A stretch of DNA of 64,000 bases from Dictyoglomus thermophilum H-6-12 (lineage in GTDB: Bacteria > Dictyoglomota > Dictyoglomia > Dictyoglomales > Dictyoglomaceae), in NCBI RefSeq assembly GCF_000020965.1, contig NC_011297.1, positions 1,770,525-1,834,524 of the forward strand. The letters run 5' to 3'. Below the pieces are notes generated by a model that did not search any database, was not told the origin of the DNA, and saw only the letters and a list, made by a program, of their open reading frames with translations. The position numbers and the translations under genes are program-made. Of this stretch, positions 1 to 64,000 are shown in pieces; the first letter of the stretch is position 1, and each line of letters opens with the position of its first letter.

Positions 1-36
1 CATAACTTTAAAAATTGTCAAGGGGTATTTTTTATA

Positions 37-435
37 TTAATTTAAAATTATATAAATTTCAGTTGCCACCAACTCTTTTTTATTATTCTCAAAAATGAAT
101 CCATTTATAAAAACCTTACTCTTTATTTTAAGAAAACCAAAACCCACACTTTTATGTTTTTTCAATTCCAAACCTTTGTTCGTTTTCACAAAACTGGCAA
201 AATAAAATTTTGTGCCCGAAGTTATTTTTATACTTACCACATCATTCCTCACAAATCCCTTTATATTTTTACTATGGCTTTCAACCTTTACTTTAAGAAG
301 CCCAGAAGGACCAATAAACATTATAGACCCTTTAATATTAAAATTTTCTCTTGGTTTTGCCTCAATCAACTCAGTGTTAATAAGAGAAAACACTAATAAC
401 AAGAGAAGAAGAAAAATAAATTTCTTAAATCTCAT
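37..435 (-). CDS. Secreted hypothetical protein
   Basis: A 132-aa protein I do not recognise. Residues 1-26 form a clear signal peptide: two early basic residues, a long Leu/Phe-rich core, and a likely cut after the small residues near position 26. The remaining ~105 residues are rich in Val, Ile, Lys and Phe with no Cys, as in a small secreted beta-sandwich or OB-like domain. A strong Shine-Dalgarno (AGGAGG) lies about 8 nt before the ATG at 435. It sits just downstream of the broken proC, on the same strand. Its function is unknown. Confidence 0.6.
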   Translation of the reverse strand: MRFKKFIFLLLLLLVFSLINTELIEAKPRENFNIKGSIMFIGPSGLLKVKVESHSKNIKGFVRNDVVSIKITSGTKFYFASFVKTNKGLELKKHKSVGFGFLKIKSKVFINGFIFENNKKELVATEIYIILN

Positions 436-456
436 TTAAAATACCTCCTTTTAAAA

Positions 457-1214
457 TTAATTCACCCTAAAAAGCTCATCTGCCCTTTCTTTTATCAGTT
501 TTCTCTTTTCAAGGGTTTTTTCAAAAACCTCATCAAAAATTTTAGGAAGATAACTCTCTAATACTTTAACCCCTTCTTCGGTTATTCCCCCTTTTGTGGC
601 AACTTTTTCTATTATATCTTCAAAAGTCAAGTTCATATTATAAATTAACTTTGCAGTACTATATTACCACGTCTTCTCTCATAGTATTGTTATGTCTCAA
701 GGAAGATTTCAGGAGTTCATTAAAAATAGAAGCTAAAAATCCTGACGCACAACTTGTTATCTCTACTGCAAAAGGAAAATCTTCCTCTCTTATTCTCTTC
801 ACCTTACTTATCTTCTCAAATAGCGACTTTATAAAAACCTTGTTCTCTTCTCTAACTTTATCATTATGAGAAATGAGGGTTATTCCCTCATTTATCTCTG
901 ACAATACTGTGGGAGTAACCTTTGAAATTTGCCCATCAAATACCTTTTCAATATTTTTCAAAAAATTCCTTTATTTCATCTAAAACTCCTTTTACTTCTG
1001 GCTGTTTCACACAGATAAAAATATATTTTGCCTTTTTTGCAAGATCTTTATTATTCTCTGCAATATTAATTTTAGGATAAACTTCTTTTAATCCTAAAAG
1101 CTTACTTTTTGTCCTTGTAGAAACAATTATTTCCTCTGGTTTTAATATTCTCTCTCCAATAAACTTTTTAACCAGCATACTTCCCATATTACCGTAGCCT
1201 ATAAAACCTATCAC
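457..1214 (-). pseudogene. proC: proC, pyrroline-5-carboxylate reductase, broken by two frameshifts
   Basis: Three consecutive reading frames together make one P5C reductase, which reduces pyrroline-5-carboxylate to proline with NAD(P)H. The N-terminal piece (1214-948) has the Rossmann motif GFIGYGNMGS and the family segment IFICVKQPEV. The middle piece (about 961-661) has the PTVL and EG(I)T segments. The C-terminal piece (about 660-457) carries VATKGGITEEGV, the proC signature region. The first break falls at a run of six T (minus strand) near 960; the second, near 660, is not in a homopolymer. Two independent breaks argue for real decay, although sequencing error at the first cannot be excluded. 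No other proC is in the window. Confidence 0.85.
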
Positions 1215-1648
1215 CTACGCATCACCCCTTTGAAAATTTTTGCTATTTTAACATAACAATTATTCTTGCTCAAAATTTATCCTTTCCATACTTCATAAAC
1301 CTTGAAAAAATATGATTAATCTCTTATTAGACCATTCCCAAATAAAATATTTGCAAATTTATAGGCTTCTTTTGTCCTTTCCATACCCTATTTCACATTT
1401 AATCTAAAGAATAAGAAAAATAAAAAGATCCTACTGACTGCTTTTACTCATTTTTATAGAAATCTATTTTAATATATAATTAAATTCAAAATAATTGTGT
1501 AAAACGTTTTATCACCAAAATTTCAAAAAAGACAAAAATTTGTCCTCTTAAAATAAAGATTTTATCAATACTTCCAAGTAAGGTAAATTTGAAAATCAAA
1601 TGATATTAAAGTAAAATATATCCCAAAAAGGGGAAGGGTATTTGAAAA
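1215..1648. other. Non-coding stretch; right part is the conserved leader of cassette A
   Basis: No convincing ORF. Positions 1215-1405 are very AT-rich and show nothing I can name. From about 1408 onward the sequence is clearly homologous to 8511-8700, with shared blocks such as ACTGCTTTTAC and ACAAAAATTTGTCC. It leads into the secreted-peptide gene at 1649. Conservation of about 240 non-coding bases in front of both cassette copies suggests a promoter or regulatory leader rather than chance similarity. Confidence 0.6.
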
Positions 1649-1999
1649 GTGCTAAAGAATTATTTCTTGGGTAAAATTAAAAATCTCTTAGTATGTTTTT
1701 CTTTATTATTTTTGCTACTCGGAGCAATTGTTTTAGGTAGTATGGAGGAAAGTAAAACAATAATACTGAATGGAAGAATATATAACCTTATTCCACTGAG
1801 CAAAGTTCTGTCCATAAGAGTTGTTGCTTCCTCTGGTATGTTTACTGAGGTTACTACCTCCTGTTCCTATGGAACTGTAGGTGCAAATATTGCTTGGGCA
1901 AAAGGACAAGCAAATTTCAGAGCTTATATAGGAATAGCGGGAGTAGGAGGCACTATAGGATCATTTTCTTTGAGTGTCTCAGATTCGGTAATTCTATAA
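1649..1999 (+). CDS. Small secreted protein, bacteriocin-like (function unknown)
   Basis: A 116-aa protein starting at GTG, with a purine-rich GGGGAAGGG about 10 nt upstream. Residues 1-31 are a signal peptide (basic start, Leu/Phe core, ending near LGS). The last ~60 residues are rich in Gly, Ala, Ser and Thr with a single Cys (in TSCSYGT), ending in a Ser/Val-rich tail. It is followed 46 nt later by a small basic membrane protein and then by ABC-2 permease genes. That layout resembles a peptide bacteriocin with an immunity protein and exporter, but I recognise no family. In copy B this gene is deleted except for its last codons. Confidence 0.55.
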   Translation: MLKNYFLGKIKNLLVCFSLLFLLLGAIVLGSMEESKTIILNGRIYNLIPLSKVLSIRVVASSGMFTEVTTSCSYGTVGANIAWAKGQANFRAYIGIAGVGGTIGSFSLSVSDSVIL

Positions 2000-2045
2000 G
2001 AAAAGGAGGGTATTTTAATGGAAAACTTATTAAAGATTATAAAAG

Positions 2046-2219
2046 ATGTCTTTTGGTCCAATGACTCTTAAGAGACCTATAAGATTTTTAATTCAAATAT
2101 TAGTTCTATTCATATGTTCTGTAACCGTGCTTAGAATTTTAGTAGAGATTTTTTCTATCATAATTATTAATTTAGGAATATGGACGGATAAACTCTTAAA
2201 ATTATTAGGTTTAGGATAA
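2046..2219 (+). CDS. Small membrane protein of cassette A (possible immunity protein)
   Basis: A 57-aa protein (or 52 aa from the ATG at 2061). It has a basic N-terminus (LKRPIRFLIQ), one long hydrophobic helix, and a C-terminal amphipathic segment WTDKLLKLLGL. The copy at 8810-8965 preserves the protein with mostly conservative changes (for example VLRILVEIF / ILRIFVDIF), which supports coding. The strong Shine-Dalgarno (AGGAGGG) instead serves an out-of-frame ATG at 2018 that gives a 17-residue peptide. Translation may therefore depend on reinitiation, or a longer gene has frameshifted. A role as immunity protein for the upstream secreted peptide is only a guess. Confidence 0.55.
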   Translation: MSFGPMTLKRPIRFLIQILVLFICSVTVLRILVEIFSIIIINLGIWTDKLLKLLGLG

Positions 2220-2277
2220 TCTAATAAACAACTTTATTTCACTTTTGAAGATAAAATGATAAGAAGATCTTAAATAA

Positions 2278-2559
2278 AGACTTAAAATTTATAGAAAGGC
2301 AAAAATAAGGGTAAGAGATGATGTGGATGAAGGAGAAATTAACAAAATAAAACTAATGCTTTTTGAAAAATTTAATGATGTGATCTCCGACTGTATAATT
2401 AAATCCTACTTACTGGATATAAGCTTCAAAAAACAAGATGTAAATTTATTAGAAATCCTAAGGTTTATTGCCAATTTCATACCTATAGAGGATATACATA
2501 ATGAGGATATTCAGACCGAAGAAGTAATCAAACTTATATATGAGGAAGCCCAAAGATGA
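2278..2559 (+). pseudogene. ABC transporter ATPase, C-terminal remnant
   Basis: Open without a convincing start from about 2278; a GTG at 2323 would give 78 aa. The last ~30 residues (PIEDIHNEDIQTEEVIKLIY) resemble the C-terminal tail of ABC ATPases that pair with the two-permease ABC-2 family (PF06182). The stop overlaps the ATG of the first permease (ATGA). Walker A, signature and Walker B are all absent and not found upstream. I infer that the ATPase gene lost its catalytic part, perhaps when cassette A was inserted. It could also be a separate small hypothetical protein. Confidence 0.5.
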
Positions 2560-3350
2560 AAAAGTATATTTATATTGCTAAAGGATTTCTTCTGGAAAGG
2601 ATGGTTTATAGATTTTCCTTATTTTTTAATGCTTTAGAAAAATATATTTATATTTTATTGATTTTCTTTTTGTGGAAAGCCATATATAGAAGTTTAGGAC
2701 AGGAAAGTTTAAACATGAGCTTTGAAAGTACCTTTACTTACCTTTCCTTAGCAACCGCAATCTTTGGTCTTTTTCAGACCTGGGTAGACTGGGACATAGC
2801 TCAACTTATGTTAAGCGGAAATCTTTCCATCATTTTGACAAAGCCCTTAGACTTTCAGATTTATATGTTTTTCAAAAGAATCACATGGGTTATACTTAAT
2901 CTTTTAACTATAACTTTTCCCGTTTTAGTAATTCTCAGGTTTATTCTCAATATGCCCATTAGTATAGGCATTAATTTTTTATTCTTTATCCTTTCTGTAA
3001 TTATTTCATATTTAATATACTTCAGTATTGACTTTATCGTAGGAGTTACTGCCTTTTTTACTGAAACCATTTGGGGACTTTCAGTAACAAAAGACGCCAT
3101 AATCTTATTTCTCTCTGGAGGAATCATACCTATCCCTCTTTTCCCAGAAAATTTAAGGAAGATTTTAGAACTATTACCCTTTAAAACCATATACCATATG
3201 CCCATAGAGGTTCTTATCAACAAAAGCTATACCCTCCCCGATTATTTGAATTCCTTAATAGTACAAATCTTTTGGCTTTTTATCTTTTTAGCTTTAAGCA
3301 GAATATATTATAAATTAACAGAGAGGTTTATTAAGATAAATGGGGGATAA
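2556..3350 (+). CDS. ABC-2 family transporter permease (first of pair)
   Basis: A 264-aa integral membrane protein with about six hydrophobic segments. The N-terminal pattern, a short basic stretch followed by a helix starting near residue 20, is typical of the ABC-2 permeases that occur as tandem pairs behind one ATPase (PF06182). The ATG overlaps the stop of the ATPase remnant by 4 nt, and its end overlaps the second permease by 11 nt, so the three were one operon. Without an intact local ATPase the transporter is probably inactive unless another ATPase serves it. Substrate unknown. Confidence 0.75.
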   Translation: MKKYIYIAKGFLLERMVYRFSLFFNALEKYIYILLIFFLWKAIYRSLGQESLNMSFESTFTYLSLATAIFGLFQTWVDWDIAQLMLSGNLSIILTKPLDFQIYMFFKRITWVILNLLTITFPVLVILRFILNMPISIGINFLFFILSVIISYLIYFSIDFIVGVTAFFTETIWGLSVTKDAIILFLSGGIIPIPLFPENLRKILELLPFKTIYHMPIEVLINKSYTLPDYLNSLIVQIFWLFIFLALSRIYYKLTERFIKINGG

Positions 3351-4146
3351 ATCCAGATTAAAGTACTACATAAAGGTATATTTTTGGTTTATTGCTCAGG
3401 ATATAAAGGGAAGAATGCAATATAGGGTAGACTTCTTTATTAGTACTATTGGTATGGTAATCACAAATCTTTTTGGGCTTCTTTCTATATATGTAATTTT
3501 TAGATCCATACCAAATATTTTGGGATGGAATTATTATGAGATCCTGTTCATATATGGTTTTTCTTTACTTTCTCTAACTCCTTTGCAACTTTTCTTTGAC
3601 AACCTCTGGAATCTACCTTACTATCTAATCTCAGGCGATTTTATAAAATACTATCTTAAGCCCCTTAATATATTCTTTTTCTATTTTGCAGAAGTTTTTG
3701 ACATGAAAGGTTTAAGCCAATTAATCATAGGTATAATTACTCTCTCTTATGCATGGATAAAATTAAATTTAGAATTTAATCTCTTAAAATTTCTTCTTTT
3801 AATAATCTCCTTAGTAAGCAGTTCTTTAGTTATGGTCTCTCTTATGGTAATGGGGTCTGCAGTAGCTTTTTGGGTATTGAATGTAACTCCCCTTTTAAAC
3901 TTTATTTTTAGACTTAGAGAATATACAAGATATCCAGCAGATATCTTTGATCCATTCTTTAAATTTATCTTCACTTTTATAATCCCTATAGCCTTTGTAG
4001 CTTTTTATCCCTCCCAAATATTTTTAAGACCTCAAAATATCAATTTCTTAGTCTTTATCTCCCCTTTTGTAGGCATACTATTATTCTTCCTTGCTTATAA
4101 ACTTTGGATAAGAGGTACCAGAAGATATAAAGGAACAGGAGTTTAA
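3340..4146 (+). CDS. ABC-2 family transporter permease (second of pair)
   Basis: A 268-aa membrane protein with about six transmembrane segments. It shows the family features DIKGRMQYRVDFF near the N-terminus and an aromatic-rich LPYYLISGDF segment before the second half. It is the partner of the permease it overlaps by 11 nt (start ATG 3340, inside the end of the first gene). Both reading frames are intact although the upstream ATPase is truncated. It ends 5 nt before the promoter of the following nucleotidyltransferase gene. Confidence 0.75.
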   Translation: MGDKSRLKYYIKVYFWFIAQDIKGRMQYRVDFFISTIGMVITNLFGLLSIYVIFRSIPNILGWNYYEILFIYGFSLLSLTPLQLFFDNLWNLPYYLISGDFIKYYLKPLNIFFFYFAEVFDMKGLSQLIIGIITLSYAWIKLNLEFNLLKFLLLIISLVSSSLVMVSLMVMGSAVAFWVLNVTPLLNFIFRLREYTRYPADIFDPFFKFIFTFIIPIAFVAFYPSQIFLRPQNINFLVFISPFVGILLFFLAYKLWIRGTRRYKGTGV

Positions 4147-4151
4147 AGCTG

Positions 4152-4160
4152 TGCTATAAT
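4152..4160 (+). promoter_or_regulatory. Extended -10 promoter, probably giving a leaderless mRNA
   Basis: TGCTATAAT is a perfect extended -10 element. The ATG of the nucleotidyltransferase begins 9 nt after it (4170), with no Shine-Dalgarno between, so transcription should start 0-3 nt before the start codon. The identical arrangement precedes the second copy at 9780-9788. Confidence 0.75.
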
Positions 4161-4169
4161 AATTATGCT

Positions 4170-4604
4170 ATGTTTGATAAATTCTTTTCCTTTTCAGAAG
4201 ATACTAAGAAAGAAATAATTGAAAAGATAAAAAATATTCTCATACAAGAAGAATATATTGTTTTTGCCTATATTTTCGGATCCTTTGCTTATTCCGACAG
4301 ATTTAACGATATAGATATAGCAATTTATATTAAAGATTCCCCCAAAGATAAGGAGAGTATACTGAAATTGGAACTTGAATTAGAAAGAAAAGTTGAAGAC
4401 AAGATAAATATACCTACAGATGTAAGATTAATAAATAATGCACCATTAGGCTTTGTTTATAATGTCTTGAGCAACAAGATTGTGATCATAGATAGAGACA
4501 TAGATCTAAGAGCAGATTTTGAAAGCTTAATCTTTAGAAAATATTTTGACTATAAACATTTAATAGAAGAATATTTAAGGGAGATAAAAAATGCTCCAAT
4601 TTAA
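4170..4604 (+). CDS. MNT-domain nucleotidyltransferase antitoxin (copy 1)
   Basis: A 144-aa MNT-family nucleotidyltransferase. The polymerase-beta-like signature is present: Gly37-Ser38, then Asp47-x-Asp49 (DID), with a likely third acidic residue at Asp84. In MntA/HepT pairs this enzyme neutralises the HEPN toxin by adding AMP to its active-site Tyr. The toxin gene follows with a 14-nt overlap. The first ~40 residues and the promoter are nearly identical at DNA level to copy 2 (9798), while the rest is quite different, so the locus is a mosaic. Translation appears to start from a leaderless transcript. Confidence 0.85.
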   Translation: MFDKFFSFSEDTKKEIIEKIKNILIQEEYIVFAYIFGSFAYSDRFNDIDIAIYIKDSPKDKESILKLELELERKVEDKINIPTDVRLINNAPLGFVYNVLSNKIVIIDRDIDLRADFESLIFRKYFDYKHLIEEYLREIKNAPI

Positions 4605-5016
4605 TAGAGAAAAAATATCCAAACTCCTTTATGAAATGCGAAGAGCAGTAAGTAGATTAGACTCTTTGAGTAATGTGGAAAAGGAAGAATTCCTAAAAGA
4701 TCCTGATAAGGTTGACAGTGCAAAATATAATTTTATAATAGCCATTGAGTCTGCTATTGATATCTGCAATCACATAATATCTCAAAATGGACTAAGGCCC
4801 CCAAAAGATTATTCAGATACTTTTAGAGTTCTTTTTGAAAATGGCTTTTTGGAGAAAGAGTTCTTTGAAAATTTGGTGAATATGGTCAAGTTTAGGAATA
4901 GATTAGTACATATATATTGGGAGATTGATAATGAGTTTTTATACTCAATCCTAAAAAATAATGTTAAAGATTTAAAAGCTTTGATCAATAAAATAATTGA
5001 AATTTTAGAGCTTTAA
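4591..5016 (+). CDS. HepT-like HEPN ribonuclease toxin (copy 1)
   Basis: A 141-aa all-helical HEPN-domain protein. The RX4HXY active site is intact: Arg102, His107 and Tyr109 in RNRLVHIYW. In this family the motif forms an RNase active site that works as a dimer, and the Tyr is the target of AMPylation by the MNT partner. The gene overlaps the upstream MNT gene by 14 nt, as expected for a coupled toxin-antitoxin pair. Likely intact and active. Confidence 0.85.
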   Translation: MLQFNREKISKLLYEMRRAVSRLDSLSNVEKEEFLKDPDKVDSAKYNFIIAIESAIDICNHIISQNGLRPPKDYSDTFRVLFENGFLEKEFFENLVNMVKFRNRLVHIYWEIDNEFLYSILKNNVKDLKALINKIIEILEL

Positions 5017-5172
5017 GGTCCTTTCACCATACTATCCAAAAAATTACGAAAAAGCAATTTCTGAAAGTTTCAATTCCAAAATCTCACGCTTAATTTTTAA
5101 GTTTCTCATAAAATTTGGCTACTTACCATGCTCTCCACCTCATTTTTGAACATTAAAATACAGTTTGATAGG

Positions 5173-6429
5173 TTAATAACTTACCCACGGCACTTTTTTA
5201 CTCTTAAAATATTGAATCCTAATAAATCTAATTGCACTTATCATAAGGATAAAGAGAGCTCCAATTCTATAGATAACTTGAATATTTAACCCTGTTAGCA
5301 TCCTTTGACTTATAAGTAAAGAAATTACACTGCCTAAGGTAGAAGATACTATGTAAATAGAAAATATCTTTCCTCTATATTGGGAGGAAACATTTGCCAT
5401 TATAGCACTCATAAATCCTACCTGCAAAAGAGCATTGGCTATACCATTTAAAAAGAAAAGTATTAAACCTAAGGAAATGTTATTAGCAAAGGAAAATATG
5501 GTCAAAAAACTTCCAATAGATATTAGACCTACAAAATACAATTTATAACTTGTAATTTTCATATTTAAATTCCCCAAAATAAAAGAACCTATTAAAGCTC
5601 CTATACTTCCCGCAGAAAGTAAATAACCATACATAGCTTCAGAACTATGAAGGGCTTCTTTTGTAAAAACTACAAGCAAGTTGTTTATGGTACCACCTGC
5701 TAAAAGTGTCAAAAATTCAGTAACAAGTATATATTTTACAAACCTTCCTTCATTTATAAGAAACTTTATAGCTTCTTTTGTATCATTATAGAAAGACAAT
5801 ATCAAAGCTTTAGGTCTAATCTCCTTCTCAAATCTCTCTTCACCTGAGATAAAAGTTATTGATAATAAAAAGGCATTTATAAAAAAGGTTATAGAATCAA
5901 TGATAAAAGCAGGAATAAAACCCCAGAATTTCACTACAATGGCACCTAAAAATGGTCCTAAAACATCCACCAAATTCTCACTAAAATTGTTTAATGAATT
6001 TGCTGTTACTATATCATCTTTATCTTTCACAGTTTGAGGAACCATGGAATAAAAAGAAGTAGAGAAAAAGACTCCAGAAACACCATTAAGAAAAACTAAA
6101 ATATAAAATATCCATGGATCTCTTGCGATAATATAACCCAAAACTAAAAATCCATTGATTATTTGAGAAAATATTAAGATCTTTTTTCTTGAAATAAAAT
6201 CTGAAAACCATCCTGCAATAGGACTTACCAAAATAAAAGGCAACATAGAAAAAATACTAAAGATGGCTACAGCACTCGCAGAATTAGTAATTTGATAAAA
6301 TAAAATAGTCCTTGCAATCATGGTAAATCTTGTACCCATATTACTCTGAGAATATCCAAGCCATACCTTAAAAAAAGAAGGATTCTCTCTTAAAAATTCT
6401 ACAAAACGAAAAAATTTAAATTTACGCAA
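5173..6429 (-). CDS. MFS transporter, drug-efflux type
   Basis: A 418-aa membrane protein with about 12 helices. The major facilitator motif A is seen as GWFSDFISRKK after the second helix. The overall pattern, including SNMGTRFTMIARTILFYQ near the start, resembles the DHA3/MFS_3 group of macrolide or siderophore exporters. Start: ATG 6429, after a minus-strand promoter at 6536-6565. It is flanked by toxin-antitoxin and ABC exporter genes in the accessory region. Substrate not predictable. Confidence 0.8.
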   Translation of the reverse strand: MRKFKFFRFVEFLRENPSFFKVWLGYSQSNMGTRFTMIARTILFYQITNSASAVAIFSIFSMLPFILVSPIAGWFSDFISRKKILIFSQIINGFLVLGYIIARDPWIFYILVFLNGVSGVFFSTSFYSMVPQTVKDKDDIVTANSLNNFSENLVDVLGPFLGAIVVKFWGFIPAFIIDSITFFINAFLLSITFISGEERFEKEIRPKALILSFYNDTKEAIKFLINEGRFVKYILVTEFLTLLAGGTINNLLVVFTKEALHSSEAMYGYLLSAGSIGALIGSFILGNLNMKITSYKLYFVGLISIGSFLTIFSFANNISLGLILFFLNGIANALLQVGFMSAIMANVSSQYRGKIFSIYIVSSTLGSVISLLISQRMLTGLNIQVIYRIGALFILMISAIRFIRIQYFKSKKVPWVSY

Positions 6430-6731
6430 AAATTATCCCTCCCTCTCCCAAAAAGGTATCAAACTTCTTGCTTTCTAAAAACTTTTTCCCATCATCAAAA
6501 ACAAAAGCCTTACCTTAAACCCCTAAACAAACTTTATTGTATAAACCATCAATTTTTACTGTCAAGGCTTTCTTTTAACTCCTTTGGAAACTCACTGATG
6601 AATCTCTGAGAGCTTTTGACTCTTCATAAATATTTTTGTATTTAAAATCGCTATTAAAATAAAAAGTATGGGAATTATAAGAAAGAATGGTAAGAGAAAC
6701 TAAGGTTGCCATAAAAAGAGATTAGCGCATA
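6430..6731. other. Intergenic region with the MFS promoter
   Basis: About 300 nt between two minus-strand transport genes. Apart from the promoter for the MFS gene I see no ORF, RNA fold or repeat. The left part is pyrimidine-rich on the plus strand, i.e. the purine-rich leader of the MFS mRNA. Confidence 0.4.
6536..6565 (-). promoter_or_regulatory. Sigma-70-type promoter for the MFS gene
   Basis: On the minus strand a perfect TTGACA (6565-6560) is followed after 18 nt by TACAAT (6541-6536), about 110 nt before the MFS start codon. Both boxes are at or near consensus. Confidence 0.6.
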
Positions 6732-8441
6732 TTATTTTTCGTCTATTATCTCCACAATTCTTCCCTTACTGAGATAAACAAGCTTATCTACAAAGTTTTT
6801 TTCAAGCAAATTCTTGGGAGTAATAATAATGCATGTTGTATTTTTCATCTTTTCTTTTATAAATTTAAATATTTTTTCCTCTACTATTGTATCTGCTTCA
6901 GAGGTTGCTTCATCAAGTATAAGAATTTTGGGATTTTTCAATATGGCTCTAAGGAAGGCAATAATCTTCCTCTGCCCTCCAGATATTCTTACCCCTCTTT
7001 CTCCTATTACCGTATCAAGACCCTTTGGGAATCCTTCTATAAAAAAGTCGTATAAGTCTGTTTCCTTTAAGAGTTTTATTAATTCTTCATCAGAAATATC
7101 AGGTCTTGAATAAGAGATATTATTCTTAACAGTGTCATTAAATAGAAAAACATTTTGAGAAATAATCCCAATTTTTTCTCTTAAAGAGGAAAGCTTTATT
7201 CTCTCTAAATCAATACCGTCTATAAAGATCTTTCCTTTTTGAGGCTTATACATCCTAAGAAGTAATCGAATTAGGGTGGTTTTTCCACTACCATTAGGAC
7301 CTATTATAGCAACTTTTTCTCCTTCTTTTATTTCTAAATTTATATCTTCCAAAACCCTATTATTCTCATGATAGGAAAAAGAGACATCATTAAAAGATAT
7401 ATTTCCTCTTAATTCATTAATTTGTATATCACCTCCTTCCTCTTGCGTTATTTCCATAATTTCAGCTACTCTTTTCAGAGAAACCAGCGCTGGATAGAGA
7501 GTAAAATTAAAAGTAGCTAAACTTTGAATAGGAGCATAAAGCCTTTGTACATAAGCTGTAAAAGCAATATAGCTTCCTAAGGTAAACGTTCCATTTATTA
7601 TATCTATTCCGCCCCTCCATAGGATGAGAAGTCCTCCCAAAGCAGTAAGGGTTATGTTAAATTCTGCGAATAAGGTAAAGATTATACTTTGTAGAATATT
7701 CTTTCTTCCAAGCTCTTTAAACCCTTTCTCTATTTTTTCTGCTTCTCTTTCTTCTGCCACAAAAAGCTTAATAACTTCTGCTCCTGAAATCCTTTCTTGT
7801 ACTTTTCCCATCAATTTAGCAGAAGATTCTAAAATTTCCTTTGTAACATATGAGATCCTATCTGCTAAAGGTTTAAGAGCAAAATAATAAAAAGGGAGAA
7901 TTAAAAGAGCAATAATAGTCAACTTCCAATTGAGATAAAGAAGCATGCAAAGAGCAAAGATAAATTCTCCTAATCTTATTAATTGGCCTACTAAATTAGA
8001 AGAGAAAAATAAACCTAAGCCTTCTGCTTCTCCAATTCTACTTAGTAGATATCCTGTTTGTGCTCGATCATAAAAGGAAAAGGGCAGTTTTAGAATCTTT
8101 TTGAATAAATCACTTTTTAAAGTAACAATAATTTCTTGATTCAGTTTTACAAAAAGGTATTGAGTTATCCCCGAAAAGATGCTTCTTGCTATATGAAGAA
8201 CCGCCATGACAATGATCAAATTAAAAAGAAGTCTTACGTCTTTATTTCCCAGTAAAACCTTGTCAATTACCATTTTTGTTAAATAGGGAATGGGAACTGT
8301 AATGAAAGAAGAGATTATAAGAAAGATACTTGCAAGTATAAAACTTTTTAGATGAGTTTTTAAATAAGGAAATAATATTTTAAACTCTGATAGAGAAACT
8401 TTTTCCTTTTGAGGAAATAGAAAATCTAAATCTTCTTGCAT
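6732..8441 (-). CDS. ABC exporter, fused permease-ATPase, with atypical H-loop
   Basis: A 569-aa half-size ABC exporter of the MsbA/MdlB type: six transmembrane helices (about residues 35-310) fused to an ATPase. Visible ATPase motifs are Walker A GPNGSGKTT, Q-loop ISQNVFLF, signature ISGGQRK and Walker B ILILDEATSEAD. The H-loop, normally ITHR, reads ITPKNLLE, so the switch His is replaced by Pro. It would act as a homodimer, or with a partner not found here. It is divergent from the copy-B small membrane protein gene. Substrate unknown; lipid, drug and peptide are all possible. Confidence 0.85.
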   Translation of the reverse strand: MQEDLDFLFPQKEKVSLSEFKILFPYLKTHLKSFILASIFLIISSFITVPIPYLTKMVIDKVLLGNKDVRLLFNLIIVMAVLHIARSIFSGITQYLFVKLNQEIIVTLKSDLFKKILKLPFSFYDRAQTGYLLSRIGEAEGLGLFFSSNLVGQLIRLGEFIFALCMLLYLNWKLTIIALLILPFYYFALKPLADRISYVTKEILESSAKLMGKVQERISGAEVIKLFVAEEREAEKIEKGFKELGRKNILQSIIFTLFAEFNITLTALGGLLILWRGGIDIINGTFTLGSYIAFTAYVQRLYAPIQSLATFNFTLYPALVSLKRVAEIMEITQEEGGDIQINELRGNISFNDVSFSYHENNRVLEDINLEIKEGEKVAIIGPNGSGKTTLIRLLLRMYKPQKGKIFIDGIDLERIKLSSLREKIGIISQNVFLFNDTVKNNISYSRPDISDEELIKLLKETDLYDFFIEGFPKGLDTVIGERGVRISGGQRKIIAFLRAILKNPKILILDEATSEADTIVEEKIFKFIKEKMKNTTCIIITPKNLLEKNFVDKLVYLSKGRIVEIIDEK

Positions 8442-8510
8442 TTTTTTTAAACACCTACCTTATAATTTTGCTCATTTTATGAAAATCTATTTTCTTAATT
8501 TTAGCATGTC

Positions 8511-8970
8511 TGAGAAAGAATAAAAAAGGATCTTACTAACTGCTTTTACCCATTTTTATAAAAGTCTATTTTAAATATCCAATTAAATTTAAAATAATTA
8601 TATAAAACATCTTATCATAGAAATTTCAAAACCACAAAAATTTGTCCTTTGACAATCAAATAATATTAAAGTAAAATACCCCACAAAAAGGAAGGGGATG
8701 AAAAGTAGAATCATTTTCTCTGAGTCTCTTAGACTCAGTAGCCCTATAAAAGAAAATAAGGAGGTATTTTAATGAAAAAATTAGAGATTGTAAAAAATAT
8801 TTTAGTCCAATGCCCCTTAGAAGGTCTGTAAGATTTCTAATTCAAATATTAGTCCTATTCACATGTTCTGTAACTATACTTAGAATTTTCGTAGATATTT
8901 TTTCCATGGTAATTATTAAATTGGGAGAATGGACAGATAAACTATTAAAATTATTAGGATTATGATCTAA
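8511..8970 (+). repeat. Cassette repeat, copy B (peptide gene deleted)
   Basis: Homologous to 1408-2222. The leader (8511-8700) joins almost directly to the last codons of the secreted-peptide gene (8706-8750), so about 300 nt encoding the peptide are missing. The intergenic Shine-Dalgarno and the membrane-protein gene remain. The junction creates a 24-codon ORF from ATG 8698, which is probably meaningless. Confidence 0.7.
8810..8965 (+). CDS. Small membrane protein of cassette B
   Basis: A 51-aa protein with a basic start (LRRSVRFLIQ), one hydrophobic helix and the C-terminal WTDKLLKLLGL shared with copy A. Synonymous and conservative differences between the copies suggest selection on the protein. 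The nearest Shine-Dalgarno (AGGAGG at 8759-8764) belongs to an out-of-frame ATG at 8772 that encodes a 19-residue peptide, as in copy A. Its secreted-peptide partner is deleted here. If it is an immunity protein, this could be an orphan immunity gene. Confidence 0.5.
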   Translation: MPLRRSVRFLIQILVLFTCSVTILRIFVDIFSMVIIKLGEWTDKLLKLLGL

Positions 8971-9186
8971 TTCTTTCGTAAATAAAAGGATGATAGAAAA
9001 CCTATTTGGAAGCCAACAAATATAATACAAATTGGCATTTGACAGAAACATAGGTATTACTTTTAAGGAGCAAAGATAAATTTGTTGGGTAAGCAAAAAC
9101 GACTTCCCAAAGGGGAAAGCATTGAGAATAGCCTTCGCAAACCTAAAAGATTAAACCAAACCTGTGAAATTTCAAAAATGTATGTT

Positions 9187-9195
9187 TGATATAAT
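9187..9195 (+). promoter_or_regulatory. Extended -10 promoter of the decayed MNT/HEPN module
   Basis: TGATATAAT, a perfect extended -10, lies 34 nt before the TTG that starts the decayed nucleotidyltransferase gene. No -35 box is evident at the usual distance. Confidence 0.5.
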
Positions 9196-9229
9196 ATTTT
9201 CAAGAGATCTATTTATAAAAGGGAAAAGG

Positions 9230-9722
9230 TTGAAAGAGAAAATTATTAGAGAAGTTATAACTAATTATTCTTTTAGAAGCTGGCTTTACTTTAAGCCAAA
9301 TAATATTATTTGGCTCTAAAGCTAGAAGTGATTTTGTAGAAGAGAGTGATTGGGATATTCTAATTTTAGTAAAGGAAAAACTAACATTAGCAGAAAGAAA
9401 AAGGCTCTGGCGAAGAATATACTATGCTATGCATTCCCACTTTCCTGGTTCTTCTTTTGACATAATTATAAAGAGTGAGGATACCTTTGAGATGAAAAAA
9501 GATATAGCTAATACCATTTCCAATAAGGCTTATACAGAAGGAATAAAATTATGAAAGAAGAAATCATTCTTAGGTAGTTAAAAAAGGCTGATAATGATCT
9601 CAAAGTAGTATCTTGATATTGAAGATGCATCTACAGATATCATATGTTTTCATTGTCAACAGGCTATTAAAAAATACTTAAAATCATTTCTCACTTATGT
9701 AGATGTTAAAGCTATAATTTAG
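9230..9722 (+). pseudogene. Decayed MNT nucleotidyltransferase + HEPN pair
   Basis: The first part (TTG 9230 to TGA 9554) encodes an MNT domain with IILFGSKARSDF and ESDWDILI, but a frameshift near 9275-9283 separates the first ~15 residues from the rest. The HEPN gene starts at ATG 9551 (ATGA overlap). It is broken by TAG at codon 9, TGA soon after, and a frameshift; the HEPN core HCQQAIKKYLKS is still readable up to TAG 9722. This is a different MNT/HEPN subfamily (HEPN of the COG2250 type) from the two intact neighbours. It is clearly non-functional. Confidence 0.8.
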
Positions 9723-9779
9723 CCATAAGAGTTAAGGATTTTATTTTAAAGAAAATTACTCTATTATCTCAGAAGGCTG

Positions 9780-9788
9780 TGCTATAAT
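9780..9788 (+). promoter_or_regulatory. Extended -10 promoter, leaderless type (copy 2)
   Basis: TGCTATAAT, 9 nt before the ATG at 9798 and no Shine-Dalgarno. It is identical in sequence and spacing to the element at 4152-4160. Confidence 0.75.
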
Positions 9789-9797
9789 AATTATGCT

Positions 9798-10223
9798 ATG
9801 TTTGATAAATTCTTTTCCCTTTCAGAAGATATTAAGAAAGAAATAATTGAAAAGATAAAAAATATTCTCATACAAGAAGAATATATTGTTTTTGCCTATA
9901 TTTTTGGATCCTTTTTAAATGATCCCTCCTTTAGAGATATAGATATAGGTATTTTTGTAGACAATATAAATTTAGATGAAGATTTTGAAGTTAAGTTGAT
10001 AGATAAAATCTCAAAAAGCATTAATTTACCTTTTGAGATCATAGATTTAAGAATAATTAATAAGGCTAAACATTCCTTCTTAAATAACATATTTAGAACA
10101 GGACTCTTATTATTTACAAAGAATGAAAAATTACTTACTGATTTAATAGAAGAAACTTCCTTAGAAGCTATTGCTAATGAATATATCTCTCAACTCTCTT
10201 TAAAGGAACTCCTTTCTCTATGA
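9798..10223 (+). CDS. MNT-domain nucleotidyltransferase antitoxin (copy 2)
   Basis: A 141-aa MNT nucleotidyltransferase with Gly37-Ser38, Asp47-x-Asp49 and a third acidic residue near Asp83. The first ~40 codons and the promoter are almost identical to copy 1 (4170); the remainder has diverged strongly. It overlaps the following HEPN gene by 4 nt (ATGA). The expected role is AMPylation and neutralisation of the HEPN toxin, with the divergent C-terminal half giving partner specificity. Confidence 0.85.
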   Translation: MFDKFFSLSEDIKKEIIEKIKNILIQEEYIVFAYIFGSFLNDPSFRDIDIGIFVDNINLDEDFEVKLIDKISKSINLPFEIIDLRIINKAKHSFLNNIFRTGLLLFTKNEKLLTDLIEETSLEAIANEYISQLSLKELLSL

Positions 10224-10636
10224 ATATTGATTTGGAGAAAATTAAGCAAAGAGTATCAGATATCATAGAATCAATAGAGGAAATTAATAAGTTAACCTCT
10301 ATGGATGAAGGGGAATTTTGGGTAGATAAAAGAAATATAGCCTCATTAAAATATTTTCTTCTTCAGGCAATAGAAGCATTAGGAAGTATATGTGTACATA
10401 TTTGTGCTAAAAAACTTAACAGAGGAGTTTCCAGTATAGGTGAGTGCATAGAATTACTTCAAAAAGAAAATATAATCTCCCTTGATTTGTTTGTAAGACT
10501 CAAAAAAATGATAGGATTTAGAAATAGATTGATACATAGATATTGGGAGATAGATGACAAAAAGGTTTATGAGTATGCCCAAAAAGACCTTAAGGATCTC
10601 TATGACTTTATCAACGAAATTAAAAAATTGTTTTAA
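10220..10636 (+). CDS. HepT-like HEPN ribonuclease toxin (copy 2)
   Basis: A 138-aa helical protein with an intact RX4HXY motif: Arg101, His106, Tyr108 in RNRLIHRYW. The N-terminus (NIDLEKIKQR) matches the decayed fragment at 11429-11557, so that fragment derives from the same subfamily. It is coupled to the MNT gene by an ATGA overlap. Predicted RNase toxin inhibited by its MNT partner. Confidence 0.85.
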   Translation: MNIDLEKIKQRVSDIIESIEEINKLTSMDEGEFWVDKRNIASLKYFLLQAIEALGSICVHICAKKLNRGVSSIGECIELLQKENIISLDLFVRLKKMIGFRNRLIHRYWEIDDKKVYEYAQKDLKDLYDFINEIKKLF

Positions 10637-10863
10637 ATTTCTTCATGCTTGCCTATATTTAGAGTATACTGAGACAAGATAAATATATCCACTAATTTAG
10701 CAACTGAATTATAAATTGCAAACTTTTCACATCTTCCAGTGTGAACAGTTCATCCTATTGGATACTAAGAAATTTTTAGGATTAATAGTAAAGTAGAGGC
10801 TGAAGTAAGGTATACCAAGTAGACCGAAGAGATAGAAATTATGAAACCACTTGTTGCTGTCCT

Positions 10864-11170
10864 TTAAAAACCTATATATTTATTAAACTTCTTTTTATCA
10901 GGAACAACAAATGAAATAATGAAATTTATAGTACCTGTGATTATTACATTGGATATAGCTTTTACTATATTTACGGAATTTTCTCAGTATATATAATCCA
11001 GAAAGAGAAGCTAAAATAGTCAGTACTCCAGCTCCTGTAAGACCAAAAACAGGATAAAAAAGGACAAATTTAGCGTTCCAGAAAAATGAAAAGGAAAGAT
11101 CTCCCACAGGGGAAAGAGCTATGCTTAAAATAAAAATTCTTAGTCTCATTTCATCCTTTTCATGATTCAT
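10864..11170 (-). pseudogene. Frameshifted small membrane protein
   Basis: From ATG 11170 one frame encodes two hydrophobic segments and then switches abruptly to an unlikely polar/aromatic tail. From about 10980 the next frame reads as another hydrophobic helix and a basic end (VVPDKKKFNKYIGF), stopping at 10864. Joined, they make a ~100-aa protein with three membrane helices, so I infer one frameshift. Family not recognised. Confidence 0.45.
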
Positions 11171-11335
11171 AAAGTCTTACCGTGCTAATATATTCTTTTT
11201 TTATCCCTTGTAGGTTTATTAATAAACTTTCTCCCCCAAAAGAAATCCTGAATTTTTTCTTCCAAAATCTCACAATAGAAACTAATTCTGCTCTCTGATT
11301 TATAGGTTTATATTTAGGTTTTTGAAATAAACACC
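11161..11335 (-). other. Anonymous ORF fragment
   Basis: About 58 open codons without a start, containing KPINQRAELVSIVRFWKKKF and ending at TGA 11161, just inside the start of the next gene. The composition is protein-like, but I cannot assign it. Probably a remnant. Confidence 0.25.
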
Positions 11336-11428
11336 ATACTTAAGCCTCAATTTAAAGAGATTTAAGCTAAGTTTTATATATAAATTTATTAGACTCCATT
11401 TTCTCATAAGTTTCAGAAATTAGGTGGG

Positions 11429-11557
11429 TTAAACTTTGTTATAAGGAAGTATTTTAAAGCTTGCTATATTTCTTTTATCAAACCAGAACTCATTTACATC
11501 TAAGGATTCATTAAAATCGGAAATTCTCCGTTTGATTTTTTCAAGATCAATCCGCAT
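11429..11557 (-). pseudogene. HepT-like HEPN toxin remnant
   Basis: Forty-two codons from ATG 11557 encode RIDLEKIKRRISDF and FWFDKRNIASFK, clearly homologous to residues 1-45 of the intact toxin at 10220. The RX4HXY region is lost. It lies directly after the antitoxin remnant at 11589-11714 on the same strand. Confidence 0.75.
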
Positions 11558-11588
11558 TAAGGAAGAAACTCTCTTAAAGAAAGGTAGA

Positions 11589-11714
11589 TTAATTTTCTTC
11601 AGATGTCAATAAATATGCAAAAATTATACTTTCTTCTTCCTGAAGAATTCTTTTAAACTCTTCAATAACCTTTTTTCTTTCTCTCTCATCAAGAAAGTAA
11701 AATTCCTTGTTCAC
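11589..11714 (-). pseudogene. MNT antitoxin remnant
   Basis: Forty-one codons from GTG 11714, encoding ERKKVIEEFKRILQEEESII-type sequence that aligns with residues 1-36 of the two intact MNT proteins. It ends in a stop where the GS motif should be, so no catalytic residues remain. The GTG overlaps the TGA of the upstream ABC permease. A minus-strand TGATATAAT lies just before it. Confidence 0.7.
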
Positions 11715-12271
11715 AAAAATATTATATCATCGTTTTTTAGCTTAAAATATGAGCTTAAAATACAGAGACTCAAAAATAATATTATCCCTAAGATAGAGAA
11801 TATGGAAAATTTAAAGAAAATAAAGATAAAAAACATAAATATTGAAACCATAAAGATGATTCCTTTTGCATAGCTATTTTTTAGAGAATATATAATAGTA
11901 AAAATTTCAAAAAGAATGAATAAAAAGGGAACCGCTACTATTAGCCAGAAAAGTAAAAGAAAAGAGAACTCTAAATGGCCAAAGAGAATTAAAAAAGTAG
12001 ACAAAATTAGCTGATACTTAAATAAAGAAGGAAAAAGTTTTCTAAAATAGAATATAGTTTCACGCTTTATAATACCTTTGATGTCCATGGGAGTACCTAA
12101 CAAATTTTCATAAATTCCAAGCTCTTTATTAAAAGTAACGTTACTATTCAAGCTTAAGGAATACATGGAAATCTGTAAAATAGTATAAATGCCGAAAAAC
12201 TCATATGAAATTTTTTGATTGTAAAATTTTGTTAGAATTAAAAAGAGTAAAACTCCTAATATATCTACCAC
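11711..12271 (-). CDS. Small ABC-type permease (second) of the sactipeptide operon
   Basis: A 186-aa membrane protein with about five to six helices and a central charged segment (NKELGIYENLLGTP) that echoes the LENLLATPLE segment of the preceding permease. In ABC-2 permeases this is the coupling helix that touches the ATPase. It overlaps the preceding permease by 7 nt and is the last intact gene of the operon. I infer that it forms a heteromeric transporter with the upstream ATPase and permease, to export or give immunity to the modified peptide. Confidence 0.65.
   Translation of the reverse strand: MVDILGVLLFLILTKFYNQKISYEFFGIYTILQISMYSLSLNSNVTFNKELGIYENLLGTPMDIKGIIKRETIFYFRKLFPSLFKYQLILSTFLILFGHLEFSFLLLFWLIVAVPFLFILFEIFTIIYSLKNSYAKGIIFMVSIFMFFIFIFFKFSIFSILGIILFLSLCILSSYFKLKNDDIIFL
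11721..11729 (-). promoter_or_regulatory. Extended -10 element at the antitoxin remnant
   Basis: Minus-strand TGATATAAT inside the 3' end of the permease gene, only 6 nt before the GTG of the antitoxin remnant. This is the same leaderless geometry as the intact modules. Confidence 0.5.
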
Positions 12272-12936
12272 ATTATACTCCTTACTATTCTCTCTACATT
12301 AAGTTTTTTCTTAAAGTTGATTGAGTATATTAACACTATTAAAGATATCAATAAAGTTAGTATTAAAAGTAGCAATTGTGGAAATTCTAATTTTAAAAAG
12401 GATGGACCAATAGAGAAGAGATAAATAAGAAATGTAGAAACTCTTAATCCTTTAGTTAAAGCTCCCATAGGATTTGCAGTAGATATAAGAGTAGATACAT
12501 AAATATTTGAGATACCCCATAAGTATAAGGGATGAGTAAAAAAAATGGAAAAAAGAAATGTAATAAGATCTTTAGACCAAAGAAAAATAGAAATTTGAAA
12601 AAGTAGAGTAGGAGTGTAAAGAGCAATAAAAACCACAAGACTTTTTGAGAAAATAATTCTATTAAGTTCCAGAGGTGTTGCTAATAGATTTTCAAGCCCT
12701 CCACTAATTTGCTCCCTTATATTTTCTCCAATAGGATAAAGATTTAAAAAAAAGTACAATAAAACAAAACTATAAATAGTAGAAAAATAAAGAGGCATGA
12801 AAGAATTTTTTGTGGCCTTATATAAAAATCCAAGACTATAACCTGTGACAGTAAAAAGAATAATAACAAAAATGTATAAAACTACAAAACTTTTATTAGA
12901 ATAAGTTACTTTAAACTCTTTCCAAATATATTTCAT
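12265..12936 (-). CDS. ABC-2 type permease of the sactipeptide operon
   Basis: A 223-aa protein with about six membrane helices and the coupling-helix segment ISGGLENLLATPLE near residues 78-91. The start ATG 12936 overlaps the end of the ATPase gene by 26 nt, and the following permease overlaps by 7 nt, so the three are translated as a unit. The expected role is export of the mature peptide, or self-protection by pumping it off the membrane. In the subtilosin alb cluster, transport functions sit next to the radical SAM gene in a similar way. Confidence 0.7.
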   Translation of the reverse strand: MKYIWKEFKVTYSNKSFVVLYIFVIILFTVTGYSLGFLYKATKNSFMPLYFSTIYSFVLLYFFLNLYPIGENIREQISGGLENLLATPLELNRIIFSKSLVVFIALYTPTLLFQISIFLWSKDLITFLFSIFFTHPLYLWGISNIYVSTLISTANPMGALTKGLRVSTFLIYLFSIGPSFLKLEFPQLLLLILTLLISLIVLIYSINFKKKLNVERIVRSIMW

Positions 12937-13630
12937 CTTTTAAATAAAGATAAATATCTTCTAAAGAGTATTTTTTATATTTTTCCTTTAAATCTTCAAC
13001 TTTTCCATACTCTAATAAATTTCCTTCTCTTATTATTCCTATGTGAGTACATAATTTTTCTACTTCTGTGAGTTCGTGAGAAGATAAAAGTATAGTTTTT
13101 CCCTCTTCTCTTAATTTTTTAATGTATTCTCTAAACCATATTTTTGTTTCTATATCAAGTCCTACAGTAGGTTCATCCAAGATTAATAAATCAGGATTAT
13201 GGATTAAAGCTCTTGCAAGAGCTAATTTTTGTTGCATTCCTCGGGAGAAAATTTCTACTTTATCGTCTTTTCTTTCCCAAAGTCCTACCTCTTTAAGTAG
13301 AAATTCTATTTTAGATCTATCATGGACTTTATAGATATCAGCATATAGAAGTATATTTTCTATACAGGATAATTTAGGATATAATCCTGTTTTATGAAGT
13401 ATAAAGCCAATTTTTTCTTTTGTTTTTCCTATCTCTTTTCCCAAAATTTCAACTTTTCCAGAAGTAGGTTCAAAGAGTCCTAAAATAATCCTTATTATTG
13501 TAGTCTTTCCTGCTCCATTTGGTCCCAAAAGACCAAATATGCTACCTTTTTCTACTTTAAAAGAGACATCCTTTAATATTATCCTTTTTCCTATTACTTT
13601 ACTAACCTTTGAAAAAGTTATAACTTCCAT
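12911..13630 (-). CDS. ABC transporter ATP-binding protein of the sactipeptide operon
   Basis: A 239-aa ATPase with Walker A GPNGAGKTT, signature FSRGMQQKLALARAL, Walker B LLILDEP and H-loop LSSHE, all intact. It is of the CcmA/bacitracin-resistance type, which energises small ABC-2 permeases. It follows the second radical SAM gene by 34 nt and overlaps the first permease. It probably drives export of, or immunity to, the peptide encoded at the head of the operon. Confidence 0.85.
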   Translation of the reverse strand: MEVITFSKVSKVIGKRIILKDVSFKVEKGSIFGLLGPNGAGKTTIIRIILGLFEPTSGKVEILGKEIGKTKEKIGFILHKTGLYPKLSCIENILLYADIYKVHDRSKIEFLLKEVGLWERKDDKVEIFSRGMQQKLALARALIHNPDLLILDEPTVGLDIETKIWFREYIKKLREEGKTILLSSHELTEVEKLCTHIGIIREGNLLEYGKVEDLKEKYKKYSLEDIYLYLKDEIYLERV

Positions 13631-13664
13631 AAGACAAAATTCCTTTTTATTTTTTAGTAATTTA

Positions 13665-14681
13665 TCATCTTAAATTGATATACCACAAAGGCAAATCTCT
13701 TAAACAATATTCTTCTTTTCCTTTTATCATAAAATACCATGCGCTTACAACTTTTCTTATAGTTTCAATACTTACTTCTTTTACATTATAAACTATATTG
13801 CCAAGAAGAACAGCCAAATTTATCTTCATAACCTCACAAATCGAAGAGGATTTTGTATTAAAATATGATTTTATCCATATCTCCTTCAATTCATTCTCCT
13901 TTATATTTCCTAGACTTCTTCTCACATAAGGACACTTTGTTATACTTCCATCTGGATTTACATTTAGAAGCATTCTACCACCAGTACATCTAAGATTTCC
14001 AAGAACTTCATAGAATTCATCTAGTTCGTTGATAGGTTCATAATCTATGTAAGATATATTTTCATTATATTTCTCGTGAAGTACTAATATTTGTCTTAGC
14101 AATATCTCACAAATTTCTACATTTAAATCCTTTTTAATAATTGGAGAAAATCTTAAAGTTCTAATATTGTTGTTTATTGCAAAGTTTAAAAATTGTTCAA
14201 TTTCATTAATGTTGTCATAACTTATAGGTATATTAAGATTTACACCTATTCCTTCATGATTTAAATAATTTATAGCCATTAAAATTTTTCTATAAGCTCC
14301 ACTACCTTTTATTTTATCAATTTTATATTCTTCTGTACTATCTAACGTTAATCTAACAGCATCAACCCCTATATCTTTAAGTTTTTTAGCTATATATTTA
14401 TTTATTAGTGTACCATTACTCATAAGTATTATTACCAATCCTAATTTATTCGCATGATCTAATATATCATATATATCACTTCTTAGAAGAGGTTCTCCAC
14501 CAGCTATCATTAAGTAGTAAGTTTTAAGTTCTATTGTTGAGTTCAATATTTTTTCTATACTATTCCTATCTAATTCGTCAGTAAACTCTTTTGCTGCACA
14601 GTAATAACAGTTCAAATTACATCTACTGGTGCAATTTAATATAATTGCAGCTAAGTTTTTCATTGCTATCACACATATCAC
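13665..14681 (-). CDS. Radical SAM enzyme (second) of the sactipeptide operon
   Basis: A radical SAM protein of 332-338 aa. Start choice is uncertain: GTG 14681, GTG 14672 or ATG 14663. The Shine-Dalgarno GAGGTGAT ends about 5 nt before GTG 14672 and 13 nt before ATG 14663. Counting from ATG 14663, the [4Fe-4S] motif is Cys15, Cys19, Cys22 (CNLNCYYC) and the GGEP motif is at 55-58. The C-terminal part has a SPASM/twitch-like CTGGRML...GSITKCPY segment with LGNIKENELKEIW, but few of the other auxiliary Cys. It lies 48 nt after the AlbA-like gene. Probable role: a second modification of the nine-Cys peptide, such as further thioethers or epimerisation; which one cannot be told from sequence. 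Confidence 0.8.
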   Translation of the reverse strand: MICVIAMKNLAAIILNCTSRCNLNCYYCAAKEFTDELDRNSIEKILNSTIELKTYYLMIAGGEPLLRSDIYDILDHANKLGLVIILMSNGTLINKYIAKKLKDIGVDAVRLTLDSTEEYKIDKIKGSGAYRKILMAINYLNHEGIGVNLNIPISYDNINEIEQFLNFAINNNIRTLRFSPIIKKDLNVEICEILLRQILVLHEKYNENISYIDYEPINELDEFYEVLGNLRCTGGRMLLNVNPDGSITKCPYVRRSLGNIKENELKEIWIKSYFNTKSSSICEVMKINLAVLLGNIVYNVKEVSIETIRKVVSAWYFMIKGKEEYCLRDLPLWYINLR

Positions 14682-14729
14682 CTCATATAAAAATATTGCG
14701 ATAACTCAAAAATTTTTACAAAACTTGTT

Positions 14730-16133
14730 TTAATATACAATACTCTTTTTAATAAAACAAACTAAATTATTGTCAATAATATCGCTATATTCAATAAGCC
14801 TTTTACCTTCCCATTCACATTTATCATAATTCTTAGCAGTAATTACTGCCTTAACTATACAGTTATTACAAAAGGCATAAAATTTACAATTTTTACAAGA
14901 CTCATATCGAGGAAGAGGAATTTCAGATAGTTCTTCTAAAATTTTATTTTTTAATATTTTTGCTCCTTCTTCAAAAATATTCCCGATTTTAAATAAAGTT
15001 ATAGGACTATTAACACATATTCTTAAATTTCCGTCTGGCCCTAATACAAATGTTCTCCATCCAGCACCGCAATTTTCTTCGCCTAAAGACATTTTTCTTA
15101 TAGAAGAAGGAGGCAAAAAGTTAATCATATAATGATATTTTTTAAGAATGTATTTGGACATTGCTTCGTACTTCATCCATTCTTCATCTCTTACGATACT
15201 CCAATCTATATTACTTCCTCTACCAAAAGAATTACATAGGTCCCATGCAAAACTAACAGCTCCTAACTTTTTTGCCAAAAGTAAAGTATTTTCAACATCC
15301 ATCATGTTTTCAGGAGCAATACTCATCGCAACTCTCACAATAAAACCATCATTACTTAATTTTGCAATTATTTTACACGCTTTTTCCCATGAACCTTTTA
15401 CACCTCTAAATTTATCATGAAATTCTGGTGTTGAACTATCTAAACTCACATTTATTAACAACTTATCAGAATTTATTTTTAAAAATTTATAGACTTGTTC
15501 TTCTATTGTAGTCCCATTTGTTAATATAGCGACAAGTTCTAATTTACTCAAAAGATAGCTTAATATTTCAATAAAATTAGGATGTAAAGTAGGTTCTCCA
15601 CCTGTCAATTCTACCATTCGGAGTCCTTTTTTAGTTAATACTTCTACAATTTTAAATAATTTATCTTTCTCTATAAAAATCCCTTCGCAAGTAGAACTTC
15701 TATAACAATGCAAACATCTCAAATTACATCTATCAGTCAACTCGATAGCAAGATGAATTGGATAAAAATATTCTCTGTCTCCTGTTACTAAATGCGAAGA
15801 ACAGTAGGGTTTTGGTGTATCACTAAATTCTATCCAGCCCTTAAAATAAGCATTTTCAATATATTTATATATATTGTTTTTTAATACTTCAAAATGTTTT
15901 ATTATATTAGAAAGAGAGGTTTTTCCATCGATTCTTAATAATATATTCCCATAATCTTTATTTATTACCTCCATATTATATCCGTATACACTTTCAACTT
16001 TATCACCAATACTACAAAAAATTAATGTTTTTGTAGGCATCAAATGCATAGCTCTTATCTTATCCGTTAGGTAAGGATAAACATTTCCACTTTTAATAAG
16101 ATTTATCCCTATGGAACTCTCCATTTTATTCAC
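14730..16133 (-). CDS. albA: AlbA-like radical SAM/SPASM sactisynthase
   Basis: A 467-aa enzyme. Residues ~45-105 look like a PqqD-type peptide-recognition domain. The radical SAM cluster is Cys136, Cys140, Cys143 (CNLRCLHC), with TGGEP at 178-182. The SPASM domain has Cys355, Cys373, Cys413, Cys416, Cys422, Cys425 and Cys439 for two further [4Fe-4S] clusters. From memory of B. subtilis AlbA, shared segments include SLDS...FHD.FRG.KGS, VRVAMS, FGRG and NCGAGW. AlbA links Cys sulfurs to alpha-carbons of Phe/Thr in subtilosin A. Context agrees: the subtilosin-like peptide gene is immediately upstream, separated by a hairpin. The gene symbol is by homology. Confidence 0.85.
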   Translation of the reverse strand: MNKMESSIGINLIKSGNVYPYLTDKIRAMHLMPTKTLIFCSIGDKVESVYGYNMEVINKDYGNILLRIDGKTSLSNIIKHFEVLKNNIYKYIENAYFKGWIEFSDTPKPYCSSHLVTGDREYFYPIHLAIELTDRCNLRCLHCYRSSTCEGIFIEKDKLFKIVEVLTKKGLRMVELTGGEPTLHPNFIEILSYLLSKLELVAILTNGTTIEEQVYKFLKINSDKLLINVSLDSSTPEFHDKFRGVKGSWEKACKIIAKLSNDGFIVRVAMSIAPENMMDVENTLLLAKKLGAVSFAWDLCNSFGRGSNIDWSIVRDEEWMKYEAMSKYILKKYHYMINFLPPSSIRKMSLGEENCGAGWRTFVLGPDGNLRICVNSPITLFKIGNIFEEGAKILKNKILEELSEIPLPRYESCKNCKFYAFCNNCIVKAVITAKNYDKCEWEGKRLIEYSDIIDNNLVCFIKKSIVY

Positions 16134-16216
16134 CTCTTTTTAATTGTTTAATAACCCTAAGACATTTAAATCAAAATATGCAATCTTTTTAAGTTGTATA
16201 TTCATTGTTCAAAGGA

Positions 16217-16242
16217 GGGTCTACCTTAGATAAGGTAGACCC
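16217..16242 (-). terminator. Perfect hairpin between precursor and albA-like gene (attenuator)
   Basis: GGGTCTACCTTA and its exact complement TAAGGTAGACCC flank two bases, giving a 12-bp perfect stem (the terminal A-T pairs would open to form the loop). On the minus strand it lies 11 nt after the peptide stop codon and 84 nt before the radical SAM gene, followed by a short T-rich stretch. It probably terminates most transcripts, or stabilises the short peptide mRNA, so that the peptide is made in excess over its enzymes. Confidence 0.7.
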
Positions 16243-16253
16243 CATCTTAGTAA

Positions 16254-16454
16254 TTACCAAGCTGCTACACCTGCTACACCACCAACAGCAAAAACAGTAT
16301 AACCTGCTGTTGCTGCAATCCCTGTAATTGCAACTTCGAAATCAGGGGCAGGTGAAATAACACACCCTCCACATCCTTGACAAGTCGTACATGCCGAATT
16401 AGGTCTACACCCTGCACATGCAGCACATGCAGCACATGCTGAACAATAAGGCAT
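16254..16454 (-). CDS. Nine-cysteine subtilosin-like sactipeptide precursor
   Basis: A 66-aa peptide with ATG 16454, preceded by AGGAAAAGAG and by an in-frame TAG four codons upstream, so no longer leader is possible. Cys lie at 4, 7, 10, 13, 16, 22, 25, 28 and 31: five in CxxC rhythm, a five-residue break (RPNSA), then four more. Next comes SPAPDFEVAITG, which matches GPIPDFEIAGATG of mature subtilosin A; CTTC..C likewise matches its CATC..C. The tail is Gly/Ala/Val-rich with Thr, Tyr and Phe acceptor candidates and ends in Trp. Only three residues precede the first Cys, against an 8-residue leader in SboA. Predicted thioether-crosslinked peptide, modified by the radical SAM enzymes downstream. 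Confidence 0.85.
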   Translation of the reverse strand: MPYCSACAACAACAGCRPNSACTTCQGCGGCVISPAPDFEVAITGIAATAGYTVFAVGGVAGVAAW

Positions 16455-16880
16455 TCTCTTTTCCTACCTTCTTATTACATGTATTTCGTTTTAGGAGAAT
16501 CCTTATATAAATTAAGTATATTAAACATTCTCTCCCTTATTTTCTTTTTATCTTCACTTTACCTCAACGCATATGACTTTCAAATTTGTCACACTTAGGA
16601 ATATTGATAAAATCTTAATTTTAAAAGACCAAAATTTTTATGTTTTTAAATTTTTTATTTTTCAACCTTTCTACAGTTATTTCGAATTTAATCAAATATT
16701 CAAATGCTGTCATTTTTGTAATTTATTTTGAAATAATGAAATACAATAATTTAGAATCATAAATTTCTTGCGAAGTAAAGATTCTGAGAAAAGAACCTTA
16801 GAAATACTTTGAGGGATAAAGAAGAATCAGAGATGTAATGTTATAATTGAAACAGGAAAGGAGTATAAAGAGGTGAGAGT
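16455..16880. other. Intergenic region between the sactipeptide operon and a toxin-antitoxin module
   Basis: A divergent, non-coding and very AT-rich region. It must hold the minus-strand promoter for the peptide operon. A TATACT near 16516 on the minus strand is a possible -10, without a good -35. On the plus strand the extended -10 of the following MNT gene is at 16839-16847. No ORF or strong fold seen. Confidence 0.4.
16839..16847 (+). promoter_or_regulatory. Extended -10 promoter of the third MNT/HEPN module
   Basis: TGTTATAAT, a perfect extended -10. Unlike copies 1 and 2 it is followed by a normal leader with a Shine-Dalgarno (GAGGTGAG) before the ATG at 16881. Confidence 0.6.
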
Positions 16881-17183
16881 ATGAAAAAAGAGGAGATTAT
16901 TGAGAAATTAAAAGAAAACAGAGAAAAGATAAAAAGTTTCGGAGTAAAAAAGTTAGGAATATTTGGATCAGTAGTGAGAGGAGAGCTAAGAGAGGATAGT
17001 GATATTGATTTTGTTGTAGAATTTGAAAGAGGCAAGGCAACTTTCAAAAATGTTGCAGGACTTATAGACTTTCTTGAAGAATTATTTGGAAGAGAGATAG
17101 ATATTTTAACTCCTGATGGTATTGAAAATATAAGGATAAAGCATATAAAAGAAGAGATAAAAAGAGAGATTGAATATGTCTAA
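16881..17183 (+). CDS. MNT nucleotidyltransferase antitoxin (third module)
   Basis: A 100-aa minimal nucleotidyltransferase with FGSVVRGELREDSDIDF: Gly29-Ser30, Asp41 and Asp43, and a third Asp in REIDILT near residue 74. It is of a different, shorter subfamily from the modules at 4.2 and 9.8 kb. It has a good Shine-Dalgarno and overlaps the HEPN gene by 8 nt. The expected function is AMPylation and inhibition of the partner toxin. Confidence 0.85.
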   Translation: MKKEEIIEKLKENREKIKSFGVKKLGIFGSVVRGELREDSDIDFVVEFERGKATFKNVAGLIDFLEELFGREIDILTPDGIENIRIKHIKEEIKREIEYV

Positions 17184-17484
17184 ACGTGGAGATAGAGAGT
17201 TCTTAATAGATATGCTTATTGCGTGCGAGAAGATAATAAAATACACAAAGAATCTATCTTACAAGGATTTTCAAAATAATGATATGATTATTGATGCTGT
17301 TGTAAGGAATATTGAAATTTTAGGGGAAGCCTCTAAGAATATCTCTAAAGAATTGAAAGAAAGATATAAAGAAGTTGGGTGGCGAGAGATATCAAAAACG
17401 AGAGATAAAATAATTCATTTTTATTTTGGTGTTGATTTGAGCATAGCAAAGGACCCTCTTTTTAGCTTATTCCTTATTTATTGA
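17176..17484 (+). CDS. HepT-like HEPN toxin, C-terminus shortened (third module)
   Basis: About 102 aa from ATG 17176, which overlaps the MNT stop and is preferred over the TTG at 17170. The DUF86/HepT core EILGEASKNIS and the RX4HXY site (Arg76, His81, Tyr83 in RDKIIHFYFGVD) are intact. Family members normally continue as DL..VW..V..DLP.L; here the sequence switches to AKDPLFSLFLIY and stops. The last helix therefore looks replaced or truncated. It may still fold, but activity is doubtful. Confidence 0.75.
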   Translation: MSKRGDREFLIDMLIACEKIIKYTKNLSYKDFQNNDMIIDAVVRNIEILGEASKNISKELKERYKEVGWREISKTRDKIIHFYFGVDLSIAKDPLFSLFLIY

Positions 17485-17547
17485 CCAACTTTATCTTTCA
17501 TATTAAATAAGTTTTATAATGAAACAATTTTTATTATGGAGGGTTTT

Positions 17548-20500
17548 ATGAATCCCAAAATTAAATATGAGGTGGATAAAGAGAAAGATTTGACTTTTAA
17601 TATTTACAATTACAACCATGCCTTCCCCTTTTCCAGCTTCCTTCCCGGGATATCTGGGATTATGGGAATACCTATGTGGTGCTTTTATGTAAATAGGGGG
17701 CAATGTATTACAAGTTTTGGGTTTGAGAGTAAAGATGGTGCTATACTTGAGTTTCATCCTGCCAACAAAGCCTATAAACTTACCCCCATATATGGTTTTA
17801 GGACCTTTATAAAAATTGACAATGTTTTTTATGAGCCCTTTAGAGAATCTCCCGAAAACGAAATTTTTGAAAGAGAGAATTATATGAGTATAACTCCTTA
17901 TGACCTTACCATATCTGAGACAAACAAAAACCTTAATATTTCCTGTAAAGTAAATTATTTTACTCTTCCCAACGAGCCTGTAGGAGCATTAATAAGGGTT
18001 CTCACTATAAAAAATCATGGAAAAAACAAAATAAACCTTGAAATTATTGATGGAATACCTCAATTTCTACCCTATGGACTTACCAATGAAGTTATGAAAA
18101 ACATGTCCAGAACCATTGAGGCATGGTATAGGGTAGATAATTTAGAAAATAATGTACCTTTTTACAGGCTTTATACAACCTTTCAGGATATAACCGAAGT
18201 AAAGGTAATAAAAGAAGGCCATTTTTATTTTGCTTTCTTAGAAGATGAGAAACTTCTTCCTGTAATAATAGATCCTGATCTTATCTTTTATCCTTCCAAT
18301 GATTTTTCTTATCCTTATAAATTTGCAAAGGAAAAATTTACTCTTCCTAAGGCAGTATTTTATGGAAATAGAACTCCTTCTGCTTTCTCCTACACTATAA
18401 TTACACTTTCTCCTGATGAGGAAAGATCCATAATATCTTTTGCAGGAAAGGCAGATTCCTTGGAGAGATTAAATAAAATAGTAAAAGATTATGCTCATAA
18501 AGAATTTGTAGATAAAAAAGCTAAAGAAAATGAGATGCTTATAAAAAGTATAATGGATAATGCCTTTGTACATAGTGCTTCAAAAGAATTTAATTCTTAC
18601 GTAAGGCAAAGTTTTCTTGATAACCTTTTAAGGGGAGGACTTCCTATTACTTTAAACTATAATTCTAAAAAAGATGTAATTTATCTTTTTGGAAGAAAAC
18701 ATGGAGATTTAGAAAGAGACTATAACTTCTTTACCCTTGAAGCCAATTATTTTTCCCAAGGAAATGCCAATTATAGGGATATAAATCAAAATAGGAGAAA
18801 TGATATCTACTTTAATCCTGATGTAGGATATTTCAATATATGGTACTTTATGAATCTCATTCAGCTTGATGGATATAATCCCTTAGTAATAAGAGGAATT
18901 AAATACCTTTTAAAGGAAAATATGGTGGTGGAGTTAAAAAACTGGGTTAAGGAAGAGATAGAAGAGGAATTAAAAGAAATACTTCAAAAGCCTTTCGTTC
19001 CTTCCGAGGTAATAAGAATTCTTGAGAAATATAGTTATGAGCTGAAAAAGGGAGATCTCATTGAATTTATAGCATTCCTACTTACCAACAGTAGAAAAAT
19101 AGAGTTTGCAGAACATGGAGAAGGATATTGGATAGATCATTGGTTTTACAACTTAGATCTTATAGAGAGCTATGAATCCATATTTCCAGACAAAATGGAA
19201 GATCTCCTTTTAAATCAAGAGATTTTCACCTATTATGATAATTCTGAGATTGTACTTCCAAGAGAAGAAAGATATATTCTTACAGAAAACGGAGTACGCC
19301 AATATAGATCTTTAAAAAATGACGAAGAAAAGATATCTCTTATAAAATCAAGGAAGATAGAGCCTAATAAAGTAAGAGCCAAATATGGAAAGGGAGATAT
19401 TTATTATACCTCTTTACTTTCCAAGCTTATTACCCTTGCCACTGTTAAATATTCAACTCTTGATCCCAAAAATATAGGTATAGAGATGGAAGCAGGAAGG
19501 CCTGGCTGGAATGATGCATTAAATGGTCTTCCCGGACTTTTTGGATCATCAGTAAATGAAACTTTTGAACTCAAAAGGCTTTTATTACTTATAAAATCAT
19601 GGATTGAAAAATACAAACTTTACGAAAGAGAAGTAAAAATTCCACAAGAAGTATCAGAACTTTTAAATTCCCTTGTGGAAATAACAAAAGAAAATCTTGA
19701 GGGCAAGATATCAAACTTTGAGTTCTGGGATAAAAGCTCAAGCGTAAGAGAAGAATATAGAGAAAATACTAAATTAGGTATATCAGGCGAAGAAAAATCC
19801 ATAAAACTTTCTGAAATTTTAAATGTTTTAGATCTATTTTTAGAAAAATTAGATAAAGAACTTGAAAAAGCCTTTGATAAAGAAAAGGGACTTTACCATA
19901 CATACTTTTATTATGAACTTGTAGAATATGAGACTCAAGAAAAGAATGGGAAAAAAGTAATAAAGCCAAAGAAATTTGTAAGAAAAGATATGCCTCTTTT
20001 TCTTGAAGGACAAGTACATTATCTCAAAATTGAGAAAGATAAAAACAAAAAGAGAGAAATTATAGAGAGGATAAAACAAAGTGATTTATATGACAAAAAG
20101 CTAAAGATGTACAAAGTTAATGCATCCTTAGATTCTGCCCCCCTTGAAATTGGAAGAATAAAAGCTTTTCTTCCTGGATGGCTTGAAAATGAAAGCATAT
20201 TTCTACATCTTGAATACAAATATCTCCTTGAAATATTAAAAGCAGAAGAATTTGAAAAATTCTATGAAGAAATGAAAAATTGTCTCGTACCCTTTATGAA
20301 TCCAGAAATATATAGAAGAAGCATATTTGAGAATGTATCTTTTATTGTGAGTAGTAGAAATCCTGACCCTAACCTTCATGGAGTAGGATTTTCTGCAAGA
20401 CTTTCTGGAAGTACTGCAGAATTTTACCATATGCTCCTTGTTATGGCTCTTGGGAAAAAACCATTTTATCTTGATGAGAGTAATACTCTCTGCTTTAAGC

Positions 20501-20811
20501 CCCAAACCTCAATACCTGAGTTTTTATTTACCACAAAAGATGAAACTGTAAACTATTATGGTCATGGTAAGAAAGAAGAAATATTTATACCTAAAAATTC
20601 TTTCGTTATAAACTTCCTTAAAAATACCCTTGTTTGTTTTATAAATCCTAAAAGAAAAAATACCTTTGGTGAAGATAGAGCAAAAATTAAAAAATATGTA
20701 CTGTACAGTAATGGAGAAAAAGAAGAAATAGACGGAGAAATTCTTAAAACGCCCTATTCTTATAATTTGAGAGAGGGAGTTTATGAAAAAGTAGAAATTA
20801 TTTTGGAATAA
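17548..20811 (+). CDS. GH94-type glycoside phosphorylase (1,2-beta-oligoglucan phosphorylase-like)
   Basis: A ~1087-aa protein. I start at ATG 17548, five nt after GGAGGG; the in-frame ATG at 17536 lies inside or before that site. The N-terminal half is a large beta-sandwich (FLPGISGIMGIPMW, FYVNRGQ). The C-terminal half is an (alpha/alpha)6 barrel with GRPGWNDALNGLPG, whose Asp656 corresponds to the GH94 general acid. Length and motifs resemble 1,2-beta-oligoglucan phosphorylases, which split beta-glucan with phosphate to release glucose-1-phosphate. There is no signal peptide, so it acts in the cytosol. Substrate assignment is tentative; GH94 membership is firmer. Confidence 0.7.
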   Translation: MNPKIKYEVDKEKDLTFNIYNYNHAFPFSSFLPGISGIMGIPMWCFYVNRGQCITSFGFESKDGAILEFHPANKAYKLTPIYGFRTFIKIDNVFYEPFRESPENEIFERENYMSITPYDLTISETNKNLNISCKVNYFTLPNEPVGALIRVLTIKNHGKNKINLEIIDGIPQFLPYGLTNEVMKNMSRTIEAWYRVDNLENNVPFYRLYTTFQDITEVKVIKEGHFYFAFLEDEKLLPVIIDPDLIFYPSNDFSYPYKFAKEKFTLPKAVFYGNRTPSAFSYTIITLSPDEERSIISFAGKADSLERLNKIVKDYAHKEFVDKKAKENEMLIKSIMDNAFVHSASKEFNSYVRQSFLDNLLRGGLPITLNYNSKKDVIYLFGRKHGDLERDYNFFTLEANYFSQGNANYRDINQNRRNDIYFNPDVGYFNIWYFMNLIQLDGYNPLVIRGIKYLLKENMVVELKNWVKEEIEEELKEILQKPFVPSEVIRILEKYSYELKKGDLIEFIAFLLTNSRKIEFAEHGEGYWIDHWFYNLDLIESYESIFPDKMEDLLLNQEIFTYYDNSEIVLPREERYILTENGVRQYRSLKNDEEKISLIKSRKIEPNKVRAKYGKGDIYYTSLLSKLITLATVKYSTLDPKNIGIEMEAGRPGWNDALNGLPGLFGSSVNETFELKRLLLLIKSWIEKYKLYEREVKIPQEVSELLNSLVEITKENLEGKISNFEFWDKSSSVREEYRENTKLGISGEEKSIKLSEILNVLDLFLEKLDKELEKAFDKEKGLYHTYFYYELVEYETQEKNGKKVIKPKKFVRKDMPLFLEGQVHYLKIEKDKNKKREIIERIKQSDLYDKKLKMYKVNASLDSAPLEIGRIKAFLPGWLENESIFLHLEYKYLLEILKAEEFEKFYEEMKNCLVPFMNPEIYRRSIFENVSFIVSSRNPDPNLHGVGFSARLSGSTAEFYHMLLVMALGKKPFYLDESNTLCFKPQTSIPEFLFTTKDETVNYYGHGKKEEIFIPKNSFVINFLKNTLVCFINPKRKNTFGEDRAKIKKYVLYSNGEKEEIDGEILKTPYSYNLREGVYEKVEIILE

Positions 20812-20838
20812 GATATTAAAGATAAAGATTTTATATTC

Positions 20839-21431
20839 TTATTTTCCCAATTCCTTTTTAATCTCCTCTATTACTTCTTTATTTAAAATTTCCTTTTTTT
20901 ATCTCTTTTGAGAGAAAATATTATAAATACTTTCCCTCCTACTTCTTTTTCAAATCTCTCATGAGTTCTACTTAACCATTCCTTCCATTTATAAATTTCG
21001 GGTGTCTGCTCATAGTTATACAATCTATCCCATTTATCAGGGGCTGGCTTTATCTCAACCTCCAAAATATTCTGTAATTGACCATAAATGGTTTCAATTT
21101 CTGTTCTATAGCCCTCAAAAGTCCTTTTTATTACCAATTCATAAATGTAATTAACACAATCTTCCTCTGTTATATTCTCAATCTCAGATTTCATTACTTC
21201 GGATATTTTTACATATAATTTCCTCCCTAAATCTGTAAGATATTCTGATGAGGATAAATTAATACCTTTCCTCTGCAAAAATTCTCCTAACCTTTTATAA
21301 TAAAATGTTCTCCATTCCTCAACATTTTTAGGATCACACTCCCTAATCCACAAAGCTACAGGTCCAACACTCTCTTTCTTATTTAATCCCCATCTATTTG
21401 TTGCCATATTTAATATCCATTCCTTTGGCAT
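20839..21431 (-). pseudogene. MjaI-like type II restriction endonuclease, decayed
   Basis: ATG 21431 opens 182 codons (stop at 20883) with NRWGLNKKESVGP, RECDPKNVEEWRTFYY and VEIKPAPDKWDRLYN, which I recall as features of the MjaI restriction family. After DRLYN the family normally has a catalytic D..F...Y.G.QIKP stretch; here the sequence jumps to TPEIYKWKEWLSRTHERF, so the catalytic segment appears deleted. Near 20895 a run of seven A shifts the frame; the other frame continues EILNKEVIEEIKKELGK to a stop at 20839. No methyltransferase gene is adjacent. Family assignment is from memory. Confidence 0.5.
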
Positions 21432-21852
21432 CTTCTATCTCCTTCCATATCTCAATGAATTTCTCCTTATATCTGTGTTGAACCAATAAGTCTGGTATAG
21501 CCAAACCTGATTTTATGAGATATGCATTAATAAAGATCTTATTTTTTAAATACACATACGCTTTTATAGAATCTTGCTCTAAGGTTGGAAAATCAAATTT
21601 TAAAATAACTTCTTTACCAAGTACGTATTCTTTTAAGTATTTTAAAGTCTCCTCTCTTTTAATAACTTTTACACCTAAAAATTTAACAATTAGTCCTGTA
21701 TCTAATTTTAAAATCCCTTCATCTATAATTTCTACAACTTTATATGAATTCTCTTCTCCAAATTTAAATTTCTTAGGATCCACCAAAGGCTCTGCGTTTT
21801 GTATTCTTGGAACATAATTGGTTTTAGGTAAAATAATAGTATTAATCAACAA
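21394..21852 (-). CDS. Thermonuclease (SNase)-like domain protein
   Basis: A 152-aa protein. The SNase-like OB fold is suggested by VKFLGVKV, the EYVLGKEVILKFD segment and AYVYLKNKIFINAYLIKSGLA. The last of these matches the D..GR.LAYV......vN..LV..G.A region of staphylococcal nuclease relatives. The usual catalytic Arg/Glu positions are not evident. Its end overlaps the start of the MjaI-like gene by 38 nt, so the two were probably translated together. No signal peptide. Confidence 0.6.
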   Translation of the reverse strand: MLINTIILPKTNYVPRIQNAEPLVDPKKFKFGEENSYKVVEIIDEGILKLDTGLIVKFLGVKVIKREETLKYLKEYVLGKEVILKFDFPTLEQDSIKAYVYLKNKIFINAYLIKSGLAIPDLLVQHRYKEKFIEIWKEIEDAKGMDIKYGNK

Positions 21853-21987
21853 AATACTTCTTTCATTCTTCTAGCATCGCCAATAATAATTTTTCCCTTT
21901 AAAGTCATCTTTTGTCATTTTTTACCGAGTAGAATATATAAAATTCTATCACACCATTTTGAATCATTAAAAGCATCATTATCTTAT

Positions 21988-24039
21988 CTATAATTTAATT
22001 AATCTCCATGCTTCCTCCTCTCTTTTAAAAATAGCACTCACAAGCTCATATTGAGAAAGGCCATCAAGAGATCTTGGATAAGCTCTGATTGTTATATTTT
22101 CTCCTTCAGCTCTATATTCTCTCACCACAAAAACTGTGTTTTCGGAAATCAAATTTTTTAATTTTTCTCTTAATATACTAAGAAGCATTCTTCTTTCAGG
22201 ATTTAAATAAGGAAAAATATCCCGAGGAAGGAGAAAATATTTTTCATTAAGTTTTTTGTAAATCCACTGATGTACGTCTATACTCTCATCTTTATCAGAA
22301 CATAACACATAATAGGGGTTTATTATCTCTTTTACTCTCCAAAAATCATTTTCTTTTGAAAGCAATATACAAAGATAAAAATAGTAATTTTTACCCTCAA
22401 CCTCTATATATGCATAGTTACTTTTTATGCTTAAATATTTGATATCAAGCTCTATATTTATATCCTTAGGAATTTTTACATCTCCTCTTTTATAAAAAAA
22501 GGTTGAATTAATGTATTTCTCTGGAAAATCTTTTAAAGATTCCCTTACAGTGTTTATAATTGCAAGATTTTCAGCAATTTTTATAGGGCCTTCCACAGGT
22601 TTTAGAGAAATTACGGACAAAGGTGGAATTATTCTTATAGAAGAAATTCTATCATTCCATCCCATACTACTTAGATCACTTATTGAGGATGTAATTTCCA
22701 TCTCTTTTCCTTCAAAATGGGTATTTTCATAAACAATTATCTTCCAACCAGAAGGAATCTTTATTGATGATATCCTATCATTAAACTTGTATTGAGAAAG
22801 TTCAGAGTAAAAACCACATATGGCATTGTTAGGCAAGCTATAAGGGAGCTTTAAGAAAGCTCCAGAAAAGTTTTTGTTCTCATAAAATATAGGAAATTCA
22901 AGCAAATCTCTTGGATACTTTAAATTTCTTACAGATGAAATTTTATCACCCATTTTTACTTCCCTTGAATGTAAATCTGAAAAAGTACTCTGCACTAATA
23001 ACCTACTCCCTTTATAATTCTGATCCTCATACACCTCTAATTCCCAAAGAGAAGGAGGCAAGTATATGGATGATACTCTATCATTAAATCCTACTTGAGA
23101 TAAGTCTGGTATATCATTCAAAACAGGAAAATAAAAACCATCGCAGTTTTTATCCTCATAAAATACAGGGTAAAAGAGTTCATCCTTTCTATCCCCCATA
23201 ATCCATACTTTAACATATATCCTTGCTCTCAAATCTCCTTCCCCATTGCTTTTTATAAAAAATCCTGCTGGAATACCCCAAACTTTTGTACCTAAGCTTA
23301 TTGAATAACTCATACTTCTTGGATCAAATTCAAACACAAAATCCTTTCCCGCTCCTGTTCTAATATCCATCTCTTCATCTTTGTGCTGAGAGCCACGCAG
23401 TCCAGAATCGCTTTCAAACATTCTTACTTGTATCCTCACATTCCTATCATCCCACAGAGGCTTTAAAACTCCCCATATAGTATATGGATGACTCTTATCT
23501 ACATACTCAGCCTCAGTATAAGGATAATCAAATTCGTTATTTATAACAAACATAACCCAATAGTCACTCGTCCCCCCTGGCTCTTCATTGTTAATGTTAT
23601 CCCAACCCTCCCCAGTGTCCAAGTCCATTACTTCAGGAACTCTTATTCTCAACCACTTCACAACATTCTCATAATCTAAAGTAGCATTTGCCAAAAATCT
23701 ATAAGCATCAATGATAATACTACTCTCAAGAGGAGCTAAGCTCTGAACCTTAGAATAATTTACCTTTACTATTTCTCCAAAATCACTTCTATTTCTAATT
23801 CCCTCCTCTAATCTCTCAATATTTTGCAACCTTGTAAAGCCCCCTGGATAATCTGCTTCAAACATATTCTTAGCAATTAAGGAATAATTTACAAACCACT
23901 CTATACCTAAAAAGGGATAATCAGAATCGGTCTGAGAAGTTAGACCAATACCAGGAACATTAGGCATATCATCAAAGATTGTATCTAAGCCCCCCATATT
24001 CTGGGAGCCTTCCAAGCACCACCATAAGTACAAAGCCAT
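21988..24039 (-). CDS. Beta-gamma-crystallin-containing C-terminal part of a frameshifted secreted Het-C protein
   Basis: A frame of 683 codons; the true protein sequence probably begins at GLDTIFDD near residue 17, continuing the upstream frame. The middle (about residues 290-490) has four beta-gamma-crystallin motifs ending in NDRVSSI, GDKISSV, NDRISSI and NDRISSI, the (N/D)(N/D)xxSS calcium-binding signature, i.e. two double domains. The C-terminal ~200 residues are unrecognised. Without the frameshift at 24000 this piece lacks a start and a signal peptide. In the joined protein (~950 aa) it would be exported and probably calcium-stabilised. Confidence 0.65.
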   Translation of the reverse strand: MALYLWWCLEGSQNMGGLDTIFDDMPNVPGIGLTSQTDSDYPFLGIEWFVNYSLIAKNMFEADYPGGFTRLQNIERLEEGIRNRSDFGEIVKVNYSKVQSLAPLESSIIIDAYRFLANATLDYENVVKWLRIRVPEVMDLDTGEGWDNINNEEPGGTSDYWVMFVINNEFDYPYTEAEYVDKSHPYTIWGVLKPLWDDRNVRIQVRMFESDSGLRGSQHKDEEMDIRTGAGKDFVFEFDPRSMSYSISLGTKVWGIPAGFFIKSNGEGDLRARIYVKVWIMGDRKDELFYPVFYEDKNCDGFYFPVLNDIPDLSQVGFNDRVSSIYLPPSLWELEVYEDQNYKGSRLLVQSTFSDLHSREVKMGDKISSVRNLKYPRDLLEFPIFYENKNFSGAFLKLPYSLPNNAICGFYSELSQYKFNDRISSIKIPSGWKIIVYENTHFEGKEMEITSSISDLSSMGWNDRISSIRIIPPLSVISLKPVEGPIKIAENLAIINTVRESLKDFPEKYINSTFFYKRGDVKIPKDINIELDIKYLSIKSNYAYIEVEGKNYYFYLCILLSKENDFWRVKEIINPYYVLCSDKDESIDVHQWIYKKLNEKYFLLPRDIFPYLNPERRMLLSILREKLKNLISENTVFVVREYRAEGENITIRAYPRSLDGLSQYELVSAIFKREEEAWRLIKL

Positions 24040-24860
24040 CTTATGGTTCCTTCATCAAAATCTGTCAAAGTATATAAATGTTTCTTATTCCCTTCTTTGA
24101 AATCATAGTTTATAAGACTGTTCCAAAAAGTCTCTTTTTTAAAGTCTTCAATTATCCACTTTTTGATTAACCTTAGCCATTGCAAGGAACCTTTATATGC
24201 AGATCTATATGCCCAATCAAAGTAAGGTCTTCCTGAATGATCCTTATTTAAGATATCATGACTTATCTTTCCCCAATGGGTTGTGAGTCCACTTACCCCA
24301 TAATACATACCGCCAAGATTTTTAAGATTTGAGATTGCTTTATCTAAGGTATTGTAGGATCTATACATTATGTCAAAATATGTGGCATCTTTAATACCTG
24401 AGAGGGTATTTAAATCTAATTCTGCCCAATTGGAATGGGCATAAAAATCCTGAACTATATGAGAAGAAATACCTATTATTAAAAGTGCTCCTAATTTGTC
24501 GTTTTTTTCAACTTTCTCCCTTAAGGCATTATAAGTATTGAATATTAGCTGTCTCCAATACCTATCAATGACATCTTTGCCATAGAGATTATCAAAATGT
24601 AGAAAATCTACTAATCTTTTTGAAACTCTACAAAAATCATCATCAATTACGTACTCTACTACATCTTCTTGAAATATATCCACATAAGAATTTCCAGCAA
24701 GAGCAACAGAAATGGCACCTTTACTTAGTCCTTCCTTTCTCATTACTTCTCTAATCAAATCATAATGGTACCCCATGGAAAAACCAAAAGCTATTTTCAC
24801 AAACTGAAGAGAAAGTAAAAAGATAAAAAATAGAGAAAAAAGAAATATTTTGTTTTTCAT
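23985..24860 (-). CDS. Het-C / zinc-phospholipase-C-like N-terminal part (frameshifted)
   Basis: 291 codons with a signal peptide (residues 1-26). It then has a helical domain with MGYHYDLIREVM, LHFDN, and IGISSHIVQDFYAHSNW, the His-rich signature of Het-C and related metal-dependent phospholipase-like proteins. The frame ends at RIWGA-stop inside a run of six G (minus strand, 23994-23999). The next frame carries straight on as GLDTIFDDMPN, so one ~950-aa secreted protein is split. This may be a mutation, a sequencing error, or a phase-variable tract. Confidence 0.7.
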   Translation of the reverse strand: MKNKIFLFSLFFIFLLSLQFVKIAFGFSMGYHYDLIREVMRKEGLSKGAISVALAGNSYVDIFQEDVVEYVIDDDFCRVSKRLVDFLHFDNLYGKDVIDRYWRQLIFNTYNALREKVEKNDKLGALLIIGISSHIVQDFYAHSNWAELDLNTLSGIKDATYFDIMYRSYNTLDKAISNLKNLGGMYYGVSGLTTHWGKISHDILNKDHSGRPYFDWAYRSAYKGSLQWLRLIKKWIIEDFKKETFWNSLINYDFKEGNKKHLYTLTDFDEGTIRWLCTYGGAWKAPRIWGA

Positions 24861-24929
24861 ACTTCTCCTCCTCTATAAGGGAAAACAGAGATATAAACGA
24901 ACTTTTATCTCTACTTTCCCAGTCTTACA

Positions 24930-25187
24930 TTATGGATCAATATAACCGAGCCACTGAGTCCAAATATTATTTGCAGTCGTCCCGTCATGTTTAATCAAGC
25001 TTAATATGAAGCCATCTTGACGATTATTTACTGCTTCAGCCATCACACCTGGTTGTGCTGATAGAACATATGCAGGTTCTTTTGTAAAGGGAGGGCTAAA
25101 CTGTATATTTTGCCCATGGCTTCTCATTTTTACTTCTCCCTTAAAGCCATTTCTTGGGCTTGGAACAACGCCATCCATAACACCCAT
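24930..25187 (-). pseudogene. C-terminal fragment of the broken Ig-like lipoprotein
   Basis: 85 codons ending at 24930 that continue the preceding gene in another frame. The repeat unit ...DGFxLxLxxxDGxTxxxxWxxW occurs at the end of the first fragment (NNAPDGFDLCLL) and again here (NNRQDGFILSLI). This shows that both belong to one protein. The frameshift lies around 25180. Confidence 0.65.
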
Positions 25188-26225
25188 ACACCCCTTACTG
25201 TTTTTCCACTATCATCTAAAAGACATAGATCAAAACCATCAGGAGCATTATTCTGGGCACCGTTTATCAATGTTTTACCATCTTTTTGAACCCATATCTC
25301 TGAGGTCCTATATGAGCTTCCCACCTTATCTCCATTATCATCAAATAAGGGATATTTAGGAGGATTATATGCTTGAGATTTAACAGCAACCCACTCATAA
25401 GCTTCAGTCATAGAAATAAAGCCATCACCTTGTTTTTGCCACTTTACACTTCCATTAGGATTAAGAGCATAAAGCCCATTAGCAACAATGTATATTGTTC
25501 CATCATCTCCTATAGAAGGACAGGCATATACATAACCTGCTGAATATTTCCACTTTAAAAATGTATTTTTACCTACATTAATACTTGCAGAGCCTATATT
25601 TCCCTCCGCATTATATGCTCTCACTGTAATAGTATGATTTTCTGTCTCAAAACTTTGTGTATTCCAACTACATATGTAAGTTCCATTAATACCTTCTGTT
25701 TTTGTTCCTATAATTTGATCATCTACATAAAATTCAACTTTACTTACAGAACTTGGAGTTTTATTAACTTTAATTTTTGGACTTTTCTCAACAACCTGTA
25801 CTACAATAGTAGTTATATTATCAACTAAATCTTCATTTTGAGGAGAGGTTATAGTAACCTGTGGCACTTGATTATCTCCTATTACTACTGTTATTTTAAG
25901 AGTCTCTCCTACATTTCCTGTTTTATCATACGCCATTGCTTTTAAAGTATGAGTTGAACCATAAGTTAAATCCTTTGTATCCCATGCATATTCATATAGG
26001 GCTTGACTAAATTCTTTTATCATATTTTGATCGATATAAATTTCCACCTTTGTTACCCCTACATTATCAGAAGCATTAACCTTTACTAAAACTTCTCCTG
26101 AAACTTTACTACCATCCTGTAGATCTAGGATTGCCACCTAAGGTCTCATGGTATCCTTCATAGTACATCCATTTATTAAAAGGAGAAATAATAAGGCTGA
26201 AAGAGAAAATTAAAATCCCCCTCAT
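25130..26225 (-). pseudogene. Ig-like / PQQ-repeat lipoprotein, multiply broken
   Basis: The main frame (26137-25130, 335 codons) has two Ig-like domains (VKVNASDNVGVTKVEIYID, SKVEFYVDDQIIG), then a short PQQ-propeller-like stretch (SIGDDGTIYIVANGLYALNP). Upstream, from ATG 26225, an N-terminal signal starts in one frame (RGILIFSFS) and continues in another (LLFLLLINGC), a lipobox followed by TMKDTMRP and a TAG stop directly before the main frame. With the C-terminal frameshift at ~25180 there are at least three lesions, so the gene is dead. It was a surface lipoprotein. Confidence 0.7.
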
Positions 26226-26344
26226 ACTCCAACTCTCCTTTCAAAAGGTTTTGAAAGAGGTTAAAAAATATAAAATAATAAGATTATTATTAGTTTATAC
26301 TTTTTAACCCCTTATAAATATTATAATACAAGTAATTAAAATTT

Positions 26345-27727
26345 TTAAAATTTTGTTTTATATATCCAAATATTTCTGTCTTTTTCGCTCTCCACAAAAC
26401 CCACAAAAACACTATAAAGATCTTTTGTGGTAATAGCGCTTCTAACTACTCTATTTAAGCCAGCTTTTACTATTTTTTTCAACATCTCTCCTTTAAGATC
26501 AGTAAGCATAATATAGGGACTAAAAATTTCGTCCTCTAAAGTATAACCTCCTATGATAAAATTTGATTTTACCATTGAAATGGTTGTGAGAAATATTTTC
26601 ATACCCTTTTTGTTATAATTCTTTCTCCACAATATATCCCCTTTATCATTAAAATAAGCCAAATAAAAACCGTGCCTTAAATCTTTATAAGCATATCCTC
26701 CTACTAAATATCCTTGATCTGTAGGAATAAGTCTTTCTCCACGTACCGGACCTTCCCCTGACAACTTTTTATTCCAAATTAGCCTTCCATCCTTATCAAT
26801 CCGATATATTACTCCTTTAGATAAACGTGACATATCAAAAGTACCTGCTAAAATAAAATCACCATTCCTTGCCTGAATCGCATTACTAAACTCATCATCA
26901 CCCTTTTCTCCAAAAATAACATCCCAAAGTTTGTGGCCATTTTTGTCAAATTTAATCACAAGAGCATCCATCATATAATTTTTACCATCTTTATCCAAAG
27001 TTTTTATTCTTCCAACTACTAAATAATCTCCAGTATCAGTTAAAATAACACTATTTACTGTTTCCACACTATCTGGTCTTCCATAAACTGCCTCCCACAA
27101 AAATCCCCCATCAGTACTAGTTTTTAAAAGATGGATATCTCCGTTATTAGAGGTGGCAGATATAAGATATCCTTTATCATCTTCTATTACATAAGAGTTT
27201 GTAAAATCTTTGTTTATTAAATAAGTTCTACCCCAGATTTTTCTTCCATACCTATCTACTTTCAAAAGGTATATATTGTTCCTTGGTGCATAGGAGGATA
27301 TTCCCGAAATTATATAATTTGCATCTCTTGTCTCTTTTACTGAGAAAGGAGTCTCCCATCTAAAATCCCCATAATAATTACCAAAAGTAAGGCTCAAACT
27401 AATCTGAAAATCTATTTTGTTTAATCCACTTCTTATAGAAAAAGTATTACTTACTACCCTAGCATTATTGTTAGGTTCGATAACCTCAATCAAGAATTTT
27501 TCTTCCTCACCTAAAACTGGAATATTCTTTATGTAATATTTTCCCTCTTCATCACTTATAGCTGTACAGTCTGTTCCAAGTACTAATATCTTTGCTCCCT
27601 CTACCGGAATTCTATCTTTACTAGTTACTAGGCCTTCTAAGGTAGCGTAAGAAAGTTGACTTTGACTTAAGGAAAAGGAAACCAATAAAACTACTAAAAT
27701 CATGGGAAATAGTAATTTTTTAAGCAC
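26345..27727 (-). CDS. Secreted beta-propeller protein with carboxypeptidase-regulatory-like domain
   Basis: A 460-aa protein. Residues 1-21 are a signal peptide (ending SLSQSQ). Residues ~28-115 form a carboxypeptidase-regulatory-like domain (LEGLVTSKDRIPVEGAKILV ... DEEGKYYIKNIP). The rest has six or so ~50-residue repeats of the type DKDGRLIWNKKL...TDQGYLVGGY, a delta-60/PQQ-like beta-propeller. No catalytic motif is visible. It is probably an extracellular or periplasmic binding or scaffold protein. Reading frame intact, unlike its two neighbours. Confidence 0.75.
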   Translation of the reverse strand: MLKKLLFPMILVVLLVSFSLSQSQLSYATLEGLVTSKDRIPVEGAKILVLGTDCTAISDEEGKYYIKNIPVLGEEEKFLIEVIEPNNNARVVSNTFSIRSGLNKIDFQISLSLTFGNYYGDFRWETPFSVKETRDANYIISGISSYAPRNNIYLLKVDRYGRKIWGRTYLINKDFTNSYVIEDDKGYLISATSNNGDIHLLKTSTDGGFLWEAVYGRPDSVETVNSVILTDTGDYLVVGRIKTLDKDGKNYMMDALVIKFDKNGHKLWDVIFGEKGDDEFSNAIQARNGDFILAGTFDMSRLSKGVIYRIDKDGRLIWNKKLSGEGPVRGERLIPTDQGYLVGGYAYKDLRHGFYLAYFNDKGDILWRKNYNKKGMKIFLTTISMVKSNFIIGGYTLEDEIFSPYIMLTDLKGEMLKKIVKAGLNRVVRSAITTKDLYSVFVGFVESEKDRNIWIYKTKF

Positions 27728-27860
27728 TTTTTTCTCCTTTCTAATTTTAAAAATCTATTGGGGGATTATAATTATAATATAATGCAAAACTTATATTGAC
27801 AATAATAAGATCAAAAAATTCAATTTATTTTAGTTTAAATCTTAAAGGGAGGTAAAAAAT

Positions 27861-29141
27861 TTGAAAAAGAAGTTATACGAAGAAATTGTTCTTTTTTATG
27901 GAGCAATAAAATGGGTAATCTTATCAACTATCATAGGTATCATCGTTGGCATTGGGGTAACCGTCTTTCTAAAGCTTCTACATGCAAGTATAAACCTTAC
28001 AAGTAAATTTGAATACTATTATATTCTTCTACCCTTTGCTTTATTTATAACAGCTCTTATTATTGAGAAAATTGCTCCTGAAGCTAAAGGACACGGTACG
28101 GAAAAAGTGATAGAATCCATACATAAAAGAAACGGAAAAATAAATCCTTTAGTGGTCCCCATAAAACTCATTGGAACTATTATAACCCTTTCAGCAGGAG
28201 GTTCTGCGGGAAAGGAGGGACCAAGTGCTCAAATAGGAGCAGGACTTGCATCTATTTTTGCAGATATTTTTAAACTTGACGATAGGAATAGAAAAAAACT
28301 CGTAATATGCGGAATAAGTGCTGGATTTGCATCGGTATTTGGTACCCCAATTGCAGGAGCTATTTTTGGTATCGAAGTTTTAATTGTAGGTAATATGTTC
28401 TATGAGGCCTTACTTCCTTCTTTTATAGCAGGAATAGTTTCATTCCAGGTTTCATCTAAATTAGGAATAAGCTATTCCTATCATCCTTTAAGCTTTAACT
28501 ATTCTTTTAATGAATTGCACTTTGCTGAGGCTATCATTGCAGGTATATTTTTAGGGCTTGTCTCCATAATATTTATTGAGACTCTAAATTTCTTCGAAGA
28601 TATATATAAAAAATTAAAAATATGGAACCCAGTCAAAGGACTCATAGGAGGAAGTATACTCGTACTTTTAACCCTCATTTTTTCTAAAAATTTTCTAGGA
28701 CTCGGCATAGACACTATAGAACGTGCCCTTAATGGAGAAAGGATTGCATGGTACTTCTTCCTTGTGAAGATTATTTTTACAATTATTACGCTAAGTTTTG
28801 GAGGAAGCGGAGGAATAATAACTCCAATTTTCTTTATTGGATCAACTGCAGGAAACTTTCTTGCTAACTTCTTACATTTTGATAGAGCAACCTTATCAGC
28901 AATAGGCATGATAAACCTTCTCGCAAGTGTCACAAATACTCCTATTGCTTCAAGTATTATGTTTATAGAACTTTTTGGGAAAAACAATGCCTATTATGCA
29001 ATCATCTCTTGTATTATTGCCTTTATAATAAATGGAGAACGAAGCGTATATCCCTCTCAAGTAATACAAATAAGAAAACGTAGACTTGCAGGAAACCATA
29101 GTCTACTAAAGAAGTTATTAAAAACAAGAAAACAATCTTAA
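27861..29141 (+). CDS. ClC-family chloride channel/transporter
   Basis: A 426-aa membrane protein starting at TTG 27861 with GGGAGGT 6 nt upstream. ClC selectivity-filter motifs are present: GGSAGKEGPSAQ, which includes the gating Glu of GKEGP, and GGSGGIITPIFFIG. No C-terminal CBS domains. The external gating Glu suggests a Cl-/H+ antiporter or a fluoride-insensitive relative, but the internal proton Glu cannot be confirmed by eye. It is convergent with uppP, 14 nt away. Confidence 0.85.
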   Translation: MKKKLYEEIVLFYGAIKWVILSTIIGIIVGIGVTVFLKLLHASINLTSKFEYYYILLPFALFITALIIEKIAPEAKGHGTEKVIESIHKRNGKINPLVVPIKLIGTIITLSAGGSAGKEGPSAQIGAGLASIFADIFKLDDRNRKKLVICGISAGFASVFGTPIAGAIFGIEVLIVGNMFYEALLPSFIAGIVSFQVSSKLGISYSYHPLSFNYSFNELHFAEAIIAGIFLGLVSIIFIETLNFFEDIYKKLKIWNPVKGLIGGSILVLLTLIFSKNFLGLGIDTIERALNGERIAWYFFLVKIIFTIITLSFGGSGGIITPIFFIGSTAGNFLANFLHFDRATLSAIGMINLLASVTNTPIASSIMFIELFGKNNAYYAIISCIIAFIINGERSVYPSQVIQIRKRRLAGNHSLLKKLLKTRKQS

Positions 29142-29155
29142 GAGCTTTGTATGAG

Positions 29156-30028
29156 TTATCCTTCTGCTTTTGCCATACTAAAAATCAAATAAATTATCGC
29201 AACTCCAAAAATTATAAGCGAGGGTATTTGAAGCCCAAAGTATGCAAACAAAATAGATAAAGCAAGTATAAATCTATAATATGAGAAAACTTTTAGAGAG
29301 GACTTTTTAACGTAATTCAACAGTAAATGAATGGTCAAAATACCCACAATAAAAGCCCAAAAGGCTCCCCAAAGTATTAAATAAAGATTTCCAGGATTTT
29401 CACCCTTTATTACATGGAGCAATTTAAAAAATACTGCACCACCTATTATAGGCAAAGAAAGATAAAAGGAAAACTTTGTGGCTTCATCTCTTCTAAGCCC
29501 TGTAAACATTCCTCCTGATATGGTAGAACCAGATCTCGATACTCCAGGGAAAAGAGAGAAAACCTGCCAAAATCCTATAATTAGCGCTCTTTTTACATCC
29601 ATATCTTTTATTTCAAGATTTTTTTTGGAAATCTTCTCAAGAATTAGAAATACAATACCAAAAGATATTACTCCCAAAAGGATTATCCAAATAGAAAAAG
29701 AATAAACTTGAGGCTGAGAGATTTTCTCCACTAATGGATCAAGAAAAACCCCTAAAACTCCTGCAGGCAAAGTAGCGAGGATAATAAGTCCCAATATTCT
29801 TCTTTTCTCTCCCCCTATAAATATGCTCACTAAGAACTCCCACCAGTCTTTTATAAAGTAAAAAAATACTGCTAAAAGAGTCCCAAGATGAAGTCCTACA
29901 TTAAAAGAAAGCCCAAAATCAGGAATTTTGACAAGATAGGGTATCAAAATAAGATGAGCAGTACTACTTATAGGAAGAAATTCTGTTATTCCCTGCACAA
30001 TACTAAGAATAATAACCCAGAAATTCAT
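29156..30028 (-). CDS. uppP: Undecaprenyl-diphosphatase
   Basis: A 290-aa membrane enzyme of the BacA/UppP family. It removes a phosphate from undecaprenyl pyrophosphate so the carrier lipid can be reused in peptidoglycan synthesis. Family motifs: QGITEFLPISSTAHLIL near residues 12-28, with the catalytic Glu, Ser and His; and FPGVSRSGSTISGG with the essential Arg. About eight helices. It lies 9 nt after mnmE on the same strand. Confidence 0.93.
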   Translation of the reverse strand: MNFWVIILSIVQGITEFLPISSTAHLILIPYLVKIPDFGLSFNVGLHLGTLLAVFFYFIKDWWEFLVSIFIGGEKRRILGLIILATLPAGVLGVFLDPLVEKISQPQVYSFSIWIILLGVISFGIVFLILEKISKKNLEIKDMDVKRALIIGFWQVFSLFPGVSRSGSTISGGMFTGLRRDEATKFSFYLSLPIIGGAVFFKLLHVIKGENPGNLYLILWGAFWAFIVGILTIHLLLNYVKKSSLKVFSYYRFILALSILFAYFGLQIPSLIIFGVAIIYLIFSMAKAEG

Positions 30029-30037
30029 ATCTACCTC

Positions 30038-31405
30038 CTATTTTCCAACACAGAAATTTTCAAAGATTTTATCTGTTATATCTAACGAGACTTCTTCTCC
30101 AAGAATCTCTCCAAAAGCTCTATCCATATCGTATATGATATCTCCCAGAACATCTAAACTTTGAGGAAGATTTTTAAGTACATTTAATCCCTCTTCACAG
30201 AGATTATAAACCTCTTTTAATTTTTCTCTATGGTACATATTAAGAAATATTCCATCCTCAACATCCTGAGATGTAATATGCCTCTCAATAACCTTCTCGA
30301 TCTCTTCTATACCTTTTCTCTCTTTAGCAGATACAAATATCTTTTCTATATCTTTGGGAAAAACAGATAAATCTACCTTTTGAGGAAGATCTATTTTATT
30401 CACCACAAGAATTAGTTTTTTATTCTGATAACTTTTAATCTTTTCCAAAAGATTGATTTCTTCTTCTGAAGCCTCGCAACTTCCATCAACCACAAAAAGA
30501 ATCAAATTAGATTTTTCAAGAATTTTTTCTGTCCTTTCCATTCCCATCTTATCCAAAATATCCTTAGGTATTCCAAGGCCTGCAGTATCATAAATCTTTA
30601 CCAGATGACCCGAAGAAAGATAAAGCTCACCCTCTATATAATCTCTGGTAGTACCAGGAATAGGGGTTACTATTGCTCTATCCTCCCTCATCAATGCATT
30701 AAAAAGGCTTGATTTTCCAACATTAGGTCTTCCCACCAAGATAACCCCATATCCTTCCCTAATCCAATCCCCTTTTTCTGCCTTTTCTAGCAAATCAGAA
30801 ACTTCTTTTTTTATTTCCTCAATATTCCTTATCCAATCTTCTTTCTCTTTTTCTTCCACATCTTCAGGAAAATCTATAGAGGCTTCCAAGTATATCCGAA
30901 GATATTCCACCTTAGACTTTAAATCCCTAAGCTTTCTTGATAATTCTCCTTTTAATTTTGACAAAGCCCTTTTTAAGGCTATTTTACTTTCTGCCCTTAT
31001 AATCTCATTTATACTCTCTGCCTGTAAGAGATCAACTTTTCCATTTAAAAAGGCCCTCTTGGTAAATTCTCCTCTTTCTGCAATCCTTGCTCCCTCTTCC
31101 ACAAGGATCTTTAATATCTCCTCAAGAATAATAGGACTCCCATGAGTAAAGATCTCTACCATATCTTCTCCAGTGTAAGACTTAGGAGCCTTATATACTG
31201 CCACGAGTACTTCGTCTATAATTTCATTCTTATAAACTATATTTCCATAATGAATGGTATGAGAGAGAACCTCTTTAAGATCTTTTTCTTTTTTAGGAAT
31301 AAAGATCTTCTTAACAATATCTATAACATCAGGCCCACTTAACCTTATGACCCCTATAGCACTAAAACCAAGAGGAGTTGCAATAGCAACAATATTATCT
31401 TTCAT
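30038..31405 (-). CDS. mnmE: tRNA modification GTPase MnmE
   Basis: A 455-aa GTPase. With MnmG it builds the 5-carboxymethylaminomethyl group on U34 of tRNAs. Domains: N-terminal folate-binding (residues 1-120), helical domain, and an inserted G domain with GRPNVGKSS (Walker A), PGTTRDY, DTAG and NKID. The C-terminus ends FCVGK, the CxGK motif with the catalytic Cys. The start overlaps jag by 11 nt, continuing the rpmH-rnpA-yidD-yidC-jag-mnmE order found in many bacteria. Confidence 0.97.
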   Translation of the reverse strand: MKDNIVAIATPLGFSAIGVIRLSGPDVIDIVKKIFIPKKEKDLKEVLSHTIHYGNIVYKNEIIDEVLVAVYKAPKSYTGEDMVEIFTHGSPIILEEILKILVEEGARIAERGEFTKRAFLNGKVDLLQAESINEIIRAESKIALKRALSKLKGELSRKLRDLKSKVEYLRIYLEASIDFPEDVEEKEKEDWIRNIEEIKKEVSDLLEKAEKGDWIREGYGVILVGRPNVGKSSLFNALMREDRAIVTPIPGTTRDYIEGELYLSSGHLVKIYDTAGLGIPKDILDKMGMERTEKILEKSNLILFVVDGSCEASEEEINLLEKIKSYQNKKLILVVNKIDLPQKVDLSVFPKDIEKIFVSAKERKGIEEIEKVIERHITSQDVEDGIFLNMYHREKLKEVYNLCEEGLNVLKNLPQSLDVLGDIIYDMDRAFGEILGEEVSLDITDKIFENFCVGK

Positions 31406-32018
31406 CTTCTTTAGGTGCTATTACTACCCTTCTTTCGGGTTCCTCTCCAACACTATATGTAATTACATCAGGATCATTTTGTAAAGTTAGGTGAATAACT
31501 CTCCTTTCTCTCGAATTCATAGGCTTTAAATGAAACTCTTTCTTTTCTTTCTTAACCTTCTCAGCAATCTTCTTAGCAAGATTAGATAGATATTTTTCCT
31601 TTCTTTCTCTATAATGATCTATATCAAGGATTACTATCTCTGAAATCTGGTTCTTAGCAGCAAAAAGTCTAAGTATGAATTCAAGGGAAGATAGAGTTCT
31701 TCCTCCAGGACCAATTAATTCTCCTAAATTTTCTCCCTCTAAATTAATTTTAATATATCCTTCCTCTCGTGTTATCTTTATTCTTGCCTTTAAATTTAAT
31801 TTGTTCAATACATTTCCTAAGAAACTCCTCAAGACATCTTCAGGATCCTTCTTTATCCATGCTAAAATTCTAAAGGGCTTTGATCCTATTCCAAGAATAC
31901 CTTCCCTTCCATATTCTAGAATCTTATAATCAATTTTATCCAAAGGAACCTCTAAAACAGCCTTTGCCTTGAGGAGAGCATCCTCCAAGGTTTTTCCCTC
32001 AGTCTCTATCTCCTTCAT
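31395..32018 (-). CDS. jag: Jag / KhpB RNA-binding protein
   Basis: A 207-aa protein. It has an N-terminal Jag-N domain (residues 1-50, EGKTLEDALLKAKAVL...GILGIGSKPFRI), a KH domain with the loop GELIGPGGRTLSSL (about 113-126), and an R3H domain with the HxxR-type segment MNSRERRVIHLTLQNDP. It binds RNA and affects cell elongation in other bacteria. It sits between yidC and mnmE as usual. Confidence 0.93.
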   Translation of the reverse strand: MKEIETEGKTLEDALLKAKAVLEVPLDKIDYKILEYGREGILGIGSKPFRILAWIKKDPEDVLRSFLGNVLNKLNLKARIKITREEGYIKINLEGENLGELIGPGGRTLSSLEFILRLFAAKNQISEIVILDIDHYRERKEKYLSNLAKKIAEKVKKEKKEFHLKPMNSRERRVIHLTLQNDPDVITYSVGEEPERRVVIAPKEDER

Positions 32019-32023
32019 GATTA

Positions 32024-32653
32024 TTAGCCCCCCTTATGGAGTCTAAAAACAATCACTTGTTGTAATAACTGGAATAAACTTGATACCAACCAGTAAAGCA
32101 TAACTCCAGCAGGCACCTTATATAGCAGAAACATACCTGTAAATAGCATAGTGGTAAAAATATTCATAATTCTTTGCTGGCTTTTTTGCTCTGGAGAAGA
32201 AGCTAAAGAAGAAAGTTCTCCAGAAAAATAAGTAACAAGAGCCATGACAATAAGCAAAATATAATCAGGCTTTGTTAGATCAGAAATCCACAAAAATTTA
32301 GGCGTAACAGCATACTTATAATGAAGTAATAGCTGGTAAAGAGCAATCAATATTGGGAACTGAATCAGCAAAGGAAGACACCCCATCATAGGATTAATTT
32401 TATACTGTTGATAGAGAAGCATTATCTGTTTATTCATCTCTTTGGGATCATCTTTAAATTTTTCCTGAATCTTTTTTATCTCTGGTTGAATTTTTTGTTG
32501 CATAAAAAGGCTCTTTAATTGGGCATGGGTCAAAGGATAAAGAATTATTCTAACAAGAATAACAAGGAAAATAATTGCAACTCCATAGTTTCCTGTTAAT
32601 TTATAAAAAAGTTCTAAGATATATCCAAGCCCATTAGCAAGTGCATTTATCAT
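32024..32653 (-). CDS. yidC: Membrane protein insertase YidC (short form)
   Basis: A 209-aa Oxa1/YidC insertase. It starts directly at the first conserved helix region ([21 protein letters not shown]), followed by the cytoplasmic hairpin ([19 protein letters not shown]) and [18 protein letters not shown]. The large periplasmic domain and N-terminal helix of proteobacterial YidC are absent, as in Gram-positives, although this organism has Lpt genes. There is no obvious signal sequence. It overlaps yidD by 4 nt. Confidence 0.93.
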
Positions 32654-32937
32654 TTATTTTTCCTCCTTTTTAATTTCAATTCTAAGAATTCTTCTTTTGT
32701 AGGTACAGGATCGTATCCCCCAGGATTAAAAGGATGACATCTCAAAATTCTTTTTATAGCAAGAATTCCTCCCTCAAAAGCCCCAAACCTCTCAATAGCT
32801 TCTAAGGCATAAGTAGAACATGTGGGGTAGAATCTACAACTTTTAGGAAGAACAGGTGAAATAAACTTTTTATAAAACTTTATAAGGATAATTAACAAAC
32901 CTCTCATTGTTCTTTTAAAGCCCCGGCCTTTTCCCAT
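32650..32937 (-). CDS. yidD: Membrane protein insertion efficiency factor YidD
   Basis: A 95-aa member of the YidD/UPF0161 family. Motifs: [20 protein letters not shown] with paired Cys, [15 protein letters not shown], and [17 protein letters not shown]. The family helps YidC-dependent insertion. A basic extension (RGFKRTMRG) precedes the conserved part, so the true start may be one of the later Met residues. It overlaps rnpA by 34 nt and yidC by 4 nt. Confidence 0.93.
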
Positions 32938-33266
32938 ATTTTAATAAGCATATCCTTAACTTTATGAAAATCCAGATCCTTTATATTTTCTCCTGGTTTT
33001 ACTATTACAAGCATCTCTATGTCTTCTCTTAAATAAGGTCTATGAAGTCTATAAACCTCTCTTATGAGTCTTTTTATTCTATTCCTTACTACAGCCTTTC
33101 CAACTTTTTTATTTACACTTATTCCAATACGCCTTTTCTCTGCTCCTTTTCTAATATAAATAATAAAACTCTTAGAGAGGGAATAAGGCCTTCCCTCTCT
33201 TAAAACCCTTAGAAAATCTTCTTGCTTCCTTAATTTTTCTTCCTTAGGAAAAGAAAAAAGTCCCAA
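32904..33266 (-). CDS. rnpA: Ribonuclease P protein component
   Basis: A 120-aa basic protein, the protein subunit of RNase P, which trims the 5' leader of pre-tRNAs. Conserved features: [15 protein letters not shown] at the start, [29 protein letters not shown] (the RNR box) in the middle. The start appears to be TTG 33266, directly abutting the rpmH stop (TAA-TTG), which implies coupled translation. No ATG precedes the conserved region. Confidence 0.93.
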
Positions 33267-33401
33267 TTATACTGTAAGTCTCTTTCTTCCCTTTGCTCTT
33301 CTTCTCTTAATAACTCTTCTTCCACCTGGTGTCCTCATACGGGCAAGAAATCCATGAACTCTTTTTCTGTGATGCTTCTTAGGCTGATAAGTCCTCTTCA
33401 T
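33267..33401 (-). CDS. rpmH: 50S ribosomal protein L34
   Basis: 44 codons from ATG 33401 to TAA 33267, encoding [20 protein letters not shown] and a basic C-terminus with [17 protein letters not shown]. This is an unmistakable L34. It heads the conserved block leading into rnpA, yidD, yidC, jag and mnmE. A GAGAGGG-type Shine-Dalgarno precedes it. Confidence 0.97.
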
Positions 33402-33480
33402 TTCTTACCCTCTCCCTTTCTTTAGCATTTATAAAATTTAAATAAATACAACGTAATACTAACAAAAAAGTATTTTATCG

Positions 33481-34665
33481 TCAAGGTAAGAATTCTGGAA
33501 TATAGGTTTTTCCACCTTTTATAAGTTTTAAATTTTCAGGTAGAGAATTTATGTTGTTCAAAACCCTCTTTCTTATAGAGTCAATCTCCTCAAAATCTCT
33601 AACTATTTGTCCCTCCCTAATAAGAGGTTTTAAAAGAGGTCTTTTACCAGGAAGGAGTTCCGAATTAAAAAGCCTTATTGTATCGCTATAACCATTACCT
33701 CTATGTACTTGCTTCGCCCCAGGCATATTACCAACCTTAGCAACGGGATTTCCATCTACCTCTACGATCTTTAATGCAAAATCAATAACAGGTGCGTTAG
33801 CTACTCTCGTACCTACTCCAAAAGCATCAGCATAATCATAAAATCTCTCTACTTCATACTCATCTAAACCGCCACTTAAAAATATCTGAACATTACTAAA
33901 TCCTCTTCTCACAAACTCCCACTTTATATCTTTTATCAAATAAGCATAGTCTTTACTATCTATTCTTACCCCCGAAAGTTTCTCTTTTAATGCCTCTAAA
34001 GCATTTATCGCACCTATTGTGGGAGATCCATAAGTATCTACCAAAGCAATGCGTGGGACTTTGGGGTCTACATACTGATCAAAGGCTAAAAAGGCTTCTT
34101 TTTCATCTCCTATTATAAGGATAAGAGCATGAGGCATAGTACCCACAGGAGTTTTGAAAATATACTTAGCTCCAAGAACATTTGAAACTCCGTCAAAACC
34201 AGACACATAAGTACAATACTCAACAACAGGTGACAAAAAAGGATGTTGCCTTCTGGTACCAAAGCTATAAATTTTTTTATCTTTTGCAGCTATTCTTACC
34301 CTTGCCGATTTTGTGCCAATACCCGACATAAAAGAAATAAATCCAAGAATCGTAGTTTCATATCTTGCAAAATCTTTATACTTTCCCCTTATTTGTAATA
34401 CGGGCTCATATGGAAAAAATATTTCTCCTTCGTCCATAGCATAAACATCCACAGGTAAACCCTCTAAAAGTTTTGCTACCTCGTAAATTCCAAGTACAAC
34501 TCCAAACTGATAATTTTCATCGGGAAAACTCTTGGTAAAAAGCTCCATAACCACATCAGGGTTTTTACCCATACCTTCCAGAACTTCCTCTGTTCTTAAA
34601 AAATAAGCATCAGTATTTAGACCACTCTTTATCTCTTCGGGTTTTGCTATAAGAAATTCTTTCAA
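33481..34665 (-). CDS. pncB: Nicotinate phosphoribosyltransferase
   Basis: A 394-aa enzyme that joins nicotinate and PRPP to nicotinate mononucleotide in NAD salvage. Visible features: NTDAYFLRTEEVL near residue 18, the SFGTRRQHPF segment containing the catalytic His region, GTMPHALI, and DTYGSPTIGAINAL. The length fits the shorter archaeal/Thermotoga-type family. It lies 13 nt downstream of a nicotinamidase-like gene, which would supply nicotinate. Confidence 0.9.
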   Translation of the reverse strand: MKEFLIAKPEEIKSGLNTDAYFLRTEEVLEGMGKNPDVVMELFTKSFPDENYQFGVVLGIYEVAKLLEGLPVDVYAMDEGEIFFPYEPVLQIRGKYKDFARYETTILGFISFMSGIGTKSARVRIAAKDKKIYSFGTRRQHPFLSPVVEYCTYVSGFDGVSNVLGAKYIFKTPVGTMPHALILIIGDEKEAFLAFDQYVDPKVPRIALVDTYGSPTIGAINALEALKEKLSGVRIDSKDYAYLIKDIKWEFVRRGFSNVQIFLSGGLDEYEVERFYDYADAFGVGTRVANAPVIDFALKIVEVDGNPVAKVGNMPGAKQVHRGNGYSDTIRLFNSELLPGKRPLLKPLIREGQIVRDFEEIDSIRKRVLNNINSLPENLKLIKGGKTYIPEFLP

Positions 34666-34678
34666 TTCTTTATTCCTC

Positions 34679-35221
34679 CTATCTCTCCAATATTTCTAAT
34701 AATTCTTGTGTAGTATATATTTTCGCATTATGAATATCTTTCATATATTTTAAAGCCCTCTCATGTTCCTCAGGAACAAAAGAAGCTGTAGCATCAGAAA
34801 CCACTATAACCTCAAAACCTCTAAAAAAGGCATCGGCGGAATTATGAAGTACACAAATATGGGTGCTTGTACCTGTTAATATTACTGTATCCACATTCAA
34901 ATTCCTAAGAACTTCCTCAAGATTAGTCTTATAAAATCCACTATATACTTTCTTTTTAATTACATAATCGCCCTCTTGAGGAGAAAGTTCAGGAATAATC
35001 TCAGAACCTTTATCTCCTTCCATAGCATGTTTTCCCCATAGAGAAAGTTCTTTATCTTCTTCTGTGTGAGCATCCCGCAAATAGATTACTGGAATATTCT
35101 TTTCATGAGCCTTATCAATAAGAAGTCTAATATTAGGAACAATCCCTTGAGCATAAGGATTACCAAATTTGCCAGTTACAAAATCAACCACCATATCTAC
35201 AATTATCAATGCAGGACGCAC
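34679..35221 (-). CDS. pncA: Nicotinamidase / isochorismatase-family hydrolase
   Basis: About 180 aa from GTG 35221, chosen because GGAGG lies 8 nt upstream; an ORF to 35293 would add an implausible N-terminus. The Asp-Lys-Cys triad is readable: IIVDMVVDF (Asp), VIKKKVYSGF (Lys) and GTSTHICVLHNSADAF (Cys). The product splits nicotinamide to nicotinate and ammonia. Next to pncB, this role is well supported by context; another isochorismatase-type substrate is possible. Confidence 0.85.
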   Translation of the reverse strand: MRPALIIVDMVVDFVTGKFGNPYAQGIVPNIRLLIDKAHEKNIPVIYLRDAHTEEDKELSLWGKHAMEGDKGSEIIPELSPQEGDYVIKKKVYSGFYKTNLEEVLRNLNVDTVILTGTSTHICVLHNSADAFFRGFEVIVVSDATASFVPEEHERALKYMKDIHNAKIYTTQELLEILER

Positions 35222-35332
35222 TTTCACCACCTCCCCAAAATCCCACCAATTTGATACTATTATAGCAAATAATAAGGGATGGCATAAAGCCACCCCTTTT
35301 AACCCAAGTCTATAATTAAAAGCAAAATAAAA

Positions 35333-35410
35333 TTATTTCTTACCCTTTGTAAAATACCAAATTACAAGAATAATAACAATTACGATCAGTGCCCACCAAT
35401 ACCATGCCAT
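35333..35410 (-). CDS. 25-residue Trp-rich membrane peptide
   Basis: ATG 35410 is preceded by AGGAAAGGGGGG, a very strong Shine-Dalgarno. The 25-residue product begins MAWYWWALIV, has a run of Ile/Val forming a single membrane helix, and ends WYFTKGKK. Small size, strong ribosome site and clean topology (positive C-terminus) suggest a real small membrane protein. It lies between pncA and yjbQ on the same strand. Function unknown. Confidence 0.55.
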   Translation of the reverse strand: MAWYWWALIVIVIILVIWYFTKGKK

Positions 35411-35444
35411 TTACTATCCCCCCTTTCCTAAATTATGCTTAATT

Positions 35445-35849
35445 CTAATCCCTATCTTCTATTATGTCAATCCAAAGCTTTCTATATCTTGGACCATCAA
35501 ATTCTGCAAGAAATATCCCCTGCCAAGTACCAAGTTTTAATTTTCCATCTCTAATAAAAACGAAGGTATTAACTCCAACTATAGTAGATTTAATATGAGC
35601 TGGAGAATTTCCTTCTAAATGGGTATATGGTAAATTTTGGGGAACTATCCTCTCATAAGTATTTAATATATCCCTCACAACGCTTGGATCATAATTTTCA
35701 TTTATTAAAATTCCACAAGTAGTATGAGGCACATAAATAAAACAAATTCCATTCTTTATCTTACTCTCTTTAACAACCTCTTCTATCCTTTCAGTGACAT
35801 CCACAAGGGCAGTTTTCTGAGGTGTAGATACAGATATTTCATAAAACAT
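35445..35849 (-). CDS. yjbQ: YjbQ family protein (UPF0047)
   Basis: A 134-aa protein of the YjbQ/UPF0047 family, which has weak thiamine-phosphate synthase activity in E. coli. Conserved: YVPHTTCGILINENYDPSV, HLEGNSPAHIKSTIVG with metal-binding His, and GTWQGIFLAEFDGPR. The full length is present. It is divergent from rtcB. Confidence 0.92.
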   Translation of the reverse strand: MFYEISVSTPQKTALVDVTERIEEVVKESKIKNGICFIYVPHTTCGILINENYDPSVVRDILNTYERIVPQNLPYTHLEGNSPAHIKSTIVGVNTFVFIRDGKLKLGTWQGIFLAEFDGPRYRKLWIDIIEDRD

Positions 35850-35895
35850 TACCCCTTTTTCCTCCTTTCCTTATTTCTTTTAAAGATATTTCCAT

Positions 35896-35901
35896 TATAA
35901 T
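35896..35901 (+). promoter_or_regulatory. -10 box of the rtcB gene
   Basis: TATAAT, 25 nt before the ATG at 35927, with GGAGGTGAT as Shine-Dalgarno in between. No clear -35. Confidence 0.45.
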
Positions 35902-35926
35902 AAATTATAGGCGGAGGTGATATATT

Positions 35927-37387
35927 ATGGGCAACGAATGGAAAGGAAAAATCATTAAGATAGATGACTATAGATTTATGATTCCAAAAGACTATAAGCC
36001 TTTAATGAGAGTAGATGGGATAATTTTTGCTGATGACAAACTTATGGAGGATATTCTTAAAGATCAATCTCCTGAACAAGTAGCAAACGTAGCATCACTT
36101 CCTGGTATAATTAAACATTCTTTAGCAATGCCTGATATTCATTGGGGGTATGGCTTCCCCATTGGCGGAGTAGCTGCTATGAAGAAAAAAGGAGGAGTCA
36201 TATCTCCAGGAGGAGTTGGGTATGATATTAACTGTGGAGTCAGACTTATAAGAACAAATCTTACTAAAGAGGATGTAGTGCCAAGGCTTAAAGAACTTGT
36301 AGATGCCTTATTTGATAAAATACCCGCAGGGGTAGGTTCTGAAGGAGATCTAAGAGTAAAAGGAAAAGAACTTGATGAAGTCTTAGAAAAAGGAGCTCAA
36401 TGGGCTGTAAAACAAGGATATGGATGGAAAGAAGATTTAGAACATATAGAAGAAAGAGGAAGATTAATTTATGCTAATCCGGATAAAGTCTCGAAAAAAG
36501 CAAAAGAAAGAGGAGAATTCCAACTTGGAACCCTTGGATCAGGTAATCACTTTCTTGAAGTACAAGTAGTAAGTAGAATCTTTGAGCCAGAGATTGCAGA
36601 TAAACTTGGTCTATTCCCTGATCAGATAGTAGTAATGGTACATACAGGATCCCGAGGATTAGGACACCAGGTAGCAGAAGATTACATTAGGGTAATGAAA
36701 GGTGCAATGAAAAAATATGGAATTGAAGTACCTGATATCCAACTTGCTTGTGCTCCTTTTGACTCTCCCGAAGGGCAAGATTACTTCTCAGCAATGTGCG
36801 CTGCTGCAAACTTTGCATGGGCAAATAGACAAATGATTACTCATTGGGTAAGAGAGGTATTTGAAGAAATATTTAGAGAAAGTGCAGAATCCCTTGGTAT
36901 GAAGTTAATATATGATGTAGCCCATAATATTGCAAAACTTGAAGAACACGATGTAGATGGAAAACTTGAGGAGGTAGTAGTACATAGGAAAGGAGCAACA
37001 AGAGCTTTTCCTGCTGGACATCCAGATCTACCAGAAGACTATAAAGATATAGGACAACCAGTAATAATTCCTGGAGATATGGGAAGATCATCTTTTGTTT
37101 TAATAGGTACTCAAAAAGCTATGGAACTTGCCTTTGGATCCACATGTCATGGGGCAGGAAGAACCCAAAGTAGAAGCCAACTTTTAAAAAGTGGAAGAAG
37201 GGCCTATGAAATTGAACAAGAGCTTTTAGAAAAAGGAATTCTGGTAAGAGCTGCTTCCAAATCCTCTCTTGTGGAAGAGGCCTCAGAAGCATACAAAAAT
37301 GTAGTAGATGTGGTTAATGTAGTTCACAATGCTGGACTTTCTAAGAGAGTAGCTCAGATGAAACCAATTGCTGTAATCAAGGGATAA
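35927..37387 (+). CDS. rtcB: RNA-splicing ligase RtcB
   Basis: A 486-aa RNA ligase that joins 2',3'-cyclic phosphate or 3'-phosphate ends to 5'-OH ends using GTP and Mn2+. Metal and guanylate residues are visible: GVGYDINCGVR (Cys), GSGNHFLEVQ (His), VMVHTGSRGLGHQ, DVAHNIAK and HRKGATRAFP with the nucleotidyl-acceptor His region, and CHGAGR. Strong Shine-Dalgarno before ATG 35927. No archease gene is adjacent. Confidence 0.96.
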   Translation: MGNEWKGKIIKIDDYRFMIPKDYKPLMRVDGIIFADDKLMEDILKDQSPEQVANVASLPGIIKHSLAMPDIHWGYGFPIGGVAAMKKKGGVISPGGVGYDINCGVRLIRTNLTKEDVVPRLKELVDALFDKIPAGVGSEGDLRVKGKELDEVLEKGAQWAVKQGYGWKEDLEHIEERGRLIYANPDKVSKKAKERGEFQLGTLGSGNHFLEVQVVSRIFEPEIADKLGLFPDQIVVMVHTGSRGLGHQVAEDYIRVMKGAMKKYGIEVPDIQLACAPFDSPEGQDYFSAMCAAANFAWANRQMITHWVREVFEEIFRESAESLGMKLIYDVAHNIAKLEEHDVDGKLEEVVVHRKGATRAFPAGHPDLPEDYKDIGQPVIIPGDMGRSSFVLIGTQKAMELAFGSTCHGAGRTQSRSQLLKSGRRAYEIEQELLEKGILVRAASKSSLVEEASEAYKNVVDVVNVVHNAGLSKRVAQMKPIAVIKG

Positions 37388-37394
37388 AAAATCA

Positions 37395-37417
37395 GGGGGA
37401 AGGTTTTTCCTTCCCCC
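37395..37417 (-). terminator. Intrinsic terminator between rtcB and the PorV-like gene
   Basis: A 9-bp stem, GGGGGAAGG / CCTTCCCCC, with a T5 loop. On the minus strand the stem is followed by TGATTTTTT, a good terminator for the minus-strand gene ending at 37424. On the plus strand the T-tract is weak, but it may also stop rtcB transcription. Confidence 0.75.
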
Positions 37418-37423
37418 TTAACT

Positions 37424-38299
37424 CTAAAAACTCATATTCAAGCCAACTCTATGATAAACTCCCCCAAGTCTTAATGAATATAACATGGCGTAATCAAGAG
37501 CTATATTATCCTTCTTAAATCCAATCCCAAAAGTAGGAGAATCTATGTTCCATCCTAACCTAACAGCTAAATTTTTATTTATAATATATTCTCCTCCAAC
37601 ATGATAAGTTAAATCGGGAAAATCAACATCACCTGCTATGGTAAATCTATCTGTTTGATACGAAATACCTGCTTTAACTGTTGTAGATACACTCTCATGA
37701 TAACCTTCTTCACCATTATACCAATATACATTACTGTACAAATTGTAAACAGTAACTCCAATTTTAAAATTATGTGTAAGTCTAAAAATTAACCCCAAAT
37801 CCAAGCCTATGCCATCTCCAACATAAGGCTGAGGTAATGAAACCCAAAGCCTCTTTATATTAACACCTAAGGCAAGATTATTAAATAAAATCTTTGCCGC
37901 AGAATAACTAATTACATTTTCTGAATAAGAAACTCCTAAATCCTCTTGAGGCGCAATACGGGTATAATAAATTGCAGAGGCCCAAAGACCATTGTCTGGA
38001 ACTGCGAAAGAAAGTAAATTACCCGTCATATTTACCTGTCCGAAGCCCAAACTATCAGGAACTAACCCTATATATTGATAAGATATTAAAAGCTGCGAAT
38101 TTGGCAATCTTGCTGCAAAAGCAGGATTATATGTTGCGCCATTAATATCTCCTTCAACAGCTACAAAAGCACCCCCCATACCTATTGCCTTTGGACTCCA
38201 CCCCGTAGTAGGACCCTCAGTAAAGCTACCAAAAACCTGAGCATAGCCTATAGAAAGAACTCCCAATAATAATATGGTTAAAACAAACAATTTTCGCAT
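37424..38299 (-). CDS. PorV/PorQ-like outer-membrane beta-barrel protein
   Basis: A 291-aa protein with a signal peptide (residues 1-20, GYAQ). AIGMGGAFVAVEGDINGATYNPA is the typical start of PorV/UPF0164-like barrels. The rest alternates in short amphipathic strands and ends with an aromatic residue (LNMSF), as outer-membrane barrels do. It lies next to a large secreted protein with a FlgD-like C-terminus, a pairing seen with cell-surface export in other diderms. The role is inferred. Confidence 0.65.
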   Translation of the reverse strand: MRKLFVLTILLLGVLSIGYAQVFGSFTEGPTTGWSPKAIGMGGAFVAVEGDINGATYNPAFAARLPNSQLLISYQYIGLVPDSLGFGQVNMTGNLLSFAVPDNGLWASAIYYTRIAPQEDLGVSYSENVISYSAAKILFNNLALGVNIKRLWVSLPQPYVGDGIGLDLGLIFRLTHNFKIGVTVYNLYSNVYWYNGEEGYHESVSTTVKAGISYQTDRFTIAGDVDFPDLTYHVGGEYIINKNLAVRLGWNIDSPTFGIGFKKDNIALDYAMLYSLRLGGVYHRVGLNMSF

Positions 38300-38322
38300 A
38301 CTTAAGACCTCCTATTTCCTTA

Positions 38323-41300
38323 TTACTTTATCAAAACAATTCCTTTAAATTTCACTTTTGTTGCTCCTGAACTTTCTTTAATAGTTACTTTTATAAGGTA
38401 ATATCCATTAGGAAGTAATCTACCTAAATTATCCTTTCCATCCCATATAACTGTATCTATCGCTTGAGGAGTATTAAAGGTATGGTTATAAATAGTTTTA
38501 ACTAATTTTCCGTTCATTGAATAAATATCTATGGTGACCTCTGTTATATTCCCCGATGTTGCTTGGAACTGGAAGTCTATCCTTAAATTACCTTTCTTAG
38601 GCGAGAAGACCGAAGGAGAAACCACAAGATCTCCTGTAGGCTGAGCTGATTCTAAGTTAAGAGTAAATGTATATGTCTCATCAAGAGAATTACCAGTTCT
38701 ATCGGTCACTTTTAATATCACTGTATATATTCCTTTTGTCCAAGTATAAGAGGAAACATTCACCCTTAAAGTAGCAGTTAAGTAATCCTGCGATACTTGA
38801 TAAGTGTAGGTTCCTACGTCAATTCCCGAAGGATCTTTAAGTTTCAAATAAGTTTTTCCAAGATCAACATCTATTCCTGATGTGCTGTCCTTGACTTCCA
38901 CTGATATTTGAGATGGAGGAATAACCAATGTGGCTCCCTTACTTGGTGAGGCTGATGTTATGTAAGGCTTAGCTCTATCTAATATAAAATATGTAGAAGT
39001 CGATGCTACATTTCCAGCATTGTCATACAGAGTGATATTTAAATCATATCTACCATCTTCAGACAAGATTTCTGAAGACAAGATTGCATATAACAAATTC
39101 TGAGAAGGATCCTTTTCAAATTTAAGACTAGTACTCCCCGAAGGAGAAGAAATATTTAAGCTTGATCTATCAAGATCTATTCCACTTCCAGTCTCTAAAT
39201 AGACAACAGAAACCCTATCAACCTTTGGAACTAGCCCTGTTGGGGCTACAGAAATGATTGTAGGTTTTGTAAAATCTACAGAAAATCTTATACTTGTAAA
39301 AAATGAGTTTCCTAATATATCTGTAGCCTTTATTATAAGATAATAATCACCATCACTCCAATTAAATCCGTTAGGAATATTGAGAATAAGAGTAGCACTA
39401 TTAGTATAAGTCGAATTAGTAGGATCATAAGTATAAGTTGAAGTAATCTCAGGGCCTGCTATGACTTCAGTACCTCTTAACAATTTAAGAAAAGTATTAT
39501 TTGAGGATAAATCAATTCCAACTCCATCATCCCTAACAGTTACTTGTACTTGACTAACTGTATAATTAATACAAGTATAACTTAACGATGAACTAACTAC
39601 GTATGGTGGCGTAGTATCAAGGATAAAGGAAGAATTAGTGAAAGTAGCATTTCCTGCCTTGTCAACCAGATAAACACCCAAATTATAAACTCCATCTTTC
39701 AACTGAAGATCATTTGGAATATCAGCAATAGCTAAACTCGAAGAAGTTTTAGATTTATTGAAAACCAATTTCCGAGAAGCACCATCAGGCAAAAGCAACT
39801 CGATATGAGATCCTACAGGAGGATATGGATAATTATCCCATAGGTTAAGTCCAGAACCAATATCCTGGTATTGAACCTCAATCTCCGAAACTTTGATTAC
39901 AGCATTTTTAGGAGAAATATCAATTATCTGAGGAGCAGAATTATCAATTATAAAACGAGATGTAACAAGTTCTCCTTTATTACCCTTTTTATCTACTGGA
40001 ATCACCTCAATTGTGTAATAGCCAGATGTTAATGTGGCTGCAAATGTCCAATATAAGGTATCAACCCCATTATTCGACTGAATACCTCCTACATATCTCC
40101 CAATAGTATCTTTTACCCTAATAGTAGACATGTCTAAATCAGGCCCCACACCATTCCCATCATCTAATATGGCAGAAACCACCTTAATATCACTTACTAA
40201 GCTTCCATCTTTAGGAGAAATTGTAAGTACTTTAGGAGGAGTCGTATCTTCAGGAAGAGTGATTATCTCGCCTAAAACCACATTAGTAGTCAATGGTTTT
40301 AAAGGAACTGAAATTATAGCACCATTTGAAGGATCAAGAATTGTATAAGTAGCCTCTAAAACCACTTTGTATTCTCCCACAGGATTACCCAAAACCTTAT
40401 ACCACCAAGAACCCGTATATGTAGGATCTTCCTTAACTAACTCTAGATCTTTCTCACCGTACCAATAAAAAACAGTGGTAGAAGTAACGTTATCATACTG
40501 AAAACTCCTTACATAATTGGCTTTTGTATCGTAAATGCTTATTTTTATACTTGGGATTGTAGAATTAGGTGGATCCGTATTAAAAGTTATGCCTACCCCT
40601 CCTATAACTATACCAGATTGATCAAGATAGTAAGAAGGGGTCAAATTAAAAAATGGATTATTAACAAAATAAGAATATGAAAGAGTATATGTAGCATCGG
40701 GTCTTAATGAAGAGCTAAAAGGATTAGGAGTAGCTATTAGGCTATTTATACTGATATCAGGTATGTCTAAAATAAGTTTACCAGTTGCGGAATTTGTATT
40801 CCCTGCGTAATCTGTCGCTGTGATTGTATAGATAACTATCCCCTCTCCTGCTAATGTGCTACCAAAATATCCATCCCATTCAAGATTATATGTACCATCG
40901 TTAGGACAAACTCTTCCATTCCAGTCGGGAACTGTGTAAACACTATTATTACTGTCTCTTAATGTAACAGTAACTGTAGCATACTCACTTAAATAAAACG
41001 AAATAGTAACCTTGTCTCTAAAACCATCACCATCGGGAGAAAATGGATTTGGAATTGCCGATAAATTTTCAATAGATGGTTTAGTTTTATCTGCTTTAGC
41101 AGAACCAATAGTGGAGGTATAAAGATTATTGTTAGCAGTAGTACTTATAACATAGCTGTAAAGCACTCCATCTTTTGTATTTGTATCTACGTAAGTATTA
41201 GTACTAACCGAAGTATACACATAAGCTGGATAGGGATTTCCTGCTCCCTCTATCCTATAAATTGTATAAGACGTAGCTCCCGGTACAACATCCCATCTAA

Positions 41301-41457
41301 GTTCTATTCTTCCACCAGAAAGAGGCTTTGGATAACCAGAAACCCAAGATATGGTTTGAGCATAGGATATGGAAAAGAGTAATAAAATAACAAAAAACAA
41401 AAGAATTAGAATATTTTTATAGTTTGAAGAATTTATCCCCATCTTCATCCTCCCCAA
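38323..41457 (-). CDS. Large secreted protein with Fn3, Ig-like repeats and FlgD-like C-terminus
   Basis: A 1044-aa protein: signal anchor at about residues 13-33; a fibronectin-III-like domain (GGRIELRWDVVPGATSYTIY); then several ~95-residue Ig-like modules. Each module begins near ...SP.... and contains a DxGSGxDL-type turn (YQDIGSGLNL, YLETGSGIDL, VKDSTSGIDV). The last ~90 residues are a FlgD-Ig-like domain (VIWDGKDNLGRLLPNGYYLIKV), of the kind found at C-termini of surface-exported proteins. It is cotranscribed with the PorV-like gene 23 nt downstream. Probably a surface or adhesion protein. Confidence 0.75.
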   Translation of the reverse strand: MGRMKMGINSSNYKNILILLFFVILLLFSISYAQTISWVSGYPKPLSGGRIELRWDVVPGATSYTIYRIEGAGNPYPAYVYTSVSTNTYVDTNTKDGVLYSYVISTTANNNLYTSTIGSAKADKTKPSIENLSAIPNPFSPDGDGFRDKVTISFYLSEYATVTVTLRDSNNSVYTVPDWNGRVCPNDGTYNLEWDGYFGSTLAGEGIVIYTITATDYAGNTNSATGKLILDIPDISINSLIATPNPFSSSLRPDATYTLSYSYFVNNPFFNLTPSYYLDQSGIVIGGVGITFNTDPPNSTIPSIKISIYDTKANYVRSFQYDNVTSTTVFYWYGEKDLELVKEDPTYTGSWWYKVLGNPVGEYKVVLEATYTILDPSNGAIISVPLKPLTTNVVLGEIITLPEDTTPPKVLTISPKDGSLVSDIKVVSAILDDGNGVGPDLDMSTIRVKDTIGRYVGGIQSNNGVDTLYWTFAATLTSGYYTIEVIPVDKKGNKGELVTSRFIIDNSAPQIIDISPKNAVIKVSEIEVQYQDIGSGLNLWDNYPYPPVGSHIELLLPDGASRKLVFNKSKTSSSLAIADIPNDLQLKDGVYNLGVYLVDKAGNATFTNSSFILDTTPPYVVSSSLSYTCINYTVSQVQVTVRDDGVGIDLSSNNTFLKLLRGTEVIAGPEITSTYTYDPTNSTYTNSATLILNIPNGFNWSDGDYYLIIKATDILGNSFFTSIRFSVDFTKPTIISVAPTGLVPKVDRVSVVYLETGSGIDLDRSSLNISSPSGSTSLKFEKDPSQNLLYAILSSEILSEDGRYDLNITLYDNAGNVASTSTYFILDRAKPYITSASPSKGATLVIPPSQISVEVKDSTSGIDVDLGKTYLKLKDPSGIDVGTYTYQVSQDYLTATLRVNVSSYTWTKGIYTVILKVTDRTGNSLDETYTFTLNLESAQPTGDLVVSPSVFSPKKGNLRIDFQFQATSGNITEVTIDIYSMNGKLVKTIYNHTFNTPQAIDTVIWDGKDNLGRLLPNGYYLIKVTIKESSGATKVKFKGIVLIK

Positions 41458-41496
41458 GGCTTAAATGATATTTGAATTATTATATCATATTTCCTT

Positions 41497-41526
41497 TTGA
41501 CACAGTCTTGTTCTTTCTGATATAAT
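41497..41526 (+). promoter_or_regulatory. Consensus promoter of the glpP gene
   Basis: Perfect TTGACA (41497-41502), an 18-nt spacer ending in TGA, and perfect TATAAT (41521-41526), i.e. consensus -35 with an extended -10. It is 50 nt before the ATG at 41577. This is the best promoter in the window. Confidence 0.85.
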
Positions 41527-41576
41527 GAAAGCAAGGATATATAAGGTTTTAAAATCTCTTTTAGAGAGGGGATAAA

Positions 41577-42164
41577 ATGGAAAAGAAAAGAATTTCAAAA
41601 GAAGAGTTTCTTGAAGTTCTTAAAAGTAATCCTATTATAGCAGCCGTCAGAGAAGAAGAAAGACTCTCACAAGCACTACAAAGCAAATCAAAAGTTCTTT
41701 TCCTCCTTAAAACTAACGTATTGACTCTTCCTAATGTAGTTCAAGAAATTAAATCTCACGGAAAGCTAGTTTTTATACATTTAGACCTTTTAGAGGGTTT
41801 AGCTCAAGATAAATATGCCTTAAGGTACTTAGGGGATGTGGTAGGTATTGATGGTGTAATAACCACAAGGGCAAACCTAATTCAACAAGCAAAAGCAGAA
41901 GATTTGATAGCTATTCAGAGGTTCTTTGTGCTGGACTCCTCTGCCCTCGCCACAGGAGTAAAAATTATGCAGTCAGCAGAACCTGACATGGTAGAAATTC
42001 TTCCTGGAATTATCTTTATTCATTTAGGAGAGGAATTAAGAACACAAATTCCCTATCCACTTATAGCAGGTGGATTAATTAGAACTCCTGAAGAGGCAAG
42101 AGATATCTTAAAGGCAGGAGCTACTGCAGTATCTACAACCTCGGTTACTTTGTGGAATATGTGA
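41577..42164 (+). CDS. glpP: Glycerol-3-phosphate-responsive antiterminator, GlpP family
   Basis: A 195-aa TIM-barrel RNA-binding regulator of the GlpP family. Family segments: NPIIAAVREEERL at the start, VFIHLDLLEGLAQDKYALRYL, GVITTRANLIQQAK, EILPGI and AGGLIRTPEEARDILKAGATAVSTT. In Bacillus it binds glycerol-3-phosphate and prevents termination upstream of glpFK/glpD. No glycerol gene is nearby, so the target is elsewhere. Its 3' end overlaps the convergent epsilon-subunit gene by 20 nt. Confidence 0.9.
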   Translation: MEKKRISKEEFLEVLKSNPIIAAVREEERLSQALQSKSKVLFLLKTNVLTLPNVVQEIKSHGKLVFIHLDLLEGLAQDKYALRYLGDVVGIDGVITTRANLIQQAKAEDLIAIQRFFVLDSSALATGVKIMQSAEPDMVEILPGIIFIHLGEELRTQIPYPLIAGGLIRTPEEARDILKAGATAVSTTSVTLWNM

Positions 42165-42588
42165 CAGATTGGGATAATTTAAGCGCCTTCTGTTTTAAGT
42201 AATTTAAGAGAAGGCTTTTTCTGAGCTCTTCTCTTTCTCTATAATTTTGAGCTTGATTTAATCTATTCTTAAGCTCAGTTTCTTCTTTTTTAAGCTCTTC
42301 TTCATTTAATTTTTCTCCTAATTCTCCATATTCTGTAATTATATATACTTTGTCTTTGGCAACCTCCATAAATCCTTCAGAAACCATTAGGAAAATTATT
42401 CTATTCCCACTTTTTGCCTTAATAATTCCCGGTACAACCCTTGCTAAAGTATTAACATGTCCGGGCAAAATACCTACCATACCATCTTCTATAGGCACGC
42501 TAACCCCATCAACAAATCCTCTAAATACCATTTTGGTTGGGGTACTTAATTCAAGATATAATCTTTTACTTGAGGTTTCTCTTTTCAT
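42145..42588 (-). CDS. atpC: ATP synthase epsilon subunit
   Basis: A 147-aa epsilon subunit. The N-terminal beta-sandwich (LELSTPTKMVFRGFVDGVSVPIEDGMVGILPGH) is followed by a charged two-helix C-terminus (KLNEEELKKEETELKNRL). It is the last gene of the ATP synthase operon, 1 nt after atpD, and its tail overlaps glpP on the other strand. Confidence 0.95.
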   Translation of the reverse strand: MKRETSSKRLYLELSTPTKMVFRGFVDGVSVPIEDGMVGILPGHVNTLARVVPGIIKAKSGNRIIFLMVSEGFMEVAKDKVYIITEYGELGEKLNEEELKKEETELKNRLNQAQNYREREELRKSLLLNYLKQKALKLSQSVTYSTK

Positions 42589-42589
42589 A

Positions 42590-44832
<2,243 letters not shown>

Positions 44833-44861
<29 letters not shown>

Positions 44862-46365
44862 ATACTTCCCTTTCGAATTCCTGAAATATATTATGAATTT
44901 GATAAATTATTTGGTCAGAAAGCTCCAATTGTTCTCTTAAAAGAGTCAAAACTGAAGAGTATTTAAGCTTTAAGTATGCAATGTACTTAATGACCACATC
45001 TTTGACTTTTTCTACAGGATAGTTATCAAGAAATCCTCCGTTAGCAAGGTAAAAAGTAATAATCTGTTCTTCCACAGATTGTACTTCATGAGCTCCTTGT
45101 TTCAAAAGCTCTTCAATTCTTCTTCCTCTCTCAATTTTCTTCTTGGTAGCCATATCAAGCTCTGTTCCAAATTCAAGAAACATAGCATATTCTCTGTATT
45201 GAGCAAGATCAAGTCTTAACCTTCCTGCAACCTGTCTCATACCTTTAGGTTGAGCAGACCCACCAACTCTTGAGACCGAAAGTCCCACATTTATAGCAGG
45301 TCTTACTCCTGCATTAAAGAGCGCAGTATCCAAATAAATCTGACCATCGGTTATGGAAATTAAGTTTGTAGGAATGTAAGTAGAAATCTCACCTGCAAGA
45401 GTTTCAGCTATAGGGAGAGCCGTTAAAGCTCCTCCACCAAGCTTTCTACTCAATTTTGCCGCTCTTTCTAAAAGATGAGAATGAAGGTAAAATATATCTC
45501 CAGGATAGGCTTCTCTTCCAGGGACTCTTCTTAAAAGAAGTGCCACTTCTCTATAAGTATTAGCATGCTTAGTTAGGTCATCATAAACAATTAAGACTCT
45601 CTCTCCTTGCCTCATAAAATACTCTCCCATAGCACAGCCTGCCATAGGAGCGATATACCTTAAAGCAGGTGGATCGTCAGGAAAAGTTGCAATAACTATG
45701 GTATTAGATAGTGCACCATACTCTCTTAAAGTTTGAACAATTCGGGCAATATTTGTCCTTTTTTGAGCTATGGCTACATATATACAGATGGTACCATAAT
45801 TCCTTTGAGAGATTATAGTATCAATAGCAATGGTAGTCTTACCTGTCTGCCTATCTCCAAGAATAAGTTCTCTTTGGCCATGTCCAATAGGAATTAAAGC
45901 ATCTATAGCTCTTATACCAGTATAAAGTGGCTCTTTTACTGGTTCTCTATCAAAAATACTCGGAGCCTCATTATCTACAGGCACATAAGCCTCAGGAAAT
46001 ATTAATCCTCCACCATCGATAGGATTTCCTAAAGGATCAATTACCCTTCCCAAAAATCCACTACCAGTAGGAACTTGTAAAATTTTACCTGTTGAGTAAA
46101 CAACCTCTCCTTCTTTTACATACTCATCTCTACCAAAAAGAATTACTCCTACCGAATCTTCTTTTAAAGAAAGAACCATTCCCTGAATACCTGACTCAAA
46201 AATCACTATCTCCCCTACAAAAGCAGCATTAAGGAGAGAGACTTGGGCAACCCCATCACCTACAGATTTTACATAACCTATATTGGATATACGAGGAGAG
46301 AAATCATATTCTTTTATTTTTTCTTGTATCTTCTCTATAGGCAAACCAAGAACTTCTTCTTTCAT
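44833..46365 (-). CDS. atpA: ATP synthase alpha subunit
   Basis: A 510-aa non-catalytic alpha subunit with P-loop GDRQTGKT, the VGDGVAQVSLL start region, and RPAINVGLSVSRVGGSAQ. Its ATG overlaps the b-delta fusion gene by 4 nt, so no separate delta gene lies between b and alpha. Confidence 0.98.
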
Positions 46366-47099
46366 ATATTTTCCACCTCTCTTATGGTTTCATAAATCTG
46401 AGAGAGGTGATAATCAAGAGAATGATCAATTAAAAATTCACCTATAAAAAGTTTAAATCCTAATCCAATGCTCGGATCTACATCAAAAATAAATTTCCAA
46501 TTCCCAGGAAGCAAAGATCTCAATTTATCCTCTATCTTCTTTTTGAGCTGACTACTCACATTATCAGGAGATATGAATTTTACCTCTTCGATATTATCGC
46601 TCTTAATATTGGCAATTGCTGAATCTAAAGACTCTGCAAATTGACTAATAAGGAGTTCTTCAGCCTCCACAGGTAAAAATCTCTTAAAAAACTCCTTTAT
46701 TATTAATCTTGAAAATGCCAATACTTCCTTTTTAGCTGTTTCTAAAACTCTTTTTCTTTCAGCAGTAGCTATTTCATGAGCTTTAACTATGATCTTTTCC
46801 GCTTCTTCCTCTGCCTTAGCAGTAATATCCCTCTTCATCTTTTCCGCTGTATCAACCGCCTCCTTAATAATCTTTGCAGCCTCATCCCTTGCCTGAGCAA
46901 GTTGAGCCTCTCTTTGTTTTCTTAAATCTTCAGCCTCCTGAAGCTTCTTCTCGGCCTCTTTCATTGCTGCCTCAATTTTTTCTCTTCGCTCGTTCATTAT
47001 ACGAATAATGGCACCAAGAAAATACCTCTTGATTATCCAAGCAAGAGCAAGAAGGTTGACTATAGAAGAAACAATTGTCAGCAAATTAAATGAGAACAT
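46362..47099 (-). CDS. atpF: ATP synthase b subunit fused to a delta-like C-terminal domain
   Basis: A 245-aa protein. Residues 8-30 are the single membrane helix, followed by a long charged coiled coil (EKIEAAMKEAEKKLQEAEDL) as in subunit b. The C-terminal ~70 residues end in DPSIGLGFKLFIGEFLIDHSL, the signature of the delta-subunit C-terminal domain (D.SiiGG....ig...iD.Sv). The N-terminal six-helix delta domain is absent or very reduced. No other delta gene is present. Similar long b subunits occur in N-type Na+ ATPases. It probably supplies both stator functions. Confidence 0.9.
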   Translation of the reverse strand: MFSFNLLTIVSSIVNLLALAWIIKRYFLGAIIRIMNERREKIEAAMKEAEKKLQEAEDLRKQREAQLAQARDEAAKIIKEAVDTAEKMKRDITAKAEEEAEKIIVKAHEIATAERKRVLETAKKEVLAFSRLIIKEFFKRFLPVEAEELLISQFAESLDSAIANIKSDNIEEVKFISPDNVSSQLKKKIEDKLRSLLPGNWKFIFDVDPSIGLGFKLFIGEFLIDHSLDYHLSQIYETIREVENI

Positions 47100-47123
47100 A
47101 TCCTTTCGCCTTCTTTTTTTATT

Positions 47124-47378
47124 TTAGAGTTTTCCAAGAAGTGGATTTGCGAAAAGAAGAATCAATGCTACAGTCAATGTAAAAATCATGATGGTTTCTA
47201 TAAAGGCAAGGGCAAAAAGGAGCATTCTGTTTATCTGATCTCCCGCCTCAGGTTGACGAGCCACACTTTCAAGAGCACTGGCTGCTGCATTTCCCTGTGC
47301 CTTAGTAGCATTCATACCCACAAGAGCCACAGACAAACCAGCTGTAATAATAGAAACTATAATTACCCATGCAAGCAT
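47124..47378 (-). CDS. atpE: ATP synthase c subunit, with Na+-type ligands
   Basis: An 84-aa hairpin proteolipid. ESVARQPEAGDQINRML is the conserved loop (Arg41-Gln42-Pro43). The ion-binding Glu61 is followed by Thr62, and Gln28 sits 33 residues before the Glu, the same spacing as Gln32/Glu65/Ser66 in the Na+-binding c ring of Ilyobacter tartaricus. Helix 1 has AGLSVALVGMNATKAQG in place of the usual GxGxGxG run. Na+ coupling is therefore plausible but not proven. Confidence 0.93.
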   Translation of the reverse strand: MLAWVIIVSIITAGLSVALVGMNATKAQGNAAASALESVARQPEAGDQINRMLLFALAFIETIMIFTLTVALILLFANPLLGKL

Positions 47379-47393
47379 ACTATTACCTCCTTA

Positions 47394-48056
47394 CTATTCT
47401 TCTAATGCTGCTGCAAGATATGCAGCGCTAAGACTTGTAAAAATAAATGCTTGAATAAATCCCATAAACATATTAAGAGCCATTATAGGTACAGGAACAA
47501 TAAGAGGAGCAAGTAAAGAAATAATACCAAGAACAATATGTTCACCCGATATATTACCAAAAAGCCTTAGCGCAAGGGAAACAGGGCGAGTAATTTGCTC
47601 TAAAATATTTATGGGAAGAAATAAAACCGATGGAGAAACAAAACTTTTAAGATATTCTATTCCTCTTTCTTTAAAGGCTGCATACTGAATATAAAGAATA
47701 GTGCCAATAGCAAGTCCTACGGTTACGTTAATATCTGAAGTGGGTGAAGCAAAACCAGGGATAAAGCCAGACCAATTCGAAAGAAGAATAAATAAAAACA
47801 AGGTTGCAAAGAAGGAAAAGTATTTTTCTGCAATATGTTCTTCGAGGAAGCCAGAGAGGTATCTTCTAAACATTTCAACTAAGGTTTCTATAATATTCTG
47901 TTTTGTCGTAAGGTTTTCTTTAGGTTTATAACTTAGCCAAAAAGAAAGAAGAAGTACAACTACGGATATTATCTGCAAAGAGATAAAAGTATTTGTTATA
48001 GGAATTCCAAATAGTTCTGCCACAACCCGTGGTCCTATTTCAGGCCCTTGTTCCAT
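47394..48056 (-). CDS. atpB: ATP synthase a subunit
   Basis: A 220-aa membrane subunit with about five to six helices. The stator Arg is in RPVSLALRLFGNISGEH, which forms the ion channel with the c ring. SNWSGFIPGF and the C-terminal LSAAYLAAALEE are typical. It lies just downstream of two small membrane genes and 15 nt before atpE. Confidence 0.96.
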   Translation of the reverse strand: MEQGPEIGPRVVAELFGIPITNTFISLQIISVVVLLLSFWLSYKPKENLTTKQNIIETLVEMFRRYLSGFLEEHIAEKYFSFFATLFLFILLSNWSGFIPGFASPTSDINVTVGLAIGTILYIQYAAFKERGIEYLKSFVSPSVLFLPINILEQITRPVSLALRLFGNISGEHIVLGIISLLAPLIVPVPIMALNMFMGFIQAFIFTSLSAAYLAAALEE

Positions 48057-48402
48057 TTCTGTCCCTCCAGGTCTTCAATATCATATACCATTGTCCTATA
48101 ACGTATCCTATCAAAAATAGGAAAACTCCTATAATATTCGCCCTAATACTTAATAAAAATAATAATATCAAAATTCCATATCTTTTTAGTATGCTTTTAT
48201 TATATCCACTTAAACCATATTTTTTCAAATCTCTTGCCAACCAACAAAAAGAAATTATACTACCCGATAATCCAAAAATCAAGGAAGAGATAGGGGGATA
48301 AACAAAAAAGAAAACAAGCCCTATCAATACTCCATAAAAGGCAATATCTAAATATTTACCGTAAAAATCTGAATATGTCACGGAATCCCACCCATATTCC
48401 AA
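48040..48402 (-). CDS. AtpI/AtpR-like small membrane protein of the ATP synthase operon
   Basis: A 120-aa protein with four hydrophobic segments and a charged loop (LARDLKKYGLSGYNKSILKRYG). Position, size and topology fit AtpI or the N-ATPase AtpR protein, thought to help c-ring assembly. The sequence is weakly conserved, so this rests mainly on context. It overlaps the upstream AtpZ-like gene by 47 nt and atpB by 17 nt. Confidence 0.6.
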   Translation of the reverse strand: MEYGWDSVTYSDFYGKYLDIAFYGVLIGLVFFFVYPPISSLIFGLSGSIISFCWLARDLKKYGLSGYNKSILKRYGILILLFLLSIRANIIGVFLFLIGYVIGQWYMILKTWRDRNGTRA

Positions 48403-48562
48403 GTACTGTAAAGGCTAAAAGAAAAACTGGAGAAGTTTTAAAAATTTTATCCAAATAATATCCTATAAAAATACCCACAAGAAGAGAGCCCAGAAGCCCT
48501 GTGCCAAGAGCAAAGGTAAAGTTAAATATCTCCCATATGTTTTTAGGCTTTTTCCTTTTCAT
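48356..48562 (-). CDS. AtpZ/AtpQ-like small membrane protein
   Basis: 68 aa with two membrane helices and the AtpZ-family pattern GTGLLGSLLVGIFIGYYLDKIF ... LGIWVGFRDIFRFL, shortened here by the spacer. AtpZ (AtpQ in N-ATPases) sits first in ATP synthase operons and is implicated in ion (Mg2+/Ca2+) uptake or assembly. A basic N-terminus (KRKKPKN) precedes helix 1. Confidence 0.75.
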   Translation of the reverse strand: MKRKKPKNIWEIFNFTFALGTGLLGSLLVGIFIGYYLDKIFKTSPVFLLAFTVLGIWVGFRDIFRFLR

Positions 48563-48580
48563 TAACTATAACAGCCCCCA

Positions 48581-49042
48581 CTAAAATTTTTTAATCTGCC
48601 TTAAAGCCTCATAAACTACTATAGCAACAGAACTTGATAAATTCAAAGACCTTACAGGGCCAAACATAGGAATAGACACAGAATTTTCCCAATATCTTTC
48701 TATAATCTCCCTCGGAATTCCATAATCCTCTGCTCCAAAGATAAGATAATCACCCTCTTGATAAGAGACTTCAGTATATAATTTAAAGGCTGGAAATTCT
48801 ACAAAGATAAATCTCCCACCTTCGTTTTTTTCTAAGAAATCTTCAAAATTTTTATATACTTCATAATCCAAAAGACTCCAATAATCAAGACCAGCCCTTT
48901 TTAAATATTTATCATTAAGAGAGAACCCAAGCTTCCCCACAAGATGTAGTTTAGAATTTGTTGCTACACAAAGCCTACCTATATTACCTGTATTATATGG
49001 TATTTGTGGCTCTATTAATACAACATGCAGATTATACTTCAT
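48581..49042 (-). CDS. trmL: tRNA (cytidine(34)-2'-O)-methyltransferase
   Basis: A 153-aa SPOUT methyltransferase that 2'-O-methylates the wobble base of tRNA-Leu isoacceptors. Conserved: LIEPQIPYNTGNIGRLCVAT, LIFGAEDYGIPREII, and the knot SIPMFGPVRSLNLSSSVAIVVYE. Full length. It overlaps yqeY by 4 nt. Confidence 0.94.
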   Translation of the reverse strand: MKYNLHVVLIEPQIPYNTGNIGRLCVATNSKLHLVGKLGFSLNDKYLKRAGLDYWSLLDYEVYKNFEDFLEKNEGGRFIFVEFPAFKLYTEVSYQEGDYLIFGAEDYGIPREIIERYWENSVSIPMFGPVRSLNLSSSVAIVVYEALRQIKKF

Positions 49043-49512
49043 TCACCCTTAAGTAAATCTTCTACCACCCTTCTTATTTCTTCACCCTCGGCTAATCCTC
49101 TAAGTTCTGCCATAGCTTCCTTCATAACCTTCCCCATATCCTTTAGAGTTCTTGCTCCAACCCTTTCAATAATACTTTTTATCTTTTCTTTAAGTTCCTC
49201 TTCTGACAAACCTTGTGGTACATATTCCTGCAAAATTAAGAGTTCTTTTTCTTCTTTCTCTGCTAAATCTTCTCTTCCTCCTTGCTTATACATTTCTATA
49301 GCTTCTTTTCTCTTTTTTATCTCTTTCTTTATCACATCTAAAACCTCTTGATCATCAAGTTCTTTTCCCTTCTCTCTCAATTCTATTTCTCTATATTTTA
49401 TTGCTGATCTTAATGTACTTAAAACCTCTGCTCTAAAACTGTCTTTATTTTTCATCGCAGCCATATAGTCCTTTGTTATCTTTTCATAAAGCATCTTTAG
49501 TCCTCCTTCCAC
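49039..49512 (-). CDS. yqeY: GatB/YqeY domain protein
   Basis: A 157-aa YqeY-family protein with the helical domain also found at the C-terminus of GatB, suggesting a tRNA-related role. Features: KDYMAAMKNKDSFRAEVLSTLRSAIK, EEKELLILQEYVPQGLSEEE and GKVMKEAMAELRG. The first residues (EGGL) are doubtful; the Met at residue 7 is a likelier start. Confidence 0.9.
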   Translation of the reverse strand: MEGGLKMLYEKITKDYMAAMKNKDSFRAEVLSTLRSAIKYREIELREKGKELDDQEVLDVIKKEIKKRKEAIEMYKQGGREDLAEKEEKELLILQEYVPQGLSEEELKEKIKSIIERVGARTLKDMGKVMKEAMAELRGLAEGEEIRRVVEDLLKGE

Positions 49513-49979
49513 TTTAATTTTTCTTTGAAGCTTCCATTCTCAACCTCTTCTTCATGTATTGAAATTATCTCCCTTACAAATACTCCCATCTTTTTCAGCT
49601 CATCTTCAATAATTTTTGCAGGATTTCTTTCCGAGTTTTCTTCTCTTTTCAGAGAATATGTGTAAAAGACTATCACCTTTTTCAACCTATCTCTAAACTT
49701 TGAAATATATGTCCTTATAGGTGAAGACAAATTTCCCGCCCATATAGGTGTACCTATTATAACTAAGTCATAACTACTCGGATCTTTTTCTACATTCTTT
49801 ATGGGAGTCCTTTTTCTGAACAAACTCTCATAGATAGAGATCAATATCCCCCAAAAGCCGTCCCTATTTCTCAAGGATATAACCTCTTCTATATCCCCCT
49901 TTAACAGATCTTTTATATATTCTGCCACTTCTCTTGTTTTTCCTGAACGTGAATAATAAACCACCAAAACTTTTTCCAT
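49497..49979 (-). CDS. Flavodoxin family protein
   Basis: About 160 aa from ATG 49979, chosen over the in-frame start at 50048 because the flavodoxin fold starts there (KVLVVYYSRSGKTREVAEYI) and a GGGGGAT Shine-Dalgarno lies just upstream. The FMN phosphate loop is SRSGKT. PIWAGNLSSPIRTYISK is the second flavin-contacting segment. Probably an FMN electron carrier or reductase in this anaerobe; the partner is unknown. Confidence 0.85.
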   Translation of the reverse strand: MEKVLVVYYSRSGKTREVAEYIKDLLKGDIEEVISLRNRDGFWGILISIYESLFRKRTPIKNVEKDPSSYDLVIIGTPIWAGNLSSPIRTYISKFRDRLKKVIVFYTYSLKREENSERNPAKIIEDELKKMGVFVREIISIHEEEVENGSFKEKLKWKED

Positions 49980-50011
49980 TAATAGATCATCCCCCAATAT
50001 CCTTTTCATAC

Positions 50012-50956
50012 TTATTTTTCTTGTAATACCCTCCACACCTTCATCCAACCGTTCTTTGTATTTTCAGGATTATATCCTCCCCCTCCAAGAATAATAATCT
50101 TACCATCGCAAATTTGATTAGCTAAGTCAACTATGCCCTCTACAAACCTACCATAACCTTCCACACTATAATTCAAATGAGTTATAGGATCACCAGAAAT
50201 ACCATCAACTCCAGCCTGTAATATAATAAACTCAACTTTGGTTTCCCAAGCAAAATTCTTAATCTCTTCAAAAGCAAGCAAAAGTTCATCATCACCTGCT
50301 CCTGGAAGAAGAGGAATGTTAAGTTTTGTTCCAAAAGCCTGCCCTTCTCCTCTCTCGTCCCTTCTTCCTGTTCCAGGATAAAGAAATCTTCCATCCTCAT
50401 GCACATCAGCTATAAACAAATAAGGGTCATCCACATATTCATAAAAAACACCATCTCCATGATGGGCATCTATGTCTACGTATAAGATATTCTTTACCCC
50501 ATACTTTTTTCTTAAATATTCAACAGCAACTCCAATATCATTAAATATACAAAAACCACCCGCACTATTTCTTCTTGCATGATGAAGCCCCGCCATAGGT
50601 ACAAAGACTCGTCTATATTTATCTTCCATAATTAACTTTACTCCCTTTAAAGCAGAACCAACTACATAAGAAGCAGCCTCATAACACCCCACAAAAGCAG
50701 GGGTATCTCCATAGTCCAAATATCCTTCTCCAGTTTTAGACTTCTCTATGACCAAATCTATATACCTTTTTGTATGAAACAAAGCAATCTCCTCATAAGA
50801 AGCCATCTCAGGAGACTCTACATTATTTGAATTCGCAGACTTTTTAAATTCCGAGTCAAAACTTTCAAGCCTTCTCCTATTCATAGGATGGGGATCAGGA
50901 AAAGAATAAAGAAAAGATTCTTCTCCCCAAATTATACAACTTTCAGATTTTTTCAA
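50012..50956 (-). CDS. Histone deacetylase / acetoin-utilisation family protein
   Basis: A 314-aa Zn-dependent deacetylase-fold protein. Active-site segments: GLHHARRNSAGGFCIFND (catalytic His pair), YVDIDAHHGDGV (zinc Asp and His), HEDGRFLYPGTG, and QAGVDGISGDP (second zinc Asp). The family acts on acetylated lysine, polyamines or AMP-modified enzymes in bacteria; the substrate is unknown. Its C-terminus overlaps the extended start of the flavodoxin ORF. Confidence 0.9.
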   Translation of the reverse strand: MKKSESCIIWGEESFLYSFPDPHPMNRRRLESFDSEFKKSANSNNVESPEMASYEEIALFHTKRYIDLVIEKSKTGEGYLDYGDTPAFVGCYEAASYVVGSALKGVKLIMEDKYRRVFVPMAGLHHARRNSAGGFCIFNDIGVAVEYLRKKYGVKNILYVDIDAHHGDGVFYEYVDDPYLFIADVHEDGRFLYPGTGRRDERGEGQAFGTKLNIPLLPGAGDDELLLAFEEIKNFAWETKVEFIILQAGVDGISGDPITHLNYSVEGYGRFVEGIVDLANQICDGKIIILGGGGYNPENTKNGWMKVWRVLQEK

Positions 50957-51536
50957 ATTCTACCCCCCTTTTGGATATAAATTTTTCAAACTCATCCTTC
51001 AAAAAGAGAGGAACCTTTATCTCCATAATTACTTCTTCTCCAAAACTTTCATTCACATCACACTTAAAGTGTTTTAAGACTTCACTTTTAAAAATATTGA
51101 AATCTTTATAAGAAAGCTTAACCAAATAATCAGCTGTTACAATTCTCTCCACAATACTACATTTTTCTAAGGTCTTCTCCATAGTATAATGGTAAGCATC
51201 AATAAGCCCTCTAACTCCAAGCTTTATCCCTCCAAAATATCTTACCACAATTCCTATAATATCATATAAATCTTTCTCTCTAAGGGCATTTAAAATAGGA
51301 ATTCCCGCAGTACCTGTAGGTTCTCCCCCATCAGTAAAATATTCTTCTCCTGTTATCTTTCTATATGCATAGCAATAATGGGTTGCATTCTTATACTTTC
51401 CTTTTACTTCTTTAATTATATTAGAGATCTCTCTACCTCTAATAGGAGAAGCTATACCTATAAATAGAGATCTCTCAATTTTTACCTCAAAAACTTCCTC
51501 CTTTTCTATGGTCAGATATTTCTCTTTTATACTCAT
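50943..51536 (-). CDS. yigZ: YigZ / IMPACT family protein
   Basis: A 197-aa UPF0029-family protein. ERSLFIGIASPI and YCYAYR...EEYFTDGGEPTGTAGIPIL...GIVVRYFGGIKLGVRGL (given in parts) are the hallmarks. The C-terminal ~60 residues resemble the DUF1949 domain. The function is poorly known, possibly linked to translation control. It overlaps the upstream HtrA-like gene by 4 nt. Confidence 0.92.
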   Translation of the reverse strand: MSIKEKYLTIEKEEVFEVKIERSLFIGIASPIRGREISNIIKEVKGKYKNATHYCYAYRKITGEEYFTDGGEPTGTAGIPILNALREKDLYDIIGIVVRYFGGIKLGVRGLIDAYHYTMEKTLEKCSIVERIVTADYLVKLSYKDFNIFKSEVLKHFKCDVNESFGEEVIMEIKVPLFLKDEFEKFISKRGVEFEKI

Positions 51537-52489
51537 TCACTCCCTAAAGTTACATAAACTTCTCTTATGGTATTATCCCTCAAAACTTTAAATACCACTC
51601 TACTCCCTGGTGGCGTATGACTCAAAAATCTATGCAAATCATCAATATTATTAATAACCTCATTTTCTGCTTGTATTATTATATCACCACTATTTATTCC
51701 TCCTCTTTGAGCAGGACTTCCTGGAGCAACTCTAACAACATATACTCCTCCTTCTTGAGCTAAAGATAAATTATCCCTAAGTCTCTTAGGCAGTATAACA
51801 CTTTGTCCAATAATACCAAGATAGCTTCTTCTTACTCTCCCCTCTTTAATCAGAAGACCTGCCACCCACTTTGCAGTATTTATGGGTATGGCAAAACATA
51901 TACCTTGAGCCCCTTGTATTATAGCAGTATTTACACCTATTGCTCTTCCATATATATCCACCAATGGCCCTCCCGAACTTCCTGGATTCAATGCAGCATC
52001 AGTTTGAATAATATTTTCCATAAGATGTCCACTAAAACTCCTTAAAGATCTTCCAAGAGCACTTATTACTCCACTAGTTACACTATGCCCAAAACCTAGA
52101 GGATTCCCTATGGCAAGAACTACTTGTCCAACCTTTAGCTTTTCCGAATCACCAAGTTCCAAATAAGGAAGATTATTCTCTGGAATTTTTATAACGGCAA
52201 GATCTGTCTGAGGATCTTCTCCCACAAGTTCTGCCTGATAGGTTCTCCTATCTGCAAGAGTGATTTGAATTTTAGAAGCCTGATGAGTAACATGACTATT
52301 AGTAAGAATATATCCATCAGGAGTAAATAAAAAACCAGAAGCAAAGCCTTTGATCTCTTGAGGTCCAAAGAAAAAAGGAATAAAGGTGCTTTGAGAAAGA
52401 TCTAAATTTACTACCGCAGGACTAACTTTTTCTACTACTTTAACAAGAGCATTTGAATAACTCTCTAATATTTTTTCATAGTCTTCCAT
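51533..52489 (-). CDS. HtrA/DegP-like serine protease, no signal peptide
   Basis: A 318-aa trypsin-like protease. Catalytic triad: His66 (LTNSHV), Asp96 (QTDLAVI), Ser172 (NPGSSGGP). One PDZ domain follows (about 225-315; APGSPAQRGGINSGDIII). There is neither a signal peptide nor a membrane anchor at the N-terminus (MEDYEKILESY), so it probably works in the cytosol, unlike most HtrA proteins. It lies between an alpha/beta hydrolase and yigZ. Confidence 0.92.
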   Translation of the reverse strand: MEDYEKILESYSNALVKVVEKVSPAVVNLDLSQSTFIPFFFGPQEIKGFASGFLFTPDGYILTNSHVTHQASKIQITLADRRTYQAELVGEDPQTDLAVIKIPENNLPYLELGDSEKLKVGQVVLAIGNPLGFGHSVTSGVISALGRSLRSFSGHLMENIIQTDAALNPGSSGGPLVDIYGRAIGVNTAIIQGAQGICFAIPINTAKWVAGLLIKEGRVRRSYLGIIGQSVILPKRLRDNLSLAQEGGVYVVRVAPGSPAQRGGINSGDIIIQAENEVINNIDDLHRFLSHTPPGSRVVFKVLRDNTIREVYVTLGSE

Positions 52490-52492
52490 AAT

Positions 52493-53386
52493 CTAACCTC
52501 CTGAAAGAATCCATTCTTTTATATAGGGAATACTTTTTATTATGACGTTAATATGATTTGTATCTTTCAAAAGAATAAATTTTCTTTTATCATCTTTATA
52601 CTTTTCATATACCTTCAAAACTTCTTCTGAAGGATAAAACTCATCCCTATCTCCCACTATAGAAAGTACAGGAATATCTAAATTCCTCCAGATTTCTTTT
52701 ATATTTGAAGGAAAAACGGCCCTAAAAAATGCATAAGAATAATCCTTAACAATAAGAGGATCATCTATGTCCTCTGGTAGTTCCCAGCCAATTATTCTAA
52801 AATGAGGAAATATATATGATGTAAAAAACAGAATCTTAGAGGTAGTTTTGATTTTTAATAAGCTATTATTTTGCCGAAAATTCTCCATTGGCAATCCTCC
52901 GGCAATTAAGATTAAGCCTTTAGGTTTTATCTTCTCATAATAAACAAATTTTAGCAAAAGTCCTGCTCCCATGCTATGCCCACCCAAATAAATAGGCAGA
53001 TCCTTATTTTGTTCTTTTACAAAACTATAAAAATTCTTCAAATCCTTAACAAAGGTATCCTCATTGGGAGAATCTCCTCTTCTCCCTTCGGAATTTCCAT
53101 GTCCTCTAAGATCCAAAAAATATACCTTAATACCATCATCAAATAGATTCTTTAAAAAGGGATAATAATACTTACCGTAAAGGGATATACCATGGATGAA
53201 AATTAAGACATATTTAGGTTCTTTAGGCTCTGCTACTCTATAAGCTAATCTGGTTCCGTCAAAAGAGTTTACATAAAAAACCCTGTCGCTTATATTCTTA
53301 ATTTGATTATAGAGGTTTTGAAAATCGTATGAAAAACTAATTGAGATTAAAAACAAAAAGAAAAATAAATAAAGTTTAATCCTCAT
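52493..53386 (-). CDS. Secreted alpha/beta hydrolase (monoacylglycerol-lipase-like)
   Basis: A 297-aa protein with a signal peptide (residues 1-19). The oxyanion region is FIHGISLYGKYY, the nucleophile elbow is GGHSMGAG (Ser), Asp is in SIVGDRDEF, and His is in DTNHINV. The FLDLRGHGNSEGRRG segment is typical of monoacylglycerol lipases and lysophospholipases. The substrate is uncertain. The start overlaps the flavoprotein gene by 11 nt. Confidence 0.87.
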   Translation of the reverse strand: MRIKLYLFFFLFLISISFSYDFQNLYNQIKNISDRVFYVNSFDGTRLAYRVAEPKEPKYVLIFIHGISLYGKYYYPFLKNLFDDGIKVYFLDLRGHGNSEGRRGDSPNEDTFVKDLKNFYSFVKEQNKDLPIYLGGHSMGAGLLLKFVYYEKIKPKGLILIAGGLPMENFRQNNSLLKIKTTSKILFFTSYIFPHFRIIGWELPEDIDDPLIVKDYSYAFFRAVFPSNIKEIWRNLDIPVLSIVGDRDEFYPSEEVLKVYEKYKDDKRKFILLKDTNHINVIIKSIPYIKEWILSGG

Positions 53387-54557
53387 TTATTAACTCTTCT
53401 TTATTTAAAACCCTCTCTCTCTTCTTTATAAGGTTTAAAATTTTATTCACATAACTCCTTTTATTTCCAAGTAGAATAGCACCCACAATCACATCTTCTC
53501 TAAATATTATTTTCCTATAAAAACCACGTTCCTCATCCTTTTTAACAAACACTTCACATCCTTCCTTAGCCTCAATCTCACCTATAGATGTTAAATCTAC
53601 CCCTGTAACCTTAAGAGAGTTAAAAGGTAATGTCCCCTTATACTCTACTCTATTAAAAGTCACATTCCTTCCTACCACTTCTGACTGTTCTATACATGCC
53701 GGAATAATACCATAAATCCTACCATTATGTTCTGCACAATCCCCCACCGCATATACATCTTTAGCGCTGGTTTCCATAAAATTATTTACAATAATTCCCT
53801 TATTGGTCTCTAAACCTGAATTCTTAGCAAGGTCAATATCAGGGATAATACCCGCAGAAATTATCAAAACATCTCCCATAATTTTTCTGCCATCTTCCAA
53901 CTCTATACCTTCAAACTTCCCATCTCCAATTACTTTCTGAGCCTTAACTCCTAAGTAAAATTCAAAGGAAAATTTCTTCTCAATAATATTCTGAAGTATT
54001 TTAGCCCCTTCATCATCTAATTGCCTCGGAAGAAGTCTTGGAAAAAACTCCAAACCTATTATCTTTAGTCCTCTTTGAGAAAGAGCCCTTCCTGTTTCCA
54101 ATCCTAAAAGTCCACACCCCAAGAGGATTGCCCTTTCTTTACCTTTTATATAAGAGATAATATTTAGAGCATCATCTATGTTTCTTAAGGTAAATACTCC
54201 TTCAGTATTTATATTTTCTATGTTTGGTTTAGAAGGAATAGCCCCCGTGGCTATTATAAGCTTGTCAAAAGTATATTCATTTTTATCAGTTTTAAGTATT
54301 TTCCCTTCAGTCTCAATCTTTAAAGCTGTTTCACCATAATGAACCTCTATATTTTTTTCCTTATACCAATCCTCGGAGTAGAAAGGTAGTTTATCTAAAT
54401 CGATATTCCCTGCAAGAAACTCTATAAGCTGAGGTCTTGAATAGTACGGATATTTTTCTTTAGTTATTATAATTATCTTGCCTTCTTTATCTCTTTCCCT
54501 AATTACTTCAGCAGTATTTATCCCTGATATCCCATTCCCAACAACCAAATATAACAT
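53376..54557 (-). CDS. FAD/NAD(P)-dependent oxidoreductase, probably rubredoxin reductase
   Basis: A 393-aa flavoprotein. The FAD-binding motif is VVGNGISGINTAEVI at the N-terminus, the NAD-binding motif is LLGCGLLGLETGRAL near residue 147, and AVGDCAEH is near 270. It has no redox-active CxxC, so it fits rubredoxin/ferredoxin reductases or NADH oxidases. The rubredoxin gene ends 3 nt before its start, which makes NAD(P)H:rubredoxin reductase the best guess. This pair would pass electrons to oxygen- or peroxide-reducing proteins. Confidence 0.85.
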   Translation of the reverse strand: MLYLVVGNGISGINTAEVIRERDKEGKIIIITKEKYPYYSRPQLIEFLAGNIDLDKLPFYSEDWYKEKNIEVHYGETALKIETEGKILKTDKNEYTFDKLIIATGAIPSKPNIENINTEGVFTLRNIDDALNIISYIKGKERAILLGCGLLGLETGRALSQRGLKIIGLEFFPRLLPRQLDDEGAKILQNIIEKKFSFEFYLGVKAQKVIGDGKFEGIELEDGRKIMGDVLIISAGIIPDIDLAKNSGLETNKGIIVNNFMETSAKDVYAVGDCAEHNGRIYGIIPACIEQSEVVGRNVTFNRVEYKGTLPFNSLKVTGVDLTSIGEIEAKEGCEVFVKKDEERGFYRKIIFREDVIVGAILLGNKRSYVNKILNLIKKRERVLNKEELINED

Positions 54558-54560
54558 ACT

Positions 54561-54719
54561 TTATACAGGCTTAAACATGCTTTTATCTGCTCCACAAACA
54601 GGACAAACCCAATCCTCAGGAAGCTCTTCAAAAGGAGTTCCTGGTGGAATATTCCCTTCTGGATCTCCCTCTTCAGGATCATACACATACCCACATACAA
54701 CACATCTATATTTTCCCAT
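54561..54719 (-). CDS. Rubredoxin
   Basis: 52 codons from ATG 54719 to TAA 54561. The two iron-binding pairs are [15 protein letters not shown] and [10 protein letters not shown] (four Cys around one Fe), with the standard ~30-residue spacer [13 protein letters not shown]. Length and sequence are typical of anaerobes. It is the first gene of an operon with the flavoprotein just downstream. Confidence 0.95.
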
Positions 54720-54771
54720 TTTAAGGCCCCCTTATTAAGATTTATTTTTACTTTAAATTATACCAAAACTA

Positions 54772-56901
54772 TCAAAAATTTGGAAGGAGAGAAAATCCTT
54801 CGGGTCTACCTATAAACTCAATTCCTTTAGTAGGAAATGCCTTTAAGGCTAAGCTAAACTGAAAACTTTGAAAAGGGAAATAATAGATGAATTTTAAATT
54901 AAAACAATGAAGATCTTTGTCAATAGAAAGCGAATAGAGTGTATTTCCTGTAGAAGGCAAGTAATAACCAGTAAGAGATATATTACCAGCATAATGCCAA
55001 TCTCCAGTTATTTTTAAAACCAACCTATAATCAATTCTTTGGAATGATCCTAAATTGACATCATACAAACTTCCAAAACCTATAGAGAGCCAAGGATAAT
55101 TAAGAGTACCTTGAAGAAAGATAGGATTTAGTTTTTGGATATTAAAATTATAAGAAGTTCTTGCTGTTAAAACAAAATTATTTCCCGACCTTATTAATCC
55201 AGAAATAGAAAGAGGGGAAAGGGAGCTGGTTATGAAATTGTAAGATTCCTGGAAACTTAATCTAACATCTGGTGTTCCTAAATTCAAAGAAAGGTTTAAA
55301 TTATTTAAATTAGAAGCGTAATCAAAGTAAAAAGGAGAGTTTCCTAAATCACCAGTAATTATATCCCTTCCCAACCATTGGAAATTATAAGAAATCCCAC
55401 CAGAAACTATTGATGAAATTTTATAGTTTGAGGAAAGATTAGCATACAAAATATATCTTGCATCTTGAGTTCCATAAAATTCTTGTTTATACCCCATATT
55501 AGCATTTACATTCATAAAGGATAAACTAATTTTAGGAGAAAGGGTTAAATAATATCCCATTTTCCATGTCTTCACCGTAAAAGGATAAGAAGGTTCAATA
55601 TAGTTACCAAAGAGAAATTCCATCTTAGACGGAACACCTAAAAGATTAAAGCTTCTACCATAGTAAACTTCAGGAAGTCTTCTTAGAAGATAATCATTAG
55701 TATTTGTCCAACGCTGGTTAGCATATATGTAAAAATTTTGCCCCTGATCATTGAATTCAAATTTAACGTTTCCTTGTAAATCTTCCACACTACTTCTCGA
55801 AACAATGTTTAAAGTATTGTATTTTATATTGGTAGAAAGATTAAACTTATCACTTAACCTAATTGAAGAATTAATGTCAGTGTTAAAAGTATCCTGAGAG
55901 TTAGTTTTATTGTAATTTGCCTGTATATTAGATCTAAAAGACTTTAGAGTATAGGATAGTTGAGCTGAACTTTGAAAAGAGTAATTTTGTGAATAGGGAT
56001 AAAGTAAATAATTGGTATTGAAGTTAAAAGAAAGGTTAGAAGAAGGCTTATATAAGCCAGAGAGGGAAAATTTAAATTGATCGGTATTGTAGAGATAGTT
56101 ATAGAGGTAATAAGTATTAATATTTCCTGATAAATTAGGAAATTGATATTTTTGATTTAAGGTAAATTGAATTCCTTGATTTTGAGAGACTAAAAAAGTT
56201 AAAACTCCTGGAAGTCCCCACAAAGAATAGGTCAAGGGATAAGAGAAGTACAATCCTAAGGTTGAATCATACCCAAATTGGGGAAATGGCGATGGCTCTT
56301 TTGTAAGAGGAAGAACATAATAGGGAACATAAAAGATAGGAATATAGAAATAAGGATAAGGGAACCTTAAGAAAAATACCATGTTTATAAATACTATTCT
56401 ATCATTAGGAAAATATTCAACCTGAGACGAAGAAATATAATAGTGGGGCATATCATAAGAGCAAGTGGTAAAACTCCCTTTCTTCAGATCTACATTACCC
56501 TTTTCCCATTTGACTTCTTCTCCCTTTATATACATCTTTTCATTACTTTCTGGCACAGGATATTTAAGCTTTACATTCTTTATAATTGCCCTATCATCTT
56601 TATAGTAGTAATCCATGTATTCCGCATTAAACTCTCCATTCTTATCCTTAAAAACTATGTTGCCCTTTGCCTCAAAGAATCCTTCTTTCACATTCCCCTT
56701 TATGTAATCTGCTTTTACTGATATATCTCTTCCTAAAAACTCTACATTTTCATATGCTTCAAATTCTTGGCTTTCCCAATGGAAATAGATCTTTTCTGCC
56801 TTTATCTTCCAAGAGGCTTCCTGAGAAAAGGCAACTCTAAGGATAAAAAGACTTATGAAAAGCAAAAAGGTTATAAAATTTACCACTTTCTTACTTTCCA
56901 T
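54772..56901 (-). CDS. lptD: LptD/OstA-like outer-membrane assembly protein
   Basis: A 709-aa protein with a signal peptide (residues 1-26). Residues ~30-150 are an OstA/LptA-type beta-jellyroll (WESQEFEAYENVEFLGRDI, VKEGFFEAKGNIVFKDKNG). The rest is ~550 residues of alternating polar/aromatic strands typical of an outer-membrane barrel, ending in LLPNF. It sits directly after LptF/G, LptA and LptC genes, so it probably forms the exit for a lipid or glycolipid through the outer membrane. No Cys for the disulfides of proteobacterial LptD is evident, apart from scattered ones. Confidence 0.85.
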   Translation of the reverse strand: MESKKVVNFITFLLFISLFILRVAFSQEASWKIKAEKIYFHWESQEFEAYENVEFLGRDISVKADYIKGNVKEGFFEAKGNIVFKDKNGEFNAEYMDYYYKDDRAIIKNVKLKYPVPESNEKMYIKGEEVKWEKGNVDLKKGSFTTCSYDMPHYYISSSQVEYFPNDRIVFINMVFFLRFPYPYFYIPIFYVPYYVLPLTKEPSPFPQFGYDSTLGLYFSYPLTYSLWGLPGVLTFLVSQNQGIQFTLNQKYQFPNLSGNINTYYLYNYLYNTDQFKFSLSGLYKPSSNLSFNFNTNYLLYPYSQNYSFQSSAQLSYTLKSFRSNIQANYNKTNSQDTFNTDINSSIRLSDKFNLSTNIKYNTLNIVSRSSVEDLQGNVKFEFNDQGQNFYIYANQRWTNTNDYLLRRLPEVYYGRSFNLLGVPSKMEFLFGNYIEPSYPFTVKTWKMGYYLTLSPKISLSFMNVNANMGYKQEFYGTQDARYILYANLSSNYKISSIVSGGISYNFQWLGRDIITGDLGNSPFYFDYASNLNNLNLSLNLGTPDVRLSFQESYNFITSSLSPLSISGLIRSGNNFVLTARTSYNFNIQKLNPIFLQGTLNYPWLSIGFGSLYDVNLGSFQRIDYRLVLKITGDWHYAGNISLTGYYLPSTGNTLYSLSIDKDLHCFNLKFIYYFPFQSFQFSLALKAFPTKGIEFIGRPEGFSLLPNF

Positions 56902-57968
56902 ATGAATACTCCCAAACTCAAACTTCCCAAGGTTATATTAGGTAGCCAAGCAGAAAGAAATGGAGAAAATACCGCATATTCTCCTAAGGACCTTGCTATG
57001 ATATTAAAACCATAATAAAAGAAAGCAATAATTATACTAAAAGCAGTACCCCACAATCTTCCCCCTCTACCTGTAAGAAGAATTACACTAAATCCCATGA
57101 GAGCAAAGATAGGAACAGCCACACTCTGAGCAATCCTAAGATAATTTTCTACCAGGTATGATCTTGCAGACACTCCTGCCTTTTTGTAAACCTCAATTCT
57201 TTTCCTAAGCTCACTAGTTGGCATCTCCTGAGGAGTCCTATCCCTATAAAAGATATACATAAAATCTTGGGGAAGATTTATTTTAAACTCTTCAAATTTT
57301 CCTTCCCATATCACAAAAGCATCATCTCCAAGGTGATGAACCACACCATTTTTTAAAACCAGAGAATCTCTATTCCATACAGCCTCCTCTGCCGTATAGA
57401 TTATGGGATACTTATTAGAGGATGAGGTATCAAAAACTAACACATTTTGCATAATGTTTTTATCTTCTATTATTTTCTTTACATAATAATACCTACCCTC
57501 TTCATCATGAAAAAATATATTTTCTCCCTTTACAGGCGCAGGATTTAAAAAGAAATATTTCTGAATAAGCCTATTTGACCTATAGTTTGACTCAGGAATA
57601 AGAGAATAAGTAAAAAACCAAAGGACAAAAGAAAGAAATACAGAAAATAGAAGAGGAGCTAAAGCAAGGGTAAAAAAGTATATACCACTTGATCTCATAG
57701 CAAAGATTTCGCCATCTCTCATAAGTCTTCCAAAGGAAAAAATAATGGCAAAAAGTAAGGACACAGGTATAACAAATACAAACAAAGACGGAATTTTGTA
57801 GTAAAGAAGCTTTAAAACAGTCTCAAAGCTTACTCTTCTCATAATAATAAAGTCTGAAAACTCATACAGAATTTGAATCAACATTACCAGAATAAATCCG
57901 AAAATCCCTAGAAAAAAGGGACCTAATATTTCACTAAATATGTATTTATGATAAGTTTTAATCCTCAT
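56880..57968 (-). CDS. LptF/LptG family permease
   Basis: A 362-aa YjgP/YjgQ-family permease: three N-terminal helices with the typical LIQILYEFSDFIIMRRVSFETVLKLLYYKIPSLF (split here), a periplasmic jellyroll of ~140 residues, and three C-terminal helices. It couples an LptB ATPase, not in this window, to lipid transfer onto LptC/LptA. Only one such permease is present here, so it may be a homodimer or have a distant partner. It overlaps lptD by 22 nt. Confidence 0.88.
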   Translation of the reverse strand: MRIKTYHKYIFSEILGPFFLGIFGFILVMLIQILYEFSDFIIMRRVSFETVLKLLYYKIPSLFVFVIPVSLLFAIIFSFGRLMRDGEIFAMRSSGIYFFTLALAPLLFSVFLSFVLWFFTYSLIPESNYRSNRLIQKYFFLNPAPVKGENIFFHDEEGRYYYVKKIIEDKNIMQNVLVFDTSSSNKYPIIYTAEEAVWNRDSLVLKNGVVHHLGDDAFVIWEGKFEEFKINLPQDFMYIFYRDRTPQEMPTSELRKRIEVYKKAGVSARSYLVENYLRIAQSVAVPIFALMGFSVILLTGRGGRLWGTAFSIIIAFFYYGFNIIARSLGEYAVFSPFLSAWLPNITLGSLSLGVFIWKVRKW

Positions 57969-57970
57969 AA

Positions 57971-58618
57971 CTACTCGGTTACATAGAAGGTAGTATCAAT
58001 ATTACCCTCCGCCATAACTACTTTATCTTTCACATAAACCACAAGTTTCTTACAATTTATCTCATTCTTATCCTTATCTACCATCTTCACATTATCCACA
58101 AAGGTATAAATCTCCTTATCAGTATCAAAATCAGCACTACTTGAAGAAACTGTTAAATCGTCTCTCTCAATCCTTACTCCTCCTGTCATATTCCCCGTCT
58201 TATTTTTTAATGAGTAGACCACACTTTGAGCAAAAAGCTTTGTAATCTCAACTTTGTTATCTGCTTTTCTTTGGAGCACCATATTGACATTCTTTTTAAG
58301 TTCAAGAACCTCTTTTTTCAAGTCTACTTTTAAATCTTCGCCTACTATACTTAAATCCTTTTGAGATATATTTACCTTCCCTGGAGCTTCAACCACATTG
58401 GTATCTTGATTGTAAAACACGAGAGTTGCAGTAATTCTCGTTTCGTCTTCTTGCCCTGGCTTGTAGATTACTACCACATTTCCTTCTGCCCGAGTGGTCT
58501 TTTTTCCATAATCATAGGAAATCTTCTGGGCAGTAATCTTTACAGGATTTTTAGTCTGAGATAAAACAGGAACTGTGATAAATATTAAGATCATGAAAAT
58601 ACATATTATTCTCTTCAT
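57971..58618 (-). CDS. lptA: LptA/OstA-like periplasmic protein
   Basis: A 215-aa protein with a signal peptide (1-20) and a repetitive beta-jellyroll: SYDYGKKTTRAEGNVVVIY, VEAPGKVNISQKDLSIVGEDL, NKTGNMTGGVRIERDDLTVSS. It is an OstA-type bridge for lipid transport between the membranes. It lies 2 nt upstream of the LptF/G gene. Confidence 0.85.
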   Translation of the reverse strand: MKRIICIFMILIFITVPVLSQTKNPVKITAQKISYDYGKKTTRAEGNVVVIYKPGQEDETRITATLVFYNQDTNVVEAPGKVNISQKDLSIVGEDLKVDLKKEVLELKKNVNMVLQRKADNKVEITKLFAQSVVYSLKNKTGNMTGGVRIERDDLTVSSSSADFDTDKEIYTFVDNVKMVDKDKNEINCKKLVVYVKDKVVMAEGNIDTTFYVTE

Positions 58619-58629
58619 ATTAACCTCCC

Positions 58630-59175
58630 CTAATAATAAGTCTCAATAACCACATTTCCTTCAAACTCAGCCTTTCCCTTATTAGTATCAAACCTAAACA
58701 TGTCAGCCTCTGCTTTAAACTCTCCTACCTTTTCAAATTTCACTCTTCCCTTTGTACTCATAAATATTCCACTATCAAAATACCATATACCTTCAGGAGC
58801 TATTCCTTTAAACCCATCCTCAGTTTCAAAATATAACTCTGTAGGAATTTTAAGTATATTCTTATCCCTATCTATTTCTGCCTTCTTTGTAGTTATCAAA
58901 AGAGAAAGATTCTTATCCCTATAAACTTTTCCCTTTACATCTCCCTCAAAAACAAAATGCTTATATAAAAGATCTATATTTAATTTATCTGCCGAAACCT
59001 CCCAAGAAAGATTGCCTTCATTTCTCCCCTTTAAGTAAACTTTCTCAGCATATATACCAGCTTTTTCTGAGCTAACATTTTCAACTTCTTTTTCCAATGG
59101 AACAAAATAGTAACTTGCGCCCCATACAATAAGCCCTAATAATACTAATAATCCAATAAATATTATTCTCTTCAT
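58630..59175 (-). CDS. lptC: LptC-like anchored periplasmic protein
   Basis: 181 aa from ATG 59175, whose ATGA overlaps the lnt stop; the longer ORF to 59238 is unlikely. One N-terminal membrane helix (RIIFIGLLVLLGLIVWGASYY) anchors a beta-jellyroll (AGIYAEKVYLKGRNEGNLSWEV trimmed; FEGDVKGKVYRDKN; FEGNVVIETYY). It receives lipid from the LptF/G transporter and hands it to LptA. Confidence 0.82.
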   Translation of the reverse strand: MKRIIFIGLLVLLGLIVWGASYYFVPLEKEVENVSSEKAGIYAEKVYLKGRNEGNLSWEVSADKLNIDLLYKHFVFEGDVKGKVYRDKNLSLLITTKKAEIDRDKNILKIPTELYFETEDGFKGIAPEGIWYFDSGIFMSTKGRVKFEKVGEFKAEADMFRFDTNKGKAEFEGNVVIETYY

Positions 59176-60599
59176 TCTTTTATTAATTTTATCAAAAGAA
59201 AAATAATAAAGCCTATAAAAATTGGTAAATCTCCCCAAAAAGTATAAACAGAAAATACTCTTTTAGGTAAACCTGCCACAAAAATATTCCTCTCCCCTTC
59301 TTTACTCTCCCTAATTACCCTGCCAAAAGGATCCACAAAGAAGGTAATACCCGTATTTGCCACTTGAACAAGAGAAATCCTATTTTCAACTGCTCTCAAA
59401 AGAGATTGATTCCTATGCTGATAAACTGCAGGCGTACCCTCAAACCATCCATCATTAGTTATAACCACAAGAAAATCACTACCTTTCTTAGATAACTCCC
59501 TTGCAAGATCTGAGAACAAAGACTCAAAACATATTAGAACCCCAATAGATTTTTCCTTTAAAAGAAGGGGATTAAAACCAGGTCCTCTATTATAATTTCC
59601 TATTAATCCTCTGAAATATTCAGGTATTACAAGAGTAAAAGGAAATGGAACTTCCTCTACAAAAGGTACAAGTTGGGCTTTCTTATGAGTCACATAACTT
59701 CCATCTTGAGCTATAAGATAGGCAGAGTTGTATATTTTATTATCCCTTCTCTCCAAGGCTCCAATAAGAAGTGGACTATTCTTGTATTCTGATAGCTCTC
59801 TTAAACCTGTTAAATACTCAGGATACTCATTAAGATAGCAGAAGAGAACACTCTCTGCAAAAACTATAAGATCCAAATTGTTAGGAAGCTTTAAGGCTAA
59901 GTCTCTATGAACTATAAATTGATCATAAATATTAGTGTAAAAATATTTAGAGAAACTATCGTAATTTCCCTGTACAGCTCCTATTTTATACTTAATTTCA
60001 GAATCTCCAAGCATTAGAAAACCAGAGAGAAAAACAAAAAATACAAATAAGATAAAACCTATTTTTTTATGAAAATTTAACGCTCTCCACTTTGAAAAAA
60101 CCCTATTTACCAAGACAACAAAAAAGGAAAGACCTAATTCTCCAAAAACACTTGCCCACTGGAGGAAAGGAATTATATTTACCAGAGGCTCTCCTAAGGA
60201 TCCCCAATTAAAGGCAAGAGGGCCATGAGACCTTATCCATTGGAGAAGAGCCATAAAAAAAGCAGGGAAAAATATGGATTCTTCCTTCTTTTTAACTCCC
60301 CACAGGAAAATCCCATAATATAAAGAGAGATAAGAGATAAGAAGAAGATTTGCCAATATACCTACCCACAAATTTGCAAATTTAGCCACCAAATTTGGAA
60401 TCCAATAAAAATTAATTCCATAGAATCCAAAACCATATAAGAAGCCATAGAGAAAAGCTTCTTTTGGGGAGAGTTTGGGGAGCAAGAGAAAAAGAGGAAC
60501 AATAGCAAAGAATATAAGAAAAGGAATGTTAAAGGGTGGATAAGAAAGGATATATAAAGCTATAGAAATAAAAAGCGACAATAACTTTATTCGGTCCAT
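59172..60599 (-). CDS. lnt: Apolipoprotein N-acyltransferase
   Basis: A 475-aa protein: six to seven membrane helices in the first ~190 residues, then a nitrilase-like domain with the triad Glu (FAESVLF), Lys (THKKAQLVPFVEEVPFPF) and Cys (IGVLICFESLF). It adds the third acyl chain to lipoproteins at the periplasmic face, a diderm trait that agrees with the Lpt genes downstream. It overlaps the lipoprotein gene upstream by 13 nt. Confidence 0.93.
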   Translation of the reverse strand: MDRIKLLSLFISIALYILSYPPFNIPFLIFFAIVPLFLLLPKLSPKEAFLYGFLYGFGFYGINFYWIPNLVAKFANLWVGILANLLLISYLSLYYGIFLWGVKKKEESIFFPAFFMALLQWIRSHGPLAFNWGSLGEPLVNIIPFLQWASVFGELGLSFFVVLVNRVFSKWRALNFHKKIGFILFVFFVFLSGFLMLGDSEIKYKIGAVQGNYDSFSKYFYTNIYDQFIVHRDLALKLPNNLDLIVFAESVLFCYLNEYPEYLTGLRELSEYKNSPLLIGALERRDNKIYNSAYLIAQDGSYVTHKKAQLVPFVEEVPFPFTLVIPEYFRGLIGNYNRGPGFNPLLLKEKSIGVLICFESLFSDLARELSKKGSDFLVVITNDGWFEGTPAVYQHRNQSLLRAVENRISLVQVANTGITFFVDPFGRVIRESKEGERNIFVAGLPKRVFSVYTFWGDLPIFIGFIIFLLIKLIKE

Positions 60600-61165
60600 A
60601 TTCTTACATCCTCAATTACATCAGAAGAGGGAAGATCAAGACTAAAAGGATAAACAGAAAGATCTATACTTATAACACCAGAAGCAGGATACTCCCATCC
60701 CAAATCTATAAGCCCTGAAGGAGGATCACCCGCTGAAGGATCATAACTAAAGAAGAAAATTTTCATGTAAACCTGAGTAAGTCCTGAAAAAAGGCTAATA
60801 GAGATTTTAAAAGAAAATTGTAAGCCATTCTCAGAAATATTCCCACTAAGCAATGTCCCATATGATGAAAAATCAGACGTACTCCAACTCGAACTATCAG
60901 CATCATATATTCCCCATAAAAATTTCTGATTATCACCATCATACATGATAAAATAATCCCAAGTACTTGGATCTTCAGTAATCGTACTATCTTTGCTAAA
61001 AGCAACTATAAAGGCATAATAGGAGTTATCTTGTTTAAAAATTAAAGAATTATAAAAAGATATATTGATTCCCAAGTATCCTTTAGGTCTCTGAGTAACA
61101 GTCCTAGCACAACCTGATATAAATGTTAATCCTAAGATTAAAAAAATTATTATCTTTTTCTTCAT
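60587..61165 (-). CDS. Lipoprotein of unknown function
   Basis: 192 aa with a lipoprotein signal ending in the lipobox FISGC (Cys19). The rest reads as a compact beta-rich domain (LGINISFYNSLIFKQDNSYYAFIVAF, shortened) with no motif I recognise. It overlaps the histidine kinase gene upstream by 4 nt (ATGA) and lnt downstream by 13 nt. It may be part of the signal that the kinase senses, or merely cotranscribed. Confidence 0.7.
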   Translation of the reverse strand: MKKKIIIFLILGLTFISGCARTVTQRPKGYLGINISFYNSLIFKQDNSYYAFIVAFSKDSTITEDPSTWDYFIMYDGDNQKFLWGIYDADSSSWSTSDFSSYGTLLSGNISENGLQFSFKISISLFSGLTQVYMKIFFFSYDPSAGDPPSGLIDLGWEYPASGVISIDLSVYPFSLDLPSSDVIEDVRIWTE

Positions 61166-62397
61166 ACTTTTATGTAAAATACACTTCCCTCTCCTTCCTT
61201 ACTCTCCACTATAATATCAGATCCAATACTTTCTGCAAGCTTTTTAGCAAGAGAAAGCCCCAAACCATACCCCTTACTACTTCTTGATTTATCAAGCTTA
61301 TAAAATCTTTCAAAGATTTTTGGTATTTCCTCCTCAGGTATTCCCCTTCCAAAATCTCTAACAAAAAATTTTCCTTCTTTATATCCTATCTCAATCTCTT
61401 TTTTATCAAGAGAGTTTTTAACAGCATTATCAATGAGAATCCCCAAAATAATTTCTATCACTTTCTTTGAAGTCTTTATTATAGGACCATCATTAATACG
61501 TATCTTAAATTCGAAATTAGGATATATACCTTTATACTTTTCCCAAATCTCTCTTAGAAATTCTCCAACATCTACATCTTCCTTTTCAATATCTTCAGGA
61601 ACCCTTGATATTTCAAGAAGAGTATCCACCATGTTTATCATATCTAAAGTAGTACTTTCCAATATATCCAAAGACTCTTCCAAAACCTTCTTATCCTCTT
61701 TTCCCCATCTCTTAAGCATTCTTATATATCCCAAAATAGAAGTCAAGGGAGTTTTTAACTCATGAGATATATCAGAAGAAAATTCTTCCTCCCTTTTGTA
61801 GGCTTTCTCTATTCTATCAAGTAAAACATTAAGAGTATTTGCAAGTTCCCATAACTCGTCCCTTGCCGATGGAAGCTCTATCCTATTTCCTGGCTTTTTA
61901 ATATCAATTAAATTAGCATCCCTTATAATTTTACGAATAGGATACAACATTCTTTGAGATAGAAAATAACCAATAAAAAGAGAGGGAACTATTCCTAAGA
62001 GGGAGATAAAAATAGAGGTTCTCCTTAAACGATTTAAAGAAATTATGGTGGAAGTTATATCCTTTCCAATAAAGTAATCATTTCTCTTTATAACCAGCAC
62101 ATAACTTCCTTCAGAAGTCTGGTATATACCTTCCTTTTCTACAAGCCCTAAGTTAAAGGGATCCTGAATTATATTCTCCTTCTCCGAGATATAAAAAGAG
62201 GAAATCCTTCCCCCCATCATTCTTCCCATCATAAAGCCCCTTCCTATACCAAGCCCCATAAAGGTCCTATAGAGGTCTTTCTTATTCTCGTCCATTAAAA
62301 CATTTTGAGTTTGTACATAAAAAATAAAAGAAAGAATGATTATAAGAAAGAAAAGAATAAAAGCATAAATAAGCGTAATTTTCCATGCAATCTTCAT
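61162..62397 (-). CDS. Sensor histidine kinase
   Basis: A 411-aa kinase: membrane helix 1 (7-28), a ~100-residue extracytoplasmic loop, helix 2 (about 128-148), HAMP, then HisKA with His212 (DISHELKTPLTS). The ATPase has an N box (LIDNAVKNS), G1 (DFGRGIPEEE), an F box (IFERFYK) and G2 (GYGLGLSL). The sensor loop starts with a Gly/Met-rich stretch, GIGRGFMMGRMMGGR. It pairs with the response regulator 3 nt upstream. The target genes probably include the downstream envelope operon. Confidence 0.92.
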   Translation of the reverse strand: MKIAWKITLIYAFILFFLIIILSFIFYVQTQNVLMDENKKDLYRTFMGLGIGRGFMMGRMMGGRISSFYISEKENIIQDPFNLGLVEKEGIYQTSEGSYVLVIKRNDYFIGKDITSTIISLNRLRRTSIFISLLGIVPSLFIGYFLSQRMLYPIRKIIRDANLIDIKKPGNRIELPSARDELWELANTLNVLLDRIEKAYKREEEFSSDISHELKTPLTSILGYIRMLKRWGKEDKKVLEESLDILESTTLDMINMVDTLLEISRVPEDIEKEDVDVGEFLREIWEKYKGIYPNFEFKIRINDGPIIKTSKKVIEIILGILIDNAVKNSLDKKEIEIGYKEGKFFVRDFGRGIPEEEIPKIFERFYKLDKSRSSKGYGLGLSLAKKLAESIGSDIIVESKEGEGSVFYIKV

Positions 62398-62400
62398 ATA

Positions 62401-63063
62401 TTAATCCTTCCTAAAGGAATAACCTATTCCCCTTATAGTTTTAATATATTTCCCCTTATCCCCCAATTTTTTCCTCAAATAGTTTATATATACCTCTACA
62501 AGATTCTCTCTTTCATCATCGTAATCTCCCCATATCGATGACAAAATCTTCTCCTTAGAAAGAACAATATTCTCATTCTTCATGAGAAGATAAAGAAGAG
62601 AAAATTCAGTTTTAGATAAATCTACCTCTTTGCCATCCACAATTACCCTATGCTGATCTACATAAAGCTCAATCCCCTCACTGCTTATAACCTCCTCTTT
62701 TCTTTCTTTTCTCCTTGCAACAGCCTGGATTCTTGCAAGAAGTTCTTCTATACTAAAAGGTTTAACCACATAATCATCTGCTCCTAAATTAAAAGCCTCC
62801 ACCTTATCCTTTACATCTCCTAAGGCAGTAAGCATTATTATTCCAAGGTCAGGATACTTATCCCTTAATCTTTTAGCCACCTCTTTTCCAGAAAGTCCTG
62901 GTAGCATAATATCAAGAATAACCACATCAGGCTTAAATTCTTCCGCTTCAATTAGAGCATCATACCCATCCCCCACAACCCTCACCTCATGACCTTCATG
63001 GGTAAGCTCTAACTCCAAAAGATGAGCTATCTTTTTGTCGTCCTCTAACACAAGAATTTTCAT
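62401..63063 (-). CDS. OmpR-family response regulator
   Basis: 220 aa: a receiver domain with the acidic pair Glu7-Asp8-Asp9, phospho-acceptor Asp51 (VVILDIMLPG), Thr in MLTA and Lys in VVKPFS; then a winged-helix DNA-binding domain (LSKTEFSLLYLLMKNEN, VEVYINYLRKKLG, IRGIGYSF). It is the first gene of the envelope operon, directly before its kinase. Confidence 0.94.
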   Translation of the reverse strand: MKILVLEDDKKIAHLLELELTHEGHEVRVVGDGYDALIEAEEFKPDVVILDIMLPGLSGKEVAKRLRDKYPDLGIIMLTALGDVKDKVEAFNLGADDYVVKPFSIEELLARIQAVARRKERKEEVISSEGIELYVDQHRVIVDGKEVDLSKTEFSLLYLLMKNENIVLSKEKILSSIWGDYDDERENLVEVYINYLRKKLGDKGKYIKTIRGIGYSFRKD

Positions 63064-63098
63064 ATTTTAGTATATAACTTTTCTTCTATTCCTTAAAG

Positions 63099-63842
63099 CT
63101 AAACTGGTGCTAAAGTTCCTGCAAAAATCATCCAGGCTAAAGCACTCTTGGAAAATAGGCTCAAAAGTATGTAAACCTTCTCTCCAAAGAGATAATCCTT
63201 CCAAGGGCCAACCTTTTTATGCTGTAAGAAAGCATTAATTGCAAACATATTGAAGAAAATAAAAATTGTAGGAATGATTGCATAAACAAAAGCTGGAGGC
63301 TTGGCCTCTGAAGAACTAAGAGAACCATAAAAGTAAAGAAAAATCACAATCCAAGGAATAATTCCCGCAAAACAGCCATATATAAAAGCAAGCCAATTAG
63401 TTTTTTCAGTATATTGATTATGAATCTCAAACATTATTCCAAAAAGATTCATGGTAGCATTAACTCCAAACATAGCAATTAATGTGCCTATATCCCAAAC
63501 TCCTACCAACATACCTATTAACACTATCATAAGAGAAGAACTTAAAGCATATTCATAGAATCTAATTGGGTTCATTCTCCTTTTCAGAAAGCTGACATAC
63601 TGATTATAACCAACGGTAGAAATATAAAAATGAGCTATGGCAGAAATAAGTAAAAAGAGAGCTACAGCAGGACCAAATCTCAAATTATAGATTAATTGAG
63701 GATTAGGTTCAAGAGAAGAAGTTACCCTATCAAAAGCTAAAAAGTTGGAATAAATGGGATAAGTTTTATCATTGCTCAAAACGATCATCAAAATTCCTTG
63801 CAAAAGGTGAAGAAATCCCATAAAAAGATTAAATCTTCGCAA
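63099..63842 (-). CDS. Heliorhodopsin
   Basis: A 247-aa seven-helix protein. The heliorhodopsin pattern is seen as RRFNLFMGFLHLLQGILM at the start; RFYEYALSSSLM with Glu97, matching the Schiff-base counterion on helix C; and FSKSALAWMIFAGTL near the end, with Lys232 as the retinal-binding lysine on helix G. Heliorhodopsins sit inverted in the membrane and do not pump ions. No carotenoid or retinal gene is visible nearby. It lies just upstream of the two-component operon on the same strand. The recognition is from memory of the family motifs but is specific. Confidence 0.88.
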   Translation of the reverse strand: MRRFNLFMGFLHLLQGILMIVLSNDKTYPIYSNFLAFDRVTSSLEPNPQLIYNLRFGPAVALFLLISAIAHFYISTVGYNQYVSFLKRRMNPIRFYEYALSSSLMIVLIGMLVGVWDIGTLIAMFGVNATMNLFGIMFEIHNQYTEKTNWLAFIYGCFAGIIPWIVIFLYFYGSLSSSEAKPPAFVYAIIPTIFIFFNMFAINAFLQHKKVGPWKDYLFGEKVYILLSLFSKSALAWMIFAGTLAPV

Positions 63843-63961
63843 AATCTGAAACTTTTTTATCTCTTCTACAAAAATCCCCCTTAAATTATCATTTCAAATT
63901 CTAAAATATTTTCCTTACAATAACAAGTATCTCCATTAACAAATCCAAATCTTAAAAATTC

Positions 63962-63970
63962 TGATATAAT
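63962..63970 (+). promoter_or_regulatory. Extended -10 promoter, leaderless type
   Basis: TGATATAAT, with the ATG of the next gene starting 7 nt after it (63978). Transcription should start at, or next to, the A of the start codon. No Shine-Dalgarno and no clear -35. Confidence 0.65.
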
Positions 63971-63977
63971 TTACCTC

Positions 63978-64000
63978 ATGGATGTAAGTGTAATTATACC
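63978..64000 (+). CDS. Probable family-2 glycosyltransferase (5' end only)
   Basis: Only seven full codons are in the window: MDVSVII followed by the start of a Pro codon. This is the usual opening beta-strand of GT2 glycosyltransferases (..VSVIIPTYN). The call rests on that pattern alone plus a leaderless promoter just upstream. Confidence 0.45.

Follow-up and report, generated by a model that had tools for sequence, protein, structure and literature searches.

The window, a 64,000-nucleotide stretch of the Dictyoglomus thermophilum H-6-12 genome (1,959,987 bases, single contig), carries an F-type ATP synthase operon on the (-) strand with the order AtpZ, AtpI-like, a, c, b-delta, alpha, gamma, beta and epsilon (Table 1). 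The canonical F-type set is present, that is, alpha, beta, gamma and epsilon together with the Fo subunits a, b and c in F order. The c-subunit gene, atpE, lies within this operon, has AAGGAGGT immediately 5' of its ATG, and is present in all seven Dictyoglomota genomes searched (this genome and six relatives). Its product matches the Pfam c-subunit family, and no NCBIfam c model was matched at or over its own cut-off.

Table 1. Features of the atp operon (window positions) and of the second rotary ATPase operon of the same genome.
Feature	Position	Strand	Basis
AtpZ / ATPase_gene1	48356..48562	(-)	PF09527, 49.8 bits
AtpI-like membrane protein	48040..48402	(-)	PF03899, 17.5 bits, under the cut-off of 25.1
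atpB, a subunit, 220 aa	47394..48056	(-)	PF00119, 159 bits
atpE, c subunit, 84 aa	47124..47378	(-)	PF00137, 51.9 bits (cut-off 24)
Lys26 codon, predicted pore-facing Lys/Arg	47301..47303	(-)	K or R in 7/7 Dictyoglomota; facing from helical wheel
Gln28 codon (Ilyobacter Gln32)	47295..47297	(-)	sequence; invariant in 7 sequences
Glu61 codon, ion-binding carboxylate	47196..47198	(-)	sequence; invariant in 7
Thr62 codon (Ilyobacter Ser66)	47193..47195	(-)	sequence; invariant in 7
Ile63 codon, Thr67 place of Na+ rings	47190..47192	(-)	sequence; invariant in 7; c-subunit comparison
Phe66 codon (Ilyobacter Tyr70)	47181..47183	(-)	sequence; invariant in 7
b-delta fusion, 245 aa	46362..47099	(-)	PF00430, 73.3 bits, and PF00213, 30.8 bits, both over cut-off
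delta/OSCP C-terminal domain of the fusion, ~residues 170-241	46377..46592	(-)	structure alignment
atpA, alpha	44833..46365	(-)	TIGR00962, 665 bits; N-type TIGR03324, 570 bits, below cut-off
atpG, gamma	43989..44861	(-)	PF00231, 241 bits
atpD, beta	42590..43987	(-)	TIGR01039, 718 bits; N-type TIGR03305, 567 bits, below cut-off
atpC, epsilon	42145..42588	(-)	PF02823, 65.6 bits
V/A-type ATPase operon	L137 4057-12338, genome ~1.33 Mb		Pfam matches; K alignment

The residues named in the original prediction are borne out by the sequence: Gln28, Glu61 (33 residues on) and Thr62 are present, the Tyr70 equivalent is Phe66, and the reduced glycine motif VGMNATKAQG occupies residues 20-29. An alignment of the seven Dictyoglomota c subunits shows Gln28, Glu61, Thr62, Ile63, Phe66, Gly21, Ala27 and Gly29 kept in all, with variation at positions 23 (Asn or Phe), 25 (Thr or Ala) and 26 (Lys or Arg), and this conservation within the phylum argues that the pattern did not arise by chance. 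Two further features emerged, the identity of residue 63 (Ile, where Ilyobacter has Thr67) and the conserved Lys/Arg at position 26.

To place the ion site among known ones we used 103 c subunits, all anchored on the loop: 80 genome-scan loci picked with two peptide patterns taken from the query, 14 N-ATPases from plasmids, four Dictyoglomota and five PDB references. The ligand triple, Gln/Glu28, Glu61 and Ser/Thr62, occurs in 45 of the 103. Residue 63 is polar in 28 of these 45 (Thr in 23, Ser in four and Gln in one) and non-polar in 17 (Ile in seven, all Dictyoglomota, Met in seven, Leu in two and Val in one). Thr occupies this place in the Na+-type c chains of Ilyobacter (1yce) and Fusobacterium (3zk1) and in chain c2 of 4bem, which we take to be the A. 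woodii enzyme with Na+ as its ion. The chloroplast ring 22vl, presumably from Chlamydomonas, has Gln, Glu and Ser, followed by Leu at the place of residue 63, and chloroplast ATP synthases couple to H+.

Excerpts of Mulkidjanian 2008 (PMC2359735) give a rule for the Thr67 place, namely a polar residue in every (predicted) Na+ c/K subunit and one of Leu, Ile and Val in every (predicted) H+ one; the Dictyoglomota, with Ile63 in 7/7, depart from this rule for Na+-type c subunits. According to the structural description excerpted from PMC3692424, the Na+ of the Fusobacterium ring is contacted by a water together with Glu32 (Gln in Ilyobacter), Val63 O, Glu65 and Ser66; Thr67 and Ala64 O both bond to this water, and Tyr70 bonds to Glu65. 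The Ilyobacter and Fusobacterium rings share with Dictyoglomus the equivalents of Gln/Glu at 32, Glu65 and Ser66, whereas Dictyoglomus has Ile63 for Thr67, Phe66 for Tyr70, Ala24 for Pro and, in helix 1, GxNxTxAxG in place of GxGxGxGxG. The proposed match to the Ilyobacter Na+ ligands holds for the three side chains at 28, 61 and 62; the residues at the Thr67 and Tyr70 places differ. Since Ile63 replaces Thr, the fifth Na+ ligand, the Thr67-held water, would be weakened, though weak Na+ binding is still conceivable. Phe66 would be unable to hydrogen-bond Glu61; alone, it is no marker of H+ use, because five compared c subunits with an E-T-T site also have Phe (L038, L040, L041, L043 and L044).

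The ligand triple is itself insufficient to call Na+, because both the chloroplast ring 22vl and a Burkholderia ring use H+. The latter, the N-type c17 ring of Burkholderia pseudomallei, has Glu30, Glu61, Thr62, Met63 and Tyr66, and as reported in excerpts of PMC5376962 it was predicted to use Na+ and found to be predominantly H+ selective. The known-ion rings with the triple in our comparison, three Na+ and two H+, form a small set and are not independent draws. In a sequence search of the PDB the c subunit scored 65.7 to 61.0 bits against chloroplast c chains and 50.6 bits against 1yce, and its top chain was c1 of the Na+ enzyme 4bem (68.8 bits, summed over two hairpins).

By residue pattern, the closest parallels with known ion to the Dictyoglomus site are H+ rings. 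The chloroplast and cyanobacterial rings (22vl, 4mjn and 2wie) resemble it in Gln, Glu, the LAF[MI]E-type helix 2 and the LLFANP end, and 22vl additionally in the hydroxyl residue (Ser) after Glu and the non-polar residue that follows. Unlike it, the spinach-type chains and 22vl retain Pro, Tyr and a helix 1 rich in glycine, and have no Lys/Arg at 26. We propose that the c subunit forms the rotor ring of an F-type enzyme that probably couples ATP synthesis to H+, and we infer that Gln28, Glu61 and Thr62 form a site like those of the chloroplast, cyanobacterial and Burkholderia N-type rings, in the locked state of which Gln and the hydroxyl would hydrogen-bond the Glu. Na+-driven ATP synthesis, as originally suggested, is on balance unsupported, given Ile63 and Phe66 and the H+ use of the same-triple rings of known ion with a non-polar residue 63.

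Against H+, Gln, Glu, Thr and a backbone carbonyl could still supply four of the five Na+ ligands, and the water retains a second anchor, a backbone carbonyl. A Na+-driven ring in which Gln28, Glu61, Thr62 and the backbone carbonyl suffice, the water being held by the backbone alone, would agree with the conservation of the three side-chain ligands in 7/7 Dictyoglomota and with the Rnf gene cluster encoded in the genome (L139). In Thermotoga maritima, Rnf pumps Na+ and is paired with a Na+ F-ATPase (excerpts of PMC7414866), so that a Na+ gradient is plausible in Dictyoglomus and a Na+ F-ATPase would fit. We nevertheless regard such a ring as unlikely: it has Ile63 and Phe66 against it, a non-polar residue 63 goes with H+ in the two known cases, and a separate Na+ site resides in the K subunit of the V/A-type ATPase. 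The genome also encodes a membrane pyrophosphatase (L138 1462-3453), and a Pfam search of it returned no match to PF00361 (Mrp and complex-I antiporter-like subunits); neither Rnf nor the pyrophosphatase was taken as proof of the F-type coupling ion.

Seven of the nine genes of the V/A-type operon match Pfam subunits I, K, C, F, A, B and D (V/A-type or c-family), and two without a Pfam match were taken for subunit E and a G/H-like stalk subunit. Aligned to Enterococcus hirae NtpK, its K subunit keeps LPGTQG.YGF, QG and VETYAIL; the LPGTQG, QG and VETY stretches of E. hirae K hold Na+ ligands (excerpts of PMC2359735), and as judged from this alignment the Na+ site of E. hirae is retained in the K subunit. 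Na+ would be handled by this second rotary enzyme of the same cell. A poorly selective F-type site, taking H+ or Na+ according to pH and Na+ level like the Methanosarcina acetivorans enzyme, would suit the intermediate ligand set seen in the c-subunit comparison, and PMC3692424 describes the dual coupling reported for M. acetivorans, which it attributes to relative selectivity. Sequence cannot separate dual use from H+ use, and we hold a dual-ion site to be improbable, more so than a Na+ ring.

Helix 1 of the c subunit is itself unusual. Its motif is GxNxTxAxG in Dictyoglomus and GxFx[TA]xAxG in the second genus of Dictyoglomota. Excerpts of PMC5376962 report that Gly to Ala changes in the glycine motif can raise the c-ring number and that a ring with AxGxAxAxG has 17 subunits; by analogy, an unusual ring size is plausible in Dictyoglomus, where the altered motif could change it, as the original prediction had suggested. 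On a helical wheel Lys/Arg26 lies at 160 degrees from Gln28, which places it on the pore side, and it would face the rotor pore at the depth of the binding site.

A charged residue occurs at position 26 in one of 77 other distinct cores, at position 30 in 28 and at position 34 in 47. Of 20 further c-like ORFs, 18 could be anchored and two could not; among these 18 cores, one has Arg and another His at position 26. The idea that the basic residue of helix 1 is unique was therefore rejected, since charged residues are frequent on the pore side one to two turns closer to the cytoplasm; the rarity is limited to the depth of the charge (position 26). Outside the Dictyoglomota, Arg26 was seen at two loci (L023 and L163), both with Gln/Glu28, Ser62 and an aliphatic residue 63 (Val and Leu). 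The combination of Lys/Arg26, Gln/Glu28, Ser/Thr62 and an aliphatic residue 63 is thus found in three lineages, too few for a rule. The first of the two loci, from a Persephonella MAG (L023 4149-7235; Arg26, Glu28 and E-S-V), has N-like Fo genes that follow an ORF reading like a putative cation antiporter, its b gene being cut by the contig end. Elsewhere in the comparison, a c-like ORF (L158 10121-10387, genome G032) has Ser at the place of the ion-binding Glu, and a normal E-T-T c subunit is encoded in the same locus; a mixed ring is possible, as read from the two sequences.

N-ATPases were reportedly defined by Dibrova in 2010. We considered the Dictyoglomus enzyme as an N-ATPase and rejected this on gene order and the alpha/beta trees, though its b and c subunits resemble N-type ones. 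N-type traits are present: there is no separate delta, b is long, and the F-type enzyme sits beside another main rotary ATPase, the V/A-type operon. The N-type gene order, with beta-epsilon first, is absent, the Dictyoglomus order being Z-I-a-c-b/delta-alpha-gamma-beta-epsilon, and both N-type NCBIfam models, for alpha (TIGR03324) and beta (TIGR03305), scored below cut-off. ORF 48040-48402 has a weak AtpI match only, with no AtpR match up to E=1.

The 14 plasmid N-type operons (L100-L113) are like that of Dictyoglomus in having no separate annotated delta and a long b of the same layout, in carrying AtpZ in most cases, and in an E-T-nonpolar site in 7/14 c subunits. They differ in gene order and in the position of alpha and beta, and no atpR was recognised in Dictyoglomus; their c subunits have Glu28 in 10/14, Tyr66 in 14/14 and Arg/Lys at 30, not 26, in 13/14. 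Pfam OSCP is found at the end of two of three scanned N-type b proteins (L101 and L103; not L111), of a length similar to the Dictyoglomus b. In seven of the 14 operons (L100, L101, L103, L107, L109, L110 and L113) the long b is publicly annotated as 'delta', so that the absence of a true delta can be hidden. Two of the 14 operons have peculiarities of their own. A haloarchaeal N-type c gene (L102 6210-6758, Salinigranum marinum) encodes two fused hairpins with Gln and Glu in each, the first having E-S-Q, and in an Acaryochloris N-ATPase operon a gene annotated as a cation:proton antiporter (L112 4106-5335) lies between AtpZ and subunit I.

The F-type stator of Dictyoglomus uses a b subunit fused to what matches, in Pfam and in a structure model, the C-terminal domain of delta: the protein consists of the b helix and this domain, without the delta N-terminal domain. 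The operon holds no separate delta gene, and in the genome PF00213 was matched by the b fusion alone. Among NCBIfam models the fusion scores 76.4 bits with N-type b (TIGR03321), over nearly its whole length and below cut-off, and 73.6 bits with F-type b (TIGR01144), over cut-off. Its AlphaFold model (mean pLDDT 78.5, pTM 0.45, four sequences) aligns over 72 residues (170-241) with residues 115-188 of bovine stator chain S, which we take to be OSCP (Z 8.0, rmsd 1.5). About 200 residues of the model align with V-ATPase stalk chains, presumably subunit E (Z ~8 to 9, rmsd mostly 4 to 5 and up to 9; two of the entries, 4dl0 and 4efa, are titled as EGC stalk), and the highest Z, ~12 (12.4), is with mycobacterial b-delta chains; all of these values fall below ~13, where, by the warning of the tool, scores can be common for long helices. 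A Foldseek search of the model against the PDB gave no match at E 0.001 or better (best 0.0013). As long helices inflate Z and the best Foldseek value is only 0.0013, the Pfam match carries the main weight for the fusion.

An OSCP match was found in 48 of 60 genomes and was near-full-length in 40 (in one, G052, within a 682-aa frame). In eight of the 60 OSCP occurs only as the end of a b protein, namely the seven Dictyoglomota and G042, presumably Coprothermobacter proteolyticus (1,424,912 bases). A plasmid search with the b fusion returned one b match, covering 65% of the fusion. The G042 operon (L134) resembles that of Dictyoglomus in its order, Z-a-c-b/delta-alpha-gamma-beta-epsilon without delta, whereas an AtpI-like gene was not found in it and its c subunit differs in Met28, Ser62, Leu63 and Tyr66. 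The OSCP match of its b protein is weak on its own (21.2 bits against a cut-off of 22.3) and lies over cut-off with its neighbours in the 60-genome count.

We evaluated the position of these enzymes with a tree in which the alpha and beta subunits of 55 operons (40 F, 11 N, three Dictyoglomota and G042) were aligned together, each rooting the other. The sample comprised 12 of the 48 named F loci of an earlier joined alignment, 36 being left out by hand, as were L102, L108 and L109, and did not include L112, which has no annotated alpha; six of 34 further fetched loci lacked both full-length subunits, and none of the F-type operons selected by name is from Thermotoga or cyanobacteria. Apart from those of Dictyoglomota and G042, all F-type operons fall in one clade (0.987 for alpha and 0.978 for beta), and Dictyoglomota, G042 and F together exclude N (0.989 and 0.86). 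The grouping of Dictyoglomota with G042 receives 0.956 on the beta side and only 0.112 on the alpha side; the N-types form no clade on the alpha side and one with 0.587 on the beta side.

Earlier trees of other samples agree on the beta side, and the joined alignment gives 0.968 for Dictyoglomota with G042; in one of these trees the alpha side is weak, with the G042 alpha outside the other alphas and alpha-side supports of ~0.45 to 0.52. In IQ-TREE the N-types are paraphyletic for alpha as well as for beta, and a very long branch separates the two subunits, which makes attraction of fast N-type sequences to the root possible. IQ-TREE labels may be shifted by one node after re-rooting, and we therefore relied on the split-based values of the 55-operon tree. 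The Dictyoglomota and G042 thus stand beside the sampled delta-bearing F-type enzymes with the N-ATPases outside, parts of this arrangement being weakly supported; the family search for separate delta genes covered the 60 scanned genomes and not the 12 named F loci of the tree. Read most simply, the fused stalk would be the older of the two states, and the missing delta may be an old trait of the enzyme family; independent losses of delta, or a wrong root, are possible.

Based on the older-state reading, we tentatively propose, while holding the proposal as a whole to be somewhat doubtful, that: (i) the Dictyoglomota and Coprothermobacter-like enzymes keep an older stalk of one b-delta protein, which would be built like V/A-type subunit E with a membrane helix added; (ii) a separate delta, with its N-terminal domain, would have arisen once, in the ancestor of the canonical F-type enzymes; and (iii) the pore ring of Lys/Arg26, level with the ion sites, would have arisen at least three times, each time with Gln/Glu28, Ser/Thr62 and an aliphatic residue 63, and may help to shift the preference of the site to H+.

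The missing delta of Dictyoglomus and its link to N-ATPases are already published, in a study that we take to be by Koumandou and Kossida. According to excerpts of that paper (PMC4154653, 2014), delta is missing from both Dictyoglomus species, their c subunit clusters with those of N-ATPases, and the ancestor of N-ATPases may have its closest kin in the dictyoglomi. N-ATPases are described in excerpts of the COGcollator paper (PMC5706428) as lacking delta and having a longer, E-like b, with the proposal that b and delta arose later by a split of the stalk subunit. The literature searched, in part represented by excerpts, yielded no discussion of the Dictyoglomota b-delta fusion, residue 63 or Lys/Arg26; Dibrova 2010 may say more.

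For c subunits generally, Gln, Glu and a hydroxyl residue are not proof of Na+ coupling, and residue 63 is the one to inspect. Provided that the tree is right, a thermophile available in culture has a surviving version of the F-type stator from before the delta subunit, and the stator-evolution proposal outlined in the excerpts of PMC5706428 would become testable.
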